From the NCBI GenBank assembly GCA_903825465.1, contig CAIKAR010000108.1, positions 1 through 49,571 of the forward strand: a stretch of 49,571 nt of DNA, written 5' to 3'. Below the pieces are notes generated by a model, which was given only the letters and a program-made list of their open reading frames with translations, ran no database searches and had not been told where the DNA came from. The translations under genes were made by a program, and so were the position numbers. Shown piece by piece: positions 1-49,571 of this stretch; the stretch's first letter is position 1; each line of letters opens with the position of its first letter. Source of the stretch: an uncultured Hyphomicrobiales bacterium. Its GTDB lineage: Bacteria; Pseudomonadota; Alphaproteobacteria; Rhizobiales; Beijerinckiaceae.

Positions 1-140
1 AAAAGCGTCTGATAGTGAATCCAGAATGCTCGTAGCGTCACGCAATAGTCGGTGAATTTCTTCACGTCCTTGCACCGGACGGGGCATGGCGCGACAGCCA
101 CGGTGTTAGCTCTCCACTGTGCGCGCTTCGCTGGTGTCAT
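1..140 (-). CDS. Partial unknown protein behind the recombinase
   Basis: An open frame starts with ATG at 140, two bases after the recombinase stop codon, and runs off the left edge of the window (46 codons seen). A GGGAGG ribosome site lies 8 bases before the ATG, inside the end of the recombinase gene, so translation and co-transcription with it are credible. The visible peptide begins MTPAKRAQWRANTV and has two cysteines near residue 20; it is basic at first and shows no signal peptide or membrane segment. I do not recognise the family. It could be cargo or an accessory gene of the mobile segment that carries the recombinase. Confidence 0.45.
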   Translation of the reverse strand, partial: MTPAKRAQWRANTVAVAPCPVRCKDVKKFTDYCVTLRAFWIHYQTL

Positions 141-142
141 GC

Positions 143-685
143 CTACAGCCTCCCAATCGTCTGCGGACTGACGTTGTAGGTGCGCCCGATCTCGGCAAGC
201 GTTTCCTCGCCCTTGTCGCGGCGTGTGACGGCCTCCGCTCTCTGGTGCTGCGTGAGCTTCGGCGGTCGCCCCATGTGCTGCCCTCGGTCTTTGGCGCGCT
301 TCTTGCCCTCGCTGGTGCGGGCGCGGATCAATTCGCGTTCGAACTCCGCCAGCCCGCCGAGAACCGTCAACATCAAACGCCCGTGCGCCGTGGTGGTGTC
401 CGCCCATGCGTCGGCAAGGGATTTGAAGCCAGCGCCGCGCTCGGTGATCTGCGCCAGCGTGTTCAACAGGTCGCGCGTCGATCGCGCCAGCCTATCCAGC
501 CGCGTCACAAGCAAGGTGTCGCCAGCTTCAAGGGCTTTGATCGCCCGCGCCAGCTCGCGGCGGTCGGTCTGGGCTCCGCTGGCCGTTTCCCGAAAAACCT
601 TCACGGCTCCGGCGTCGGTCAATTGCGCCACTTGCGCCGCGACGCTCTGGCCGTCCGTGGAAACTCTGGCGTAGCCGTAAATCAT
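143..685 (-). CDS. Serine recombinase, Tn3 resolvase/invertase type
   Basis: A 180-residue protein of the resolvase/invertase family, which cuts and rejoins DNA through a serine-DNA intermediate. The start YGYARVSTDGQS holds the catalytic Ser9 and Arg7. A TRLDRLARS segment near residues 60-68 carries further active-site arginines, a long E-helix follows around residues 110-135, and a C-terminal helix-turn-helix (AEIGRTYNVSPQTIGRL) ends the protein. Length matches Tn3-type resolvases and Hin-like invertases. No transposase is in view. The inverted repeat just upstream (702-758) is a candidate recombination site. A second gene appears to follow in the same transcript to the left. It probably belongs to a mobile element or its remnant. 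Confidence 0.92.
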   Translation of the reverse strand: MIYGYARVSTDGQSVAAQVAQLTDAGAVKVFRETASGAQTDRRELARAIKALEAGDTLLVTRLDRLARSTRDLLNTLAQITERGAGFKSLADAWADTTTAHGRLMLTVLGGLAEFERELIRARTSEGKKRAKDRGQHMGRPPKLTQHQRAEAVTRRDKGEETLAEIGRTYNVSPQTIGRL

Positions 686-701
686 GCCGAATTATGGCGG
701 T

Positions 702-758
702 GACTTATGGAAAAGAAAAGCGCAATCGGATCAACGGGCTAAAAAACTTCCATAAGTC
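702..758. repeat. 11-bp inverted repeat upstream of recombinase
   Basis: GACTTATGGAA at 702-712 is matched by its exact reverse complement TTCCATAAGTC at 748-758, with a 35-base spacer. A related ATTATGG copy sits at 691-697. Resolvases of this family usually act at dyad-symmetric subsites placed just upstream of their own gene, so a res-like site or an autoregulatory operator is possible. The function is inferred from position only. Confidence 0.5.
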
Positions 759-818
759 TTGAATTTCGCGCCCCGACGGGTTGGCTTGCTTGAGGCCACC
801 CGCGAAACCACCGCTCCC

Positions 819-1283
819 CTAACGGGCGTTGTGCAGGTTGCCGATCTCCATGATGACAATCCCCGCGGCGATCACCGTCAGGCCGATGAGCTTTGTGGGA
901 TCGATGGGCCGCCGCGCCATGCCGAACAGCCCGAACTGATCCACCAGGGCGGAGGTGACAAGCTGCGCGATCAGGATAAACGCGACGAAGCTCGCGGCGC
1001 CGAACCGCGGGATGATGATGGTCGCCGACAGCGCGTAAAAACCTATCAACAAGCCGGCGGCGTAACCCGTCGGCGGAGCCGAGCCCAGTTGGGCGGCGGT
1101 GGGAAGACCGTAGAACGGCAAGGCGACGCCCAGCGCCGCGACCGTCGCGATGGCGAACATGATCGCCGTCGCGGCGTACGGATTGCCGACGCCGCGCGCC
1201 ACCCCGCTGTTCAACACGCCGATCAGCGGAATGCCCGCGCCCGCGAGCAAGGTCCAAACAGCGAAAAGCATGTAGGATCGCAT
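819..1283 (-). CDS. Small DMT-type transporter (DUF606/YdcZ-like)
   Basis: A very hydrophobic 154-residue protein with about five membrane segments. The pattern GLLIGFYALSATIIIPRFGA followed by FVAFILIAQLVTSALVDQFGLFG is typical of the DUF606 (YdcZ) group of drug/metabolite transporters, and the length fits that family (about 140-150). I place the start at the ATG at 1283 (MRSYMLFAVW), which has GGAAGG upstream. The frame stays open to an alternative start at 1355, but that would add an unlikely arginine-rich N-terminus. The transported compound is unknown. A pair of tandem 14-bp repeats lies about 150 bases upstream. Confidence 0.8.
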   Translation of the reverse strand: MRSYMLFAVWTLLAGAGIPLIGVLNSGVARGVGNPYAATAIMFAIATVAALGVALPFYGLPTAAQLGSAPPTGYAAGLLIGFYALSATIIIPRFGAASFVAFILIAQLVTSALVDQFGLFGMARRPIDPTKLIGLTVIAAGIVIMEIGNLHNAR

Positions 1284-1426
1284 CGGCCAATTCCGCCTTC
1301 CGGGACGCCGCCATTTTTCGCGCGCGCCTCGCCGGTATAGCACCGCCCAGTTCAAGGTCGAGACGCTCGCTTGTCGCGCCCGCGGGAGAAGGGGCGCGCG
1401 TTGGCGTCATTGTTTTGCGCGCGGAT

Positions 1427-1462
1427 GAAATCCACCGCGGGATTTTCGGAAATCCACCGCGG
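1427..1462. repeat. Two direct copies of a 14-bp sequence
   Basis: GAAATCCACCGCGG occurs at 1427-1440 and again at 1449-1462 (22-base period), each followed by a TTTTCG. It lies between the rdgB stop and the DMT transporter start. The 22-base spacing, about two helical turns, would suit a DNA-binding regulator of the transporter gene, but a simple local duplication is equally possible. Confidence 0.45.
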
Positions 1463-1517
1463 TTTTCGCGCGGCAGGGCGTTTCGCCCGCGCCACCGCGA
1501 CTACCGCGCGAAAAATC

Positions 1518-2150
1518 CTACGCGCGCAGGCGGATTCGTTCGAGATCCTGAAACGCGCGGGCGCGATGCGACAGGGCGCGCGAGCCGTCGGGGGGAACAC
1601 CGTGTTTCTCATCCGGCGCCATCTCGCCAAAGGTGCGGGAGTGCCCATCGGGCAAGAACTGCGCGTCGTAGCCAAAGCCTTTGTCGCCGCGTGGCAAGAC
1701 AATCTGTCCATCGACGCGGCCTTCGACCACGTCTTCGTGGCCATCGGGCCAGACCAGCGCCAGCGCGGAGACGAAATAAGCGCGGCGTTGACCGGGCGTC
1801 GTCGCGCCCTTTGCTTGAAGTTCGCGCTCTATACGCGCCATGGCGGCCACGAAGTCTTTGGCGTCGCCGGCCCAGCGCGCCGAATAAATGCCCGGCGCGC
1901 CCTCCAGCGCCTCGACGCAAAGGCCGGAATCATCCGCCAACGCGGGGAGATTGGCTGTGATGGAGGCCGCTCTCGCCTTGATCAAGGCATTGGCGACAAA
2001 CGTGTTTCCGGTTTCTTCCGGCTCCGGCAGGCCGAGTTCGCCGGCCGAAACGCAATCGATTCCATAGGGCGCCATCAGCTCGCGCATTTCCCGCAGCTTG
2101 CCGGAATTGTGCGTTGCGATAACAAGCTTGCCAGCCAGACGACGGGTCAT
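1518..2150 (-). CDS. rdgB: dITP/XTP pyrophosphatase (HAM1 family)
   Basis: Hydrolyses non-canonical purine nucleoside triphosphates (dITP, XTP) to the monophosphate, cleansing the nucleotide pool. The 210-residue protein has the family start [11 protein letters not shown], the metal/base site [23 protein letters not shown] in the middle, GFGYDAQF, and the C-terminal SHRARAF signature. Its ATG overlaps the rph stop codon (ATGA at 2147-2150), so the two genes are translationally coupled, as in many Alphaproteobacteria. The gene that often comes next in relatives, hemW, is absent; the next gene on this strand is the DMT transporter after a 234-base gap. Confidence 0.95.
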
Positions 2151-2860
2151 CCCAGCGTCGTTTTCTGCAAAGCGACCAATTCGCCGATCCCCTTGCGCGC
2201 CAACGCCAAAAGCGCGTTGAACTCGGCTTCCGAAAACACCGCGCCCTCGGCGGTGGCCTGGATTTCGACGAGCCCGCCACTGCCGGTGATGACGAAATTG
2301 GCGTCGGTTTCGGCGACCGAATCCTCGGCGTAATCAAGGTCCAAAACCGGCGTTCCCTTGCTGATTCCGCAAGAAACCGCGGCGACATGGTCCTTGATCG
2401 GAATGTTCTTGATCATCGAGCGCTGGCGCATCCAGTTAAGGCATTCATAAAGCGCGACAAATCCGCCTGTGATGGAAGCCGTCCGGGTGCCGCCGTCGGC
2501 TTGCAGCACATCGCAATCGACGACGATCTGCCGCTCGCCGAGCGCCGCCAAATCGACCACAGCGCGCAGGCTGCGGCCGATAAGCCGTTGAATTTCCTGC
2601 GTTCTTCCAGAGACCTTGCCGGCCGTCGACTCCCGCCTCGTGCGGCTCGAAGTCGCGCGCGGCAACATCGAGTATTCCGCCGTCACCCAGCCCCTTCCCT
2701 GCCCTCGCAACCACGGCGGCGGCTTGTCTTCGAGGCTGGCGGCGCACAAAACATGGGTGTCGCCGCACTTGATCAGGCAAGAGCCCTCGGCGTAGCGGGC
2801 GACGCCGCGCTCGATGACGACGCCGCGCATCTGATCGGACGCGCGTTTGGAAGGACGCAT
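2147..2860 (-). CDS. rph: Ribonuclease PH
   Basis: A phosphorolytic 3'-5' exoribonuclease that trims the 3' ends of tRNA precursors. The 237 residues match the family length. Landmarks are [12 protein letters not shown] at the start, [16 protein letters not shown], the arginine-rich substrate loop [28 protein letters not shown], and [19 protein letters not shown]. The start ATG at 2860 has AGAGG 7 bases upstream. It is the first gene of the rph-rdgB pair. The AraC gene upstream on the same strand ends 63 bases before it and is functionally unrelated. Confidence 0.96.
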
Positions 2861-2923
2861 GGGAGAACCTCTGTTAAAGCCCCGTCTCCGTAGACTATTT
2901 CGACGGCGGTGGGAAACCCGGCC

Positions 2924-3961
2924 CTAGCCGAAAGCGGCGCGCGATGTCGCCGAAGGACTCTCGCCAAAACGCGCGCGATAATCGCGCGAAAACTGGCTGG
3001 CGTTGGGAAAGCCGACAAGGACGGCTATTTCCGCCACTTTCAGTCCTGTGATGCGCGCTTCGATGAGCGCGTGGCGCGCCTGTGTCAACCGGATATCCTT
3101 CAAGGCGTCGGCGGGGCTTCGGTCGCGGAATTTCGCGAAGCCGTAATGCAACGTGCGCACGCTGACGCCGCAGGCCTTCGCCACGCCGTCCATGCGGATT
3201 TTTTCCGCGTGGTGCTTGCGCAGGTGCTCCTCGGCGCGCAACACATACCAGGGCGCGGCCGCGCATGTTTCCCGGTCGGCGGCGAGGCCGCGCGCCGCCC
3301 GCGTCGCGCCCGCGACAAGCGTCAGCAACAACCGCTCGACGTGCGGCGTGGCGCTTGGCGTGGAGAACGCCGGCGCCGGCCGACCCAGGTCGCGCACGAG
3401 GTTTTCGATGAACATCGCCAACGTCGCCTGCTCGCGCAGATCGACAAGTGTGAGCGGCGCCGAGCCCATCGCCGCGCCGCCGGGAAGCCGCGAGAACACG
3501 CCGACCACCGCGTCGCGGTTGATCATGACGTTAAGCAGGTCGCAGGGCCCTTCCCACCAGCGGCGCACGACGCCGGGCGAGGACACCACCAGCATCTGGC
3601 CCGGCGACGTCGACACTGTCTCGCCGCCTTGCCTCGCCTTGAAGCCTCCGGTGAGCGGAATATGCAGAGAGAGGTGGTGGCCGTCGCCGCGCGTAACTTG
3701 CGTTTCGCAGCGGCCAACGCAGTTCCAGCTCAGGAACTTGATGGCCAGCGCTCCGGCGTAGGCGTGCGCCTCGCGGAACTGCACGAAGGGCCCGGGATTG
3801 GCGACGGTGAAACGGCAGCGGCCCTGGCTGACATCAAGAATGCGCTGGCGCGCGGCCGGAATATCCGCGGCGACGAAATGCGCGTGGTTCGTCTCCAGGC
3901 GGGAAGCTGTCTCGATCCAATGTGACAGGCGCAAAGTGTCGGCGGTGAAGACGGCTTCCAT
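2924..3961 (-). CDS. AraC-family transcriptional regulator
   Basis: A 345-residue regulator with an N-terminal ligand-binding region of the AraC_binding_2 type and a C-terminal pair of helix-turn-helix units (about residues 245-340). These include ACGVSVRTLHYGF and the closing GFPNASQFSRDYRARFGESPS signature. I prefer the ATG at 3961 over an in-frame TTG at 3982. The gene is divergent from the alpha/beta hydrolase at 4162, with a 200-base intergenic region that contains a 10-bp inverted repeat. This is the normal arrangement for an AraC activator of a catabolic operon, so I infer that it controls the 4.1-8.8 kb genes. The inducer is unknown. Confidence 0.9.
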   Translation of the reverse strand: MEAVFTADTLRLSHWIETASRLETNHAHFVAADIPAARQRILDVSQGRCRFTVANPGPFVQFREAHAYAGALAIKFLSWNCVGRCETQVTRGDGHHLSLHIPLTGGFKARQGGETVSTSPGQMLVVSSPGVVRRWWEGPCDLLNVMINRDAVVGVFSRLPGGAAMGSAPLTLVDLREQATLAMFIENLVRDLGRPAPAFSTPSATPHVERLLLTLVAGATRAARGLAADRETCAAAPWYVLRAEEHLRKHHAEKIRMDGVAKACGVSVRTLHYGFAKFRDRSPADALKDIRLTQARHALIEARITGLKVAEIAVLVGFPNASQFSRDYRARFGESPSATSRAAFG

Positions 3962-4066
3962 GTTGCTCTTTCGCGGCGCCAAGGCCTCGTCTTCGCGGCG
4001 CCGAAGCCTCGTCGATTATTGCATCACAGGACAGGCGATTGCGCAACACGCACATTTTTGAAAGCC

Positions 4067-4139
4067 CCCTGATCGCCGGCCTCTTGACCGTCGCCCGCTC
4101 CGAAGGGGAGTAAGACAGCCAGAAACCCCGCGATCAGGG
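4067..4139. repeat. Inverted repeat in the AraC/hydrolase divergent promoter region
   Basis: CCCTGATCGC at 4067-4076 is matched by GCGATCAGGG at 4130-4139, with 53 bases between. The distal arm ends about 22 bases before the hydrolase start. It may be a split operator or a hairpin in the hydrolase leader. AraC proteins more often bind direct repeats, so the assignment is open. Confidence 0.4.
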
Positions 4140-4161
4140 TCGCCCAACCGGAAAGAGACGC

Positions 4162-4938
4162 ATGTCGGCATCCGATTACAAAACAGTTCAAGGCGCCAAA
4201 CTTGAAATAGAGCGCCTTGGCCAGGGCGCGCCCCTTTTGCTGCTCCTCAGCGAGGAAGAGCAACTCGACATGGCCTCGCCTTTTGTCGCGGGCCTTGCGG
4301 AAAAGCATTCGATTATCGCGCCGCACTATCCGGGTTTCGGGCGATCCGAGCGTCCGGAATGGGTGTCGAGCCCCGACGACATCGCCTACATGCTGCTCGA
4401 TCTTCTCGACGCCGAGGGACTGCGGAACATTCCCGTGGTCGGCTTGTCGCTTGGCGGCTGGATCGCGCTAGAAATGGCGGTCAAGGACCGGGGCGTTTTC
4501 TCGAAGATCGCCTTGGTCGATCCACTCGGCGTTAAGCATGGCGGTCCTTTCGAGCGCGACATCCAGGACATCTGGACCTCGCTTCCCTCCAAGGTTTCGG
4601 CTTGGAAGTGGCGCGACGCGGAAAAGAGCAAACGCGACTTCGCCACGATGCGCGAAGAACTCGTGTCAATCCACGCCCGCAACATCGAGAGCTTCGCGCG
4701 GTTCTGCTGGGATCCCTACATGCACAACCCCAAGTTAAAGCGTCGGCTGCACCGCGTGACGGCGCCGGCGCTTGTCTTGTGGGGGGAGAACGATGGCGTC
4801 GTCACGACATCCTACGGCCGCGCGTACGCGGAGGCGTTGCCCAAAGCGAAATTCGAATCCGTCGCCGAAGCGGCCCATTATCCGCAAATCGAACAGCCCG
4901 CAGCGACCCTCGCCAGAGTCGCCGCCTTTCTCGGCTGA
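4162..4938 (+). CDS. Alpha/beta-fold hydrolase
   Basis: A 258-residue cytoplasmic hydrolase with a complete catalytic triad by inspection: nucleophile Ser96 in GLSLGGW, Asp211 in WGENDGVV, and His239 in EAAHYPQIEQP. The length and the PGFGRSERPEW segment resemble the hydrolases that cleave C-C bonds or esters in aromatic catabolism. It is the first gene of the block divergent from the AraC regulator and lies 79 bases before the luciferase-like oxygenase. A ring-cleavage-product hydrolase or lactonase role is inferred from context; the substrate cannot be read. Confidence 0.85.
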   Translation: MSASDYKTVQGAKLEIERLGQGAPLLLLLSEEEQLDMASPFVAGLAEKHSIIAPHYPGFGRSERPEWVSSPDDIAYMLLDLLDAEGLRNIPVVGLSLGGWIALEMAVKDRGVFSKIALVDPLGVKHGGPFERDIQDIWTSLPSKVSAWKWRDAEKSKRDFATMREELVSIHARNIESFARFCWDPYMHNPKLKRRLHRVTAPALVLWGENDGVVTTSYGRAYAEALPKAKFESVAEAAHYPQIEQPAATLARVAAFLG

Positions 4939-5017
4939 CTAAACCGCCAACGCCTGTTCCACCGCCCGGACTGGGCCAAATTCATCGAGGCAAACGCGCG
5001 AAGCGTGGAGGGACAAA

Positions 5018-6187
5018 ATGCGATCCTGGTATTTCACCGAGATGCCCTATCCGCATCTCCCGCCGATGGACGAACTCTCGACGATGCGCGTGACGCTGGA
5101 GTCGAAGCACTTCGACCCCAAGATCGGCGCCGACCTCTACAACCGCTATCTCGACGAGCACATGATCGCCGACGAAGCGGGACTCGACCTGATGGTCAAC
5201 GAGCACCATCAGACCGCCACCTGCCTCGACGTCGCCGCGCCCTTGTCGCTCGCCATTCTGGCGCGCCAGACCAAAAACGCGCAGTTGTGCATTCTCGGCA
5301 ATCCCGTCGCCAACCGCGGCGATCCCCTGCGCATCGCCGAGGAGATGGCGATGGTGGACTGTATCTCGCGCGGACGCGTCAACGCCGGCTTTGTGCGCGG
5401 CGTGCCATATGAAGTCTTCGCCGCCAACACCGTGCCAAGCCGCACCGTGGAACGCCTGTGGGAGGGCATCGATCTCATTCAGAAAGCCTGGACATCGAGC
5501 GGCGAGCCCTTCAACTTCGAGGGTCAGTTCACGCACCGCCGCGCGGTGAATCTTTGGCCGCGCCCGTATCAGACGCCGCATCCGCCGATTTGGATCACCG
5601 GTTCGAGCGATCTTCCCGCGATTTCCCGCGCCGCCGCGCGCGGATTTGTCTTCGCCACGTTTCTGCAGCCGCACACCAAGGTGAAACAGCTCTTTGAAGC
5701 CTATCGCGCGTCATATCGGCTCAACGGCCAACCCGGCGGCGGTGGCACGGCCTTCATGCCGCTGGTTTACGTCGGGGACACGGAGAGCGAGGCCGAGGCG
5801 GGCATGAAGGAGTTGCTCTGGTACATGCAGGCCAAGACCGAACCTCAGTATCGCAATCCCCCCGGCTACGCGCCGGTGGAAACTAACGTGGAAGCGTTCC
5901 GCGGCGCCTTCGCTGGCCGCACCGACGCCATGCGCGCCAAGAGCCTCGAGTTCCAAAAGGAGCAGGGCGTGGTCATGTACGGCACCCCCGATCAGGTGAT
6001 TGTCCAGATCAAGCGGTTCTACGACCTGGTCGGTGGCTTTGACCATTTGTTGATGATGATGCAGGCCGGATTTCTGGATCACAAGCGCACGGTCGCCAAC
6101 ATCCACCGCTTCGCCAAGGATGTGTATCCCGCCATCCGCGGACTGCCGCGAACGAAACCGCTCGAAGGGCAATTGGCGGCGGAGTGA
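5018..6187 (+). CDS. LLM-class flavin-dependent monooxygenase
   Basis: A 389-residue protein of the bacterial-luciferase-like family, which uses reduced FMN and oxygen on a wide range of organic compounds. Typical features are an early E-x-x-H region with NEHHQT near residue 67, ILGNPVANRGDPLRIAEEMAMVD, GRVNAGFVRG, and the C-terminal GTPDQVIVQIKRF and GGFDHLLMMMQAG segments. A GGAGGG ribosome site precedes the ATG. It sits between two alpha/beta hydrolase genes, so it probably oxygenates an intermediate of the same pathway. A separate flavin reductase is normally needed, and none is encoded nearby. Confidence 0.88.
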   Translation: MRSWYFTEMPYPHLPPMDELSTMRVTLESKHFDPKIGADLYNRYLDEHMIADEAGLDLMVNEHHQTATCLDVAAPLSLAILARQTKNAQLCILGNPVANRGDPLRIAEEMAMVDCISRGRVNAGFVRGVPYEVFAANTVPSRTVERLWEGIDLIQKAWTSSGEPFNFEGQFTHRRAVNLWPRPYQTPHPPIWITGSSDLPAISRAAARGFVFATFLQPHTKVKQLFEAYRASYRLNGQPGGGGTAFMPLVYVGDTESEAEAGMKELLWYMQAKTEPQYRNPPGYAPVETNVEAFRGAFAGRTDAMRAKSLEFQKEQGVVMYGTPDQVIVQIKRFYDLVGGFDHLLMMMQAGFLDHKRTVANIHRFAKDVYPAIRGLPRTKPLEGQLAAE

Positions 6188-6190
6188 TTT

Positions 6191-6216
6191 CCTTCTTCCC
6201 GCGCGCGGGAGAAGGT
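6191..6216. repeat. Intercistronic palindrome with a GGGAGAAGG core
   Basis: CCTTCTTCCCGCG followed by CGCGGGAGAAGG forms an almost perfect hairpin (one bulged T) that starts four bases after the oxygenase stop. Similar GGGAGAAGG/GGGAGAGG-rich pieces occur near 1383 and in the serC-serA gap (11609-11765). It looks like a degenerate member of the dispersed palindromic repeats common in this group of bacteria and could stabilise or partly terminate the mRNA. Confidence 0.4.
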
Positions 6217-6256
6217 GATCGCGGGGACCGCGCCCGCGAATGAGGAGGGGACGCCA

Positions 6257-7099
6257 ATGCAAAGCCGCTTCGTTTCGATCGATGGAATTCGCACCCACTA
6301 TTTCGAGGCCGGCGAACAGCACAAAGGCGCGCGTCCCTCGATCGTGTTGCTGCATTCCGCCGAATTCGGCGGTTGCGCCGAGACGTCTTGGGAATTCAAC
6401 TTGCCGGTTTTCGCCAAACAACGCCATGTGCTGGCGCCCGACCATCTCGGCTTCGGCCACACCGACAAGCTCATGGATTTCAACGCCCAGTTCGACAAGC
6501 GCATCTGGCATATCCGGCGGTTTATCGAGGCCATGTGCGTCGAGCGCGTCCACGTGATGGGCAGCTCCATGTCGGGCGGTCTGTGCCTGACGGTCGCGGC
6601 GCGGAAAAATCCCGACTGGCCGATCGTCAGCGTCGTGTGTTGCTCGGGCGGCGGCGACGCGCCGGACAACGCCGACCGCAAGACGCTCAACACCTACGAT
6701 GGCTCGCGCGATCACATGCGTCGCGTGCTCGACGTGATGTTCGTCGATAAGAAATGGGTGAACGACGAAGCCTACGTCGACCGCCGCTGGAGGCTCAGCC
6801 GCGTCCCGGGCGCCTGGGAGGCGACGGCCGCCGCGCGCTTCAAGGCGCCGTTTCCACGCGAAGGCGACGCCAAGGCCGAGCGGAATTCAATCGACTACGC
6901 CTCGATCAAGGTTCCGACGCTCGTCTTCGCCGGCAAGCACGACGGGTTGCGCGACCCCGGCTACACGGATGGCTTCGTGCCGAAAATCCACGGCGCGAAG
7001 CTGCATGTGTTCGAACACGCCGGGCACATGGGCAACATCGAGTGCGCGGACGAGTTCAACGCGGCGACATCGGCGTTTTTGACAGGTGTCGAGGGATAG
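6257..7099 (+). CDS. Alpha/beta-fold hydrolase (meta-cleavage-hydrolase-like)
   Basis: A 280-residue hydrolase. The nucleophile is Ser104 in MGSSMSGGL, where a serine replaces the second glycine of the usual GxSxG elbow. The acid is the Asp in AGKHDGLRDP and the base the His in EHAGHMGNIE. The ATG at 6257 is chosen because GAGGAGGGG lies just upstream; the frame is open 42 bases further but that extension has no good ribosome site. It is the second hydrolase of the block and is followed by a strong 25-base palindrome and then the FAD hydroxylase. The role is probably hydrolysis of a ring-opened or ester intermediate, inferred from context. Confidence 0.85.
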   Translation: MQSRFVSIDGIRTHYFEAGEQHKGARPSIVLLHSAEFGGCAETSWEFNLPVFAKQRHVLAPDHLGFGHTDKLMDFNAQFDKRIWHIRRFIEAMCVERVHVMGSSMSGGLCLTVAARKNPDWPIVSVVCCSGGGDAPDNADRKTLNTYDGSRDHMRRVLDVMFVDKKWVNDEAYVDRRWRLSRVPGAWEATAAARFKAPFPREGDAKAERNSIDYASIKVPTLVFAGKHDGLRDPGYTDGFVPKIHGAKLHVFEHAGHMGNIECADEFNAATSAFLTGVEG

Positions 7100-7112
7100 C
7101 GGCTCGCCGCGC

Positions 7113-7139
7113 GGAGGCCAAATCGTTGATTTGGCCTCT
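7113..7139. repeat. Perfect 11-bp-arm palindrome with GTT loop
   Basis: GAGGCCAAATC (7114-7124), loop GTT, then GATTTGGCCTC (7128-7138); a G-T pair extends the stem by one. The CCAAATCG half recurs at 7179-7186, just before the FAD hydroxylase. Only two T residues follow, so it is a poor intrinsic terminator. A regulator binding site, an mRNA-processing hairpin or a dispersed repeat are the options. Confidence 0.55.
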
Positions 7140-7205
7140 TGCGCAATGGATCGCGCGCCGGCATGAAACGCGGGAGCCAAATCGCGCGGATTTTTTGGAA
7201 GCACC

Positions 7206-8822
7206 ATGATCAAAACCCCTGTGCTTGTCGTCGGCGGCGGTCCCGTCGGCCTCGTCGTCGCCGGCGACCTCGCTTGGCGCGGCGTGCCCTGCCTTGAAGT
7301 CGAACGCGGCGACGGCGTCGTCGTCCAGCCAAAGATGGACATGCCGCATATCCGCACGCTGGAATTTTGCCGGCGCTGGGGGCTGGTCGAGCAAATCGAG
7401 CGCTCCGGCTACAACCGCAAGCAGCCGCAGGACAACATTTGGGTGACCGCGCTCATCGGCGGACACGAACTCGGCCGCGAGGCCTTCCCCTGCCCCGATG
7501 ACGAGCCCTATCCCGAACAATCGCCGCAACGGCGCGAGCGCGCGCCGCAGAATTTTTTCGACCCGGTCATCGCCCGCTGGACCAAAAGCTTCCCGACCGT
7601 CGATCTCAGATATTTCACGGAGCTTGTCGATTTCACCGAACACGCTGACCGCGTGACCGCGACGATCCGCGACGTGAAATCCGGCGCGACGGAAGAGGTG
7701 GAATGCCAATACGTGGTCGCGTGCGACGGGGCGGGTTCCACGGCGCGGGAGAAGCTCGGCATATCGATGACCGGCAACGCCGTTCTGACCTACACGACGA
7801 ACGTGATTTTCCGCTCGCGCGACCTCGCCAAAAAACAGACGATCAAGACCGGCTACCGCTACATCTTCATCGGGCCGGAAGGCACGTTCGCCACGATGGT
7901 CGCCATCGATGGATACGACAATTACCGTTTCTCGCTCGTCGGGGACGAGGGGAGGCGCAAGCTCACGGACGACGATCTGCTCGGCGAAATCCGCCGCGCG
8001 ATCGGCGGCCCCTGCGAAGTCGAGTTGATTTCGACGATGCCGTGGACGCGGCGCGAGCTCGTCGCCGACAAATTCGGCTCCAAGCGCGTTTTTCTGGTCG
8101 GCGATTCCGCGCATCAGCTTTCGCCCACCGGCGCCTTCGGCATGAACACCGGGCTACAGGAGGCCGTGGACATAGCGTGGAAGCTCGAGGCGATGATGAA
8201 GGGCTGGGGCGGCCCGAAGCTGCTCGCGACATACGAGATCGAGCGCAAGCCAGTCGCGGCGCGCAACGTCCGCGCGGCCGCGGAAAACCTGGCGCGCATG
8301 CTGGAGACCCGCAAGCGGCTGCCGCCACCGGAGATTTTCAAGCCAGGAGCAAAGGCCGACGCGGCGCGCAAGGAATACGGCGACTGGTACACCGAGCGCA
8401 TGTGGCACGAGTGGCACACCATCGGCATCCACATAGGCTACCGCTACGACCACTCGCCGATTGTCGTCGGAGACGGAACACATCCGCCGCCGCTTGAGGT
8501 TTCAACTTATATCCAGACATCGCACGCCGGTTGCCGCGCGCCGCACACCTGGATGAAGGATGGACGTTCGACCCTCGATCTCTTCGGCAGGGGCTTTGTG
8601 CTTCTGCGTCTCGGCGCCAACCCGCCCGACGGCACCTCGCTGCTCGCGGCGGCGAAAGCGCGCGGCGTGCCGATGCGCGAAGAACGCCTCGACGAGGAGC
8701 CCGTCAACAAAGTCTATGAAAAAAGCCTCGTTCTGGTGAGGCCCGATGGCCATGTGGCGTGGCGCGGAGACGCGCCGCCCGCCAACGCCGCCGCGTTGAT
8801 CGACACGGTGAGAGGCGCGTAA
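7206..8822 (+). CDS. FAD-dependent aromatic-type hydroxylase (PheA/TfdB family)
   Basis: A 538-residue class A flavoprotein monooxygenase. The N-terminal Rossmann motif VVGGGPVG is at residues 8-15, the VACDGAG (DG) motif near 170-180, and the FAD-ribityl motif GDSAHQLSPTGAFGMN near 299-314. A C-terminal thioredoxin-like extension is typical of phenol, 2,4-dichlorophenol and 3-(3-hydroxyphenyl)propionate hydroxylases. Such enzymes add one oxygen to an aromatic or heteroaromatic ring using NAD(P)H. The gene ends the plus-strand part of the AraC-linked block and faces a decarboxylase-like gene. The exact substrate is unknown. Confidence 0.88.
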   Translation: MIKTPVLVVGGGPVGLVVAGDLAWRGVPCLEVERGDGVVVQPKMDMPHIRTLEFCRRWGLVEQIERSGYNRKQPQDNIWVTALIGGHELGREAFPCPDDEPYPEQSPQRRERAPQNFFDPVIARWTKSFPTVDLRYFTELVDFTEHADRVTATIRDVKSGATEEVECQYVVACDGAGSTAREKLGISMTGNAVLTYTTNVIFRSRDLAKKQTIKTGYRYIFIGPEGTFATMVAIDGYDNYRFSLVGDEGRRKLTDDDLLGEIRRAIGGPCEVELISTMPWTRRELVADKFGSKRVFLVGDSAHQLSPTGAFGMNTGLQEAVDIAWKLEAMMKGWGGPKLLATYEIERKPVAARNVRAAAENLARMLETRKRLPPPEIFKPGAKADAARKEYGDWYTERMWHEWHTIGIHIGYRYDHSPIVVGDGTHPPPLEVSTYIQTSHAGCRAPHTWMKDGRSTLDLFGRGFVLLRLGANPPDGTSLLAAAKARGVPMREERLDEEPVNKVYEKSLVLVRPDGHVAWRGDAPPANAAALIDTVRGA

Positions 8823-8883
8823 TTGGCGACTGGGGATTGACCACGATAGGCCCCGTTGACGCGCGACCGGCGGGCTCCCAAGC

Positions 8884-9831
8884 TCAGCCCGTCAACCCCG
8901 CGGTCCCCTTCGCGAAGATGTCCTCCACCGAAATCTTCTTCGTGATGATGCCCTGGCTGAGCGCGTGGCCGATGAGGGTTTCGATGGTCTTGCGGTTGGG
9001 TTCGACGCCATAGGGCAGCGGATCCGAGCCCGAAATCGCCATCACCTTTTGATGCAGCGCGTCGGCGGCGTCGGGCTTTTCGATTTTTCCGGCCTTCAGC
9101 GCCTCGACATACAGCCGCTTCGACTTGGAGAAGGCGTTGAAGATATCGGCCGCGAGGCCGGGATGCTGCTCAAGCAGTTCGTCCCTGACGACAACCAGAT
9201 GATTGATCGGAAAAACGCCGGATTTTCTAAAAGATTCGAGTCCGGCCTCGGCGGCGTCGGGGATCAGTGGCGCGACATCGGGATGCTTGACATCGACGCC
9301 GATGGCCGCGGCGATCTCGCCGGAAATTAGCATGTCTTCCATTTTCTTGCCGGCCTCGATCGGCACAACGTTCTTCGGCGCGACATATTCGGCGACGTGT
9401 TCGTCGCCAGAAAGCACCCATGTCACCTTTGAAAGGTCGAGCCCGTACTGGGTCGCCATGATGCCGCGCGCCCACACGCCCGTCGTCACGGTGTAGCCGC
9501 GGTTGACGCCAACGCGCCTGCCCTCGAGATCCCTAGGAGCCTTCACGCCGGAATTCTTGTTGACGAGTATCGCGCCGTGGTGGAACTGGCGCACGAGCGG
9601 CGTCGGAATCGCCGTCATTTTCTTGCCGTGCTCCCGCGCGCAAATGTAGGTCGTGATCGCCATCTCGCAGATGTCGAATTCGTTGGCGCGCACCTGGCGC
9701 CGGAAGGCGGCGATCAACGGATCGACCTCGACGAACTCAAGCTCGCAGGTCGTCGGCTTCACAACGCCGTCCTTGAGGGCGCGGTTGTTGCCCTGCGTGC
9801 GCGTGACGGTTTTGTATTTCGGCGTGGACAT
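8884..9831 (-). CDS. 4,5-dihydroxyphthalate decarboxylase-like protein
   Basis: A 315-residue protein with the fold of periplasmic binding proteins but no signal peptide. The pattern NRALKDGVVKP, FDICEMAITTYI, AILVNKNSGVKAPRDLEGRRVGVNRGYTVTTGVWARG matches the Pht5-type 4,5-dihydroxyphthalate decarboxylase group, some of whose members are annotated as ABC substrate-binding proteins. The ATG at 9831 follows GGGAGCGAAGCCC. It converges on the FAD hydroxylase gene, ending 61 bases from it, so it may take part in the same aromatic pathway although on the opposite strand. Decarboxylase activity is plausible, not shown. Confidence 0.75.
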   Translation of the reverse strand: MSTPKYKTVTRTQGNNRALKDGVVKPTTCELEFVEVDPLIAAFRRQVRANEFDICEMAITTYICAREHGKKMTAIPTPLVRQFHHGAILVNKNSGVKAPRDLEGRRVGVNRGYTVTTGVWARGIMATQYGLDLSKVTWVLSGDEHVAEYVAPKNVVPIEAGKKMEDMLISGEIAAAIGVDVKHPDVAPLIPDAAEAGLESFRKSGVFPINHLVVVRDELLEQHPGLAADIFNAFSKSKRLYVEALKAGKIEKPDAADALHQKVMAISGSDPLPYGVEPNRKTIETLIGHALSQGIITKKISVEDIFAKGTAGLTG

Positions 9832-9955
9832 GGGCTTCGCTCCCGAGACGCGGCGTTTAAAGCCCTTTTACGGCGCGCGCGCCCCCGTGTGAAGAGGCGC
9901 GGGGATCGGCGACGGCCCGACGCGCGGCGGGAGCGCGCGCATGCCGCGGCGAAAC

Positions 9956-9980
9956 CGCGCGGCGCTTTCGACGCCGCGCG
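9956..9980 (-). terminator. Possible serA terminator hairpin
   Basis: Nine-base arms CGCGCGGCG and CGCCGCGCG with a 7-base loop lie about 20 bases past the serA stop on the transcribed strand. The following T-tract is weak (GTTTC), so this may only pause or protect the transcript. Confidence 0.35.
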
Positions 9981-9999
9981 ACAACAAGTTTTGAAAGTC

Positions 10000-11586
10000 T
10001 CAGAACTTCAGCGCCTTGACTTGCTTCACGCCGGGGATGGCCTGAACCTTAGCCAACGCGGCCTCGGGCACGGCGCCATCGACTTCGACAAGCGCGATGG
10101 CGGAGCCGCCCGGATTGTCGCGGCCCAGCGCGAAGGTCGCGATGTTGACGCCCGCCTCGCCCAGCAGGCCGGCGAAGCGGCCGATGAAGCCGGGCTTGTC
10201 CTCGTTTGTCACATAGATCATCGACGGCGCGAACTCCCCGTCGATCTTGATGCCCTTGATGCTGACGATGCGCGGCTTGCCATCGTGGAAAGCCGTGCCG
10301 GAGATCGAGCGTTCCTGCGTTTCGGTCGTGATGGTCAACGTGACGAGCGACTCGTAGTCGCCTTCCGCGGCGCGGGTGACCTCGTCGATGACAATGCCGC
10401 GGTCCTTGGCGACGACGGGCGCGGACACCACGTTCACATCCGACAGCAGCGGCCGCAACAGGCCGGCGATGGCCGACGACGTCAACGCCTTGGTCTTCAA
10501 TTCCGCCACCGCGCCTTCATAGACGATGGTGACTTTCTTGATGCTTGTTTCCGTGAGTTGGCCGGCGAAGGATCCAAGTTTTTCGGCGAGCGCGATAAAG
10601 GGTTTTAGCCGCGGCGCCTCCTCCGCCGTGATCGACGGGAAGTTGATGGCGTTCGAAATCGCGCCGCGCGTCAAATAGTCCGACATCTGCTCGGCGACCT
10701 GCAGCGCGACGTTCTCCTGCGCCTCGTTGGTGGAGGCCCCGAGATGCGGGGTGCAAACGACGTTGGGATGGCCGAACAGCGGGTTGTTGACGGCGGGCTC
10801 CTCCGAGAACACATCGAAGGCGCCGCCCGCGACGTGCTTGGAATCCAACGCCGCGCGCATCGCCGCCTCGTCGACCAGTTCGCCGCGCGCGCAGTTGATG
10901 ATCCGCACGCCCTTCTTGGCCTTGGCGATGTTTTCCGCGCCCATGATGCCGCGCGTCTGCGGCGTCAGCGGCGTGTGCAGCGTGATGAAGTCGGCGCGTT
11001 TCAGCAACTCGTCGAGTTCCACCTTCTCGACGCCGAGCGCCTTGGCGCGTTCCGGGCTGAGATAGGGATCGAACGCGATGACGCGCATGCGCAACCCCAC
11101 CGCGCGCTCGGCGACGATGGAGCCGATGTTGCCGCAGCCGATGATGCCCAATGTCTTGGCCGTGATTTCGACGCCCATGAAGCGGTTCTTTTCCCACTTG
11201 CCAGCCTGTGTGGAGGCGTCGGCGGCGGGTATCTCCCGGGCGAGCGCGAACATCATGGCGATGGCGTGCTCGGCGGTCGTGATCGAATTGCCGAACGGCG
11301 TGTTCATCACAATGATGCCGCGCGCCGTCGCCGCCGGTATGTCGACATTGTCGACGCCGATGCCGGCGCGGCCGATGACCTTCAGATTCGTCGCGCGCTC
11401 AAGCAGCTTCGCTGTGACCTTGGTGTTCGAGCGGATGGCGAGGCCGTCGTAGGCGCCGATGATTTCGGCGAGCTTGTCCTTGTCCTTGCCGAGGTTGGGC
11501 TGGAAGTCGGTCTCGACGCCGTGGTCCTTGAAGATTTGAACGGCGGCGGTCGAGAGGGCGTCGGATATGAGAACGCGGGGGGCCAT
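10000..11586 (-). CDS. serA: D-3-phosphoglycerate dehydrogenase
   Basis: Oxidises 3-phosphoglycerate to 3-phosphohydroxypyruvate with NAD+, the first step of serine synthesis. The 528-residue long form has an N-terminal substrate domain starting MAPRVLISDAL, GRAGIGVDNVDIPAAT, the NAD motif GCGNIGSIVAERA, HTPLTPQTRG, INCARGELVDE, the catalytic HLGASTNEAQENVA, an intervening domain, and a C-terminal ACT domain (about 455-528) likely to sense serine. I place the start at the ATG at 11586, which has GGAGAAC upstream. The frame is open upstream, but those residues come from intergenic repeat-like DNA. It is the second gene of the serC-serA operon, 179 bases after serC. Confidence 0.96.
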   Translation of the reverse strand: MAPRVLISDALSTAAVQIFKDHGVETDFQPNLGKDKDKLAEIIGAYDGLAIRSNTKVTAKLLERATNLKVIGRAGIGVDNVDIPAATARGIIVMNTPFGNSITTAEHAIAMMFALAREIPAADASTQAGKWEKNRFMGVEITAKTLGIIGCGNIGSIVAERAVGLRMRVIAFDPYLSPERAKALGVEKVELDELLKRADFITLHTPLTPQTRGIMGAENIAKAKKGVRIINCARGELVDEAAMRAALDSKHVAGGAFDVFSEEPAVNNPLFGHPNVVCTPHLGASTNEAQENVALQVAEQMSDYLTRGAISNAINFPSITAEEAPRLKPFIALAEKLGSFAGQLTETSIKKVTIVYEGAVAELKTKALTSSAIAGLLRPLLSDVNVVSAPVVAKDRGIVIDEVTRAAEGDYESLVTLTITTETQERSISGTAFHDGKPRIVSIKGIKIDGEFAPSMIYVTNEDKPGFIGRFAGLLGEAGVNIATFALGRDNPGGSAIALVEVDGAVPEAALAKVQAIPGVKQVKALKF

Positions 11587-11608
11587 GATGTTCTCCGGGG
11601 GTTGATTC

Positions 11609-11765
11609 TTCTCTCGGGGGAGAGGTGGCGCGAGGACAGGGGGGTGAATGTCGCCGAATGTTTCGAGTCTCTCTCGCGACGCGCCGAAGGTGAAGAGCTT
11701 GCGCCAACAAGCGTGGCAACTCCTCGCCCCGCGCTTCGCGCGGACCCTCTCCCGCTGGAAGAGGG
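11609..11765. repeat. Repeat-like serC-serA spacer
   Basis: The 179-base gap between serC and serA holds hairpin-rich DNA. On the transcribed strand, directly after the serC stop, CCCTCT pairs with AGAGGG and is followed by CGCGCG-AAG-CGCGGGG; a GGGAGAGG element lies at 11618-11625. This resembles the dispersed palindromes of Hyphomicrobiales chromosomes. No coding signal is visible in it. It could modulate the ratio of serC to serA mRNA. Confidence 0.4.
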
Positions 11766-12923
11766 TTACGCCGCTTTCGCCTTGGCGAAAGCCCAATCAA
11801 GCCAATGCGTGAGCGCCGCGACATCGGCGGTTTCGACCGTCGCGCCGCACCAGATGCGCAGACCCGGAGGCGCGTCGCGATAGCCGTCGATGTCGTAGGC
11901 GACGTTCTCCGCTTCGAGCAACGCCGGAATCTTCTTGACGAAAGCCGCCTGCTCTTCCGCCGGTTTAGCCGTGATCGCGGGATCGACGATCTTCAGGCAG
12001 ACGCTGGTGTTGGAGCGGATCGACTCATGCTTGGCGAGGAAATCCACCCAAGGCGTCTTCGCGGCCCAATCGGCGATCGCCTTGAGGTTGGCGTCGGCGC
12101 GCTTGATCAGCCCGTCGAGTCCGCCGATCGACTTCGCCCATTCCAGCGCATCGATGTAATCTTCCACGCAGAGCATCGACGGCGTGTTGATGGTTTCGCC
12201 ATCGAAGATGCCCTTGATGAGCTTGCCATTATTTGTCATCCGGAAAATTTTTGGCAATGGCCACGCGGGCACATAGGTTTCGAGCCGCTGCACGGCGCGC
12301 GGCGACAGGATCAACATACCATGCGCGGCCTCGCCGCCAAGCACCTTCTGCCAGGAGAAGGTGACTACATCGAGCTTCGGCCAGTCGAGCCGCTGCGCGA
12401 ACGCCGCCGAGGTCGCGTCGCAGATCGTCAATCCCTCGCGATCGGCCTTGATCCACTCGCCGTTCGGCACTTTGACGCCCGACGTTGTGCCGTTCCAGGT
12501 GAAGACAACGTCGTTGTCGAAATTCACGGCGGCGAGATCGGCGATGTCGCCATAACCGGCCTTGATAACCCGCGCGTCCTTAAGCTTGAGTTGCTTGGCG
12601 ACATCGGTCACCCAGCCCTCGCCAAAGCTTTCCCACGCAAGCATGTCGACGCCGCGCGCGCCGAGCAGCGACCACAACGCCATTTCAACCGCGCCCGTGT
12701 CGGAGGCGGGAACGATGCCGATCAGATAATCGGCCGGCACGCCGAGAATTTCGCGGGTGAGGTCGATCGACTTCTTAAGGCGCGACTTGCCGGCCTTGGC
12801 GCGATGCGAGCGGCCAAGCGGCGCGTTCTTTAGATTGTCGAGCGAGTATCCGGGGCGCTTGGCGCAGGGGCCGGACGAAAAGCAGGGGTTCTTCGGACGG
12901 AGTCCGGGGGCGGGCGTATTCAT
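11766..12923 (-). CDS. serC: Phosphoserine aminotransferase
   Basis: A pyridoxal-phosphate enzyme converting 3-phosphohydroxypyruvate and glutamate to phosphoserine. The 385-residue protein belongs to the alphaproteobacterial branch: [12 protein letters not shown] at the start, [24 protein letters not shown], and the PLP lysine in [17 protein letters not shown] near residue 190. The start ATG at 12923 is preceded by two small hairpins that fit the serC leader RNA. serA follows in the same operon. The third pathway enzyme, SerB, is not in the window. Confidence 0.96.
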
Positions 12924-12968
12924 CTATGACCATCCTTTCAGATGGGCGCCTCCCGTTGGGGGGAGGTG
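12924..12968 (-). promoter_or_regulatory. Candidate serC leader RNA motif
   Basis: The serC 5' leader on the minus strand forms two successive hairpins. The first is CCTCCC-CCCAAC-GGGAGG (12966-12949). The second is CCATC-TGAAAG-GATGG, whose loop and 3' arm hold the AAAGGA ribosome site just before the ATG. A two-hairpin element ahead of serC operons is known in Alphaproteobacteria as the serC RNA motif, and position and layout agree here. Masking of the ribosome site by the second hairpin suggests translational control. The match to the family model is from memory, not from a search. Confidence 0.65.
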
Positions 12969-13017
12969 TCCCGGCGCGGTCGATAGTTGAAAGGCCGCGT
13001 GGCGTCAAGTTCGTCTT

Positions 13018-14154
13018 TTAGGCGGCAACCTTCATCCGCAGTCCCGCCCGCTCCATGCGCGGAAAAACCTCCTGTATGAAATAGGGCAGTTCCCGCAGGT
13101 AGTTCAAAAACACGAGCGTCGAACCGGCGACGCCGATGGCGGAAATCTTTTTCAATTCCTCCACCACGTCGTCGGGCGAGCCGATCACTGGATACATGCC
13201 CGCGAACATGCCGGGATAGGGCTGCTTGCGCGCGCCCGACAATGTGTCGGCGAGCTGCCGGTCGGCGGCCGTGTCGCCCGTCTTCGTGCTGATCGACATG
13301 GTGCGCGCCTTCTGCCGCGCGAAATAGGCGAGTGCGTCGGGGTCGGCCATCTCGACCGCGTAGTAATGCGCGTATTCCAGCGCCTCCTTGCAGGTGGGTT
13401 TGCAGACGAATTGCGTCTCCACATAGACGTCGGGCTTCCTCCCGTGCGTCGCGGCGAGCGCCTTGAAGCGCGTCACGGTGTCGCGCGCGACATCGAGGCT
13501 TTGCAGCGAGGTGAACAGAATGTCGGCGGCGCGCGCCGCGAAGGCCTGTCCGTCGCCGGATTGCGCGGCGGACATGACGGGCGGCCGCGGGCGTTGCACG
13601 GGCAAGGGGTCCGTCACCAGGCCTTGCAGATCGTAGAACCTGCCCTTCCAGTCGAACTTCGGGCCGCCTTCGAGCAGTTTGTCGTAGATCTCGAACCATT
13701 CGAGCCCGCGTTCGTAGCGGTTGCCGCCGTCGAGCGTGATTCCGTGCGGGCTGAATTCGTCCGGATTCCATCCACAGACGATATTCAAACCGGCGCGTCC
13801 GTGCGTCGCGTGATCGACCGTGGCGATCGCCTTGGCGGCGAAGGCCGCGGTGATCAGCGAGACATGAGCCGTGACGAAGAGGCCCGTGCGCTTCGTCAAC
13901 GCGCCAAGCGCGCCGGCCTGCGTGAAGGTTTCGAACGAGCGGCCCCACATGTCGGCTTCGCCGCCCAGACCATGCCACTTGGCGATGGGAAGCATGAACT
14001 CGACGCCGGCGTCATCGACGAGCTTCGCCACAGCGACCATTTCGTCCCAATCCGCGCGCCAGCGTTCGGGCGCGCGCGAGGGTGTCATGCCGCCGGCGCA
14101 ATTGATGCCGAAGAGCCCGAATTTGAATTGATTGTCGCCGAAGAACGCGGCCAA
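13018..14154 (-). CDS. LLM-class flavin-dependent monooxygenase (RutA/SfnG-like)
   Basis: A 378-residue luciferase-like protein. NQFKFGLFGINCAGGMT at the start, FMLPIAKWHGLGGEADMWGRSFETFT, TAHVSLITAAFAAKAIATVDHATHGRAGLNIVCGWNPDEF and SAAQSGDGQAFAARAADILF are typical of the alkanesulfonate, dimethylsulfone and pyrimidine (RutA) monooxygenase branch. The start is a TTG at 14154 with a strong AGGGAGG site 5 bases upstream. It stands alone upstream of serC on the same strand, with no FMN reductase or sulfonate transporter beside it. The substrate is open: a sulfone, sulfonate or cyclic amide are all known for this branch. Confidence 0.85.
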   Translation of the reverse strand: MAAFFGDNQFKFGLFGINCAGGMTPSRAPERWRADWDEMVAVAKLVDDAGVEFMLPIAKWHGLGGEADMWGRSFETFTQAGALGALTKRTGLFVTAHVSLITAAFAAKAIATVDHATHGRAGLNIVCGWNPDEFSPHGITLDGGNRYERGLEWFEIYDKLLEGGPKFDWKGRFYDLQGLVTDPLPVQRPRPPVMSAAQSGDGQAFAARAADILFTSLQSLDVARDTVTRFKALAATHGRKPDVYVETQFVCKPTCKEALEYAHYYAVEMADPDALAYFARQKARTMSISTKTGDTAADRQLADTLSGARKQPYPGMFAGMYPVIGSPDDVVEELKKISAIGVAGSTLVFLNYLRELPYFIQEVFPRMERAGLRMKVAA

Positions 14155-14247
14155 GCGAGCCTCCCTGTGTCAACGGGAGCTTATGGCGGCGGCCGCGGCT
14201 GTCAAATCGGGTGGCCTGGACGGCGCGCCGTCAAGGCGCGCGACGCC

Positions 14248-15266
14248 TCAATCGATTTGATACCGCAGGCCCACGTGAACTTCCTTGGCGGTTATCGCGC
14301 TCGACGGGCCGCCGGGAAGATATTGAACCGATCCGAGGTTGAGATAGCGGAACCCGATATCCAGCTTGAGGTTTCTCGTGAGAGTGTAGGCTGTTCCGGC
14401 CATGAGCGACCAGGCGAAATTGTACCGCGTCCCGTTGCGGCTCAGGTTCCAGGCCGGCGGCGACGCGATGGACTCCAGCTTGCCCGTGTTCGGATTGACT
14501 GGCGGGGCGAGCGAACCAGATTGGCTCGCCGTCAGGATTTGGCCGTTGGCGTTGATCCACGTCAACGGCGTGCCCGCGGTTTCGGCCCATTGACCGGCTG
14601 TCGGGGCGTAAAGCGCGCCGCTGGAATTGTCATAGTAATTGACCGAGGAATTCGTCGCGATGCGCGCCACGCCCGCGCCCGCGCCTATGTACGGCGTGAA
14701 GCCCCCCACGTGCCAAGATCGATATAGCCATTCAGCAACGCGGCCATCGAGCTCATACTGGCGGTGGACTGCTGGTTGCAGGTTCCCAAAATCGGATCCC
14801 AGACATAGCCGATCTGATCCCCTGCGGCGTAAGTCTGCGTCGAGCCATCCAATTCGGTGATCGTCGCGCCGCCCGCCCCCGCGTGCAGCGTTTGCAAGGC
14901 GGTAGCGCCGCCCGGGCAAATGATTTGCTTGCCGTTGACTGTTTGCGAATTCGACGAGAAGCTTTGCGGCTTGCGCATGTCGAGCCCGAGATCGACCCGC
15001 AGCCAATTGTTGATTTTGTATCCGGCGCCGAGATCGACCGACCAGCCAGACAGGGTCGGCTTGGCGCCGAAATTGGGGAGTGTGTCGAAACCCGCGCCCG
15101 CGTCGCCCCGCAGATACCAGCCCGTTCCGAGTTCGACCGGATCGCCGATCGTTGTTTCTTCCGGCGCGGGCTGCATGAAGTTTTGCAGCCAGTCGGCGGC
15201 GCGCGCCGGGCCCGCGAGTGTGGCCGCGGCCAGGGCCGCCAGAGCCAGTCTTCCCACGCCGTTCAT
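14248..15266 (-). pseudogene. Outer-membrane beta-barrel protein, frameshifted
   Basis: A small porin-like protein of the Omp25/31-type barrel family, about 339 residues if repaired. It starts with ATG at 15266, a clean signal peptide (cleavage after GPARA) and GTGWYLRGDAGAGFDT. The frame closes at 14685 after LNGYIDLGTWG, but the next frame continues with GFTPYIGAGAGVARI and finishes properly with KEVHVGLRYQID at 14248. One extra G in the run of six G (14702-14707 on the plus strand) would restore a single reading frame. This may be a sequencing error, a recent mutation or phase variation. A CtrA-type box lies upstream. The neighbouring barrel gene is a paralogue. Confidence 0.85.
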
Positions 15267-15324
15267 GCGATACTCCCGTCGATTCCAACCGCGATGCGAT
15301 TCACCGGATAATGAACGGCATTGC

Positions 15325-15339
15325 TTAATCGGCGCTTAA
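15325..15339 (-). promoter_or_regulatory. CtrA-type box upstream of first barrel gene
   Basis: TTAA-N7-TTAA, followed on the plus strand by CC, lies 58-73 bases before the start codon of the frameshifted barrel gene. This is the full binding consensus of the cell-cycle regulator CtrA. TTAA is rare in DNA this rich in GC, and an identical layout precedes the paralogue. Confidence 0.65.
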
Positions 15340-15367
15340 CCATGAAAATTAAGTTCTTCCACGCGCG

Positions 15368-15396
15368 CATAAAAAAACGCGGGCCCAAGCCCGCGT
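15368..15396 (-). terminator. Intrinsic terminator of the second barrel gene
   Basis: On the minus strand AACGCGGGC, loop TTGG and GCCCGCGTT form a 9-bp stem followed by a run of T residues (plus-strand A-run at 15369-15375). It lies about 30 bases past the stop codon at 15425 and separates the two barrel genes into different transcripts. Confidence 0.9.
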
Positions 15397-15424
15397 TCTT
15401 CAATTGGCGCGATAATCGCGGCGC

Positions 15425-16483
15425 TTAGTAATGGGCCTGCGGATAGGCCTGACCGCCGCCGGCAACCTGCCCGCCGCCATAACCACCGCTCACATACTGT
15501 CCGCCACCGTAGCCTCCGCCGACAACCTTGCCGCTGGAAGGATAGGCCCCGCCGACAACCACGCCGTGTCCGCCGTAAGCGGCGGAAGAGGGCAGCACCG
15601 CGCCGCTCGAATAGGAGTCGGAATAGCCGAAGCTTCCAAGCAGCCAACGCATGCCGACGTGGACTTCCTGCGACGTGATTTTGTAGGCCTGCGTTTCGAG
15701 CGGGCAATTGGTGATCGCGATGTTGGGTTGGCAGCTGATCGAGTTGGACTTCGCGGAGCCCAGATCGAGGTAGCGATAGCCGATTTCGAGCTTGAGGCGC
15801 TTGTTCACGTTCCAGGCGACGCCGGCCATGCCGGCCCATGCGAGACTGGTGTTGCTGGACGAGGCCGCGAGGCCATAGCCGGGAGCGCGGGCGACGCCAT
15901 TGGCGGTGTAGTTCACGCCGCCTATGTCGTGCAGGCCGGTGACATTGTGAGTCGCGAAGCCAACGCCCGCGCCAATATATGGCGTCAGGCCAACCCAGGT
16001 GCCGAGATCGACGTATCCATTGGCGAGGAACACGTTGCTCTGGATATTCGCGTTGTAGTTGTCGCTGTTTCGCACCGGAACGCCCCCGACAGGCAGGTCG
16101 TTGAAGCCCGACGTGTAGCTTTCCGACGATTGATAGTAGCCGCCCGAGCGCAGCGTCGCGGTCAGGTCGGCGCGCAGCCAGCTATTGAACTGATAGCCGG
16201 CGCCCAGCGTGACAAAGGCGGAGGAGGCGATCGACGATTGATCGATAATGAAGCCTGGAACCACGGCGTTCGCCGCCGTGAACGTCGAGGTCTGCGACAC
16301 ACCGTTGATGGCGACCCCCACGTCGCCGCGGATGTACCAGCCCGAGGGATCGATCGATTCTTCGACAATCGCGCCGCGAAGCGGCTCGACGGACGGAGCG
16401 GGCGGCAACAGGTCGGCCGCGCGCGCAAGCTGCGGCGCCAGGAGAGCGGCGGTTGCAAGGCCGAAGGCCCGGATCGGACTGAT
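15425..16483 (-). CDS. Outer-membrane beta-barrel protein with glycine-rich tail; apparent ATC start
   Basis: Paralogue of the preceding barrel gene. PSGWYIRGDVGVAING, LGAGYQFNSWLRADL, NGYVDLGTWVGLTPYIGAGVGFATHN, KRLKLEIGYRYLDLGSA and SQEVHVGMRWLLGSF mark the barrel strands. After the expected C-terminal strand, about 66 further residues follow, rich in Gly, Tyr and Ser with GGYGGGQ repeats. The signal peptide (SPIRAFGLATAALLAPQLARA) is in frame, but no ATG, GTG or TTG precedes it. The best placed codon is ATC at 16483, 7 bases after GAAGGGA. The first in-frame TTG (16408) would delete the signal peptide. From ATC the protein has 352 residues. Confidence 0.8.
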   Translation of the reverse strand: MSPIRAFGLATAALLAPQLARAADLLPPAPSVEPLRGAIVEESIDPSGWYIRGDVGVAINGVSQTSTFTAANAVVPGFIIDQSSIASSAFVTLGAGYQFNSWLRADLTATLRSGGYYQSSESYTSGFNDLPVGGVPVRNSDNYNANIQSNVFLANGYVDLGTWVGLTPYIGAGVGFATHNVTGLHDIGGVNYTANGVARAPGYGLAASSSNTSLAWAGMAGVAWNVNKRLKLEIGYRYLDLGSAKSNSISCQPNIAITNCPLETQAYKITSQEVHVGMRWLLGSFGYSDSYSSGAVLPSSAAYGGHGVVVGGAYPSSGKVVGGGYGGGQYVSGGYGGGQVAGGGQAYPQAHY

Positions 16484-16555
16484 GGTGAAATCCCTTCGTT
16501 CGCTCGGGCCCCTGCCCGTTTCAGTCGATTTCGAAGGGAGAATGAGGGAAATTAC

Positions 16556-16570
16556 TTAAGGCATGTTTAA
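16556..16570 (-). promoter_or_regulatory. CtrA-type box upstream of second barrel gene
   Basis: TTAA at 16556-16559, seven bases, TTAA at 16567-16570, followed by CC; it lies 73-87 bases before the putative start. A further TTAAGCTTAA lies at 16583-16592. Two adjacent barrel genes share this arrangement, which supports control by CtrA. Confidence 0.65.
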
Positions 16571-16663
16571 CCCTAACATTTAAGCTTAACGCCGGACGAA
16601 GCGCCGCTGTCGGACGCGCCTGCCCAATCAATCAATTGAAAAAATTGCGGACGCCGTGTGGGG

Positions 16664-18022
16664 CTATTCGGCGGCGACACGGCTGGCGGCGCCGGAAATT
16701 TCCGCGCAGATGTCGTCGACAACGCTCTCGACAAGCCGCCGGTCGTCGCCCTCCGCCATCACCCGGATGACCGGTTCGGTGCCCGAGGGGCGAATCACCA
16801 GCCGCCCCGCCTTGCCAAGCCGGTTCTCGCCATCGGCGATGGCCTTTTTGACACTGGAGGCGGCGAGCGGCGCGCCGCCATCGAACCGAACATTTTTCAA
16901 CAATTGCGGCAGCGGATCGAACAAGTGGCAGACCTGGCTTACCGGCTTGCCTTCCCGCCGCACGGCCGACAACAACTGCAGAGCCGACACGAGGCCATCC
17001 CCTGTTGTCGAAAAATCCGACAGCACAATGTGGCCGGACTGCTCTCCGCCGACATTGAAGCCATGTTCGCGCATGTGCTCCAGCACATAACGGTCGCCGA
17101 CCTGGGTGCGCGGCATTTCAAGGCCGATCGAACCGAGGTACCGTTCGAGGCCCAGGTTGGACATGACTGTCGCCACGATCCCAGGCTTGGACAGCCGTCC
17201 ATCCTCTTTCCAGGTTTTGGCGACGACCGCCATCAATTGGTCGCCATCGACCAACTGGCCCTGTTCATCCACCACCAGCACGCGGTCCGCGTCGCCATCG
17301 AGCGCGACGCCAATATCCGCCCGCATTTCGCGCACTTTCCGCACCAGCGCGTCGGGCGAAGTCGATCCGACATCCTGGTTGATGTTGAAGCCGTCCGGCT
17401 CGTCGCCGATGGTGATCACCTCGGCGCCGAGCTCCCACAGGGCCTCCGGCGCCACCTTGTAGGCCGCGCCGTTGGCGCAATCGAGCACGACGCGCAATCC
17501 TTCGAGCGACATGTTGCGCGGCAACGTCCGCTTGGCGTACTCGATATAGCGCGCATGCACGCTTTCGACGCGCTTGGCGCGGCCAAGGCCGCGGGCGGCG
17601 GCGCGCTTCAACGAAAGGTCTTGGCCCAGCAGAACTTCGATTTCCGATTCGACCTCGTCGGAGAGTTTGAAGCCATCAGGGCCGAATAGTTTGATGCCGT
17701 TGTCCTCGAACAGGTTGTGCGAGGCCGAGATCATCACGCCAAGGTCGGCGCGCATCGAGCGGGTCAGCATCGCCACCGCCGGCGTCGGGATGGGCCCGAG
17801 CAGCAGGACGTCCATGCCGACGGAGGTGAAACCGGCGACGAGCGCGTATTCGATCATATAGCCGGACAGGCGCGTGTCCTTGCCGATAACGACGCGGTGC
17901 CTGTGGTCGCCGCGATGAAACGCGAGGCCGGCCGCCTGGCCGACCTTGAGCGCCAGCTCGGGCGTGATCACGCCATTGGCCTTGCCGCGAATGCCGTCGG
18001 TGCCGAAGTACTTTCTCGCCAT
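16664..18022 (-). CDS. glmM: Phosphoglucosamine mutase
   Basis: Interconverts glucosamine-6-phosphate and glucosamine-1-phosphate for peptidoglycan and LPS precursor synthesis. The 452-residue protein has the start [16 protein letters not shown], the phosphoserine loop [14 protein letters not shown] (Ser101), the metal loop DGDADR near 242-247, and the C-terminal phosphate-binding [15 protein letters not shown]. The ATG at 18022 has GGCGGA upstream; the frame is open far upstream, but those residues are unrelated to the family. It is divergent from the ArsC-like gene. The usual partners ftsH and folP are not adjacent. Confidence 0.96.
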
Positions 18023-18187
18023 GATTCCGCCTCGCCGCCCGGCGCTCCGGATGGATTCGCTCATTTCTACCATAGCCCAAACGAACCCCAAACTTGTGGG
18101 ACTGGCGATATCGCGGCATGATGAACGCTTAGATATCGGCGCGAGGGGCCTTGAGCCTCGGCGCGAGGGGCGTGGCACGGGGCAGGC

Positions 18188-18541
18188 ATGAAGGTTGTCG
18201 TCTATCACAATCAAAACTGCGGCACTTCGCGCAAGGTGCTGGGCCAATTGCGGGAACGCGGGCTCGAACCGGAAGTGATCGAGTATCTCAAAACGCCGCC
18301 AACCAGGGCGGATATGCGCAGGCTTCTGAAGGATATGAGCATGAAGCCGCGCGACATCCTGCGGCCCCGCACCGCGCTGCACGACCAACTCGGACTCGAA
18401 AATCCCGCGCTGTCGGACGAGGCGCTTCTCGACGCGCTTGAGGCGTATCCGATTCTCATGGAACGCCCCATCGTGGTCTCTCCGAAAGGGACGCGCGTCT
18501 GCCGTCCGGCCGAACGGCTGAACGAGATCGTGCCGCTTTAG
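18188..18541 (+). CDS. arsC: ArsC-family reductase (glutaredoxin-type)
   Basis: A 117-residue thioredoxin-fold protein of the glutaredoxin-dependent arsenate reductase family. The catalytic cysteine is Cys11 in [22 protein letters not shown] and the C-terminal [17 protein letters not shown], with the conserved arginine that holds the oxyanion, agree with ArsC rather than Spx. No arsR, arsB or acr3 gene is nearby, so a general thiol-reductase role is also possible. It is divergent from glmM with a 165-base spacer. Confidence 0.88.
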
Positions 18542-18625
18542 CCACAGCTTCGCCACTCGCGCATTTCGATTTTGCGGCTATTCTATCGCGAAGGGTTCGG
18601 AAACCACCCCGGCAGGGAGGAAGCG

Positions 18626-19660
18626 ATGCGAAGAGCGTCACGCGCGGCGACGCTGGCGCTGTGCGCGGCGATGACGATCGGCGCGTCCGCCAACGCCCAG
18701 TCCTTCAAAGAGGCCCAGTCTTTCAAGGGAAAGACGATTTCCATCCTCATCGGCCCCGGTACAGCGGGCAGTGGCTACGACCTCTATGGCCGGCTGATCG
18801 CGCGGCATCTCGGGCGCCATTTGCCCGGCGAGCCAAACGTCGTCGCGCGGAACATGAACGGCGGCGGGGGACTGCTGCTCGCCAACCATCTCTATACGAC
18901 GGCCCCGCGCGACGGCACCGAGCTTGGCGTCATCGCCGAAATCGCCCCCCTGAGCGAGGCGCTGGGCGCGAACGGCGTACGCTACAAGTCGGCGGAATTC
19001 GCTTGGATCGGCCGCGCCACCACCTCGATCAACGTCACGATGACGTGGAAGACCTCGCGCGTGAAAACCCTTGCCGACGCGTTGAAATATCCCGCGCCCA
19101 TCGCCTCGGGCCCCGTCGGCGGCCTCGCCAACCAGATGCCGGCGCTGCTGGTGGCGGCGTTTGGCGCCAAATTCCAGCTCGTGCAGGGCTACGACAGCAC
19201 CGCCGCGATGCAACTCGCGATGATGCACGGCGAAACCGAGGGGTCTTTCGGCGATTTGGGCGCGTTGAAGACAACGCATCCCGATTGGCTTCGGGACGGA
19301 CTGGTCAATTTGATCGTGCAATACAGCGTCGAACGCGCGCCCGACCTTCCCGACGTGCCCGCCGTCGGCGAACTCGCGCGAAGCGAGGTGGACAAGCGCT
19401 TTTTGGAGGTGGCGCTCGGCGGCGGCCCGATTGGCCGCCCGCTTGTGGCGCCGCCGGGAACGCCGCCCGACATCGTCGCCGCGCTTCGGGCGGGCTTCGA
19501 CGCCGCCATGTCCGACCCCGAGTTGATCGAGGACGCCGCCCGCGCCAATCTACCGCTCTCCCCGATGAGCGGCGCGCGTCTGCAGGAAATCGTGGCCCGC
19601 ATCGCCTCGGCGCCGGCCACGGCCGTCGCGCGCGCCCGGGAAGTCATGGGACCGAAGTAG
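18626..19660 (+). CDS. Bug/TctC-type periplasmic binding protein
   Basis: A 344-residue exported protein with signal peptide (cleavage about ANAQS) and the Bug family pattern: KTISILIGPGTAGSGYDLYGRLIARHL, PNVVARNMNGGGGLLLANHLY, APRDGTELGVI, and the C-terminal GRPLVAPPGTPPDIVAALRAGFDAAMSDPEL. Such proteins bind carboxylates or other small organic anions for TctAB-type transporters. No TctA or TctB gene accompanies it. The ATG at 18626 follows GGGAGGAAGCG; the frame opens earlier without a better site. It converges on the ABC permease gene. The ligand is unknown. Confidence 0.86.
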   Translation: MRRASRAATLALCAAMTIGASANAQSFKEAQSFKGKTISILIGPGTAGSGYDLYGRLIARHLGRHLPGEPNVVARNMNGGGGLLLANHLYTTAPRDGTELGVIAEIAPLSEALGANGVRYKSAEFAWIGRATTSINVTMTWKTSRVKTLADALKYPAPIASGPVGGLANQMPALLVAAFGAKFQLVQGYDSTAAMQLAMMHGETEGSFGDLGALKTTHPDWLRDGLVNLIVQYSVERAPDLPDVPAVGELARSEVDKRFLEVALGGGPIGRPLVAPPGTPPDIVAALRAGFDAAMSDPELIEDAARANLPLSPMSGARLQEIVARIASAPATAVARAREVMGPK

Positions 19661-19676
19661 CGTTAGCCCGCGGTTG

Positions 19677-20462
19677 TTAGCCGCCGCGTTCGCGCGCGCT
19701 GTCGTGCCAGCGCGACAGCAACAGCCACGACAACGCCGAAAAGAAGACGAATATCAAAATTCCGGTGACGGAAATCAGCGCCAACGCCGCGAACATGCGC
19801 GGTATGTTGAGTCGGAAGCCCGCCTCCACGATGCGGTAGGCGAGACCCGCGCCCTGTCCCGCCGATCCCGCCGCGATTTCCGCGACGATCGCGCCTATCA
19901 ATGCGAGCCCGCCGGCGATGCGCAAGCCGCCGAGGAAATAGGGCAGGGCGGCGGGCAGTCGCAGCAACATCAATTGCTGAAAGCGCGACGCGTGGTAGAG
20001 CTCGAACAAATCGACGAGGTTGTGATCGGTCGCGGCGAGGCCAAGCGCCGTGTTCGACAGAATCGGGAAGAACGCCACGACGAAGGCGCAGACCAGCACG
20101 GCTGTTCCGGGCTCCAGATAGACCAGCAGCAGGGGCGCGATGGCGACGATCGGCGTCACCTGCAAAATCACCGCGAAGGGAAAGAACGAGCGCTCCACCC
20201 AGCGCCATTGCGCGAACAACAAGGCCAGCGCGACGCCGCCGGCGACCGCGGCGATCAACGCCTCGAACGTCGTGCCCAACGTCACCATCATCGAACCCGA
20301 CAGCGTGCCCCAATCCGCGACGAGCGTGCGCCCGATCAGCGAGGGCGACGGCAGCACATAGGGCGGAATGGCGTTGCGCCAGACGACGAATTCCCACAAG
20401 CCGAGCGCCGCGCAGAACACGAGGATCGGCGGCAGCCAGTCCGCAAGGCGCCGTTTGATCAT
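19677..20462 (-). CDS. ABC importer permease (SsuC/ThiX type)
   Basis: A 261-residue inner-membrane permease with about six membrane helices and the EAA-type cytoplasmic loop (LFELYHASRFQQLMLLRLPAALPYFLGGLRIAGGLALIGAIVAE). I start it at the ATG at 20462, which has GGAGGAGAG upstream and overlaps the ATPase stop by four bases (ATGA), indicating translational coupling. It is the last gene of a binding protein-ATPase-permease operon of the nitrate/sulfonate/taurine/pyrimidine class. Confidence 0.92.
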   Translation of the reverse strand: MIKRRLADWLPPILVFCAALGLWEFVVWRNAIPPYVLPSPSLIGRTLVADWGTLSGSMMVTLGTTFEALIAAVAGGVALALLFAQWRWVERSFFPFAVILQVTPIVAIAPLLLVYLEPGTAVLVCAFVVAFFPILSNTALGLAATDHNLVDLFELYHASRFQQLMLLRLPAALPYFLGGLRIAGGLALIGAIVAEIAAGSAGQGAGLAYRIVEAGFRLNIPRMFAALALISVTGILIFVFFSALSWLLLSRWHDSARERGG

Positions 20463-21226
20463 GAACTCTCCTCCCCGCCGATCGCACCGAGCAGAGCGGC
20501 CGAGGCCCGCCGGCATGTCTCGGCGTAGGCCTGCGACAGGCGGAATTCCTCGTCGCGCGCGGCGGGTTCGGCGACCTCGATGGTCTCGACGACGCGCCCT
20601 GGCCGCGCGGAGAAGACCGCGATGCGCGACGACATGAAGACGCTTTCATAAACCGAGTGCGTGACGAAGACGATGGTGGCGCCCAGCTCCGCCTTCAACC
20701 GCAGGATGTCGTTGTTGAGCTTCAACCGCGTGATTTCGTCCAGCGCGGCGAAAGGCTCGTCCATCAGCAGCACGGCGGGTTTCGCCACCAACGCGCGGGC
20801 GATCGACACACGCATTTTCATGCCGCCCGAGAGTTCGCGCGGATAGGCCTTCTCGAAGCCCGTCAATCCGACCAGCGCCAGGGCTTCCGCCACCGGCTTT
20901 TCAGCCGCGGCGCGGGAGACGCCGCGCAGCCGAAGCGGCAGCCACACGTTGCGCCACACGTTCGACCACGGAGTCAGCGTCGGCTCCTGAAACACAAAGC
21001 CGAGTTCCGGCCGCGCCGCGCCGCTCCATGTCAGCGCGCCGCTGGACGGCTGGGACAGGCCCGCGATCATGCGCAGCGCCGTCGATTTGCCGCAGCCAGA
21101 GGGGCCGAGCAGACTTAGGAATTCGCCCGCGCGCGCGTCGAGATCGAGTCCATCGAGCGCTTTGACGCCGTTGGCGAAGGTTTTGCCGACGCGTTCGAAG
21201 CGAACGATCGGAGCGCCGGGCGCCAT
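20459..21226 (-). CDS. ABC importer ATPase (SsuB/ThiZ type)
   Basis: A 255-residue ATP-binding subunit: Walker A GPSGCGKST at 41-49, Q-loop FVFQEPTL near 77-84, signature LSGGMKMR at 131-138, Walker B VLLMDEP at 151-157, and the switch His in VFVTHSVYE. Its ATG touches the stop of the binding protein gene (TGAATG), and its own stop overlaps the permease start, so the three genes form one tightly packed operon. Confidence 0.94.
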   Translation of the reverse strand: MAPGAPIVRFERVGKTFANGVKALDGLDLDARAGEFLSLLGPSGCGKSTALRMIAGLSQPSSGALTWSGAARPELGFVFQEPTLTPWSNVWRNVWLPLRLRGVSRAAAEKPVAEALALVGLTGFEKAYPRELSGGMKMRVSIARALVAKPAVLLMDEPFAALDEITRLKLNNDILRLKAELGATIVFVTHSVYESVFMSSRIAVFSARPGRVVETIEVAEPAARDEEFRLSQAYAETCRRASAALLGAIGGEESS

Positions 21227-22237
21227 TCAGTTCTTCGGCCTGAGATCGAGGCCGGTCTTCTTGTCGACAAAGCTCAAATCATAGGACTTCTTGTAGTCGA
21301 GGTCCGCCTTGATGACCCCCGCCTTCGCCATCTTGTCGAAGAAGCTTTTCATCCGCGCGTCGGTCATGGCGCCGATGCCGAGGGTCAGCGAATCGCCGGA
21401 ATCGACAATGCCGTATTCCTTCATCTTGGCGATGGAATAGGCGATCTGGTCGTCGCCTATGTCGGGATTGTCCTTCTTGATCGCTTCGTTCGCGGCTTTG
21501 TTGTCGCCGTAGATGTAGTGGTACCAGCCGATGGCCGAAGCGTCGACGAAGCGCCGCACGATGTCGGGGTTCTTCTCGACCATGTCGCGGCGCGCCTCGA
21601 TGGTCGTCGAGTAGGAATCGTAGCCATAGTCGGCGAGCAGGAACACGTTGGGCCTGAAGCCCGCCTGCCTCTCGACCTCGAACGGCTCGGAAGTCGCGTA
21701 GCCCTGCTGAATGGAATTCTTGTCGGCGATGAAGGGCGCCGCGTTGAAGGTGTAGGGCTTCACCTTCTCGTCCTTGAACCCATAGGCGAGCTTCAGCCAT
21801 TGATAAACGGAAGAAAGATTTTCCTTGGCGATGAAGGCGGTCGCCTTCGGCAGATCGGCGAACTTGTCGAGCCCCGCGCCGGGGTGCGACATGAGTATTT
21901 CCGGACCCTTCTGGAACATCGACGCCACCACCAGCGTCGGCACGCCCTGCTCCACCGCGGTGAACGCCTGAATCATGTTGGCGCCCATGTAAAAATCAAT
22001 CTTGCCCGTCGCCAACAGCAGGCCGTTGTTGGCTTGCGGGCCGCCGGGCACGATTTTCACGTCGAGGCCGTATTTGGCGTAGGTGCCGTCAACGACCGCT
22101 TGGTAAAAACCGCCGTGCTCGGCTTCGGCGAGCCAGTTGGTGGCGAAGGTCACCTTGTCGGCGGCGAGCGCGGCGGCCGGAGCGAGAAACGCCCCAGCGG
22201 CCGCGAGGATGGATTTGGCGTTGATTGGCAGGCGCAT
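21227..22237 (-). CDS. NMT1/THI5-type ABC substrate-binding protein
   Basis: A 336-residue exported solute-binding protein (signal peptide to about ALAADK) with KVTFATNWLAEAEHGGFYQAVVDGTYAKYGLDVKIVPGG, a start typical of the NMT1 group that binds thiamine-pyrimidine precursors, riboflavin or related ring compounds. GKIDFYMGANMIQAF and ENLSSVYQWLKLAYGF follow. The ATG at 22237 has GAGGAG just upstream. The ATPase and permease follow on the same strand. No TPP or FMN riboswitch is visible in its leader, so the ligand cannot be named. Confidence 0.88.
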   Translation of the reverse strand: MRLPINAKSILAAAGAFLAPAAALAADKVTFATNWLAEAEHGGFYQAVVDGTYAKYGLDVKIVPGGPQANNGLLLATGKIDFYMGANMIQAFTAVEQGVPTLVVASMFQKGPEILMSHPGAGLDKFADLPKATAFIAKENLSSVYQWLKLAYGFKDEKVKPYTFNAAPFIADKNSIQQGYATSEPFEVERQAGFRPNVFLLADYGYDSYSTTIEARRDMVEKNPDIVRRFVDASAIGWYHYIYGDNKAANEAIKKDNPDIGDDQIAYSIAKMKEYGIVDSGDSLTLGIGAMTDARMKSFFDKMAKAGVIKADLDYKKSYDLSFVDKKTGLDLRPKN

Positions 22238-22388
22238 GAAAAACTCCTCGGCCGATGCGGGCCCTCGGTGTGAATGGCCAAGTTTGTCGTGTTTTTTTAA
22301 GCGGCGCGCAAGGGCGGGAAAGCAAGTCGCGCGCGTAAGTTGGTCGCAGCCATCTAATGACTCCTGGAGAGCGCCCGCCGATTGGGCG

Positions 22389-22414
22389 GGAACCAAAAAT
22401 CGTCAAGCCGCGTT
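22389..22414 (+). promoter_or_regulatory. EcfG-type (general stress) promoter
   Basis: GGAACC at 22389-22394, a 16-base spacer, then CGTT at 22411-22414 matches the consensus of the alphaproteobacterial general stress sigma factor EcfG/RpoE2. It would start transcription about 40 bases before the first DUF1236 gene, a normal leader length. Small secreted or envelope proteins of this type are common members of that regulon. Confidence 0.65.
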
Positions 22415-22462
22415 TAGCCTGTAGTGGATTGATCCGCTTGCAACGCAAACCTGGAGACGAAA

Positions 22463-22876
22463 ATGCGTGCCAAAATTTGGACGGCCTTCGCCATTGCCGT
22501 CGTCGCCTTCCCCGCCGCAGCTTTCGCGCAGGGCATCGTTGGCGGCGCGCGGGAAGGCGCCCGTGACGGAGATCGAGCCGCGGGGCCCGTCGGAGGCGTT
22601 GTCGGCGGCGTGGTTGGCGCGGTAGGCGGCGGCATCAGCGGCCTGCTTGGCACCGATCAACGCCCCCGCTTCAAGGAATACGTCGTCCGCGAACATCACC
22701 CATCCTACAAATACGACCGTGACGTGGCGGTCGGCGCGGAACTTCCAGGCGACGGCGTGTCCTACTACGACGTTCCGCCGGAATATGGCGTCAAAGACTA
22801 CCGTTACGCGGTTGTGAACGACCACACGGTTCTAGTGGATCCGCGCACCCACCGCGTTGTTGAGATCATCGATTGA
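22463..22876 (+). CDS. DUF1236-family exported protein
   Basis: A 137-residue protein with a signal peptide (cleavage after AAAFA), a glycine-rich low-complexity region (residues 25-65, GGVVGGVVGAVGGGISGLLG) and a C-terminal DUF1236 domain ending YRYAVVNDHTVLVDPRTHRVVEIID. The family is widespread in Hyphomicrobiales envelopes and has no assigned reaction. An EcfG-type promoter upstream suggests induction by general stress. A hairpin terminator follows, and a second DUF1236 gene comes next. Confidence 0.85.
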   Translation: MRAKIWTAFAIAVVAFPAAAFAQGIVGGAREGARDGDRAAGPVGGVVGGVVGAVGGGISGLLGTDQRPRFKEYVVREHHPSYKYDRDVAVGAELPGDGVSYYDVPPEYGVKDYRYAVVNDHTVLVDPRTHRVVEIID

Positions 22877-22884
22877 CGCGTTGA

Positions 22885-22919
22885 AAACCCGGCGGTTCGC
22901 GGAAGCGGCCGCCGGGTTT
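22885..22919 (+). terminator. Hairpin between the two DUF1236 genes
   Basis: AAACCCGGCGG (22885-22895) and CCGCCGGGTTT (22909-22919) form an 11-bp stem with a 13-base loop, ending in TTT. It probably acts as a partial intrinsic terminator, so that the second gene is made at a lower level than the first. Confidence 0.65.
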
Positions 22920-22954
22920 CCGTGCGCTGCGCGTTCCATTCAAAGGGGGTTTCA

Positions 22955-23287
22955 ATGCGAATTTCCAAACCGCTCGCCGCGGCGTTGCTTTGTTTGTGGG
23001 CTCCGGCTATCGCGGTGGCTCAATCAACCTTGCGCGAGCGCCATGTTCTGACGCCAGACGACGACGGGATGATCGAAAATTATGTCGTGCGCGACGCGCC
23101 CGTTCAAGAATTTCATCAGACCCTGACGCCAGGATCCGTTGTGCCCGAGGAAGTGCCGCTGAAAATGATGCCGTCGAACGCCGATCCGAAGCTGCAGGGC
23201 TACGCGTATTTCGTTTCCGTGGACAACAAGGTCGTGGTTGTGGAGGCCGACACGCGCCGCGTGGTGCGGATACTGGGCGGCGGTTGA
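22955..23287 (+). CDS. DUF1236-family exported protein (second copy)
   Basis: A 110-residue protein with a signal peptide (cleavage about AIAVAQ) followed by a DUF1236-like domain ending YAYFVSVDNKVVVVEADTRRVVRILGGG. The ATG at 22955 follows AAAGGGGG. It lacks the glycine-rich linker of its neighbour. Any expression from the upstream EcfG-type promoter must read through the hairpin at 22885-22919. Function unknown. It converges on the anti-sigma gene, 43 bases away. Confidence 0.78.
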   Translation: MRISKPLAAALLCLWAPAIAVAQSTLRERHVLTPDDDGMIENYVVRDAPVQEFHQTLTPGSVVPEEVPLKMMPSNADPKLQGYAYFVSVDNKVVVVEADTRRVVRILGGG

Positions 23288-23330
23288 ACCCGAGCTCACT
23301 TCCGACGATCGCGGGACGAGCCGTGATCTC

Positions 23331-23966
23331 TCACCACTTCAAAACATATGGCCCCAGAAAAGCGCCGATCGCCCCCGTGAAAGCCACGGCGAGCGAATAC
23401 CATATCGTCAAAAACAAGGGCGAATCGTCGGGGCAATGCAGGGCGTAGACGACCGCGCCGACGCCTCCCGCGGCGAGGCCCGCGAAGAGACCGGCGACGC
23501 GCTGGTTGGTCGGCGCGCCGCGCGACAAAGCGTATAGGATGCCGCCCAACGGCGCGAGCGCGAACAACGGCACGCAAGTAACGCAATAGGGCGCGTAATG
23601 GCCCATCGCCTGAGCCTCCCACGTGGCCTCCGGCGTCAGCCAGAGGTCCAAACCGCACGCCACGGCCAGCAAGACGGGCGCGACCGCCAGCAAAGCAGGG
23701 CGCCCCGCGACAACGGCTGGACGCGCCAGCCGGGCGGCAAGCCACGTCGCGGGAACGGCGAACGACACGGCGGCCACAAATTTGAACAAGAACCGCGGGT
23801 TGAACGCCACAGCGCCAATGTCGGACCTAATCTTCAGCGTCAACACCAGCATAACCAGCGAAAATATCGCGCCACCGGCGAGCCCCAGGCTCCAGACCCT
23901 TCCCGGCCTGGAGGTCTTGGCCGCGCCATCGGCGGCGAGCGCGTTGATGAGATCGTCGGTTTTCAT
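23331..23966 (-). CDS. nrsF: NrsF/DUF1109 membrane anti-sigma factor
   Basis: A 211-residue inner-membrane protein with six predicted helices and a short cytoplasmic N-terminus (MKTDDLINALAADG), the layout of DUF1109 proteins such as Caulobacter NrsF that hold an ECF sigma factor at the membrane until stress. Paired cysteines in HYAPYCVTCVPLF and in a later segment (ALHCPDDS) could sense redox or metal stress. The gene overlaps the sigma factor stop by four bases (ATGA at 23963-23966), as expected for a sigma/anti-sigma pair. Confidence 0.85.
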   Translation of the reverse strand: MKTDDLINALAADGAAKTSRPGRVWSLGLAGGAIFSLVMLVLTLKIRSDIGAVAFNPRFLFKFVAAVSFAVPATWLAARLARPAVVAGRPALLAVAPVLLAVACGLDLWLTPEATWEAQAMGHYAPYCVTCVPLFALAPLGGILYALSRGAPTNQRVAGLFAGLAAGGVGAVVYALHCPDDSPLFLTIWYSLAVAFTGAIGAFLGPYVLKW

Positions 23967-24514
23967 GCGTCCATGGTCCTGTGAATTTTAGCCAGCGCCG
24001 CGAGGCCCCGATGCAGCGCGACCCTCACCGCGCCTTCGCTCATGCCGAGTGTTTGCGCGGCTTGCGCGATGCTCGCGCCGTTCATGCCGATAGCGCGCAC
24101 TACCTCGCGTTGCTTGCCCGCCAGCGCCTCCGTGTATTTGTCCAGATCCCCGCGCGACGGCGGCGGATCGTCTTGCGGGGCCGGCAGCGTGTCGATCACG
24201 TCGTCGATATCGACCTCGTCGCGGCGCCCACGCCGGCGAATGCCGTCGATCACCTTGTGTCGGACAATGGCGCGAAGCCACGGCCCCAGCGGTTGCCGGG
24301 CGTCCCACGTATGGCGCTTCAGATGCACGGCGAGCAGCACGTCCTGCACCATGTCCTCGACATCGCCTTGCGGCATGCCGATCCGCGCGCAGGCCGAGCG
24401 CACAATCGGACGAAGGCTCAAGGTGAGAGCCTGAAGAAGCTGACGGTAAGCCCGCGTGTCGCCGCCGTTGGCGGCGCGCATCAGGGCCGTCAGATCTTCG
24501 TCTCTCGTTCCCAC
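23963..24514 (-). CDS. sigF: ECF RNA polymerase sigma factor (SigF type)
   Basis: A 183-residue sigma factor with region 2 (YRQLLQALTLSLRPIV ... DVEDMVQDVLLAVHLKR) and region 4 (GKQREVVRAIGMNGASIAQAA, then TLGMSEGAVRVALHRGL). Its start is GTG at 24514 with AAGGA upstream. Coupling to the DUF1109 gene identifies it as the class that answers to oxidative or heavy-metal stress in Caulobacter and relatives. A 12-bp direct repeat with 40-base spacing lies directly upstream and may be involved in autoregulation. A TPR protein gene is divergent from it. Confidence 0.9.
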   Translation of the reverse strand: MGTRDEDLTALMRAANGGDTRAYRQLLQALTLSLRPIVRSACARIGMPQGDVEDMVQDVLLAVHLKRHTWDARQPLGPWLRAIVRHKVIDGIRRRGRRDEVDIDDVIDTLPAPQDDPPPSRGDLDKYTEALAGKQREVVRAIGMNGASIAQAAQTLGMSEGAVRVALHRGLAALAKIHRTMDA

Positions 24515-24526
24515 CCGTCCTTGTCT

Positions 24527-24578
24527 CCGGTTATTCGCGAGCTTTGACGAATTGTTACAACGGTCCCCGGTTATTCGC
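24527..24578. repeat. Two 12-bp direct repeats, 40 bases apart, upstream of sigF
   Basis: CCGGTTATTCGC occurs at 24527-24538 and at 24567-24578. Read toward sigF it is GCGAATAACCGG. The start-to-start distance of 40 bases is close to four helical turns. The two copies lie in the 178-base divergent region between sigF and the TPR gene. Candidate regulator sites or tandem sigma-factor promoter elements. Confidence 0.55.
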
Positions 24579-24692
24579 TAAATTGCCGTCGCGGCGTTTT
24601 TCCGCTTTGGAACACGAAAGCGTGATCGCGCCGTTTCGACGTAACATCGTTGTGTTTCGCCCCGTATACGCAAGCGGAGCCGGAGACACCAA

Positions 24693-26066
24693 ATGACAAC
24701 CGATCGATTCGGCATGGCGACCTCGACCGCCAATGACGCCGCCCTGCGCGACTTCGAGGAAGCGACCTTCGCGATCGCCGCGCACAAGCCAGGTGTCGCC
24801 GACTCGCTGGCCCGCGCGCTTGAAAAGGAGCCACAATTCGTCGCCGCCCACGCGCTTCTCGGCTTCGCGAACGTCTTGCTGGCGCGCGTGGAGACAATAT
24901 CCATCGGCCGGGACTGTCTCGCCCGGGCGCGCCGGGCGCTGGCGTCCGCCGGCGGTTCGGAGGGCGAGCGCGCGATGGTCGACGCCCTCGCGCTGTCGGT
25001 TTCCGGGGGCTTGAACGCCGGCGCGGACCGGCTCGACGCCCATCTGGTCGATCATCCCGAATGCTTCATCGCCGCCAAGCTGGCGCATTCCCTGCGCTTC
25101 ATGTCGGGCGACGCGCTCGGCATGTTGACCAGCGTCGACCGCACGCTGGTCGCGCTGCCGAAGGACCATCCTGGCCACGGCTTCACGCTCGGCTGCCGGG
25201 CCTTCGCGCTTGAGGAACTGGGGGCCTACGACGCCGCCGAGAGGCTTGGCAGGGAGGCGGTGGATTTCGAACCCGAGGATTCCTGGGCCATCCACGCTAT
25301 TGGCCACGTTCACGAGATGACGGGACGCGCCGCCGACGGGCTGACGTGGATCGAATCCCGGCGCGCCACCTGGACCCATTGCAACAATTTCGCGCTTCAT
25401 ATGAGCTGGCACGCGGCCTTGTTTCAGCTCGAACTCGGTCGAATCGCGCATGTGCTCGACCTTTACGACCGCGAAATCTGGCCGAGCGCCAGCGACGATT
25501 TCCGCGACATGTCGAACGCCGTCGCCCTGCTGGCGCGGGTCGAGCAGTTCGGCGTCGATGTCGGCCGCCGGTGGGCCGGGCCGGCGGAGATCGCGGCGCG
25601 ACGCGCGAAGGACACCACGCTCACCTTCGCGGCGCTTCATAATCTCGTGGCGCTGGTCGCCTCCGGCAACCTCGCCGAAGCGCGCGAACTGGCGTTGGCG
25701 CTTGAGGCGCCGGGCGCGAAAGGCGACGATCAAGAAGAGGTTCGCGCGCGTGTCGGCCGTCCCCTCGCGCGGGCGATGCTGGACATGGCCGGTAAAAAAG
25801 CGGCGCCCATCGACTTCGCGCGCGTGCTCCGGGACTTGCCGAAAATCGGCGGCAGCAACGCGCAGCGCGATGTCTTCACGCGCCAGCTGGCGCGCATGGC
25901 GGCGGAGCGGCGCGACGCCGCGGCGCTGGAGACAGTGCTCGCCGCCCGCCGGACGCTCAAACGCGAGGACAGTTTTGTCGCGCTGACGCGGGCGCGGTTC
26001 CAGGCGGCGGAGACCCGGGACGAGGCGCCCGTGGCGGCCACGTCGGCGATCCGGCTGACCGCTTAG
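24693..26066 (+). CDS. TPR protein, TTC38-like
   Basis: A 457-residue soluble protein of helical repeats resembling the [23 protein letters not shown]38 family: LARALEKEPQFVAAHALLGFANVLLA, LPKDHPGHGFTLGCRAFALEELGAYDAAERLGREAV, DSWAIHAIGHVHEMTGRAADGLTWI and NNFALHMSWHAALFQLELGR. The WAIHAIGHVHEM and HMSWHAALF histidines are strongly family-like. No signal peptide. The biochemical role of the family is not settled. A weak EcfG-like element (GGAAC 24609, CGTT 24632, spacing 18) lies upstream. It is divergent from sigF. Confidence 0.82.
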   Translation: MTTDRFGMATSTANDAALRDFEEATFAIAAHKPGVADSLARALEKEPQFVAAHALLGFANVLLARVETISIGRDCLARARRALASAGGSEGERAMVDALALSVSGGLNAGADRLDAHLVDHPECFIAAKLAHSLRFMSGDALGMLTSVDRTLVALPKDHPGHGFTLGCRAFALEELGAYDAAERLGREAVDFEPEDSWAIHAIGHVHEMTGRAADGLTWIESRRATWTHCNNFALHMSWHAALFQLELGRIAHVLDLYDREIWPSASDDFRDMSNAVALLARVEQFGVDVGRRWAGPAEIAARRAKDTTLTFAALHNLVALVASGNLAEARELALALEAPGAKGDDQEEVRARVGRPLARAMLDMAGKKAAPIDFARVLRDLPKIGGSNAQRDVFTRQLARMAAERRDAAALETVLAARRTLKREDSFVALTRARFQAAETRDEAPVAATSAIRLTA

Positions 26067-26160
26067 CCATCCGCGCGGGATTCCGCTTGCCTGCGCGTCG
26101 CGGGCGGGCCATTTGCTGTCATGGGCGCGATGACGCCCACGCGTAAAACCGAGATGATCG

Positions 26161-27396
26161 TTGACATCGACCGCGGACAGGCCCGCCGCCCCCCTCGAGA
26201 CCGCGCGCAAGACACCGCGCGATCCCCGGCTCGATTTCTTCCGCGGGCTGGGAATGTTCATCATTCTCTACGCGCACATTCCCAATGGCGAACTCGTCAA
26301 CTGGATTCCGGCGCGCTTCGGCTTTTCCGACGCGACGGAAATATTCGTCTGCTGTTCCGGCTTCGCCTCGGCCTACGCTTTTGGGCGCGTTTTCGACATC
26401 GCGGGCTGGCGCGTCGGCGCGACGCGCATCGCCTACCGGATTTGGCAGGTCTACTGGGGACACATCGGCGTCTTCGTCGTGATCGTCGCCATGCTGGGCG
26501 CGATCGACGCCCGCCTTGGCACGAAATTCGCCGGGCAGGAGCTCAACCTCGCGCCTTTTCTAGCCGACCCCGGGGCTATGATGGCGCATTTCATGACGCT
26601 GACGTATGTGCCGAATTTCTTCGACATCCTGCCGATGTACCTTGTCATTCTGGCGATGGTGCCCGTCGCGATGGCCATCGCGCGCTTTTCGCTCGTCGCG
26701 GTCGCGGCCGTCTCCATCCTCCTTTGGTTCGCCGCCGACATACATCTGATCGAATTGCTGGCGGAGCCCTGGTCCGACCGGCCCTGGTATTTCAATCCAT
26801 TCGCGTGGCAGCTGGTGTTCTTCACCGGATTTGGATTCGGCATGCGGTGGTGGCCAGCGCCGCCGCGCGACCGGCGGCTGGTCATAGCCTCGATCGTCGT
26901 TCTCGTCGCGGCGGCGCCCTTCGCCTGCCACTTTGGTTTCCGCTGTTACGCGTGGTGGGGCTATTCGCCCTGGCTTGGCGACGCGCACGACGCGATTCAG
27001 CTTTATCTGAGCGACAAGTCGCATCTTGGAATATTCCGCTACATCCATTTCCTCGCGCTGGCCTATCTTTCCTATCTTTTGGCTGGAGAGCGCGGCGGCA
27101 ATCTGACCGGCTGGTTCGTCGAGGCGATGATGCGCGTTGGCCGGCAAACGCTGGCGGTGTTCATGTCCGGCCTTGTCATCGCCCAGTTGCTCGGCGTCGT
27201 GTTGGCCGAGTTTGGCGACAACGCGCTGACGCAAGTTATCGTCAACGCGGGCGGCAGCGTCGCGCTTTATTGCGTCGCGATCACGGTCGATTATTTTAAG
27301 AACGCCGGCGCACGAAAGAACCCGCCGCCGCCTCGGCGAGCGCCGGTCAAGTCGTCGCGATCCGGAGACATCGAACATGAGGCCAGCGCGGCTTAG
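26161..27396 (+). CDS. OpgC-type membrane acyltransferase
   Basis: A 411-residue inner-membrane protein with about ten helices. RDPRLDFFRGLGMFIILYAHIP near residue 20 and the conserved YFNPFAWQLVFFTGFGFG in the middle are hallmarks of the OpgC family, which succinylates osmoregulated periplasmic glucans in related bacteria. No ATG lies in a sensible place, so the start is probably TTG at 26161. No opgG or opgH gene is near, so the acceptor may be another glycan. Confidence 0.82.
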   Translation: MTSTADRPAAPLETARKTPRDPRLDFFRGLGMFIILYAHIPNGELVNWIPARFGFSDATEIFVCCSGFASAYAFGRVFDIAGWRVGATRIAYRIWQVYWGHIGVFVVIVAMLGAIDARLGTKFAGQELNLAPFLADPGAMMAHFMTLTYVPNFFDILPMYLVILAMVPVAMAIARFSLVAVAAVSILLWFAADIHLIELLAEPWSDRPWYFNPFAWQLVFFTGFGFGMRWWPAPPRDRRLVIASIVVLVAAAPFACHFGFRCYAWWGYSPWLGDAHDAIQLYLSDKSHLGIFRYIHFLALAYLSYLLAGERGGNLTGWFVEAMMRVGRQTLAVFMSGLVIAQLLGVVLAEFGDNALTQVIVNAGGSVALYCVAITVDYFKNAGARKNPPPPRRAPVKSSRSGDIEHEASAA

Positions 27397-27439
27397 TTAT
27401 TTTCTCGCCGCGCCCAGCGCCGACCCGCTTTGACGGCGC

Positions 27440-28462
27440 TTAATAATCCTGCGCGATTTTCTGCAACCGCTCGGCGACGCTCGCCGGCATTCCATAGACG
27501 CGGGCGATATCGGCCTGCAACGCCTCCCCCGCGGTCGGCTTGTTGATGTCGAGACGCTGTTTTTTCGCTTCGGCCAGAAACTCCGGATCCCCGAATGTCG
27601 CCAGCATCGCCGCGCGCAGCGCCGCGGCCCGGTCCGGCGGCAGATCCGGCGGCGCGACGAAGGGCCGGCCAGCGGCGAGCGGCGCGTAGGCGGCCTCGAA
27701 CAGAAGCTTGTCTTCCGTGTTTTTCAAGAGGTCCGGACCATAGGGCGTGGCGCCCAGCGCCGGCTCTTTTTGCGGCCCGTATTGCACGAGAATGTTGATT
27801 TTCTTGTCCCGGATCCAGTCCGGCTTGGTCGATGTCAGCGACGACCAGAAGGTCACGCCGAAGGAGTCGATCTCGCCGCGCTCCATGGCGAGATAGGCCT
27901 CGTTTTGGCCTGGAAACCCGTTGACGGTCTTGATCTTCAAGCCCAGAAGTTCGTTCAACAACCGCGCGTAGAAACTTGGAGCGGAATTGGCGCCCGACGT
28001 GCCGGCCGTGAACTCGAACCGGCGAGCGTCGTCGAGGTTTTTCACGCGCGACGCGCCCCAAGTGATCAAGAGCCCTGTTTCAACGGACGGGGTGCCCAGC
28101 CACGTCAGCTTCGTCGCGTCGTAGTCGGCCTCCTTGGTGCCAAACAGCGGCTCGAACGGCGTGTTGTTCTGAACGCCGGCGATGGTCAAGCCGTCGCGCG
28201 GCGCGACGTGGGCGATGTAGCTGGTGGCGATGATGCCGCCCGCGCCCGGCATGTTGCGCACAATCACCGAGGGGTTGCCGGGAATGTGTCGGCCGAGATA
28301 ACGCGCCACAGCGCGTGTCAGCGCGTCGTAGCCGCCGCCCGGCGACGAACTCACGACAAAATTAAGCGTCTTGCCCCGGTAGAAATCCTCCACCGGATCG
28401 GCCATCGCCGGCGTGGCGAGCGCGACCGTCGATGCGAACAGGGCGCGCGCGAAATACGACAT
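27440..28462 (-). CDS. Bug/TctC-type periplasmic binding protein
   Basis: A 340-residue exported protein: signal peptide (to about TPAMADP), then KTLNFVVSSSPGGGYDALTRAVARYLGRHIPGNPSVIVRNMPGAGGI, APRDGLTIAGVQ, and a late GRPFVAPPDLPPDRAAALRAAMLATFGDPEFL. The ATG at 28462 follows GGGGGAAATGAG; the frame is open upstream into the chemoreceptor gene region but without homology. Second of three Bug proteins in the window, again without TctA/TctB. It lies 79 bases downstream of the chemoreceptor gene on the same strand, so a ligand-sensing partnership is possible but unproven. Confidence 0.86.
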   Translation of the reverse strand: MSYFARALFASTVALATPAMADPVEDFYRGKTLNFVVSSSPGGGYDALTRAVARYLGRHIPGNPSVIVRNMPGAGGIIATSYIAHVAPRDGLTIAGVQNNTPFEPLFGTKEADYDATKLTWLGTPSVETGLLITWGASRVKNLDDARRFEFTAGTSGANSAPSFYARLLNELLGLKIKTVNGFPGQNEAYLAMERGEIDSFGVTFWSSLTSTKPDWIRDKKINILVQYGPQKEPALGATPYGPDLLKNTEDKLLFEAAYAPLAAGRPFVAPPDLPPDRAAALRAAMLATFGDPEFLAEAKKQRLDINKPTAGEALQADIARVYGMPASVAERLQKIAQDY

Positions 28463-28541
28463 CTCATTTCCCCCGGGGAGGCGCTTGTCCGCGCCGTTCG
28501 CCGCCAAGGGTAACCCCAACCAGGTTCTTGGGAAAGCCGCC

Positions 28542-29861
28542 TCAGGCCACCAGAGTTTCGGCGAAAGCGTCCACTCTTCCGCGCATCGCCGTCGCCATTT
28601 CGTCGAGCGCGTGGGCGAGATCGACCACCGTGTCCGCGCTGTGGCCGGTCTGGTGAACCGCCGCCTCCACGCTTTCGACATGCTGGGACATGGCCGCGGC
28701 GCCGGACGCCGCCGAGCGGACGTTGCGGGCGATTTCGTGGGTCGAGGCGCCCTGTTCGTGCACGGCGGCGGCGATAATGGTCGATATCTGCTCCACCTCG
28801 CCGATCTTGCGCTGGATCATCTCGATGGCGCCAACGGAGACATTTGTCGCCGCCTGCATTTCGGCGATCTGATCGGAGATGTCCTGCGTCGCGCGAGCCG
28901 TTTGCGTGGCGAGGTTCTTCACTTCCTGGGCGACGACGGCGAAGCCGCGGCCCGCCTCGCCCGCGCGCGCGGCCTCGATGGTGGCGTTGAGCGCCAGCAG
29001 GTTGGTCTGAGCCGCGATTCGCGAAATCAGGCTGACCACGTCGCCGACCTTGCGGGCCGCCGCCGACAGGCGCGCCATGCCCGCGGACGAATTCTGCGCC
29101 TCCTCGACCGCGCGCTGGACGACCGTCGTCGATTGCACGACCTGGCGGTTGATTTCGCTGATGGATTCGAGAAGCTGCTCGGACGACAGGGCCACCGACG
29201 ACACGTCTCCGGCGGCGTCGCGCGAGGCCTGGCGGGCGTTGGCGCTGTCATCGGTGGCGAGCCGCGCCGCGGCGGTCATGGATTCCGACGCCGAACTCAT
29301 TTGCTTCGTCATGTCGCCGAGCCGCGAGACCACCTGCGTCAAATCCCCGCTGAAAGTGGTAACGCGCTCGCGGATGCTCGCCTCGCGGCGCAGCTGCGCC
29401 TCGCGGTCGTCGCGGGTCTTCAGTTCCGCGACAAGGTCGTTGTTGCGCTTGACCGCGTCGCGCAGCACCGCCATCGACCGCGCGATCTCTCCGATCTCGT
29501 CGTCGCGCTCGGTGAAGCCGATCTCGATCGCCGTGTCGCCAGAGGCGAGCTCACCCATGTCAAAAGCGAGCCGCCGCACGGGTTTTGACAGGGTCGCGTG
29601 CATGACCGGGATCGAAACGAACAAAATCAGCGCGGCGATGGCCACGGCGCCGCCGCCGAGCGACCACACCAGCCATTGGGCGTTCTCCGCCAGCATCGAC
29701 GCGCGGGCGGCGATCGCGTCGGGCGAAAGCGACGCCAGAGAGCGCGCCTGATCGCGCACGTTCATGGCCATGAGCATGCCAAGCGCGCCGAAAGAGGCGA
29801 CAAACGCGAGAAACAGAACCTGCCGCAGCACCAGGCTGCCGCCAAATGAAATTCTCGGCAT
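28542..29861 (-). CDS. Methyl-accepting chemotaxis protein
   Basis: A 439-residue receptor. A first membrane helix ([24 protein letters not shown]) is followed by only about 35 outside residues, then a second helix ([24 protein letters not shown]), a HAMP domain, and the signalling hairpin with tip [34 protein letters not shown]. The tiny periplasmic part means it either senses through the membrane or a partner protein. No C-terminal CheR/CheB tether is seen. The ATG at 29861 is preferred to a TTG 18 bases upstream. TTAACC half-sites lie nearby upstream. No che genes are adjacent. Confidence 0.9.
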
Positions 29862-30009
29862 CGTCGCACCATTCGCCAAAGTCGCGCCACCTTAACCGGC
29901 CGAACTTCACACGCGGTTAACGAGGTCTTGGAAAAAGCCGGGTTGACGAGCCCGGCCCGGGGCGTGTTCATGTCGGGCCTCGCGGCGTCCCGCGGGCGGG
30001 AGTTTAGCC

Positions 30010-30954
30010 ATGGGTTTGACGGTCGCGGTCCAGATGGACCCTATCGAGCGCATCAACGTCGCGGGCGATTCGACCTTCGCGCTGATGCTGGAGGCCCGCG
30101 CGCGCGGCCATTCGCTTCTGTATTATACGCCCGACAAAATATCGCTCCGCGACGGCGCGGTGGTGGCGGAGGCCCGCCCCGTCGAGGTCCGCGATGTGGT
30201 CGGCGACCACTTCGATCTCGGGGCGCCCGAACACGTCGATCTCGCGAAGGTCGACGTCGTGCTGCTCAGGCAGGACCCGCCGTTCGACCTGTCCTACATC
30301 ACGACGACGCATCTCCTGGAGCGCGTTCACCCGAAGACTCTGGTCGTCAACAATCCCGCCAGCGTCCGCGACGCGCCGGAAAAGGTTTTCGTGCTGAATT
30401 ATCCCCAGCTCATGCCGCCGACCCTGATCAGCCGCGACAAGGCCCTGATCGAGGCTTTCCGCGCCGAGCATGGCGACGTGGTGATGAAGCCGCTGTACGG
30501 CCACGGCGGCGGCGGTGTCTTCAAGGTGGCGCCGAAAGACCCCAACTTCGGCTCGTTGTTCGACCTGTTCTCGACGACGTTCCGCGAACCCTGGGTGATT
30601 CAGCGCTTCCTGCCCAAGGTCAGCGAGGGCGACAAGCGCATCATCCTTGTCGACGGCGTGGCGGCGGGCGTCGTCAACCGCGTGCCGGCGGAAAACGACA
30701 TCCGCTCCAACATGGTGCGCGGCGGCGCGGCCCGGCCCACCGACCTGAACGCGCGAGAGAGGGAAATCTGCGAGACAATCGGGCCCGAGCTCAGGAAACG
30801 CGGACTGCTGTTCGTCGGCATCGACGTGATCGACGGCAATCTCACGGAAATCAACGTCACCTCTCCGACGGGCGTGCGCGCCATCAAGCGCATCGGCGGC
30901 CCTGATCTGGCGGTGACGATCTGGGACGCGATCGAGGCGAAGCGGCGCGGCTGA
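30010..30954 (+). CDS. gshB: Glutathione synthetase
   Basis: Ligates gamma-glutamylcysteine and glycine with ATP to give glutathione. The 314-residue ATP-grasp enzyme shows [30 protein letters not shown] at the start, [34 protein letters not shown], the glycine-rich ATP loop [15 protein letters not shown], and [15 protein letters not shown] near the end. Followed after 27 bases by a thioredoxin-reductase-like gene, so the pair forms a thiol-redox transcription unit. Confidence 0.95.
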
Positions 30955-30981
30955 GCGTCGCCTCTCCCGGAGGAAAACGTT

Positions 30982-31914
30982 TTGGAAACGCGATTCGATG
31001 TTGTCGTCGTGGGTGGCGGCGTCGCCGGCATGACCGCCGGCATGACCGCGGCGCGACTGGGACGCCGCGCGCTGGTCATCACCGGCGACATCCTCGGCGG
31101 CCAACTCGCGAGCATCGAGAAGATCGAGGGCTACCCCGGCTTCATCGAGGGCGTACCGGGTTACGACCTCCTCCCGATGGCTCAGGAACAGGCCGAGAAC
31201 GCAGGCGCGGAATTCATGATGGCGCGGCTGGAATCGCTCGTCCAGCGCAACGGCGACTGGTTGCTGGAGACCGACCAAGGCGCCGTAACCGCGCGGGGGG
31301 TTGTGCTCGCGACGGGCGCGTCGCTTCGCAAGCTCGACGTCCCAGGCGAACAGCGCCTGTTCGGCAAGGGGGTCAGCCATTGCGCGGGTTGCGACGGGCC
31401 TCTGCTGCGCGGCCGGGTCGCCATCGTCGCCGGCGGCGGAGATTCCGCCATGCAGGAGGCGCTGACCCTCGCCGCCCACGCGTCGAAGGTGATCCTGATT
31501 GAACGCGGCGGCGCGTTGACGGGGCAGGAAAGCTACCGCGCGCGTGTCGCCGGCGAAGCGAAGATCGAGCTTCGCTTCAACACGTGGATCGAGGAAATAT
31601 TGGGCGACGTCGAAGTCGTGGGCGTTCGGGCCCGCGACGTGGGTGGCGAAGCGTTCGAAATTCCGACCTCCGCGGTGTTCGCCTACATTGGCCTGCGGCG
31701 CGACAACGCTGTCGCCGCGAACGCGCTCGATCTCGACGCCGACGGCGCGATTCCGGTCGATAGTCGGATGCGGGCGCGTCCGGCGGGCCTTTGCGCCGCG
31801 GGCAACGCGCGGTCCGGTTCTTCATTCCGCGCCATCGGCGCCGCGGGCGACGGCGCCAACGCGGCGGCCGCGCTCGACGGCTATCTCGCCACAGGCGAGT
31901 GGCCCGCCGCATGA
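30982..31914 (+). CDS. Thioredoxin-reductase-like FAD/NAD(P) oxidoreductase
   Basis: A 310-residue flavoprotein with the FAD motif VVVGGGVAGMTAG (8-20), DILGGQLASIEKIEGYPGF, the redox-active pair Cys134-Ala-Gly-Cys137 in HCAGCDGP, the NAD(P) motif VAGGGDSAMQEAL, and FAYIGLRRDNAV. Usual thioredoxin reductases have CATC, so CAGC places it among divergent TrxB homologues that may act on other thiols. The start is TTG at 30982 with GGAGG 8 bases before it. Its place after gshB suggests a glutathione- or thioredoxin-linked role. Confidence 0.85.
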   Translation: METRFDVVVVGGGVAGMTAGMTAARLGRRALVITGDILGGQLASIEKIEGYPGFIEGVPGYDLLPMAQEQAENAGAEFMMARLESLVQRNGDWLLETDQGAVTARGVVLATGASLRKLDVPGEQRLFGKGVSHCAGCDGPLLRGRVAIVAGGGDSAMQEALTLAAHASKVILIERGGALTGQESYRARVAGEAKIELRFNTWIEEILGDVEVVGVRARDVGGEAFEIPTSAVFAYIGLRRDNAVAANALDLDADGAIPVDSRMRARPAGLCAAGNARSGSSFRAIGAAGDGANAAAALDGYLATGEWPAA

Positions 31915-32026
31915 GCGTCGCGCGACGGTTTGCGGTGAATTTCCCCGACGCCGTCATGGCCTCCCTCTTGCTTCGGGCGGGGCGGCGCGCCATGAGTCGG
32001 CGAGGCCGCGTTCGACCAAGGTTCCG

Positions 32027-32698
32027 ATGATCAACGAGCCCCCGCCATCGCCGACACCGGAGTTGAAACCCGCCTTCGGCTCGGGCATTCGCACTTGGTT
32101 TCTGACAGGTATCGTCGTCGCCGGTCCGCTGGCGGTGACAGTATGGCTCGTCGTCTGGTTCAGCGGCACGGTCGATTCGCTGGTCAGACCCTTGGTGCCC
32201 CCGCAGCTCTGGCCCGACAATTATTTGCCGGTGAGAGTCCCTGGCACCGGCGTGGTGCTGGCGTTTTTCGGCCTCACATTGCTGGGCTTCCTGACCGCGA
32301 ATCTCGCCGGGCGCTCGCTAATTCGCTTTAGCGAGCGGCTGCTCGACCGCATCCCCGCCGTGCGCGGCGTCTACAAGGGCGTCAAACAGGTGTTCGAAAC
32401 CCTGTTTTCGCAGAGCGGCACGTCGTTCCGAAAGGTCGGCCTGATCGAATACCCCGGGCCGGGCCTTTGGTCGGTGGTGCTGATTTCAACGCCCCCGTCG
32501 CCAATCATCGCCCACGCGCTGCCGGACGCGGGAGACCATGTTTCCGTGTTTTTACCGTGCGCGCCCAATCCGACCACCGGCTTTTGGTTCTATCTGCCGG
32601 TCGAAAAAATCCGCGAGATCGATGTCAGCGTCGACGAGGCGTTCAAGCTGATCATGTCGGCGGGCGTGATCCAGCCGGGACAGAACAAGACGGGCTGA
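32027..32698 (+). CDS. DUF502-family membrane protein
   Basis: A 223-residue protein with two membrane helices near the N-terminus ([23 protein letters not shown] and [18 protein letters not shown]) and the DUF502 core [28 protein letters not shown], then [22 protein letters not shown]. The start ATG at 32027 follows AAGG; the frame is open much further upstream in overlap with the previous gene, which I reject. The family has no assigned function. It lies 71 bases upstream of glyQ. Confidence 0.88.
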
Positions 32699-32769
32699 CG
32701 GCGCGCCGCGCTGTTTCCCCCAGCCGGAAAAAGTGCTTTAGGAACGGCCGTCGTCACGGAACCCGCCGC

Positions 32770-33720
32770 ATGTCCTCCGCCCCCGCCTTGCCGTCCGCCC
32801 TTGACCCCACACGGTCGTTTCAAGGCCTGATTCTGACCCTGCAACGCTTCTGGGCCGAACAAGGCTGCGTCATTCTCCAGCCCTACGACATGGAAGTTGG
32901 CGCTGGAACATTTCATCCCGCCACGACTTTGCGCTCGCTGGGCCCCAAACCGTGGAAAGCCGCGTATGTGCAGCCCTCGCGGCGTCCCAAGGACGGGCGC
33001 TACGGCGAGAACCCCAACCGGCTTCAGCATTATTACCAATATCAGGTGATTCTGAAGCCATCGCCGCCCGATTTGCAGGATCTTTATCTCGCCTCGCTCA
33101 AGGCGATCGGAGTCGACGCCGCGCTGCACGACATCCGGTTTGTCGAGGACGATTGGGAAAGCCCGACGCTCGGAGCGTGGGGACTTGGCTGGGAATGCTG
33201 GTGCGATGGCATGGAAGTCAGCCAGTTCACTTATTTTCAGCAGGTGGCCGGCATCGAATGCGCGCCAGTGTCGGGAGAGTTGACCTACGGGCTTGAGCGC
33301 CTGGCCATGTATGTGCAGGGCGTGGACAACGTCTACGACCTCAACTTCAACGGCGGCGAGGGCGTGGACCGCGTCAGCTACGGCGAGGTGTTCAAGCAGG
33401 CCGAGCAGGAATTTTCCCGCCACAATTTCGAATACGCGAACACCGCCATGCTGTTCCAGCATTTCAAGGACGCCGAAGCCGAGTGCAAGGCGTTGCTGGA
33501 AAAGGGCGAGGCGGCCGAAGGCGCGAGCGACACCCGGCACAAGCTGGCGTTGCCGGCCTACGATCAATGCGTCAAGGCTTCGCACCGCTTCAATCTGCTC
33601 GACGCGCGCGGCGTCATCTCGGTCACCGAGCGCCAAAGCTACATCTTGCGCGTGCGGGAACTCGCGAAAGCCTGCGGCGCGGCGTGGTTGAAAACCGAGG
33701 GCGGCGGCGCGCCGGCGTGA
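32770..33720 (+). CDS. glyQ: Glycyl-tRNA synthetase alpha subunit
   Basis: Catalytic subunit of the tetrameric bacterial glycyl-tRNA synthetase. The 316 residues carry the class II motifs: [82 protein letters not shown], and [22 protein letters not shown]. The ATG at 32770 is the family start; the frame is open upstream in overlap with the DUF502 gene. The beta subunit gene glyS, usually close downstream, is not in the window: the next gene is on the opposite strand. Confidence 0.96.
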
Positions 33721-33738
33721 AGCGGGGGTGGCGCGCGC

Positions 33739-34698
33739 CTATTCCGGCTGAATGCCCGCCGCGTTCGCCACGGCGCTCCATTTCGCCATTTCGGCGCGGA
33801 TGACGGCGGCGAACGCCTCGGGCGTGTCGCCGACGGGCTCGGCGCCCTCGTTGGCGAAGCGTTGGCGCATTTCGGGCGTCGAAAGCCCCTTGACCGTCGC
33901 GTCGTGGGCGCGGCGGACGATGTCGGGCGGCGTGCCCGCCGGGGCCAGCAAGCCAAACCACTGAATCGCCTCGAAGCCGGGCACGCCCGATTCGGCGATG
34001 GTCGGCGTGTCGGGCGCGAAGGTGGAGCGTTGGGCCGAGGACATCGCCAGCAGGCGCAGCGACCCCGAATCGATTTGCGGCTTCGCCGAAAGATAGTTCA
34101 CCTGCATCGACGAGACCCGCTCGCCGACAACGTCGATCAGCGCCGGCGCGACGCCGGTGTAGGGGACGTGGGTGATATCGACATGCGCCATGTCTTTCAG
34201 CAACTCCATCGCCATGTGGGGCTGCGTGCCAATGCCCGCCGAGCCATAGGTGAGCTTGCCCGGATTTTTTCGCGCGGCGTCCATGAAATCCACGAAGCTC
34301 GCGTAAGGCTGCGCCTTGCCGACAACAAAGGCGTTGGGCAGCGCCACCAGACGCGTGATGGGCGCGAAATCCCGCCGCGCGTCGTAAGGAAGCTTTTTGT
34401 AGGTGACATGGTTGATCGCCAGCGTGCTCGCCGACACCAGAAGCGTGTAACCGTCGGGCGCGGCGCGCGCCACGACATCGCTGCCGATCACGTTGCCCGC
34501 CCCCGCGCGGTTTTCCACGAAAAATTGCTGGCCGAGGTCGCGCGTCAAAAAGTCGGCGACGATGCGCGCCACCGTGTCCGTGCCGCCACCAGGCGCGGAA
34601 GCGACGACCATGCGCACGGGTTTTTCCGGCCAGGCCGCGAGGGCGGGCGCGGCGGCGAGGAAAGCGAACGCCGCCGTCGTGAAACGACCAAACCTCAT
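33739..34698 (-). CDS. Bug/TctC-type periplasmic binding protein
   Basis: A 319-residue exported protein with signal peptide (to about APALA), WPEKPVRMVVASAPGGGTDTVARIVADFLTRDLGQQFFVENRAGAGNVIGSDVVARAAPDGYTLL and a late WFGLLAPAGTPPDIVRRAHDATVKGL: a textbook Bug protein. Its ATG overlaps the stop of the cupin gene (ATGA at 34695-34698), so the two are coupled. No TctA/TctB genes are linked. The third Bug protein in this window. It converges on glyQ. Confidence 0.9.
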   Translation of the reverse strand: MRFGRFTTAAFAFLAAAPALAAWPEKPVRMVVASAPGGGTDTVARIVADFLTRDLGQQFFVENRAGAGNVIGSDVVARAAPDGYTLLVSASTLAINHVTYKKLPYDARRDFAPITRLVALPNAFVVGKAQPYASFVDFMDAARKNPGKLTYGSAGIGTQPHMAMELLKDMAHVDITHVPYTGVAPALIDVVGERVSSMQVNYLSAKPQIDSGSLRLLAMSSAQRSTFAPDTPTIAESGVPGFEAIQWFGLLAPAGTPPDIVRRAHDATVKGLSTPEMRQRFANEGAEPVGDTPEAFAAVIRAEMAKWSAVANAAGIQPE

Positions 34699-35174
34699 CC
34701 CACGGCCCCTATTTTCGCGCCGCCAGCTTCGATCGGCCTGCCCGCGATCAGCACAAACGCGATCACGCAGGGCTCGCTGCCCCGGTTGATCCAGTCGTGA
34801 ATGGTGCCGCGCTGCACCAGCACGTCACCGGCGCGCAACTTCACTTCAACGCCGTCGTCGAGGCGCATGTCAATTTCGCCGGAAAGAACCGCCGCGTAAT
34901 CGACCGTCCCCGTGCGATGGTTGCGTGGCGCGACGCCCGGCTCGTATCGAACCACCCGGAAAATCGCGCCGTCGTCGCCGCATTCGCGCACGTCGCGCAA
35001 GCCGCCATCGCCCTCTTCGCGGTTGTCCACGGGCGTCGCGGCGTGCGACCAGATCACCGTGCTCGAATAGCCTGGACGCGTCGAAATCACGTTTTTGGCG
35101 ATCTCGTCGATGGCGACGACGGCCTTCCCTTCGGGCGAGTGGCCTGTGACGACGCGGCGGATGGAAATGGGCAT
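34695..35174 (-). CDS. Cupin-domain protein coupled to Bug gene
   Basis: A 159-residue cytoplasmic protein with one cupin barrel: GVAPRNHRTGTVDYAAVLSGEIDMRL and AGDVLVQRGTIHDWINRG hold the metal-ligand positions (His, Glu/Asp, His). The ATG at 35174 follows AGGAGAGGTG; an earlier in-frame TTG/ATG has no ribosome site. Such small cupins may be isomerases, dioxygenases or sensors. Its coupling to a Bug binding protein suggests that it acts on the imported compound. Confidence 0.8.
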   Translation of the reverse strand: MPISIRRVVTGHSPEGKAVVAIDEIAKNVISTRPGYSSTVIWSHAATPVDNREEGDGGLRDVRECGDDGAIFRVVRYEPGVAPRNHRTGTVDYAAVLSGEIDMRLDDGVEVKLRAGDVLVQRGTIHDWINRGSEPCVIAFVLIAGRPIEAGGAKIGAVG

Positions 35175-35352
35175 CGATTCACCTCTCCTTGCGAGCCGCA
35201 GCATGGCTTCATGCGCCGTCAAACGCAATTTAATTCAATTTTGACCGTCATTTTCGTTAACCCTCGTTCGTAACCCCGCGCATACCCGGCGAGCCGAAAC
35301 TGTCCCTGTCGAACAAGCATGGAGCTCCCGAATGGGAGCCAGGGGACGCGTC

Positions 35353-36198
35353 ATGTCGATCTTGGTTTTGTCCGGACCCGGCGGTCCGTTTCTGGATGTC
35401 GCGGGATTCAATCGCAAAGCGCGCGCCCGGTTCGCGCGCTGGTCGATGTATGTCGCCGGCGGCCTTGTGATGACCGGATTGGCGACCGTTGCCCTGACCG
35501 GCGCCCAGAGCGCGCCCGCGCCGGTCGCCACGCCGGCGCCCCAGACCGCGCCGCCGCCCCAATGGGCCGAGGTCAACCATCCCCTGCGGTTCTATTCGCT
35601 GCAAAGCCCCGATTTTGGCCGCGAGCCCCGCGTCTACCAAGCCCGCGGCGTCCAGCCAGGCGGCGGCAGACAGGACATTCTGCTGTTTGGGCCAGCGAAC
35701 CCCGGCGAGCAGCCTGTTTTGCGGGTGTCTGTCTATCGCAAAGGGACCGAGCGCGACTCCGAGGCGCGCTTCTACGTCGAGATGGCGCGGCAGGCCGCGC
35801 TTTCCGGGCTTTCAATCGTTCGCAGCGCCCAACCCGGCGACATGCCAACCCGGTTTGGCGTCTTCGAGACCGCCGACGTGACAATGGCGTCCCCTGCCGG
35901 CGACGCGGCCTGCCTTGGCTACAAGCTGGATTTGACGAACCCAGGCCTGAGAATTTCGGGCTTCGCCTGCGGCACGCCATCGCGGCCGATGGATCGCCGG
36001 ACACTGGCCTGCGCGCTCGACCGTCTGGATCTTGTCTCGGTTGGCGCCGACCGCGCCGCCGGACGCTTTTTCGCCGGCGCGGAGCAAAACCGCGGCGCGG
36101 GCTGCGGCAGCGCTCGCTCCGCTGGCTGGCTCGATTCCGGCCCCGTGAAACCCGATTTGCGCCCGACCAAAGCGGGTCAAGCCTTGGCCCGCAAGTAA
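35353..36198 (+). CDS. Membrane-anchored protein of unknown function
   Basis: A 281-residue protein. A basic region (RKARARFARW) precedes a single helix (MYVAGGLVMTGLATVALTG) at residues 30-50, then a Pro/Ala linker and a periplasmic domain of about 210 residues with FYSLQSPDFG, RQDILLFG and four cysteines late in the chain (CLGYKLD, FACGTPSRP, LACALDRLD, GAGCGSAR). I do not recognise the family; it looks like a conserved hypothetical of Hyphomicrobiales. The ATG at 35353 has AGGGGA 6 bases upstream; one at 35332 is also possible. A strong terminator follows. Confidence 0.7.
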   Translation: MSILVLSGPGGPFLDVAGFNRKARARFARWSMYVAGGLVMTGLATVALTGAQSAPAPVATPAPQTAPPPQWAEVNHPLRFYSLQSPDFGREPRVYQARGVQPGGGRQDILLFGPANPGEQPVLRVSVYRKGTERDSEARFYVEMARQAALSGLSIVRSAQPGDMPTRFGVFETADVTMASPAGDAACLGYKLDLTNPGLRISGFACGTPSRPMDRRTLACALDRLDLVSVGADRAAGRFFAGAEQNRGAGCGSARSAGWLDSGPVKPDLRPTKAGQALARK

Positions 36199-36204
36199 CG
36201 CGCG

Positions 36205-36258
36205 ATTCCGCCGGAACGGCGCGCGACCGCTCCCGTTCCCCGTTCCGGTGGAATTTTT
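36205..36258 (+). terminator. Strong intrinsic terminator
   Basis: ATTCCGCCGGAACGG (36205-36219) pairs with CCGTTCCGGTGGAAT (36240-36254), a 15-bp stem with one G-U pair and a 20-base loop, followed directly by T residues to 36258. It ends the transcript of the membrane-anchored protein gene. Confidence 0.88.
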
Positions 36259-36376
36259 AGGATGCCGGCGAATTTCGCGGTCATCCGGGCGGAAATCGTC
36301 GCGCCGGGCCTTTCCGCCGGCGAAAAAAACGATATGTAGCTTGTAGGAACTTTTGCTCGATTCCGGGATATCCGAA

Positions 36377-36694
36377 ATGCGCCGCAGCCCCGCTCTCCTC
36401 CTCGCCCTCGCCGCCGTCGCGGGTTTCGCCGCAGCGAGCACCTCCGCGCAAGCCGCCCGGCGCCACCACGGGCATGGCCTTCACGCTCAATTCGCCGGCC
36501 ACCCGCTGACGGTGAACAAGCGCCCCTTCACCGATAGCGGCAATGTCGTGCCGGTTGGCCGGGAAACCGGCTACGTCGCCGTCGGCCAGAGCGATCATCG
36601 CCAGTTCCCCGGCGTGACTGGCTACCGCTACGGTGGCGAGACCCTGCCGGGCCGGTTTGAAAACCCCGGCGCGGGTCCGCTGTTCAATTTCTGA
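36377..36694 (+). CDS. Small exported protein of unknown function
   Basis: A 105-residue protein with a signal peptide (MRRSPALLLALAAVAGFAAASTSAQA) followed by a His-rich RRHHGHGLHAQF stretch and a mature part with no recognisable domain (VGRETGYVAVGQSDHRQFPG, GYRYGGETLPGRFENPG). The His cluster could bind metal. The ATG at 36377 is preferred to a TTG at 36353. It stands alone between a terminator and the convergent DUF1345 gene. Confidence 0.68.
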   Translation: MRRSPALLLALAAVAGFAAASTSAQAARRHHGHGLHAQFAGHPLTVNKRPFTDSGNVVPVGRETGYVAVGQSDHRQFPGVTGYRYGGETLPGRFENPGAGPLFNF

Positions 36695-36726
36695 AACGGC
36701 GCGGGTTCTGAAGTGGCGAAACCGCG

Positions 36727-37428
36727 CTACGGCGCGATCAGCCCCGACGCGATGTTGATCGTCAACGCCAGGATCGCGGTGTTGAACACAAACGACAGCA
36801 GCGAGTGCACCAGCGAAAGCCGCCGCATGACGGATGTCGTGATCTCGACGTCGGAGGTTTGCGACGCGACGCCGATGACAAACGCGAAATAGGCGAAGTC
36901 CGAATAGGCCGGCGTCTTGGTGCCCGGGAAACACAGCCCGCCGCGGAACTCCTCCGGCAGCTCCAGCTCCGAGTCCCGCTCGATGAAATATTCGTGCGCG
37001 TAATGCTGCATGAACATCAGGTGCGTGAAGGTCCACGCGCTCACGATCGTCGCGAACGCCAGCGTCAGATGCATGGCGTGGTAAATGCCTTTGGAATCCT
37101 TTACCGCCGTCAACTGGTCCACAATGGCCACAAACGCCGCCGTCGCCGCGACGCAGGCGAGCGTCAAGGCGATGAAACGGCCTTCGTCGGCGTCGACGGC
37201 GTATCGCTTGATGTCCTCGGCGTCGGCGCCAGACAACATAAAGAAAGCCGCCACGACATACAGCGTCGCCGCCACGTTCCAGCCCACAAGCGCGCGGGTC
37301 GAATCGCGCCATTCGTCCGGCATGACGAAATAAACCGCGACCCCGATGGCCACGGACACAAACAACCGCCCACGCGCCCGGATGTTGCGGACGAACACAT
37401 TGCGTTTCCGCGCGCCACCAGGGGTCAT
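36727..37428 (-). CDS. DUF1345-family membrane protein
   Basis: A 233-residue inner-membrane protein with about five helices; RLFVSVAIGVAVYFVMP, THLMFMQHYAHEYF and CFPGTKTPAYSDFAYFAFVIGVASQTSDVEITTSVMRR are diagnostic of DUF1345, which has no known function. The start lies 10 bases after the prenyl synthase stop, so the two are likely co-transcribed. Confidence 0.88.
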   Translation of the reverse strand: MTPGGARKRNVFVRNIRARGRLFVSVAIGVAVYFVMPDEWRDSTRALVGWNVAATLYVVAAFFMLSGADAEDIKRYAVDADEGRFIALTLACVAATAAFVAIVDQLTAVKDSKGIYHAMHLTLAFATIVSAWTFTHLMFMQHYAHEYFIERDSELELPEEFRGGLCFPGTKTPAYSDFAYFAFVIGVASQTSDVEITTSVMRRLSLVHSLLSFVFNTAILALTINIASGLIAP

Positions 37429-37438
37429 GCCGGTCTTC

Positions 37439-38350
37439 CTAAAATTCGCGCGCCGCGACGAAGCGGGCGGCCGCGGCTAAAACCCCGGCCTTGTCGCCGA
37501 ACATATCGAGCGCCCGAATCGCCCGCGCGACGAACTCATCGCGGATTGCGCGCGCGCCCTCGATTCCCGACACGCCCACCAAGGTGGCCTTGTGCCGCCC
37601 GGCGTCCTTGCCCGCGCGCTTGCCCAGCGTGACTGTGTCGCCCTCCGCGTCGAGAATATCGTCGGCGATCTGGAACGCCGCGCCAAGCGCGCGCCCGTAT
37701 TCGTTGAGGGCCTTGCGCTCCGCCGCGGAAGCGCCGGCCAGGATCGCTCCGGCCTCGACCGAAAACCGCAACAGCGCGCCGGTTTTCATCGCCTGCAACA
37801 ATTCAACGTGTTTGCGCGTAAACGCGCCCTCGTGCCGCTCGGCGTCGAGGTCGAGCATTTGGCCGCCGGCCATGCCGCCCAGGCCCGAGGCGCGGGCGAG
37901 ACCCAGCGTAAAGTCGGCCCGGATGGCCGGGTCGGGATGAGTCGGCGGGGCCGCGGCGATGTCGAAGGCGAGCGTCAGCAGCGCGTCGCCCGCGAGAATG
38001 GCGGTCGCCTCGTCGAACGCCTTGTGCGCGGTCGGCCGGCCGCGGCGCAGATCGTCGTCGTCCATCGCGGGCAAATCGTCATGAACAAGGGAATAACAAT
38101 GCACGCATTCCACGGCGCAGGCCGCGCGCAAAACCCTGGCGCCCCGCGCGCCCAACATGGCGGCTGTCTCAACGACAAGGAACGGCCGCAGCCGCTTGCC
38201 GCCGCCCAGCGCCGCGTGCCGCATCGCCGCTAGCAGGCGCGCCGGCCGGGCGAGTTCCCCCGGGCCGGCTCGCGCGGCCAGCAAGGCGTCGAGCGCGACT
38301 TCGACGCGCGCGCCGCATTTGGCGAGGCGGATTTCAAAAGAAGGAGTCAA
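37439..38350 (-). CDS. ispA: Polyprenyl (farnesyl/geranylgeranyl) diphosphate synthase
   Basis: A short-chain trans-prenyltransferase that condenses isopentenyl and allylic diphosphates. The 303-residue protein has the first aspartate motif in LVHDDLPAMDDDDLRRGRPTAHK, GGQMLDLDAE, and the second motif in AFQIADDILDAEGD. I prefer TTG at 38350 as start, with GAGGT 5 bases before it; an earlier TTG at 38398 has no good site. Whether the main product is C15 or C20 cannot be decided by eye. A DUF1345 gene follows. Confidence 0.9.
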   Translation of the reverse strand: MTPSFEIRLAKCGARVEVALDALLAARAGPGELARPARLLAAMRHAALGGGKRLRPFLVVETAAMLGARGARVLRAACAVECVHCYSLVHDDLPAMDDDDLRRGRPTAHKAFDEATAILAGDALLTLAFDIAAAPPTHPDPAIRADFTLGLARASGLGGMAGGQMLDLDAERHEGAFTRKHVELLQAMKTGALLRFSVEAGAILAGASAAERKALNEYGRALGAAFQIADDILDAEGDTVTLGKRAGKDAGRHKATLVGVSGIEGARAIRDEFVARAIRALDMFGDKAGVLAAAARFVAAREF

Positions 38351-38455
38351 ATCGGACCTCGCGAGCGGGCGGGAGCTGTGTTCATGGGGCCGCCGCAAGC
38401 GCGAGCCGAGGTCCGCGAACCGCCGGACCGGCGCGCGTCGCGGCCAAGGGCGAAG

Positions 38456-39172
38456 TCACATCGGCTTGCGAAACTTGAGCGCGAACGCGTCAACCGGCGT
38501 GGGGTTTTTGAAAATCACCGTTTCCCGCGTGTCTTCGGGATGGCGCAAAAACTGCGCGTCTTCGACGAACTGGAACCCGGCCGCCTCGACCTCCTCGCGC
38601 AGGGAATGCTCGGCGATGCGATGCAGCGTTTTGCCGACCTTCGCGCCGTCCTCCGGCTTCGCCGACCAATCCGTCAGCACAAAAAAACCGCCCGGCTTCA
38701 ACGCCGCCATGATCGCCTTGTTCATCTTCGGACGATCGACGTCCATGTAGGTGGTGTCGTGGTAGAAATCGAAGAATGTCACGAGATCGAGGTTTTTCGC
38801 GTCCTCGGGCGCGGGATCGTCGAAAGGCCGCGCGAGCTGGGTGACGTTCGCCATCGACTGCGACTTCAGGCGCTCCAGAAACTTCGGCGGCTCTTTGTCG
38901 TTTTGGCCCCAGACATGGCCCGTCGGCCCCGTGGCGCGCGCCATCAACTCGGTGCTGTAGCCAGCGCCCGCGCCCATATCCAGAATGCGCCAGCCGTATT
39001 TAACCCCGGCGAACGCGAGCAATTGCGCGGGGTGGCGCTTGCCGTCGCTGGCGCGATCGGCGTCGGCGCGGTCGGGCGCGGCCATCAGCGCGTCGTAGTC
39101 CTGCGCGCGGGCGGGCGCGCCGACGGCGCAAAGCCCGGCCACAAAAGCCGCGAATATGAATTTCGCCTTCAT
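38456..39172 (-). CDS. Exported methyltransferase-like protein
   Basis: A 238-residue protein with a clear signal peptide (MKAKFIFAAFVAGLCAVGAPARA) followed by a class I methyltransferase fold: motif I RILDMGAGAGYSTELMA near residue 62, VTFFDFYHDTTYMDVDR, and LKPGGFFVLTDWSAKPEDGAK. It resembles the predicted methyltransferases of COG4798. S-adenosylmethionine is not expected outside the cytoplasm, so the true ligand or site of action is puzzling. It is divergent from the dienelactone hydrolase gene with 124 bases between. Confidence 0.82.
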   Translation of the reverse strand: MKAKFIFAAFVAGLCAVGAPARAQDYDALMAAPDRADADRASDGKRHPAQLLAFAGVKYGWRILDMGAGAGYSTELMARATGPTGHVWGQNDKEPPKFLERLKSQSMANVTQLARPFDDPAPEDAKNLDLVTFFDFYHDTTYMDVDRPKMNKAIMAALKPGGFFVLTDWSAKPEDGAKVGKTLHRIAEHSLREEVEAAGFQFVEDAQFLRHPEDTRETVIFKNPTPVDAFALKFRKPM

Positions 39173-39296
39173 ACGTCGTCTCCTTCAGCGCCCGGGCCGC
39201 GCCTGTTCTCGCCGCCTTTGGCGCGCCGCGCAAGGCCATTTGCGCCCGCGCCGGGAAGGGCTAGAAAGCCGGAGGAAATCAAAGAGGAGACGCGGC

Positions 39297-40028
39297 ATGA
39301 AAACGGAAGCCATCGCCTACGAAGTCGCCGGCGGCGCGTTCGAAGGACATCTCGTTTACGACGACGCCCACGCGGGGCCGCGTCCGCTGCTGCTTGTCGC
39401 GCCGAACTGGGCCGGTGTCACACCGCGCTCGATAGAGCTCGCGGGAGAACTCGCGGCGCGCGGCTACACGGCGTTCCTCGCCGACATGCACGGACTCGAC
39501 CGCCGGCCCACGGGCAAGGAAAACCCGATGGAGTTCCTCGCGCCCTTGATCGCCGACCCCCGGGCGACGCGCGCGCGGGTCAACGCCGCCTTGAATGTCA
39601 TGACCGAGGCGGCGGTCGCCCGGAAGGTGGGCAACGCCAAACTCCGCGCCGCCATCGGCTATTGCTTTGGCGGCTCGAACGTCCTCGACCTCGCGCGCTC
39701 CGGCGCGGATGTCGCGGCCGTCGTCAGCATGCACGGCAACCTGAAAACGCGCCTTGAAGCGAAAAAGGGAGAGGTGAAGGCCGCCGTCCTCGTGGTGCAC
39801 GGCGCCGACGACCCCGTCGCGCCGAAGGGAGACCGCGACGCGCTCGAGGCGGAAATGCGCGCGGCCGAGGCCGACTGGACGATTCTCGCCTTCGGCGGCG
39901 TTTTCCACGGCTTCACCGACCCCATGTCGAACCGCCCGCCATCGTCGCGGTTCTCGTCGCGCGCGACGCGGTACGGCTACGGGCTGGCCGACACGTTCAT
40001 CGCCGACGCCTTCGCCGGGAAGCTGTAG
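39297..40028 (+). CDS. Dienelactone hydrolase-family protein
   Basis: A 243-residue alpha/beta hydrolase with a cysteine nucleophile: Cys123 in GYCFGGSN, Asp171/Asp172 in HGADDPVAP, and His204 in GVFHGFTDP, the classic dienelactone hydrolase triad. The ATG at 39297 follows GAGGAGACG; the open frame upstream is not supported. Dienelactone hydrolases open lactones in chlorocatechol pathways, but many homologues act on other esters. No catechol dioxygenase gene is in the window. Confidence 0.88.
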   Translation: MKTEAIAYEVAGGAFEGHLVYDDAHAGPRPLLLVAPNWAGVTPRSIELAGELAARGYTAFLADMHGLDRRPTGKENPMEFLAPLIADPRATRARVNAALNVMTEAAVARKVGNAKLRAAIGYCFGGSNVLDLARSGADVAAVVSMHGNLKTRLEAKKGEVKAAVLVVHGADDPVAPKGDRDALEAEMRAAEADWTILAFGGVFHGFTDPMSNRPPSSRFSSRATRYGYGLADTFIADAFAGKL

Positions 40029-40052
40029 GATAAAAGAAACAGCGGGCGCGGC

Positions 40053-41081
40053 TCAGGTCGCGCCCAGCTTCGCGCGGACGAGCTTCGCGCCCGCCACCAT
40101 CGCGCATATCTTGCCGTAGGCGACGTCGCGCGGCAGGTATTTGAGACCGCAATCGGGCGCGACGATCAATCTTTCCACCGGCGCGTGCGGCAGCGCGCGC
40201 TCGATGCGGGCGGCGACGACCTCCGGGGTTTCAATCGCGTGGTTTTCGAGATCGATCACGCCCAGAATAATGTGTTTCGACGACAGGCCGCGCAACACGG
40301 CGAGATCGAGATTGGGTTGCGCCGTCTCTATCGACACCTGGTCGAACTTCGAGCGCTCGAGCTCGGACAAAAACGCGTAGGCCGGCGGCTTGTTCTTCAC
40401 CAGCGCGGCGTAGCCGAAACAAAGGTGGATGGCGGTGGGCACCTTCACCCCGTCGAGCGCGCGGTCGAGCGCCTCGACGCCGAACGCCCGGGCCTGAACG
40501 GCGCGCGCCTGCATGTAGGGCTCGTCGATCTGCACGACATCCGCGCCCGCGGCGACCAGGTCCTTGATCTCCTCGTTGACGCAGGCGGCGTAGGCCATCG
40601 CGACCTTCGCCTCGTCGCCGTAGTGAAAATCCTTCGCCTGCATCGCCATGGTGAAGGGGCCGGGCACGGTGATCTTTATTTTGCGGTCGGTGTTGCGGCG
40701 CAGAAACTCGACGTCCCGGACTTCCACCGGATATTTGCGCCTCAGCGGGCCGATCACGCGCGGCACAAGGTCGGGCTTGCCGCTGCGGCTCGGCACAACG
40801 GCGGGGTTGTCGATGTCGAGCCCTTCAAGCGCGGTGGCGAAACGGTTCGAATAGGATTCGCGCCGCATTTCGCCGTCGGTGACGATATCGATCCCAGCCC
40901 GCTCCTGATCGCGGATGGCGAGCAGCGTCGCGTCGTCCTGCGCCTGCTCGAGAAACTCCGGCGCGACGCGCCACAGTTCCTTCGCGCGCACCCGCGGCGG
41001 CGGCCGCGTCGCCAGCGTCTGGCGGTCGATCAGCCAATCGGGCTGCGGATAGGAGCCGACAATCGTGGTTGGAAGCAGCAT
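40053..41081 (-). CDS. MetE C-terminal-like methyltransferase
   Basis: A 342-residue protein corresponding only to the catalytic C-terminal barrel of cobalamin-independent methionine synthase. The zinc ligands are present: His and Cys in IHLCFGY, Glu in VSIETAQPN, and Cys in VAPDCGLKYLPRD. VGSYPQPDWL is the usual start and IVTDGEMRRESYSN is conserved. The N-terminal half of full MetE is missing, as in archaeal-type and several uncharacterised bacterial homologues. It is the last gene of the Mo-hydroxylase operon, 31 bases after the large subunit stop, so it may move a methyl group to or from the pathway substrate rather than make methionine. Confidence 0.85.
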   Translation of the reverse strand: MLLPTTIVGSYPQPDWLIDRQTLATRPPPRVRAKELWRVAPEFLEQAQDDATLLAIRDQERAGIDIVTDGEMRRESYSNRFATALEGLDIDNPAVVPSRSGKPDLVPRVIGPLRRKYPVEVRDVEFLRRNTDRKIKITVPGPFTMAMQAKDFHYGDEAKVAMAYAACVNEEIKDLVAAGADVVQIDEPYMQARAVQARAFGVEALDRALDGVKVPTAIHLCFGYAALVKNKPPAYAFLSELERSKFDQVSIETAQPNLDLAVLRGLSSKHIILGVIDLENHAIETPEVVAARIERALPHAPVERLIVAPDCGLKYLPRDVAYGKICAMVAGAKLVRAKLGAT

Positions 41082-41096
41082 GGGTTCCTCCGTTCG

Positions 41097-41131
41097 CGCC
41101 GGCGCGCGCTTGTCACGCCGGCGCGCGCTTG
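41097..41131. repeat. 16-bp direct duplication at the end of the large-subunit gene
   Basis: CGCCGGCGCGCGCTTG occurs at 41097-41112 and 41116-41131, separated by the three bases of the stop codon (plus-strand TCA). The last codons of the large subunit (KRAPA) are thus copied just beyond its stop, in the short gap before the MetE-like gene. It looks like a recent slippage duplication. Confidence 0.6.
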
Positions 41132-43437
41132 GCTTCCTCGATCATGCGCCACACCCGTTCCGGCGTGGCGGGCATGACGATGTCCTTGACGCCGAGATGC
41201 GACAAGGCGTCGACCATGGCGTTGGCCATCGCCGGCAACGCGCCGACACAGCCAGCCTCGCCCGCGCCCTTGACGCCGAGAAGGTTCGTCTTCGTCGGCG
41301 TGGGCATCGCCTTGATGTCGATGTGCGGAAACAACTCCGCGTGCGGCATGGCGTAGTCCATGAACGAGCCGGTGAGGATTTGCCCGCTTTGATCGTCGAA
41401 GCGGATCTCCTCCATGACCATTTGGCCAACCCCCTGCGCGATGCCGCCGACGATCTGGCCCTTGAGCAGCTTCGGGTTCATCACGACGCCGACATCGTCG
41501 GTGACGACGTATCTCTCAATCGACGTGACGCCGGTCTCCGGATCGATCTCCACCTCGATGATGTGGCAGCCGTTGGGATAATTCTGCCGCGAGGCGTGGA
41601 AGACGGCGTTGGCGTTGAGGCCGATCTCCATGCCTTGCGGCAGGTTCTTCGGGCTCATGGCGGAGCGCGCCACCTCCCTCATCGTCAGGCTGCGGTTTGT
41701 CTTGGGGCTGGTGAAGACGCCCTCCGCGTAGTCCACCTCCTCCACTTGCAGCATGTGCGCGGCGATCCGCCTCGCCTTCGCCACGACTTTCTCGGTGGCG
41801 GAGAAAACCGCCGAACCCCCGAGCGCCGACGTGCGCGAACCACCGGTGCCCTCGCCCAGAAACACCTGGTCGGTGTCGCCTTGCAAATAGTGGATCTCGT
41901 CCGGGTGTATGCCGAGTCGATCCGACACGATCTGCTTGAACACCGTTTCGTGCCCCTGTCCCTGCGTCACCGACCCGGCGACGAGCGTGATTGAGCCTGT
42001 GCGGTCGAAGCGCACTTCCGCGCCTTCGAACCCCGGCCCCGCGGCCTTCTCGATGGTGTAGGAAATGCCTATGCCACGCAGTTTTCCACGTTCGCGCGCC
42101 GCGGCGCGCCGGGCTTCGAAGCCCTTGTAGTCGACCATCTCCAGCGCGCCGTCGAGCACCTTCTCGAACTCGCCGCAATCGTAGTTGAACGACAGCCCGG
42201 TTTGAAACGGCATCGCGTCCGGCGAAATCATGTTGCGGCGGCGCAGTTCGGCCGGATCGACGCCAAGCTCGTCGGCGGCGATGTCGACGAGACGCTCGAT
42301 CACGAAGGCGGCCTCCGGCCGGCCGTTGCCGCGGAAGGGCCGCATGATGTTGGTGTTGGTGTAGCAGCCCGTCACGTCGACATGGACGGCTGGCGTCGTG
42401 TAAACGCCGGCGAGCGTGCCGAGATTGCTGTAGCTGCCGCTGTCCGAACCCGGCTGCGTGTAGGCGCCGACGTTGTTCACGCTGCGCACCCGCAGGGCCG
42501 TGAACTTGCCGCGCTCGTCCAGGGCGAGCTCGGCTTCCGTGTGGTTGTCGCGCCCATGCGCGTCGGCGAGAAACGCCTCCGAGCGCGACGCCGTCCACTT
42601 CACGGGGCGGCTCAGCGTCTTCGAGGCGAGCAGCACCATGCCGACCTCGTTGAACACGCCCGACTTCATGCCGAAACTGCCGCCGATGTCGCCGGCGACC
42701 ACGCGCAGCTTGCTTTCCGGCACATGCAATGTCGCGGAGAGCTCCTCGCGGAAATTCAGCGCTCGTTGCAGCGTCGTGTAGCAGGTGTAGCGGTCGGCGG
42801 CGCGGTCGTAGTCGCCGATCGAGCCGCGGGTTTCCATGGTCGCGGCGTAAACTCGGCTGAGGCGGAACTTGCGCCTCACCACATGGCGGGCGGCGGCGAT
42901 CGCGGCGTCGGTCTTCGCCTTGTCGCCTTCGAGATGCACGAAGCAAATGTTGTTCTCGCAGTCCTCGTGCACCAGCGGCGCGCCCGCCTCGGCGGCGCGG
43001 ATCGAGTCGGTGACCGCGGGCAGCGGCTCGTAGTCGATTTCCACCAGTTCAGCGGCGTCCTGGGCCCGCGCGGCCGTGTCGGCGACAACGAAAACGACGG
43101 GGTCGCCGACGTAGCGAACCTTGTCGCTTGTCAGGGCCGGAAACTTCGGCCGATACATTTTCCCGCCGTCGCGGCGCTTCTTGCCGCCGGCGGTCGGCAG
43201 GTCGCCGAAGCCGGATTTCGCCCAGTCCTCGCCGGTCAACACGGCGACGACGCCGGGGGCTGCTCGCGCGCGCGAAACGTCGATCTTCAAAATCCGCGCG
43301 TGCGCGTGCGGGGAGCGAACAACGTGTCCGTAGGCCATGTTCGGCAAAACCATGTCGTCGACATAGCGCCCGCCGCCGCGCAAAAGGCGCGGGTCTTCGA
43401 AGCGGGACACCGGTTGGCCGAGGGCGAACTCACCCAT
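41113..43437 (-). CDS. Mo-hydroxylase large subunit A (xanthine dehydrogenase/CoxL family)
   Basis: A 774-residue molybdopterin-binding subunit of the xanthine oxidase superfamily. LRGGGRYVDDM and SPHAHARIL open the chain, GDIGGSFGMKSG lies at 249-260, FRGNGRPEA at 368-376, and GVKGAGEAG near 740 carries the catalytic glutamate. The loop is not the AYxCSFR of true form I CO dehydrogenase, so this is a hydroxylase of organic substrates. It follows the FAD subunit gene after 36 bases. With the second large subunit upstream, the operon encodes two alternatives for one FeS/FAD module. Confidence 0.92.
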   Translation of the reverse strand: MGEFALGQPVSRFEDPRLLRGGGRYVDDMVLPNMAYGHVVRSPHAHARILKIDVSRARAAPGVVAVLTGEDWAKSGFGDLPTAGGKKRRDGGKMYRPKFPALTSDKVRYVGDPVVFVVADTAARAQDAAELVEIDYEPLPAVTDSIRAAEAGAPLVHEDCENNICFVHLEGDKAKTDAAIAAARHVVRRKFRLSRVYAATMETRGSIGDYDRAADRYTCYTTLQRALNFREELSATLHVPESKLRVVAGDIGGSFGMKSGVFNEVGMVLLASKTLSRPVKWTASRSEAFLADAHGRDNHTEAELALDERGKFTALRVRSVNNVGAYTQPGSDSGSYSNLGTLAGVYTTPAVHVDVTGCYTNTNIMRPFRGNGRPEAAFVIERLVDIAADELGVDPAELRRRNMISPDAMPFQTGLSFNYDCGEFEKVLDGALEMVDYKGFEARRAAARERGKLRGIGISYTIEKAAGPGFEGAEVRFDRTGSITLVAGSVTQGQGHETVFKQIVSDRLGIHPDEIHYLQGDTDQVFLGEGTGGSRTSALGGSAVFSATEKVVAKARRIAAHMLQVEEVDYAEGVFTSPKTNRSLTMREVARSAMSPKNLPQGMEIGLNANAVFHASRQNYPNGCHIIEVEIDPETGVTSIERYVVTDDVGVVMNPKLLKGQIVGGIAQGVGQMVMEEIRFDDQSGQILTGSFMDYAMPHAELFPHIDIKAMPTPTKTNLLGVKGAGEAGCVGALPAMANAMVDALSHLGVKDIVMPATPERVWRMIEEAKRAPA

Positions 43438-43473
43438 GACAGTCCTTCCCTTCGTTGTTCGCGCTCGACGGCC

Positions 43474-44271
43474 CTAAGCCGTCAACGCCTCGACGGCGCG
43501 GCGCGCGTAGACCTTGACGAGATGCGCGCGATACTCGGCGCTGCAATGGATGTCGCCCATCAGATCGGCGTGCGGCACGGCGATGTCGGCGACCGCCGCG
43601 GGGGTGAACGACCTGTCGAGCGCTTCTTCCATCGCCTTGACGCGGAACGCGCAGGGGCCGGCGCCGGTCACCGCGACGCGCGTTCCCGCCGCGAATTGCG
43701 CCACCATCACGCCGACGACGGCGTAGCCGGAAGCGGGATGGCGGAACTTCAGGTAATGCGCGCGCTTCGGCTTTTTGAAACGCACCGAGGTTATGATTTC
43801 GCCCGGCCGCAGCGCGGTTTCGAACAGGCCGAGGAAATAATCGTCGCCGCGGATCGAGCGTTCGTTGGTGACAACGGTCGCGTCGAGGCCCAACACCGCC
43901 GCGGGATAGTCGGCCGCCGGATCGGAGTTCGCCACCGACCCGCCGATGGTGCCGCGATGGCGCACGGCGGGGTCGCCGATGTTGCCGGCGAGCGCCGCGA
44001 GCGCGGGAATCGCCGCCGCGACCTCCAGCGACGTCGCCACGGCGAAATGCGGCGTCATGGCTCGGATGACAACCTCGTCTCCCTCGATGGAAACGCCGCG
44101 CATGTCGCCAAGGTCGGCGAGGTCGATCAAGTCGCTAGGTTGCGCCAGCCGGTTCTTCAACGTCGGCAACAGCGTCATGCCGCCGGCGAGCAGCTTGCCG
44201 TCCTCGGCGCCCTTCAGCTTCGCGGCGGCGTCGGCGAGCGAGGCGGCGCGGTGATAATCGAAGTTGTGCAT
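43474..44271 (-). CDS. Mo-hydroxylase FAD subunit (CoxM family)
   Basis: The 265-residue medium subunit passes electrons from the FeS protein to the external acceptor. FAD contacts are visible in AGGMTLLP (29-36) and TIGGSVANSDPAADYP (108-123), and the C-terminal CoxM-like domain follows. The ATG at 44271 is preceded by GAGGAG that overlaps the end of the FeS gene region, giving an 10-base gap. It is shared by the two large subunits of the operon. Confidence 0.93.
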   Translation of the reverse strand: MHNFDYHRAASLADAAAKLKGAEDGKLLAGGMTLLPTLKNRLAQPSDLIDLADLGDMRGVSIEGDEVVIRAMTPHFAVATSLEVAAAIPALAALAGNIGDPAVRHRGTIGGSVANSDPAADYPAAVLGLDATVVTNERSIRGDDYFLGLFETALRPGEIITSVRFKKPKRAHYLKFRHPASGYAVVGVMVAQFAAGTRVAVTGAGPCAFRVKAMEEALDRSFTPAAVADIAVPHADLMGDIHCSAEYRAHLVKVYARRAVEALTA

Positions 44272-44281
44272 CGCGCGCTCC

Positions 44282-44779
44282 TCAGGCTTCCGCGGAGTTG
44301 ATTCGCGCCGCGTTTATTTTCGCGCTGCCGTCGAGAATGGCCTCGACGATGCCTTGATAACCGGTGCAGCGGCAGATGTTGCCTTCCAGCTCGTGGCGCA
44401 CGGTCTTCTCGTCCGCGCCCGGCTTGCGGCGCGCGATATCGACGGCCATCATCACCATTCCGGGCGTGCAGAAGCCGCATTGCAATCCATGGTGCTCGCG
44501 GAAGGCCTCCTGCATGGGATGCAGAGTTCCGTCCGCCGCCGCGAGGCCCTCGATGGTCGTGATCGACCTGCCCACGGCCTGCACGGCGAGCATGGTGCAG
44601 GATTTCACCGCCACGCCGTCGACATGCACGACGCAACATCCGCATTGCGTTGTGTCGCAGCCGACATGCGTGCCGGTGAGGCGCAAGTGCTCGCGGATGA
44701 ATTGCGCGAGCAGGGTCCGCGCCTCCACCTGGCCCGCGACGGCGGCGCCGTTCACGGTCATTTTCACGTCGTACAACAC
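44282..44779 (-). CDS. Mo-hydroxylase 2Fe-2S subunit (CoxS family)
   Basis: A 165-residue electron-transfer subunit with two 2Fe-2S clusters: a plant-ferredoxin-type cluster on Cys41, Cys46, Cys49 and Cys61, and the helical-domain cluster on Cys101, Cys104, Cys136 and Cys138 (QCGFCTPG and NICRCTGYQ). The start is GTG at 44779 with GGGAGGAGCGG upstream; an ATG six codons later is an alternative. It lies between large subunit B and the FAD subunit. Confidence 0.94.
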
Positions 44780-44807
44780 GTCCGCTCCTCCCGATGTCCG
44801 TCGCCGC

Positions 44808-47138
44808 TCACGCGGCCTTGTTCGATTTGGCGGCCTCGATGGCGCGCCACACGCGCTCGGCCGTCAGCGGCATGTCGATATGGCGCACGCCGTAGCCGCG
44901 CAGCGCGTCGGCGACCGCGGAAACGATCGCCGGCGGCGCGCCGCACGAGCCCGCCTCGCCCGCGCCCTTGACGCCGAGCCAGCTCGACTTGCTCGGCACC
45001 ACGTTGAACCGCGCGTCGATATGCGCCATGTGCGCCGCGCGCGGCATGCCGTAGTCCATGTAGGAGGCCGTCAACAACTGGCCCGCCTCGTCGTAGACGA
45101 CGTCCTCCGTCAGCACCTGTCCAACGCCTTGCGCGACGCCGCCATAGACCTGGCCATGCACGATGAAGGGATTCAGCACCACGCCGCAATCGTCGACGGC
45201 GACATAATTCAACAATTCGATCACGCCGGTTTCCGGATCGACTTCGAGTTCGACCACATGCGCGCCGTTCGGAAAATTCTCGCTGTCGCCCTTGTAGGTC
45301 GTCTCCTCGTCGAGGCCGGGCGTCACGCCTTCCGGCAGGCGCGCGGGGTCGCGCGACGCGCGCGCGACTTCGTCGATCGTCACGCCGCCGGCGCCGGCGC
45401 TGAAAACGCCGGCCTCGAAAACAACGCGCTCGGCCTCCGTCTGCAGCAGGTGCGCGGCGATCTTGCGCGCTTTGACAAGTATGGCGTCGCAGGCCTGCTT
45501 GACGCCCATGCCGCCCACCATCGACGAGCGCGAGCCGAACGTGCCGATGGAGGTCTCCGGCGAATTCGCGGTGTCGCCGTTGACGAGGGCGACGCGGTCG
45601 TAGTCGACGCCCAGAAACTCGTGCACCAGTTGCGAATAGACAGTCGCGTGGCCCTGCCCGTGCGAGTAGGTGCCGGCGATCACAGTCACGCCGCCGTCGT
45701 CCTCGAAGCGCACGCGCATGCCCTCGAGCGGCCGGCTGCCCGCGCCTTCGATGAACACCGCGAGGCCGATGCCGCGCTTCTTGCCGCGTTTTTCGGAAAC
45801 CGCGCGGCGGGCCTCGAAACCCTTCCAGTCCGCCGCTTCCAGCGCCATGTTCATGGTGCCGTCGAAATCGCCGCTGTCGATCTCGAAGCCGAGATGCGTC
45901 TTGTAGGGCATCTGCTCCGGGCGAATGAAATTGCGCCGGCGGATTTCCTCGCGCGACATCTCGAACGCGTCGGCGGCCTTGTCCATCAAGCGCTCGGTGA
46001 TGTAGTTCGCCTCCGGTCGCCCGGCGCCGCGATAAGTGTCGGTGCAAACCGTGTTCGTGAACGTGGGCCTCACCGAAAAATAGAATTCCGGCACATGGTA
46101 GACGCAGGGAATGATGCGTCCGCCGCCGTCCATCGGCAGCCGCAAGCCGTTTTCCGAGAGATACGCGCCGACATTGACCATGGTCGCGAGCTTCATCGCG
46201 ACGACCCGCCCCTCGGCGTCGAAGCCCATTTCAGCGTGGTTGACCTGATCGCGGCCGTGGTAGTCGGACACGAACGTCTCCGCCCGGTCGCCGCGCCATT
46301 TCACCGGGCGGCCCAGCGTTTTCGCCGCGAAGGCGACGCACACGGTCTCCGGATACATCTTGCTGCGCACGCCAAAGCCGCCGCCCGTGTCGATGGATAT
46401 GATCCGCGACTTCGCGGCGGGAATGCCCAGAAGCTTGGCCAGCATCTGCTGGATGCGCCGCCCGCCCTGCGTTGGCGACCACACGGTCAGTTGGCCGTCG
46501 GCCGCGTCGAATCGCGCCGCGACGACGCGCGGCTCCATCGGGCTTGGAGCGAGGCGGTTGTTGACGAGGTCGACCGAAACGCGCTTGCGCGCGCCCGCGA
46601 GCAGCGCCTCCACCTTTCCAGCGTCGCCATATTCCCAATGCACGACCTCGTTCGTGCCAAGCCCGGGCCACACCAGCGGCGCGCCTTCCGCCAGCGCGCG
46701 CATGCCGCCGGCGACGGCGGGCAAGGGTTCGAATTCGATTTCAACCGCCTCGGCGGCGTCGCGGGCGCGCGCCTGCGTCTCCGCCACGACGATGGCGAGA
46801 CATTCCCCGACGAAGCGCGTGTGCGTCGTTGGCAGCACCTCGCGGGTCGGCTTGCGCATGGGGGAGCCGTCGCGGTTCTTGTAGTCGGCGTCGTTGACAA
46901 GCCGTCCCACCCCGGCGGCGGCGAAGTCCGCGCCGGTGTAGATCGCGATCACGCCGGGCATGGCCTTGGCGACGCTCGGATCAACACTCAAAAGCCGGGC
47001 GTGGGCGTGGGGGGAGCGGACAAAGGCGGCCCAAGCTTGCCCGTCGAGTTCAATGTCGTCGGTGAATTGGCCCGCGCCGGTCAAAAGGCGCGTGTCTTCC
47101 TTGCGCCTGACCGGTTGCCCGATGCCGAACTGACCCAT
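44808..47138 (-). CDS. Mo-hydroxylase large subunit B (xanthine dehydrogenase/CoxL family)
   Basis: A 776-residue molybdopterin subunit, full-length like subunit A but clearly different along its length. Marks are [38 protein letters not shown] (250-264), YRGAGRPEA at 369-377 (the form II-type loop) and GVKGAGEAG near 742 with the catalytic glutamate. It is the first gene of the operon, started at 47138 after GGGAGAC, and divergent from the bicupin gene. Two intact large subunits around one S/M pair is unusual and suggests two related substrates or consecutive hydroxylations. Confidence 0.92.
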
Positions 47139-47187
47139 GTCTCCCGTTCCCGCCGACGCCGCGCCAAATCGGGGGCTTTAAACAAGT

Positions 47188-47205
47188 TTGCGCTCCGGCG
47201 CGCAA
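47188..47205. promoter_or_regulatory. Short palindrome in the hydroxylase/bicupin divergent region
   Basis: TTGCGC, six bases, GCGCAA lies roughly 50 bases upstream of the hydroxylase operon start and 110 bases before the bicupin start. IclR proteins bind short palindromes, and an IclR gene follows the bicupin gene. Candidate operator only. Confidence 0.35.
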
Positions 47206-47317
47206 GGGGGCGCGCTTGACCGGCGGCGCGCGCGCGTCGATGATTGTTCCCAAGGGATGGCTCGCGGCCGTCCAGCCCAGCGATCCGGTTCGGGCCAGAT
47301 TTTTTCGGGAGGACCAC

Positions 47318-48451
47318 ATGAGCGACCAGCCGGCGCCGCGCTACGGCATCGACCCCTATCTCGACTGGGTGAAGAAAGAGGGCCTCGCCGTCCACGAGGG
47401 CGACTACGCCTATCTGATCGGCGTGGAGACCAAGCCCTGGGCGCGCGTTGGCGTGGACGCCGCCGTCTGCCATCTTAAGGGCCGCGGCGATTTCGCGACG
47501 CTGTTCGTGTTCGATATTCCGCCCGGCGGCTCGACCGCCCCGCAAAAGCACCTCTACGAGGAGGTTTGCTACGTGCTCGAAGGCTCGGGCTCGACGCAGC
47601 TCGAAATGCCCGACGGCTCGAAGCGCAGCTTCGAGTGGGGCCCGCGTTCGATGTTCGCCATTCCGCTGAACGTCAAGTACCGCCATTTCAACGCCAGCGG
47701 GGTGAAACGCGCGCGTTTTTCCAGCACCACCGACCTGCCGATGAAGTTGAACGCCTTCGTCGACGAGAAATTCATCTTCGACAACGATTGGGCTTTCACG
47801 ACGCGCGTCGGCAAGGACACCTACTACGAGGGCCAGGGCGACCTTCACATGGTCCGTCCCGGCAACCACATGTGGGAGACGAACTTCGTGCCGGACCTCG
47901 ACGCGCTGGAACTGCACGCCTGGAGCGAGCGCGGCGGCAATTCCACCAACATCATGTTCGTGCTCGCCAACGGCATCATGCACGCGCACATCTCGGAAAT
48001 GCCCGTCGGCACCTACAAGAAGGCGCACAAGCACCACAACGGCGTGCACGTCATGTGCGTGTCGGGCTCCGGCTATTCCCTGCTGTGGCACGACGGCGAG
48101 AAGGACTTCCGCCGCATCGACTGGGAGCACGGCATGGTGTTCCCGCCGGCGACCCAGCAGTTCCACCAGCATTTCAACACCAGCAAGCGGCCCGCGCGCT
48201 ATTTCGCCACCGCCGTCGGCGGCCTCCGCTACCCCTTCACGGAGGGCATGCGGCGCGCCACCGGGGGCACGACGGACGGCAAGGGAGGCGCGCCGGTGGC
48301 GACATCGACAAGCGTGAAGCTCGGCGGCGACCAGATCGAGTACGAGGATCAGGATCCCCGCATCCACGAGATGTTCCTCGAGGCCTGCCACAAGAACGGC
48401 GTTGAGCAGAAAATGGACAAATTCTTCCCGACGCGGCATGCCGCGCAATAG
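47318..48451 (+). CDS. Bicupin protein
   Basis: A 377-residue protein with two cupin barrels: the first about residues 65-140 (KHLYEEVCYVLEGSG, then FEWGPRSMFAIPLNVKYRHFN), the second about 225-310 (HKHHNGVHVMCVSGSGYSLLWHDG, then WEHGMVFPPATQQFHQHFN). Metal-ligand histidines and glutamate are present in the second and partly in the first. The layout resembles gentisate-dioxygenase-like and related bicupins, but I cannot assign a reaction. The ATG at 47318 follows GGGAGGACC. It leads the plus-strand group with the IclR regulator and HyuA gene and is divergent from the Mo hydroxylase. Confidence 0.85.
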   Translation: MSDQPAPRYGIDPYLDWVKKEGLAVHEGDYAYLIGVETKPWARVGVDAAVCHLKGRGDFATLFVFDIPPGGSTAPQKHLYEEVCYVLEGSGSTQLEMPDGSKRSFEWGPRSMFAIPLNVKYRHFNASGVKRARFSSTTDLPMKLNAFVDEKFIFDNDWAFTTRVGKDTYYEGQGDLHMVRPGNHMWETNFVPDLDALELHAWSERGGNSTNIMFVLANGIMHAHISEMPVGTYKKAHKHHNGVHVMCVSGSGYSLLWHDGEKDFRRIDWEHGMVFPPATQQFHQHFNTSKRPARYFATAVGGLRYPFTEGMRRATGGTTDGKGGAPVATSTSVKLGGDQIEYEDQDPRIHEMFLEACHKNGVEQKMDKFFPTRHAAQ

Positions 48452-48484
48452 CGGCGCGGCGGCGGGCCACGCGGGACAGGCGCG

Positions 48485-49306
48485 ATGAAAGAGACGCCGG
48501 AACAGCCGACGGAAAACGGGTCGCGCTACCGGGTCGAATCGATCTCGCGCGCCCTGGGCGTGCTCGCCCACCTTGACGAAGTTGGCGAAACCAGCGTGTC
48601 CGCGATCGCCGAGAGCGCGCGCGTCACGGAAAATTTCGTCGCCTCGGCCCTTGGCGCGCTTGAGCGGCGCGGGCTGGCCCGCCGCGTCGGCGCCGATCCG
48701 GACAAATGGGCGCTGGGCTTCGGCTGGCTTCAACTCGCCAACGCCAGCCGCCGCCAGATCGATCTTCGCGAGATCGCGCTGCCGGTGATGCGCCGCATGC
48801 GCGACGATGTCGACGAAACCATCGTCTTGAGCTTCGTCAGGCGCCACCGCCGCGTCAACGTCGAATTCATCGAAAGCACCCAGAACGTGCGCCGCGTCCG
48901 CCAGGTCGGCCCGGAGATACCGCTTTATGTGGGCGCCGCCGGCCGGGTGCTTCTGTCGGGCTTTTCGGAGGCCGAGCTTCTCGCCTATCTGGCGTCGGCC
49001 GCCGCCGCCGACGGCGTCGTCATCAATGGCCTCGACGTCGAGGCCTACGCGCGCCAGGTCGCCGTGGTGCGCGAGACCGGCGTCGCCGTGGCCGAACGCG
49101 AATTCTCGGTCGATGTTTGCGCGGTCTCGACGCCGATCCGGGACCACAACGGGCGCGTCGTCGCCGCGCTGTCGATTTCGGCGCCAGCCGACCGCTTCAC
49201 GCCGTCGCTGCGCCAGACGGCCGAGCGCGTCGCGCGGATCGGCGCGCGGGAGATTTCGACGCTTGTCGGCTTTGTCGGCGGCCGTCCGGCGCCCTCTTCG
49301 GACTAA
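48485..49306 (+). CDS. IclR-family transcriptional regulator
   Basis: A 273-residue regulator with an N-terminal winged helix-turn-helix (about 18-75; SISRALGVLAHLDEVGETSVSAIAE, then NFVASALGALERRGLARR) and the IclR ligand-binding domain (LPVMRRMRDDVDETIVL, PLYVGAAGRVLLSGF, AEREFSVDVCAVSTPIRDHNGRVVAALSISAP). It lies 33 bases after the bicupin stop and before a HyuA-type gene. IclR proteins usually control adjacent catabolic genes, so it is the likely regulator of this cluster and of the divergent Mo-hydroxylase operon. Confidence 0.93.
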   Translation: MKETPEQPTENGSRYRVESISRALGVLAHLDEVGETSVSAIAESARVTENFVASALGALERRGLARRVGADPDKWALGFGWLQLANASRRQIDLREIALPVMRRMRDDVDETIVLSFVRRHRRVNVEFIESTQNVRRVRQVGPEIPLYVGAAGRVLLSGFSEAELLAYLASAAAADGVVINGLDVEAYARQVAVVRETGVAVAEREFSVDVCAVSTPIRDHNGRVVAALSISAPADRFTPSLRQTAERVARIGAREISTLVGFVGGRPAPSSD

Positions 49307-49406
49307 CGCCGGCCCGCTGGACAAAGGCCTCTGTTACCGCCAGAAGGGCGCCAATATCGACCGCCCACGCGGCCAACAACGCGTTACACGAATGGATCGA
49401 GAGGAA

Positions 49407-49571
49407 ATGGAAAACAATTCAGGCCACCCGGCCCGGACGGGCACGCGGCTCGCCGCCGACATCGGCGGCACGTTCACGGATGTCGCCGCCTTTCGCGAGG
49501 GCACCGGCGAGTTGCTGTACGGCAAGGCGCTGTCGACGCCGGCCCGCCTCGTCGAGGGCATCTCGCAGGGC
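49407..49571 (+). CDS. Hydantoinase/oxoprolinase (HyuA) family protein, N-terminal part
   Basis: The first 55 codons of a gene that continues past the window. RLAADIGGTFTDVAAF at residues 14-29 is the signature phosphate-binding start of the HyuA/oxoprolinase/acetone carboxylase beta-type family, ATP-dependent enzymes that open cyclic amides or carboxylate ketones. An ATG at 49407 with GAGAGGA upstream is preferred to one at 49392. A partner HyuB gene would be expected downstream, outside the window. Confidence 0.85.
   Translation, partial: MENNSGHPARTGTRLAADIGGTFTDVAAFREGTGELLYGKALSTPARLVEGISQG

Follow-up and report, generated by a model that had tools for sequence, protein, structure and literature searches.

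An operon that encodes two different large subunits of a Mo hydroxylase around a single FeS/FAD module raises the question of how one such module is matched to two catalytic partners, and of which compound the system would act upon. The window discussed here, a stretch of 49,571 nucleotides taken at its full length, is contig C108 of a 3.9 Mb assembly in 142 contigs. From sequence comparison it is reasonably probable that the operon yields two XDH/Cox-family Mo hydroxylases built on a common FeS/FAD scaffold that takes either LgB or LgA, and that, with the genes divergent from it, it serves the breakdown of a (hetero)aromatic carboxylic acid.

Gene layout, cofactor motifs and family membership

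The Mo operon lies on the minus strand and is transcribed in the order LgB, FeS, FAD, LgA, MetE-like, with intergenic gaps of 28, 10, 36 and 31 nt. Divergent from it, on the plus strand, are the genes for a bicupin, an IclR-family regulator and HyuA, of which the window holds only the start. The ORFs translate cleanly at the following coordinates:

40053..41081, minus strand: MetE-like protein, single-domain, 342 aa, last operon gene (Pfam PF01717, Meth_synt_2, 134 bits; IDEP, H-x-C and DCG motifs)
41113..43437, minus strand: LgA, Mo-hydroxylase catalytic (large) subunit A, 774 aa (PF01315, PF02738, PF20256; FRGNGRPEAA and GVKGAGEAG motifs; own tree clade)
43474..44271, minus strand: FAD (medium) subunit, 265 aa (PF00941, FAD_binding_5, 133 bits)
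44282..44779, minus strand: FeS (small) subunit, 165 aa, GTG start (PF00111 and PF01799, Fer2 and Fer2_2; cluster cysteines)
44808..47138, minus strand: LgB, large subunit B, 776 aa, first operon gene (PF01315, PF02738, PF20256; a ten-residue loop motif and GVKGAGEAG)
47318..48451, plus strand: bicupin, about 377 aa (Cupin_2, 40 bits; the ORF opens at 47216, the start being set by comparison with a paralog in L010)
48485..49306, plus strand: IclR-family regulator (PF01614, IclR_C)
49407..49571, plus strand: HyuA-type ATP-binding subunit, 5' part, likely start 49407, cut by the window end and continued on contig C4 (DIGGTFTD, DMGGT and GAAPGP motifs)

The last 141 bp of C108 have exact (100%) matches at two places only, their own position and an end of contig C4, and this is a plain assembly overlap. 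C4 goes on to supply the remainder of HyuA, then HyuB (586 aa), a small protein of 122 aa containing a CxC motif, and a PEP-mutase-fold protein whose best PDB match is the PA4872 oxaloacetate decarboxylase. The join is sound because the order HyuA-HyuB-small gene-lyase is unbroken on single contigs of two relatives (L062 and L199). HyuB is thus located to the right of HyuA, where the earlier note had proposed to look for it along with a transporter. As to the latter, genes of a Bmp-type ABC system, including the binding protein, are indeed present further right on C4; they stand behind a MoxR-type AAA gene and other genes, and both the MoxR-type and the Bmp-type genes are probably unrelated to the locus.

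Both large subunits contain the Pfam domains Ald_Xan_dh_C, MoCoBD_1 and MoCoBD_2, and the GGxFG, [QH]GQGH and GAGE motifs are kept in all 10 LgA and 12 LgB sequences of operon type, window included (two of these LgB, L117 and L141, are on contigs that end before LgA). The earlier picture, in which neither catalytic subunit is degenerate and both share a single FeS/FAD module in the operon, is upheld by these domains and by the pterin and GAGE motifs. The cysteines of the FeS subunit are spaced as in proteins with two [2Fe-2S] clusters. With a hammerhead domain, two Moco domains and the catalytic Glu in the large subunits, FAD_binding_5 in the medium subunit and Fer2/Fer2_2 in the small subunit, the proteins belong to the xanthine-oxidase family of Mo hydroxylases (LMS).

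Neither LgA nor LgB reaches any NCBIfam cut-off. In PDB searches with phmmer, a CoxL ranks first for both with other enzymes behind and no single enzyme standing out. The best PDB matches of both are the large subunits of CoxL, quinoline 2-oxidoreductase and 6-hydroxypseudooxynicotine dehydrogenase. These have superfamily, domain order and catalytic Glu in common with LgA and LgB, which form clades of their own in a tree confined to the relatives sampled. Two assignments were rejected. Form I CO dehydrogenases carry the active-site Cys loop AYXCSFR, whereas LgB has YRGAGR and LgA has FRGNGR in this loop, and both score below the NCBIfam CO dehydrogenase cut-offs. Matches to glyceraldehyde dehydrogenase (NF041018-20) are under the equivalog cut-offs for LgA (590/790 bits), LgB (600/790), FAD (201/350) and FeS (203/290).

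The MetE-like protein has the catalytic domain with its zinc motifs, the IDEP, H-x-C and DCG motifs presumably serving the zinc site, and it shares catalytic barrel and zinc-site motifs with single-domain MetE-like (B12-independent methionine synthase) proteins. A MetE methionine synthase of about 750 aa and two domains is rejected at 342 aa and 262 of 392 bits against the best NCBIfam model; the gene also differs from those of MetE proteins in following a Mo-hydroxylase large subunit, and its product falls below the cut-off of every matching NCBIfam MetE model. The same position 3' of LgA is seen in L062 and L063. Relatives of 61-64% identity have gene runs in common with aromatic ring-cleavage dioxygenases on three plasmids (a fourth match above 60% is in Nonomuraea); the dioxygenase is intradiol-type in Pseudoroseomonas by Pfam and in Roseomonas by annotation, and LigB-type in Aminobacter. 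With such neighbourhoods, the protein may have a demethylation role.

Conservation of the operon and its likely substrate

Besides the window, 10 of 79 loci compared, each from another species of one genus, carry LgB-FeS-FAD-LgA without interruption (L104, L105, L106, L112, L114, L116, L118, L122, L140 and L169, with contig ends cutting LgA of L106 and LgB of L169). As it is found again in 10 other species, the core is no chance cluster, and the recurrence of gene order on which the earlier note had made its reading depend is confirmed. The LgB of L106 (genome G011) holds one in-frame stop, and the gene may be broken or misread there. LgB has matches of at least 58% identity in 42 of 50 further genomes of the genus, as against a best of 46% in 149 other genomes searched; the best match outside the genus in GTDB contigs, at 51%, is in a Rhodospirillaceae MAG (L144). 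Nearly all genomes compared are fragmented drafts. Members of the genus are filed as Beijerinckiaceae, Rhizobiales, Hyphomicrobiales, Roseiarcaceae and under a few genus names, and their isolate names suggest lake water as habitat.

The surroundings of the core are more variable, as counted over the 10 relatives' loci, many of which are on short contigs. An IclR gene divergent from the operon, a PEP-mutase-fold lyase and an SDR are each present in 6/10, a TPP enzyme, a gentisate-dioxygenase-like cupin and a nitrile hydratase alpha subunit in 5/10, a class II aldolase in 4/10 and an isochorismatase-family hydrolase, upstream of LgB, in 2/10 (L106, L118). HyuA, HyuB and the small gene have orthologs in two loci (L104, L140), the MetE-like gene is likewise seen in two (L104, L105), and the bicupin in none of the ten; the exact set of genes described by the earlier note is therefore not a conserved unit. 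Two further contigs carry the divergent group: L202 opens with a fragment of LgB and has IclR-HyuA-HyuB and the small gene, and L199, which ends at IclR, has IclR-HyuA-HyuB and the small gene together with the lyase, TPP enzyme, cupin and aldolase.

A (hetero)aromatic acid is the favoured substrate, judged from the gentisate-dioxygenase-like cupin, class II aldolase, TPP enzyme, lyase, isochorismatase and nitrile hydratase in part of the loci. Some of these genes are absent beside the window's operon, where neither a nitrile hydratase nor an isochorismatase was seen; the cupin and the TPP enzyme of the window genome are on contig C73 (L197). A TctC-family receptor gene within the operon of two relatives (L063 and L057) suggests an organic acid. 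In the proposed pathway, the Mo operon and the IclR-controlled divergent genes would together break down such a carboxylic acid. Going by their family, the Mo enzymes would add water-derived oxygen to the (hetero)aromatic ring, and the ring-cleaving cupin, class II aldolase, TPP enzyme and PEP-mutase-fold lyase, going by the neighbourhoods, would process the products. The heterocycle or lactam proposed earlier is plausible, though not supported in that form.

The strongest rival holds that the pathway serves an aldehyde or a carbocyclic aromatic acid, not an N-heterocycle, and that the large subunits are dehydrogenases of the glyceraldehyde dehydrogenase kind. Subunits of that enzyme are the best NCBIfam models of LgA, LgB, FeS and FAD, and the cupin (5/10) and aldolase (4/10) in relatives' loci, as well as the ring-cleavage dioxygenases near MetE-like relatives on the three plasmids, would fit with it. 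The model scores are nevertheless all far under the equivalog cut-offs, and amide nitrogen is suggested by HyuAB and, in some relatives, by genes for an isochorismatase and a nitrile hydratase, leaving this rival possible but on balance doubtful.

The HyuA-HyuB pair and its small partner

HyuA has its ATP motifs DxGGTxTD, DxGGT and GxxPGP intact. Both HyuA and HyuB have N-methylhydantoinase as best PDB match and caprolactamase as best NCBIfam model; N-methylhydantoinase and caprolactamase CapAB, the closest characterised matches, share with them the HyuA ATP motifs and the fold family. The proteins of window type depart from these enzymes in scores far below the NCBIfam cut-offs, in an extra small protein and in the metal site of HyuB. 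The metal ligands of HyuB from caprolactamase are Asp41, His99, Asp102 and His124, the last three conserved in the family (PMC8453981); the putative tetrad of the present HyuB is Asp49-His108-His111-His133 in place of Asp-His-Asp-His. H-x-x-H is found in 13/13 sequences viewed, window included, versus H-x-x-D in 4/4 aligned PDB relatives. The motif reads GSHLNH in 6/6 of a first set (window included), in 4/4 further genus sequences and in 3/3 from Microvirga, a Comamonadaceae plasmid and Streptomyces. Within the family this tetrad is not invariant, as one of the four aligned PDB relatives, N-methylhydantoinase, carries Gln at the position of the last His.

Three Cys and a His are invariant across 12 aligned sequences of the 122-aa protein, some other members being without the His, and the protein adjoins HyuA or HyuB in 21 of 22 places. 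Hydantoinase-type clusters are described as having two genes only in section 7 of PMC5214803, and a two-gene HyuAB layout of hydantoinase/oxoprolinase kind is rejected here with the small gene alongside. With the H-x-x-H of HyuB and its small Cys partner, HyuAB is no ordinary hydantoinase. Homologs of the small protein directly follow HyuB in Microvirga and on the Comamonadaceae plasmid (profile E 9.3e-27 and 6.2e-11, in a search of 3 sequences), and the HyuB neighbour in Streptomyces gave no match to the profile. A fumarylacetoacetate-hydrolase-family gene is close to HyuB in all three records, and no Mo hydroxylase is annotated in these stretches, whose feature tables are incomplete. As HyuAB and the small gene occur in such other settings, they look like a module of their own that was recruited to this locus.

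HyuA would use ATP to phosphorylate a cyclic amide or carbonyl, and completion of the ring opening would fall to HyuB together with its Asp-His-His-His metal site and small Cys partner. In the anaerobic degradation of indoleacetate by Aromatoleum, a Mo-type hydroxylation comes first. That pathway resembles the present locus in its aromatic-acid setting and in a HyuAB-family protein, the 2-oxoindoleacetyl-CoA gamma-lactamase (PMC5214803, section 7), which differs in that its substrate is CoA-bound.

It has also to be weighed whether HyuAB and the small protein form an ATP-dependent carboxylase of the acetone/acetophenone carboxylase kind instead of a ring-opening hydrolase. The third, small Cys gene 3' of HyuB is reminiscent of the gamma gene in acetone carboxylase clusters (PMC5214803, section 7). 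No sequence match and no fold match was found, however, for the small protein; at E up to 10 its profile picks up none of the carboxylase chains of the PDB, and its invariant Cys number three across 12 sequences, where the gamma subunit has four. HyuB at 586 aa is of hydantoinase size, and the best matches of HyuA and HyuB, as given above, are N-methylhydantoinase and caprolactamase. A carboxylase is thus unlikely, and ring opening is retained as the proposed function.

Two catalytic subunits and one FeS/FAD pair

In a FastTree tree of 119 large subunits, with sampling biased towards LgB relatives, the LgA clade holds 36 sequences and the LgB clade 47, with support of 1.0 each; LgA and LgB are, as read from this tree, old, separate clades. 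The 10 operon-type LgA are monophyletic (support 1.0) and stand beside 14 orphan LgA (own support 0.988, joint support 0.997). The active-site loop is FRGNGRPEAA in 10/10 operon LgA and YRGNGRPEAA in 14/14 orphan LgA, and the corresponding ten-residue loop of operon-type LgB is fixed in 12/12.

LgA is widespread in the genus, with a match to the window's protein (P0002) at E <= 1e-220 in 48/51 genomes, and in most of the genus LgA and LgB are in separate loci. Two large subunits therefore need not mean successive hydroxylations, as had been suggested earlier. FeS and FAD genes were found in 0/14 stretches of 11-20 kb around orphan LgA of 64-67% identity (tblastn, E <= 1e-5), nine of which were additionally read gene by gene. 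In G022, a genome of two contigs, LgA is found at 4.77 Mb, and the closest FAD match of that contig is at 5.40 Mb; in G018 and G049 a FAD match also adjoins LgA. LgB-FeS-FAD is present without an adjoining LgA in L107 and L127-L131, and L147 is another large-FeS-FAD-large operon, the two large subunits of which are sisters.

The window genome encodes 14 full-length XDH/Cox-type large subunits versus 7 FAD genes. For six of these large subunits, the window's LgA and LgB among them, a FAD gene lies within about 3 kb. The other eight have none on their contig, and seven of the eight are without FeS too; tblastn at E <= 1e-3 likewise finds no FeS/FAD partner in L217-L222 and L058. These orphans are only 38-46% identical to LgA or LgB. 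Contig C91 (L216) carries the reverse case, an FeS-FAD pair 67% and 60% identical to that of the window, without a large subunit and a few kb after a HyuA/HyuB-like pair; one further FAD gene is at the end of contig C89, where the flank beyond is missing. In a control that is soft, as both counts are inflated by split matches, PF20256 versus FAD matches number 15-31 vs 2-11 in the genus and 6-13 vs 2-7 in 4 other genomes of the family, with ratios of 2.3-7.7 in 21 genus genomes and 1.6-3.3 in the 4 others.

A precedent for sharing is provided by Sulfolobus tokodaii GAOR2 and GAOR3, in which one M/S pair common to both was proven by purification (PMC4726530). The M/S 'hostmer' and L 'guestmers' of that system correspond to one FeS/FAD pair and two different L subunits of the same superfamily here, and the GAOR2/3 L genes are apart from M/S, as is LgA in most of this genus. 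The gene-level features of that system are found here: L genes outnumber M/S genes, some of them are unlinked to M/S, and one M/S pair has no L of its own. The two cases differ in that both L genes of the present operon flank M/S, and in that sharing, demonstrated on purified enzymes in the archaeon, is here predicted from genes. The sequences show directly which genes are present, that their order is conserved and their motifs intact, that large subunits occur as orphans and which motif HyuB carries; subunit sharing is a proposal at gene level, and for the orphans any one of several M/S pairs, or other acceptors, might serve as partner.

In the proposed mechanism, one FeS and one FAD subunit would form an electron-transfer scaffold with either LgB or LgA as catalytic subunit. 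LgB-FeS-FAD would be the older unit, and LgA, encoded alone elsewhere in the genus, would have joined it once, in the ancestor of a sub-clade in which the LgA active-site loop presumably changed from YRGNG to FRGNG. An improbable alternative is that LgA is in the operon for co-regulation only and is partnered by another M/S pair of the cell, such as that of C91; several FAD genes per genome and the unaccompanied C91 pair would allow it, but LgB and LgA enclose the FeS and FAD genes at gaps of 10-36 nt, and a FAD match is beside LgA in G018 and G049 too. Members of this enzyme family commonly form dimers of LMS units, and a single obligate hetero-complex (LgA-M-S)(LgB-M-S), for which the co-linearity kept in 11 loci (window included) and the L147 operon can be cited, is equally improbable with LgA and LgB apart in most of the genus and LgB-FeS-FAD lacking an adjoining LgA in L107 and L127-L131.

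The shared scaffold may be one instance of a wider arrangement, which we put forward tentatively, as something that could quite conceivably fall either way: a few FeS/FAD scaffolds would serve a larger set of separately encoded catalytic subunits across the genus, the window showing a guest captured into a host operon, and beside it would stand a three-part enzyme of HyuAB type, so far undescribed, in which a His-rich metal site is combined with a small Cys subunit, also present in Microvirga and a betaproteobacterium. The principle of sharing is known from one archaeon; the new part is this operon layout and its unusual HyuAB neighbour. The HyuB motif and small partner would define a separate HyuAB branch, in which hydrolase or carboxylase chemistry is directly testable. 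If sharing is real, operon-based counting of Mo hydroxylases undercounts them, and orphan large subunits of the 'xanthine dehydrogenase family' become interpretable, the captured LgA naming its partner. The operon would then be a simple test system for one redox scaffold taking several catalytic subunits.

Bicupin paralogs

The bicupin gene that diverges from the molybdenum hydroxylase operon belongs to a set of paralogs (at least 59%) numbering four in one genome, the window's own included:

47318-48451, plus strand: bicupin, window
7374-8492: bicupin paralog, locus L010
9905-11020: bicupin paralog, locus L011
9312-10424: bicupin paralog, locus L012

Mo-hydroxylase genes lie close to three of the four, and the L011 paralog also adjoins an EutA gene.

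Surroundings of the operon and other large-subunit arrangements

In four orthologous operons of relatives (L062, at 93-2184; L063; L075; L078), genes for nitrile hydratase alpha, a split beta and an SDR stand at the far end; none of these was seen adjoining the window's operon. Contig C91 of the window's own genome (L216, 2484-10389) carries an FeS-FAD pair without a large subunit, a HyuA/HyuB-like pair (38% and 31%) being located a few kb ahead. In a Rhodospirillaceae MAG (L158, 3968-11766), LgA-like large subunits occur in tandem, followed by a CoxG-family gene, with no FeS or FAD match within that stretch; L180 resembles this arrangement by inspection. A Rhodospirillales MAG (L147, 4471-12397) holds a separate operon ordered large-FeS-FAD-large, near which are found a MobA-like NTP transferase gene and, by inspection, an XdhC-like gene.

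Catabolic-looking gene groups and MetE-like relatives

Elsewhere in the window, a luciferase-like monooxygenase, an alpha/beta hydrolase and an FAD aromatic-ring hydroxylase form a second small, catabolic-looking cluster (5018-8822), and a Resolvase-family serine recombinase is encoded at the left end (143-685). Three plasmid loci (L206, L207, L208) have gene runs combining MetE-like relatives (61-64%) with ring-cleavage dioxygenases, and this shared placement suggests a methyl-transfer role in aromatic catabolism.
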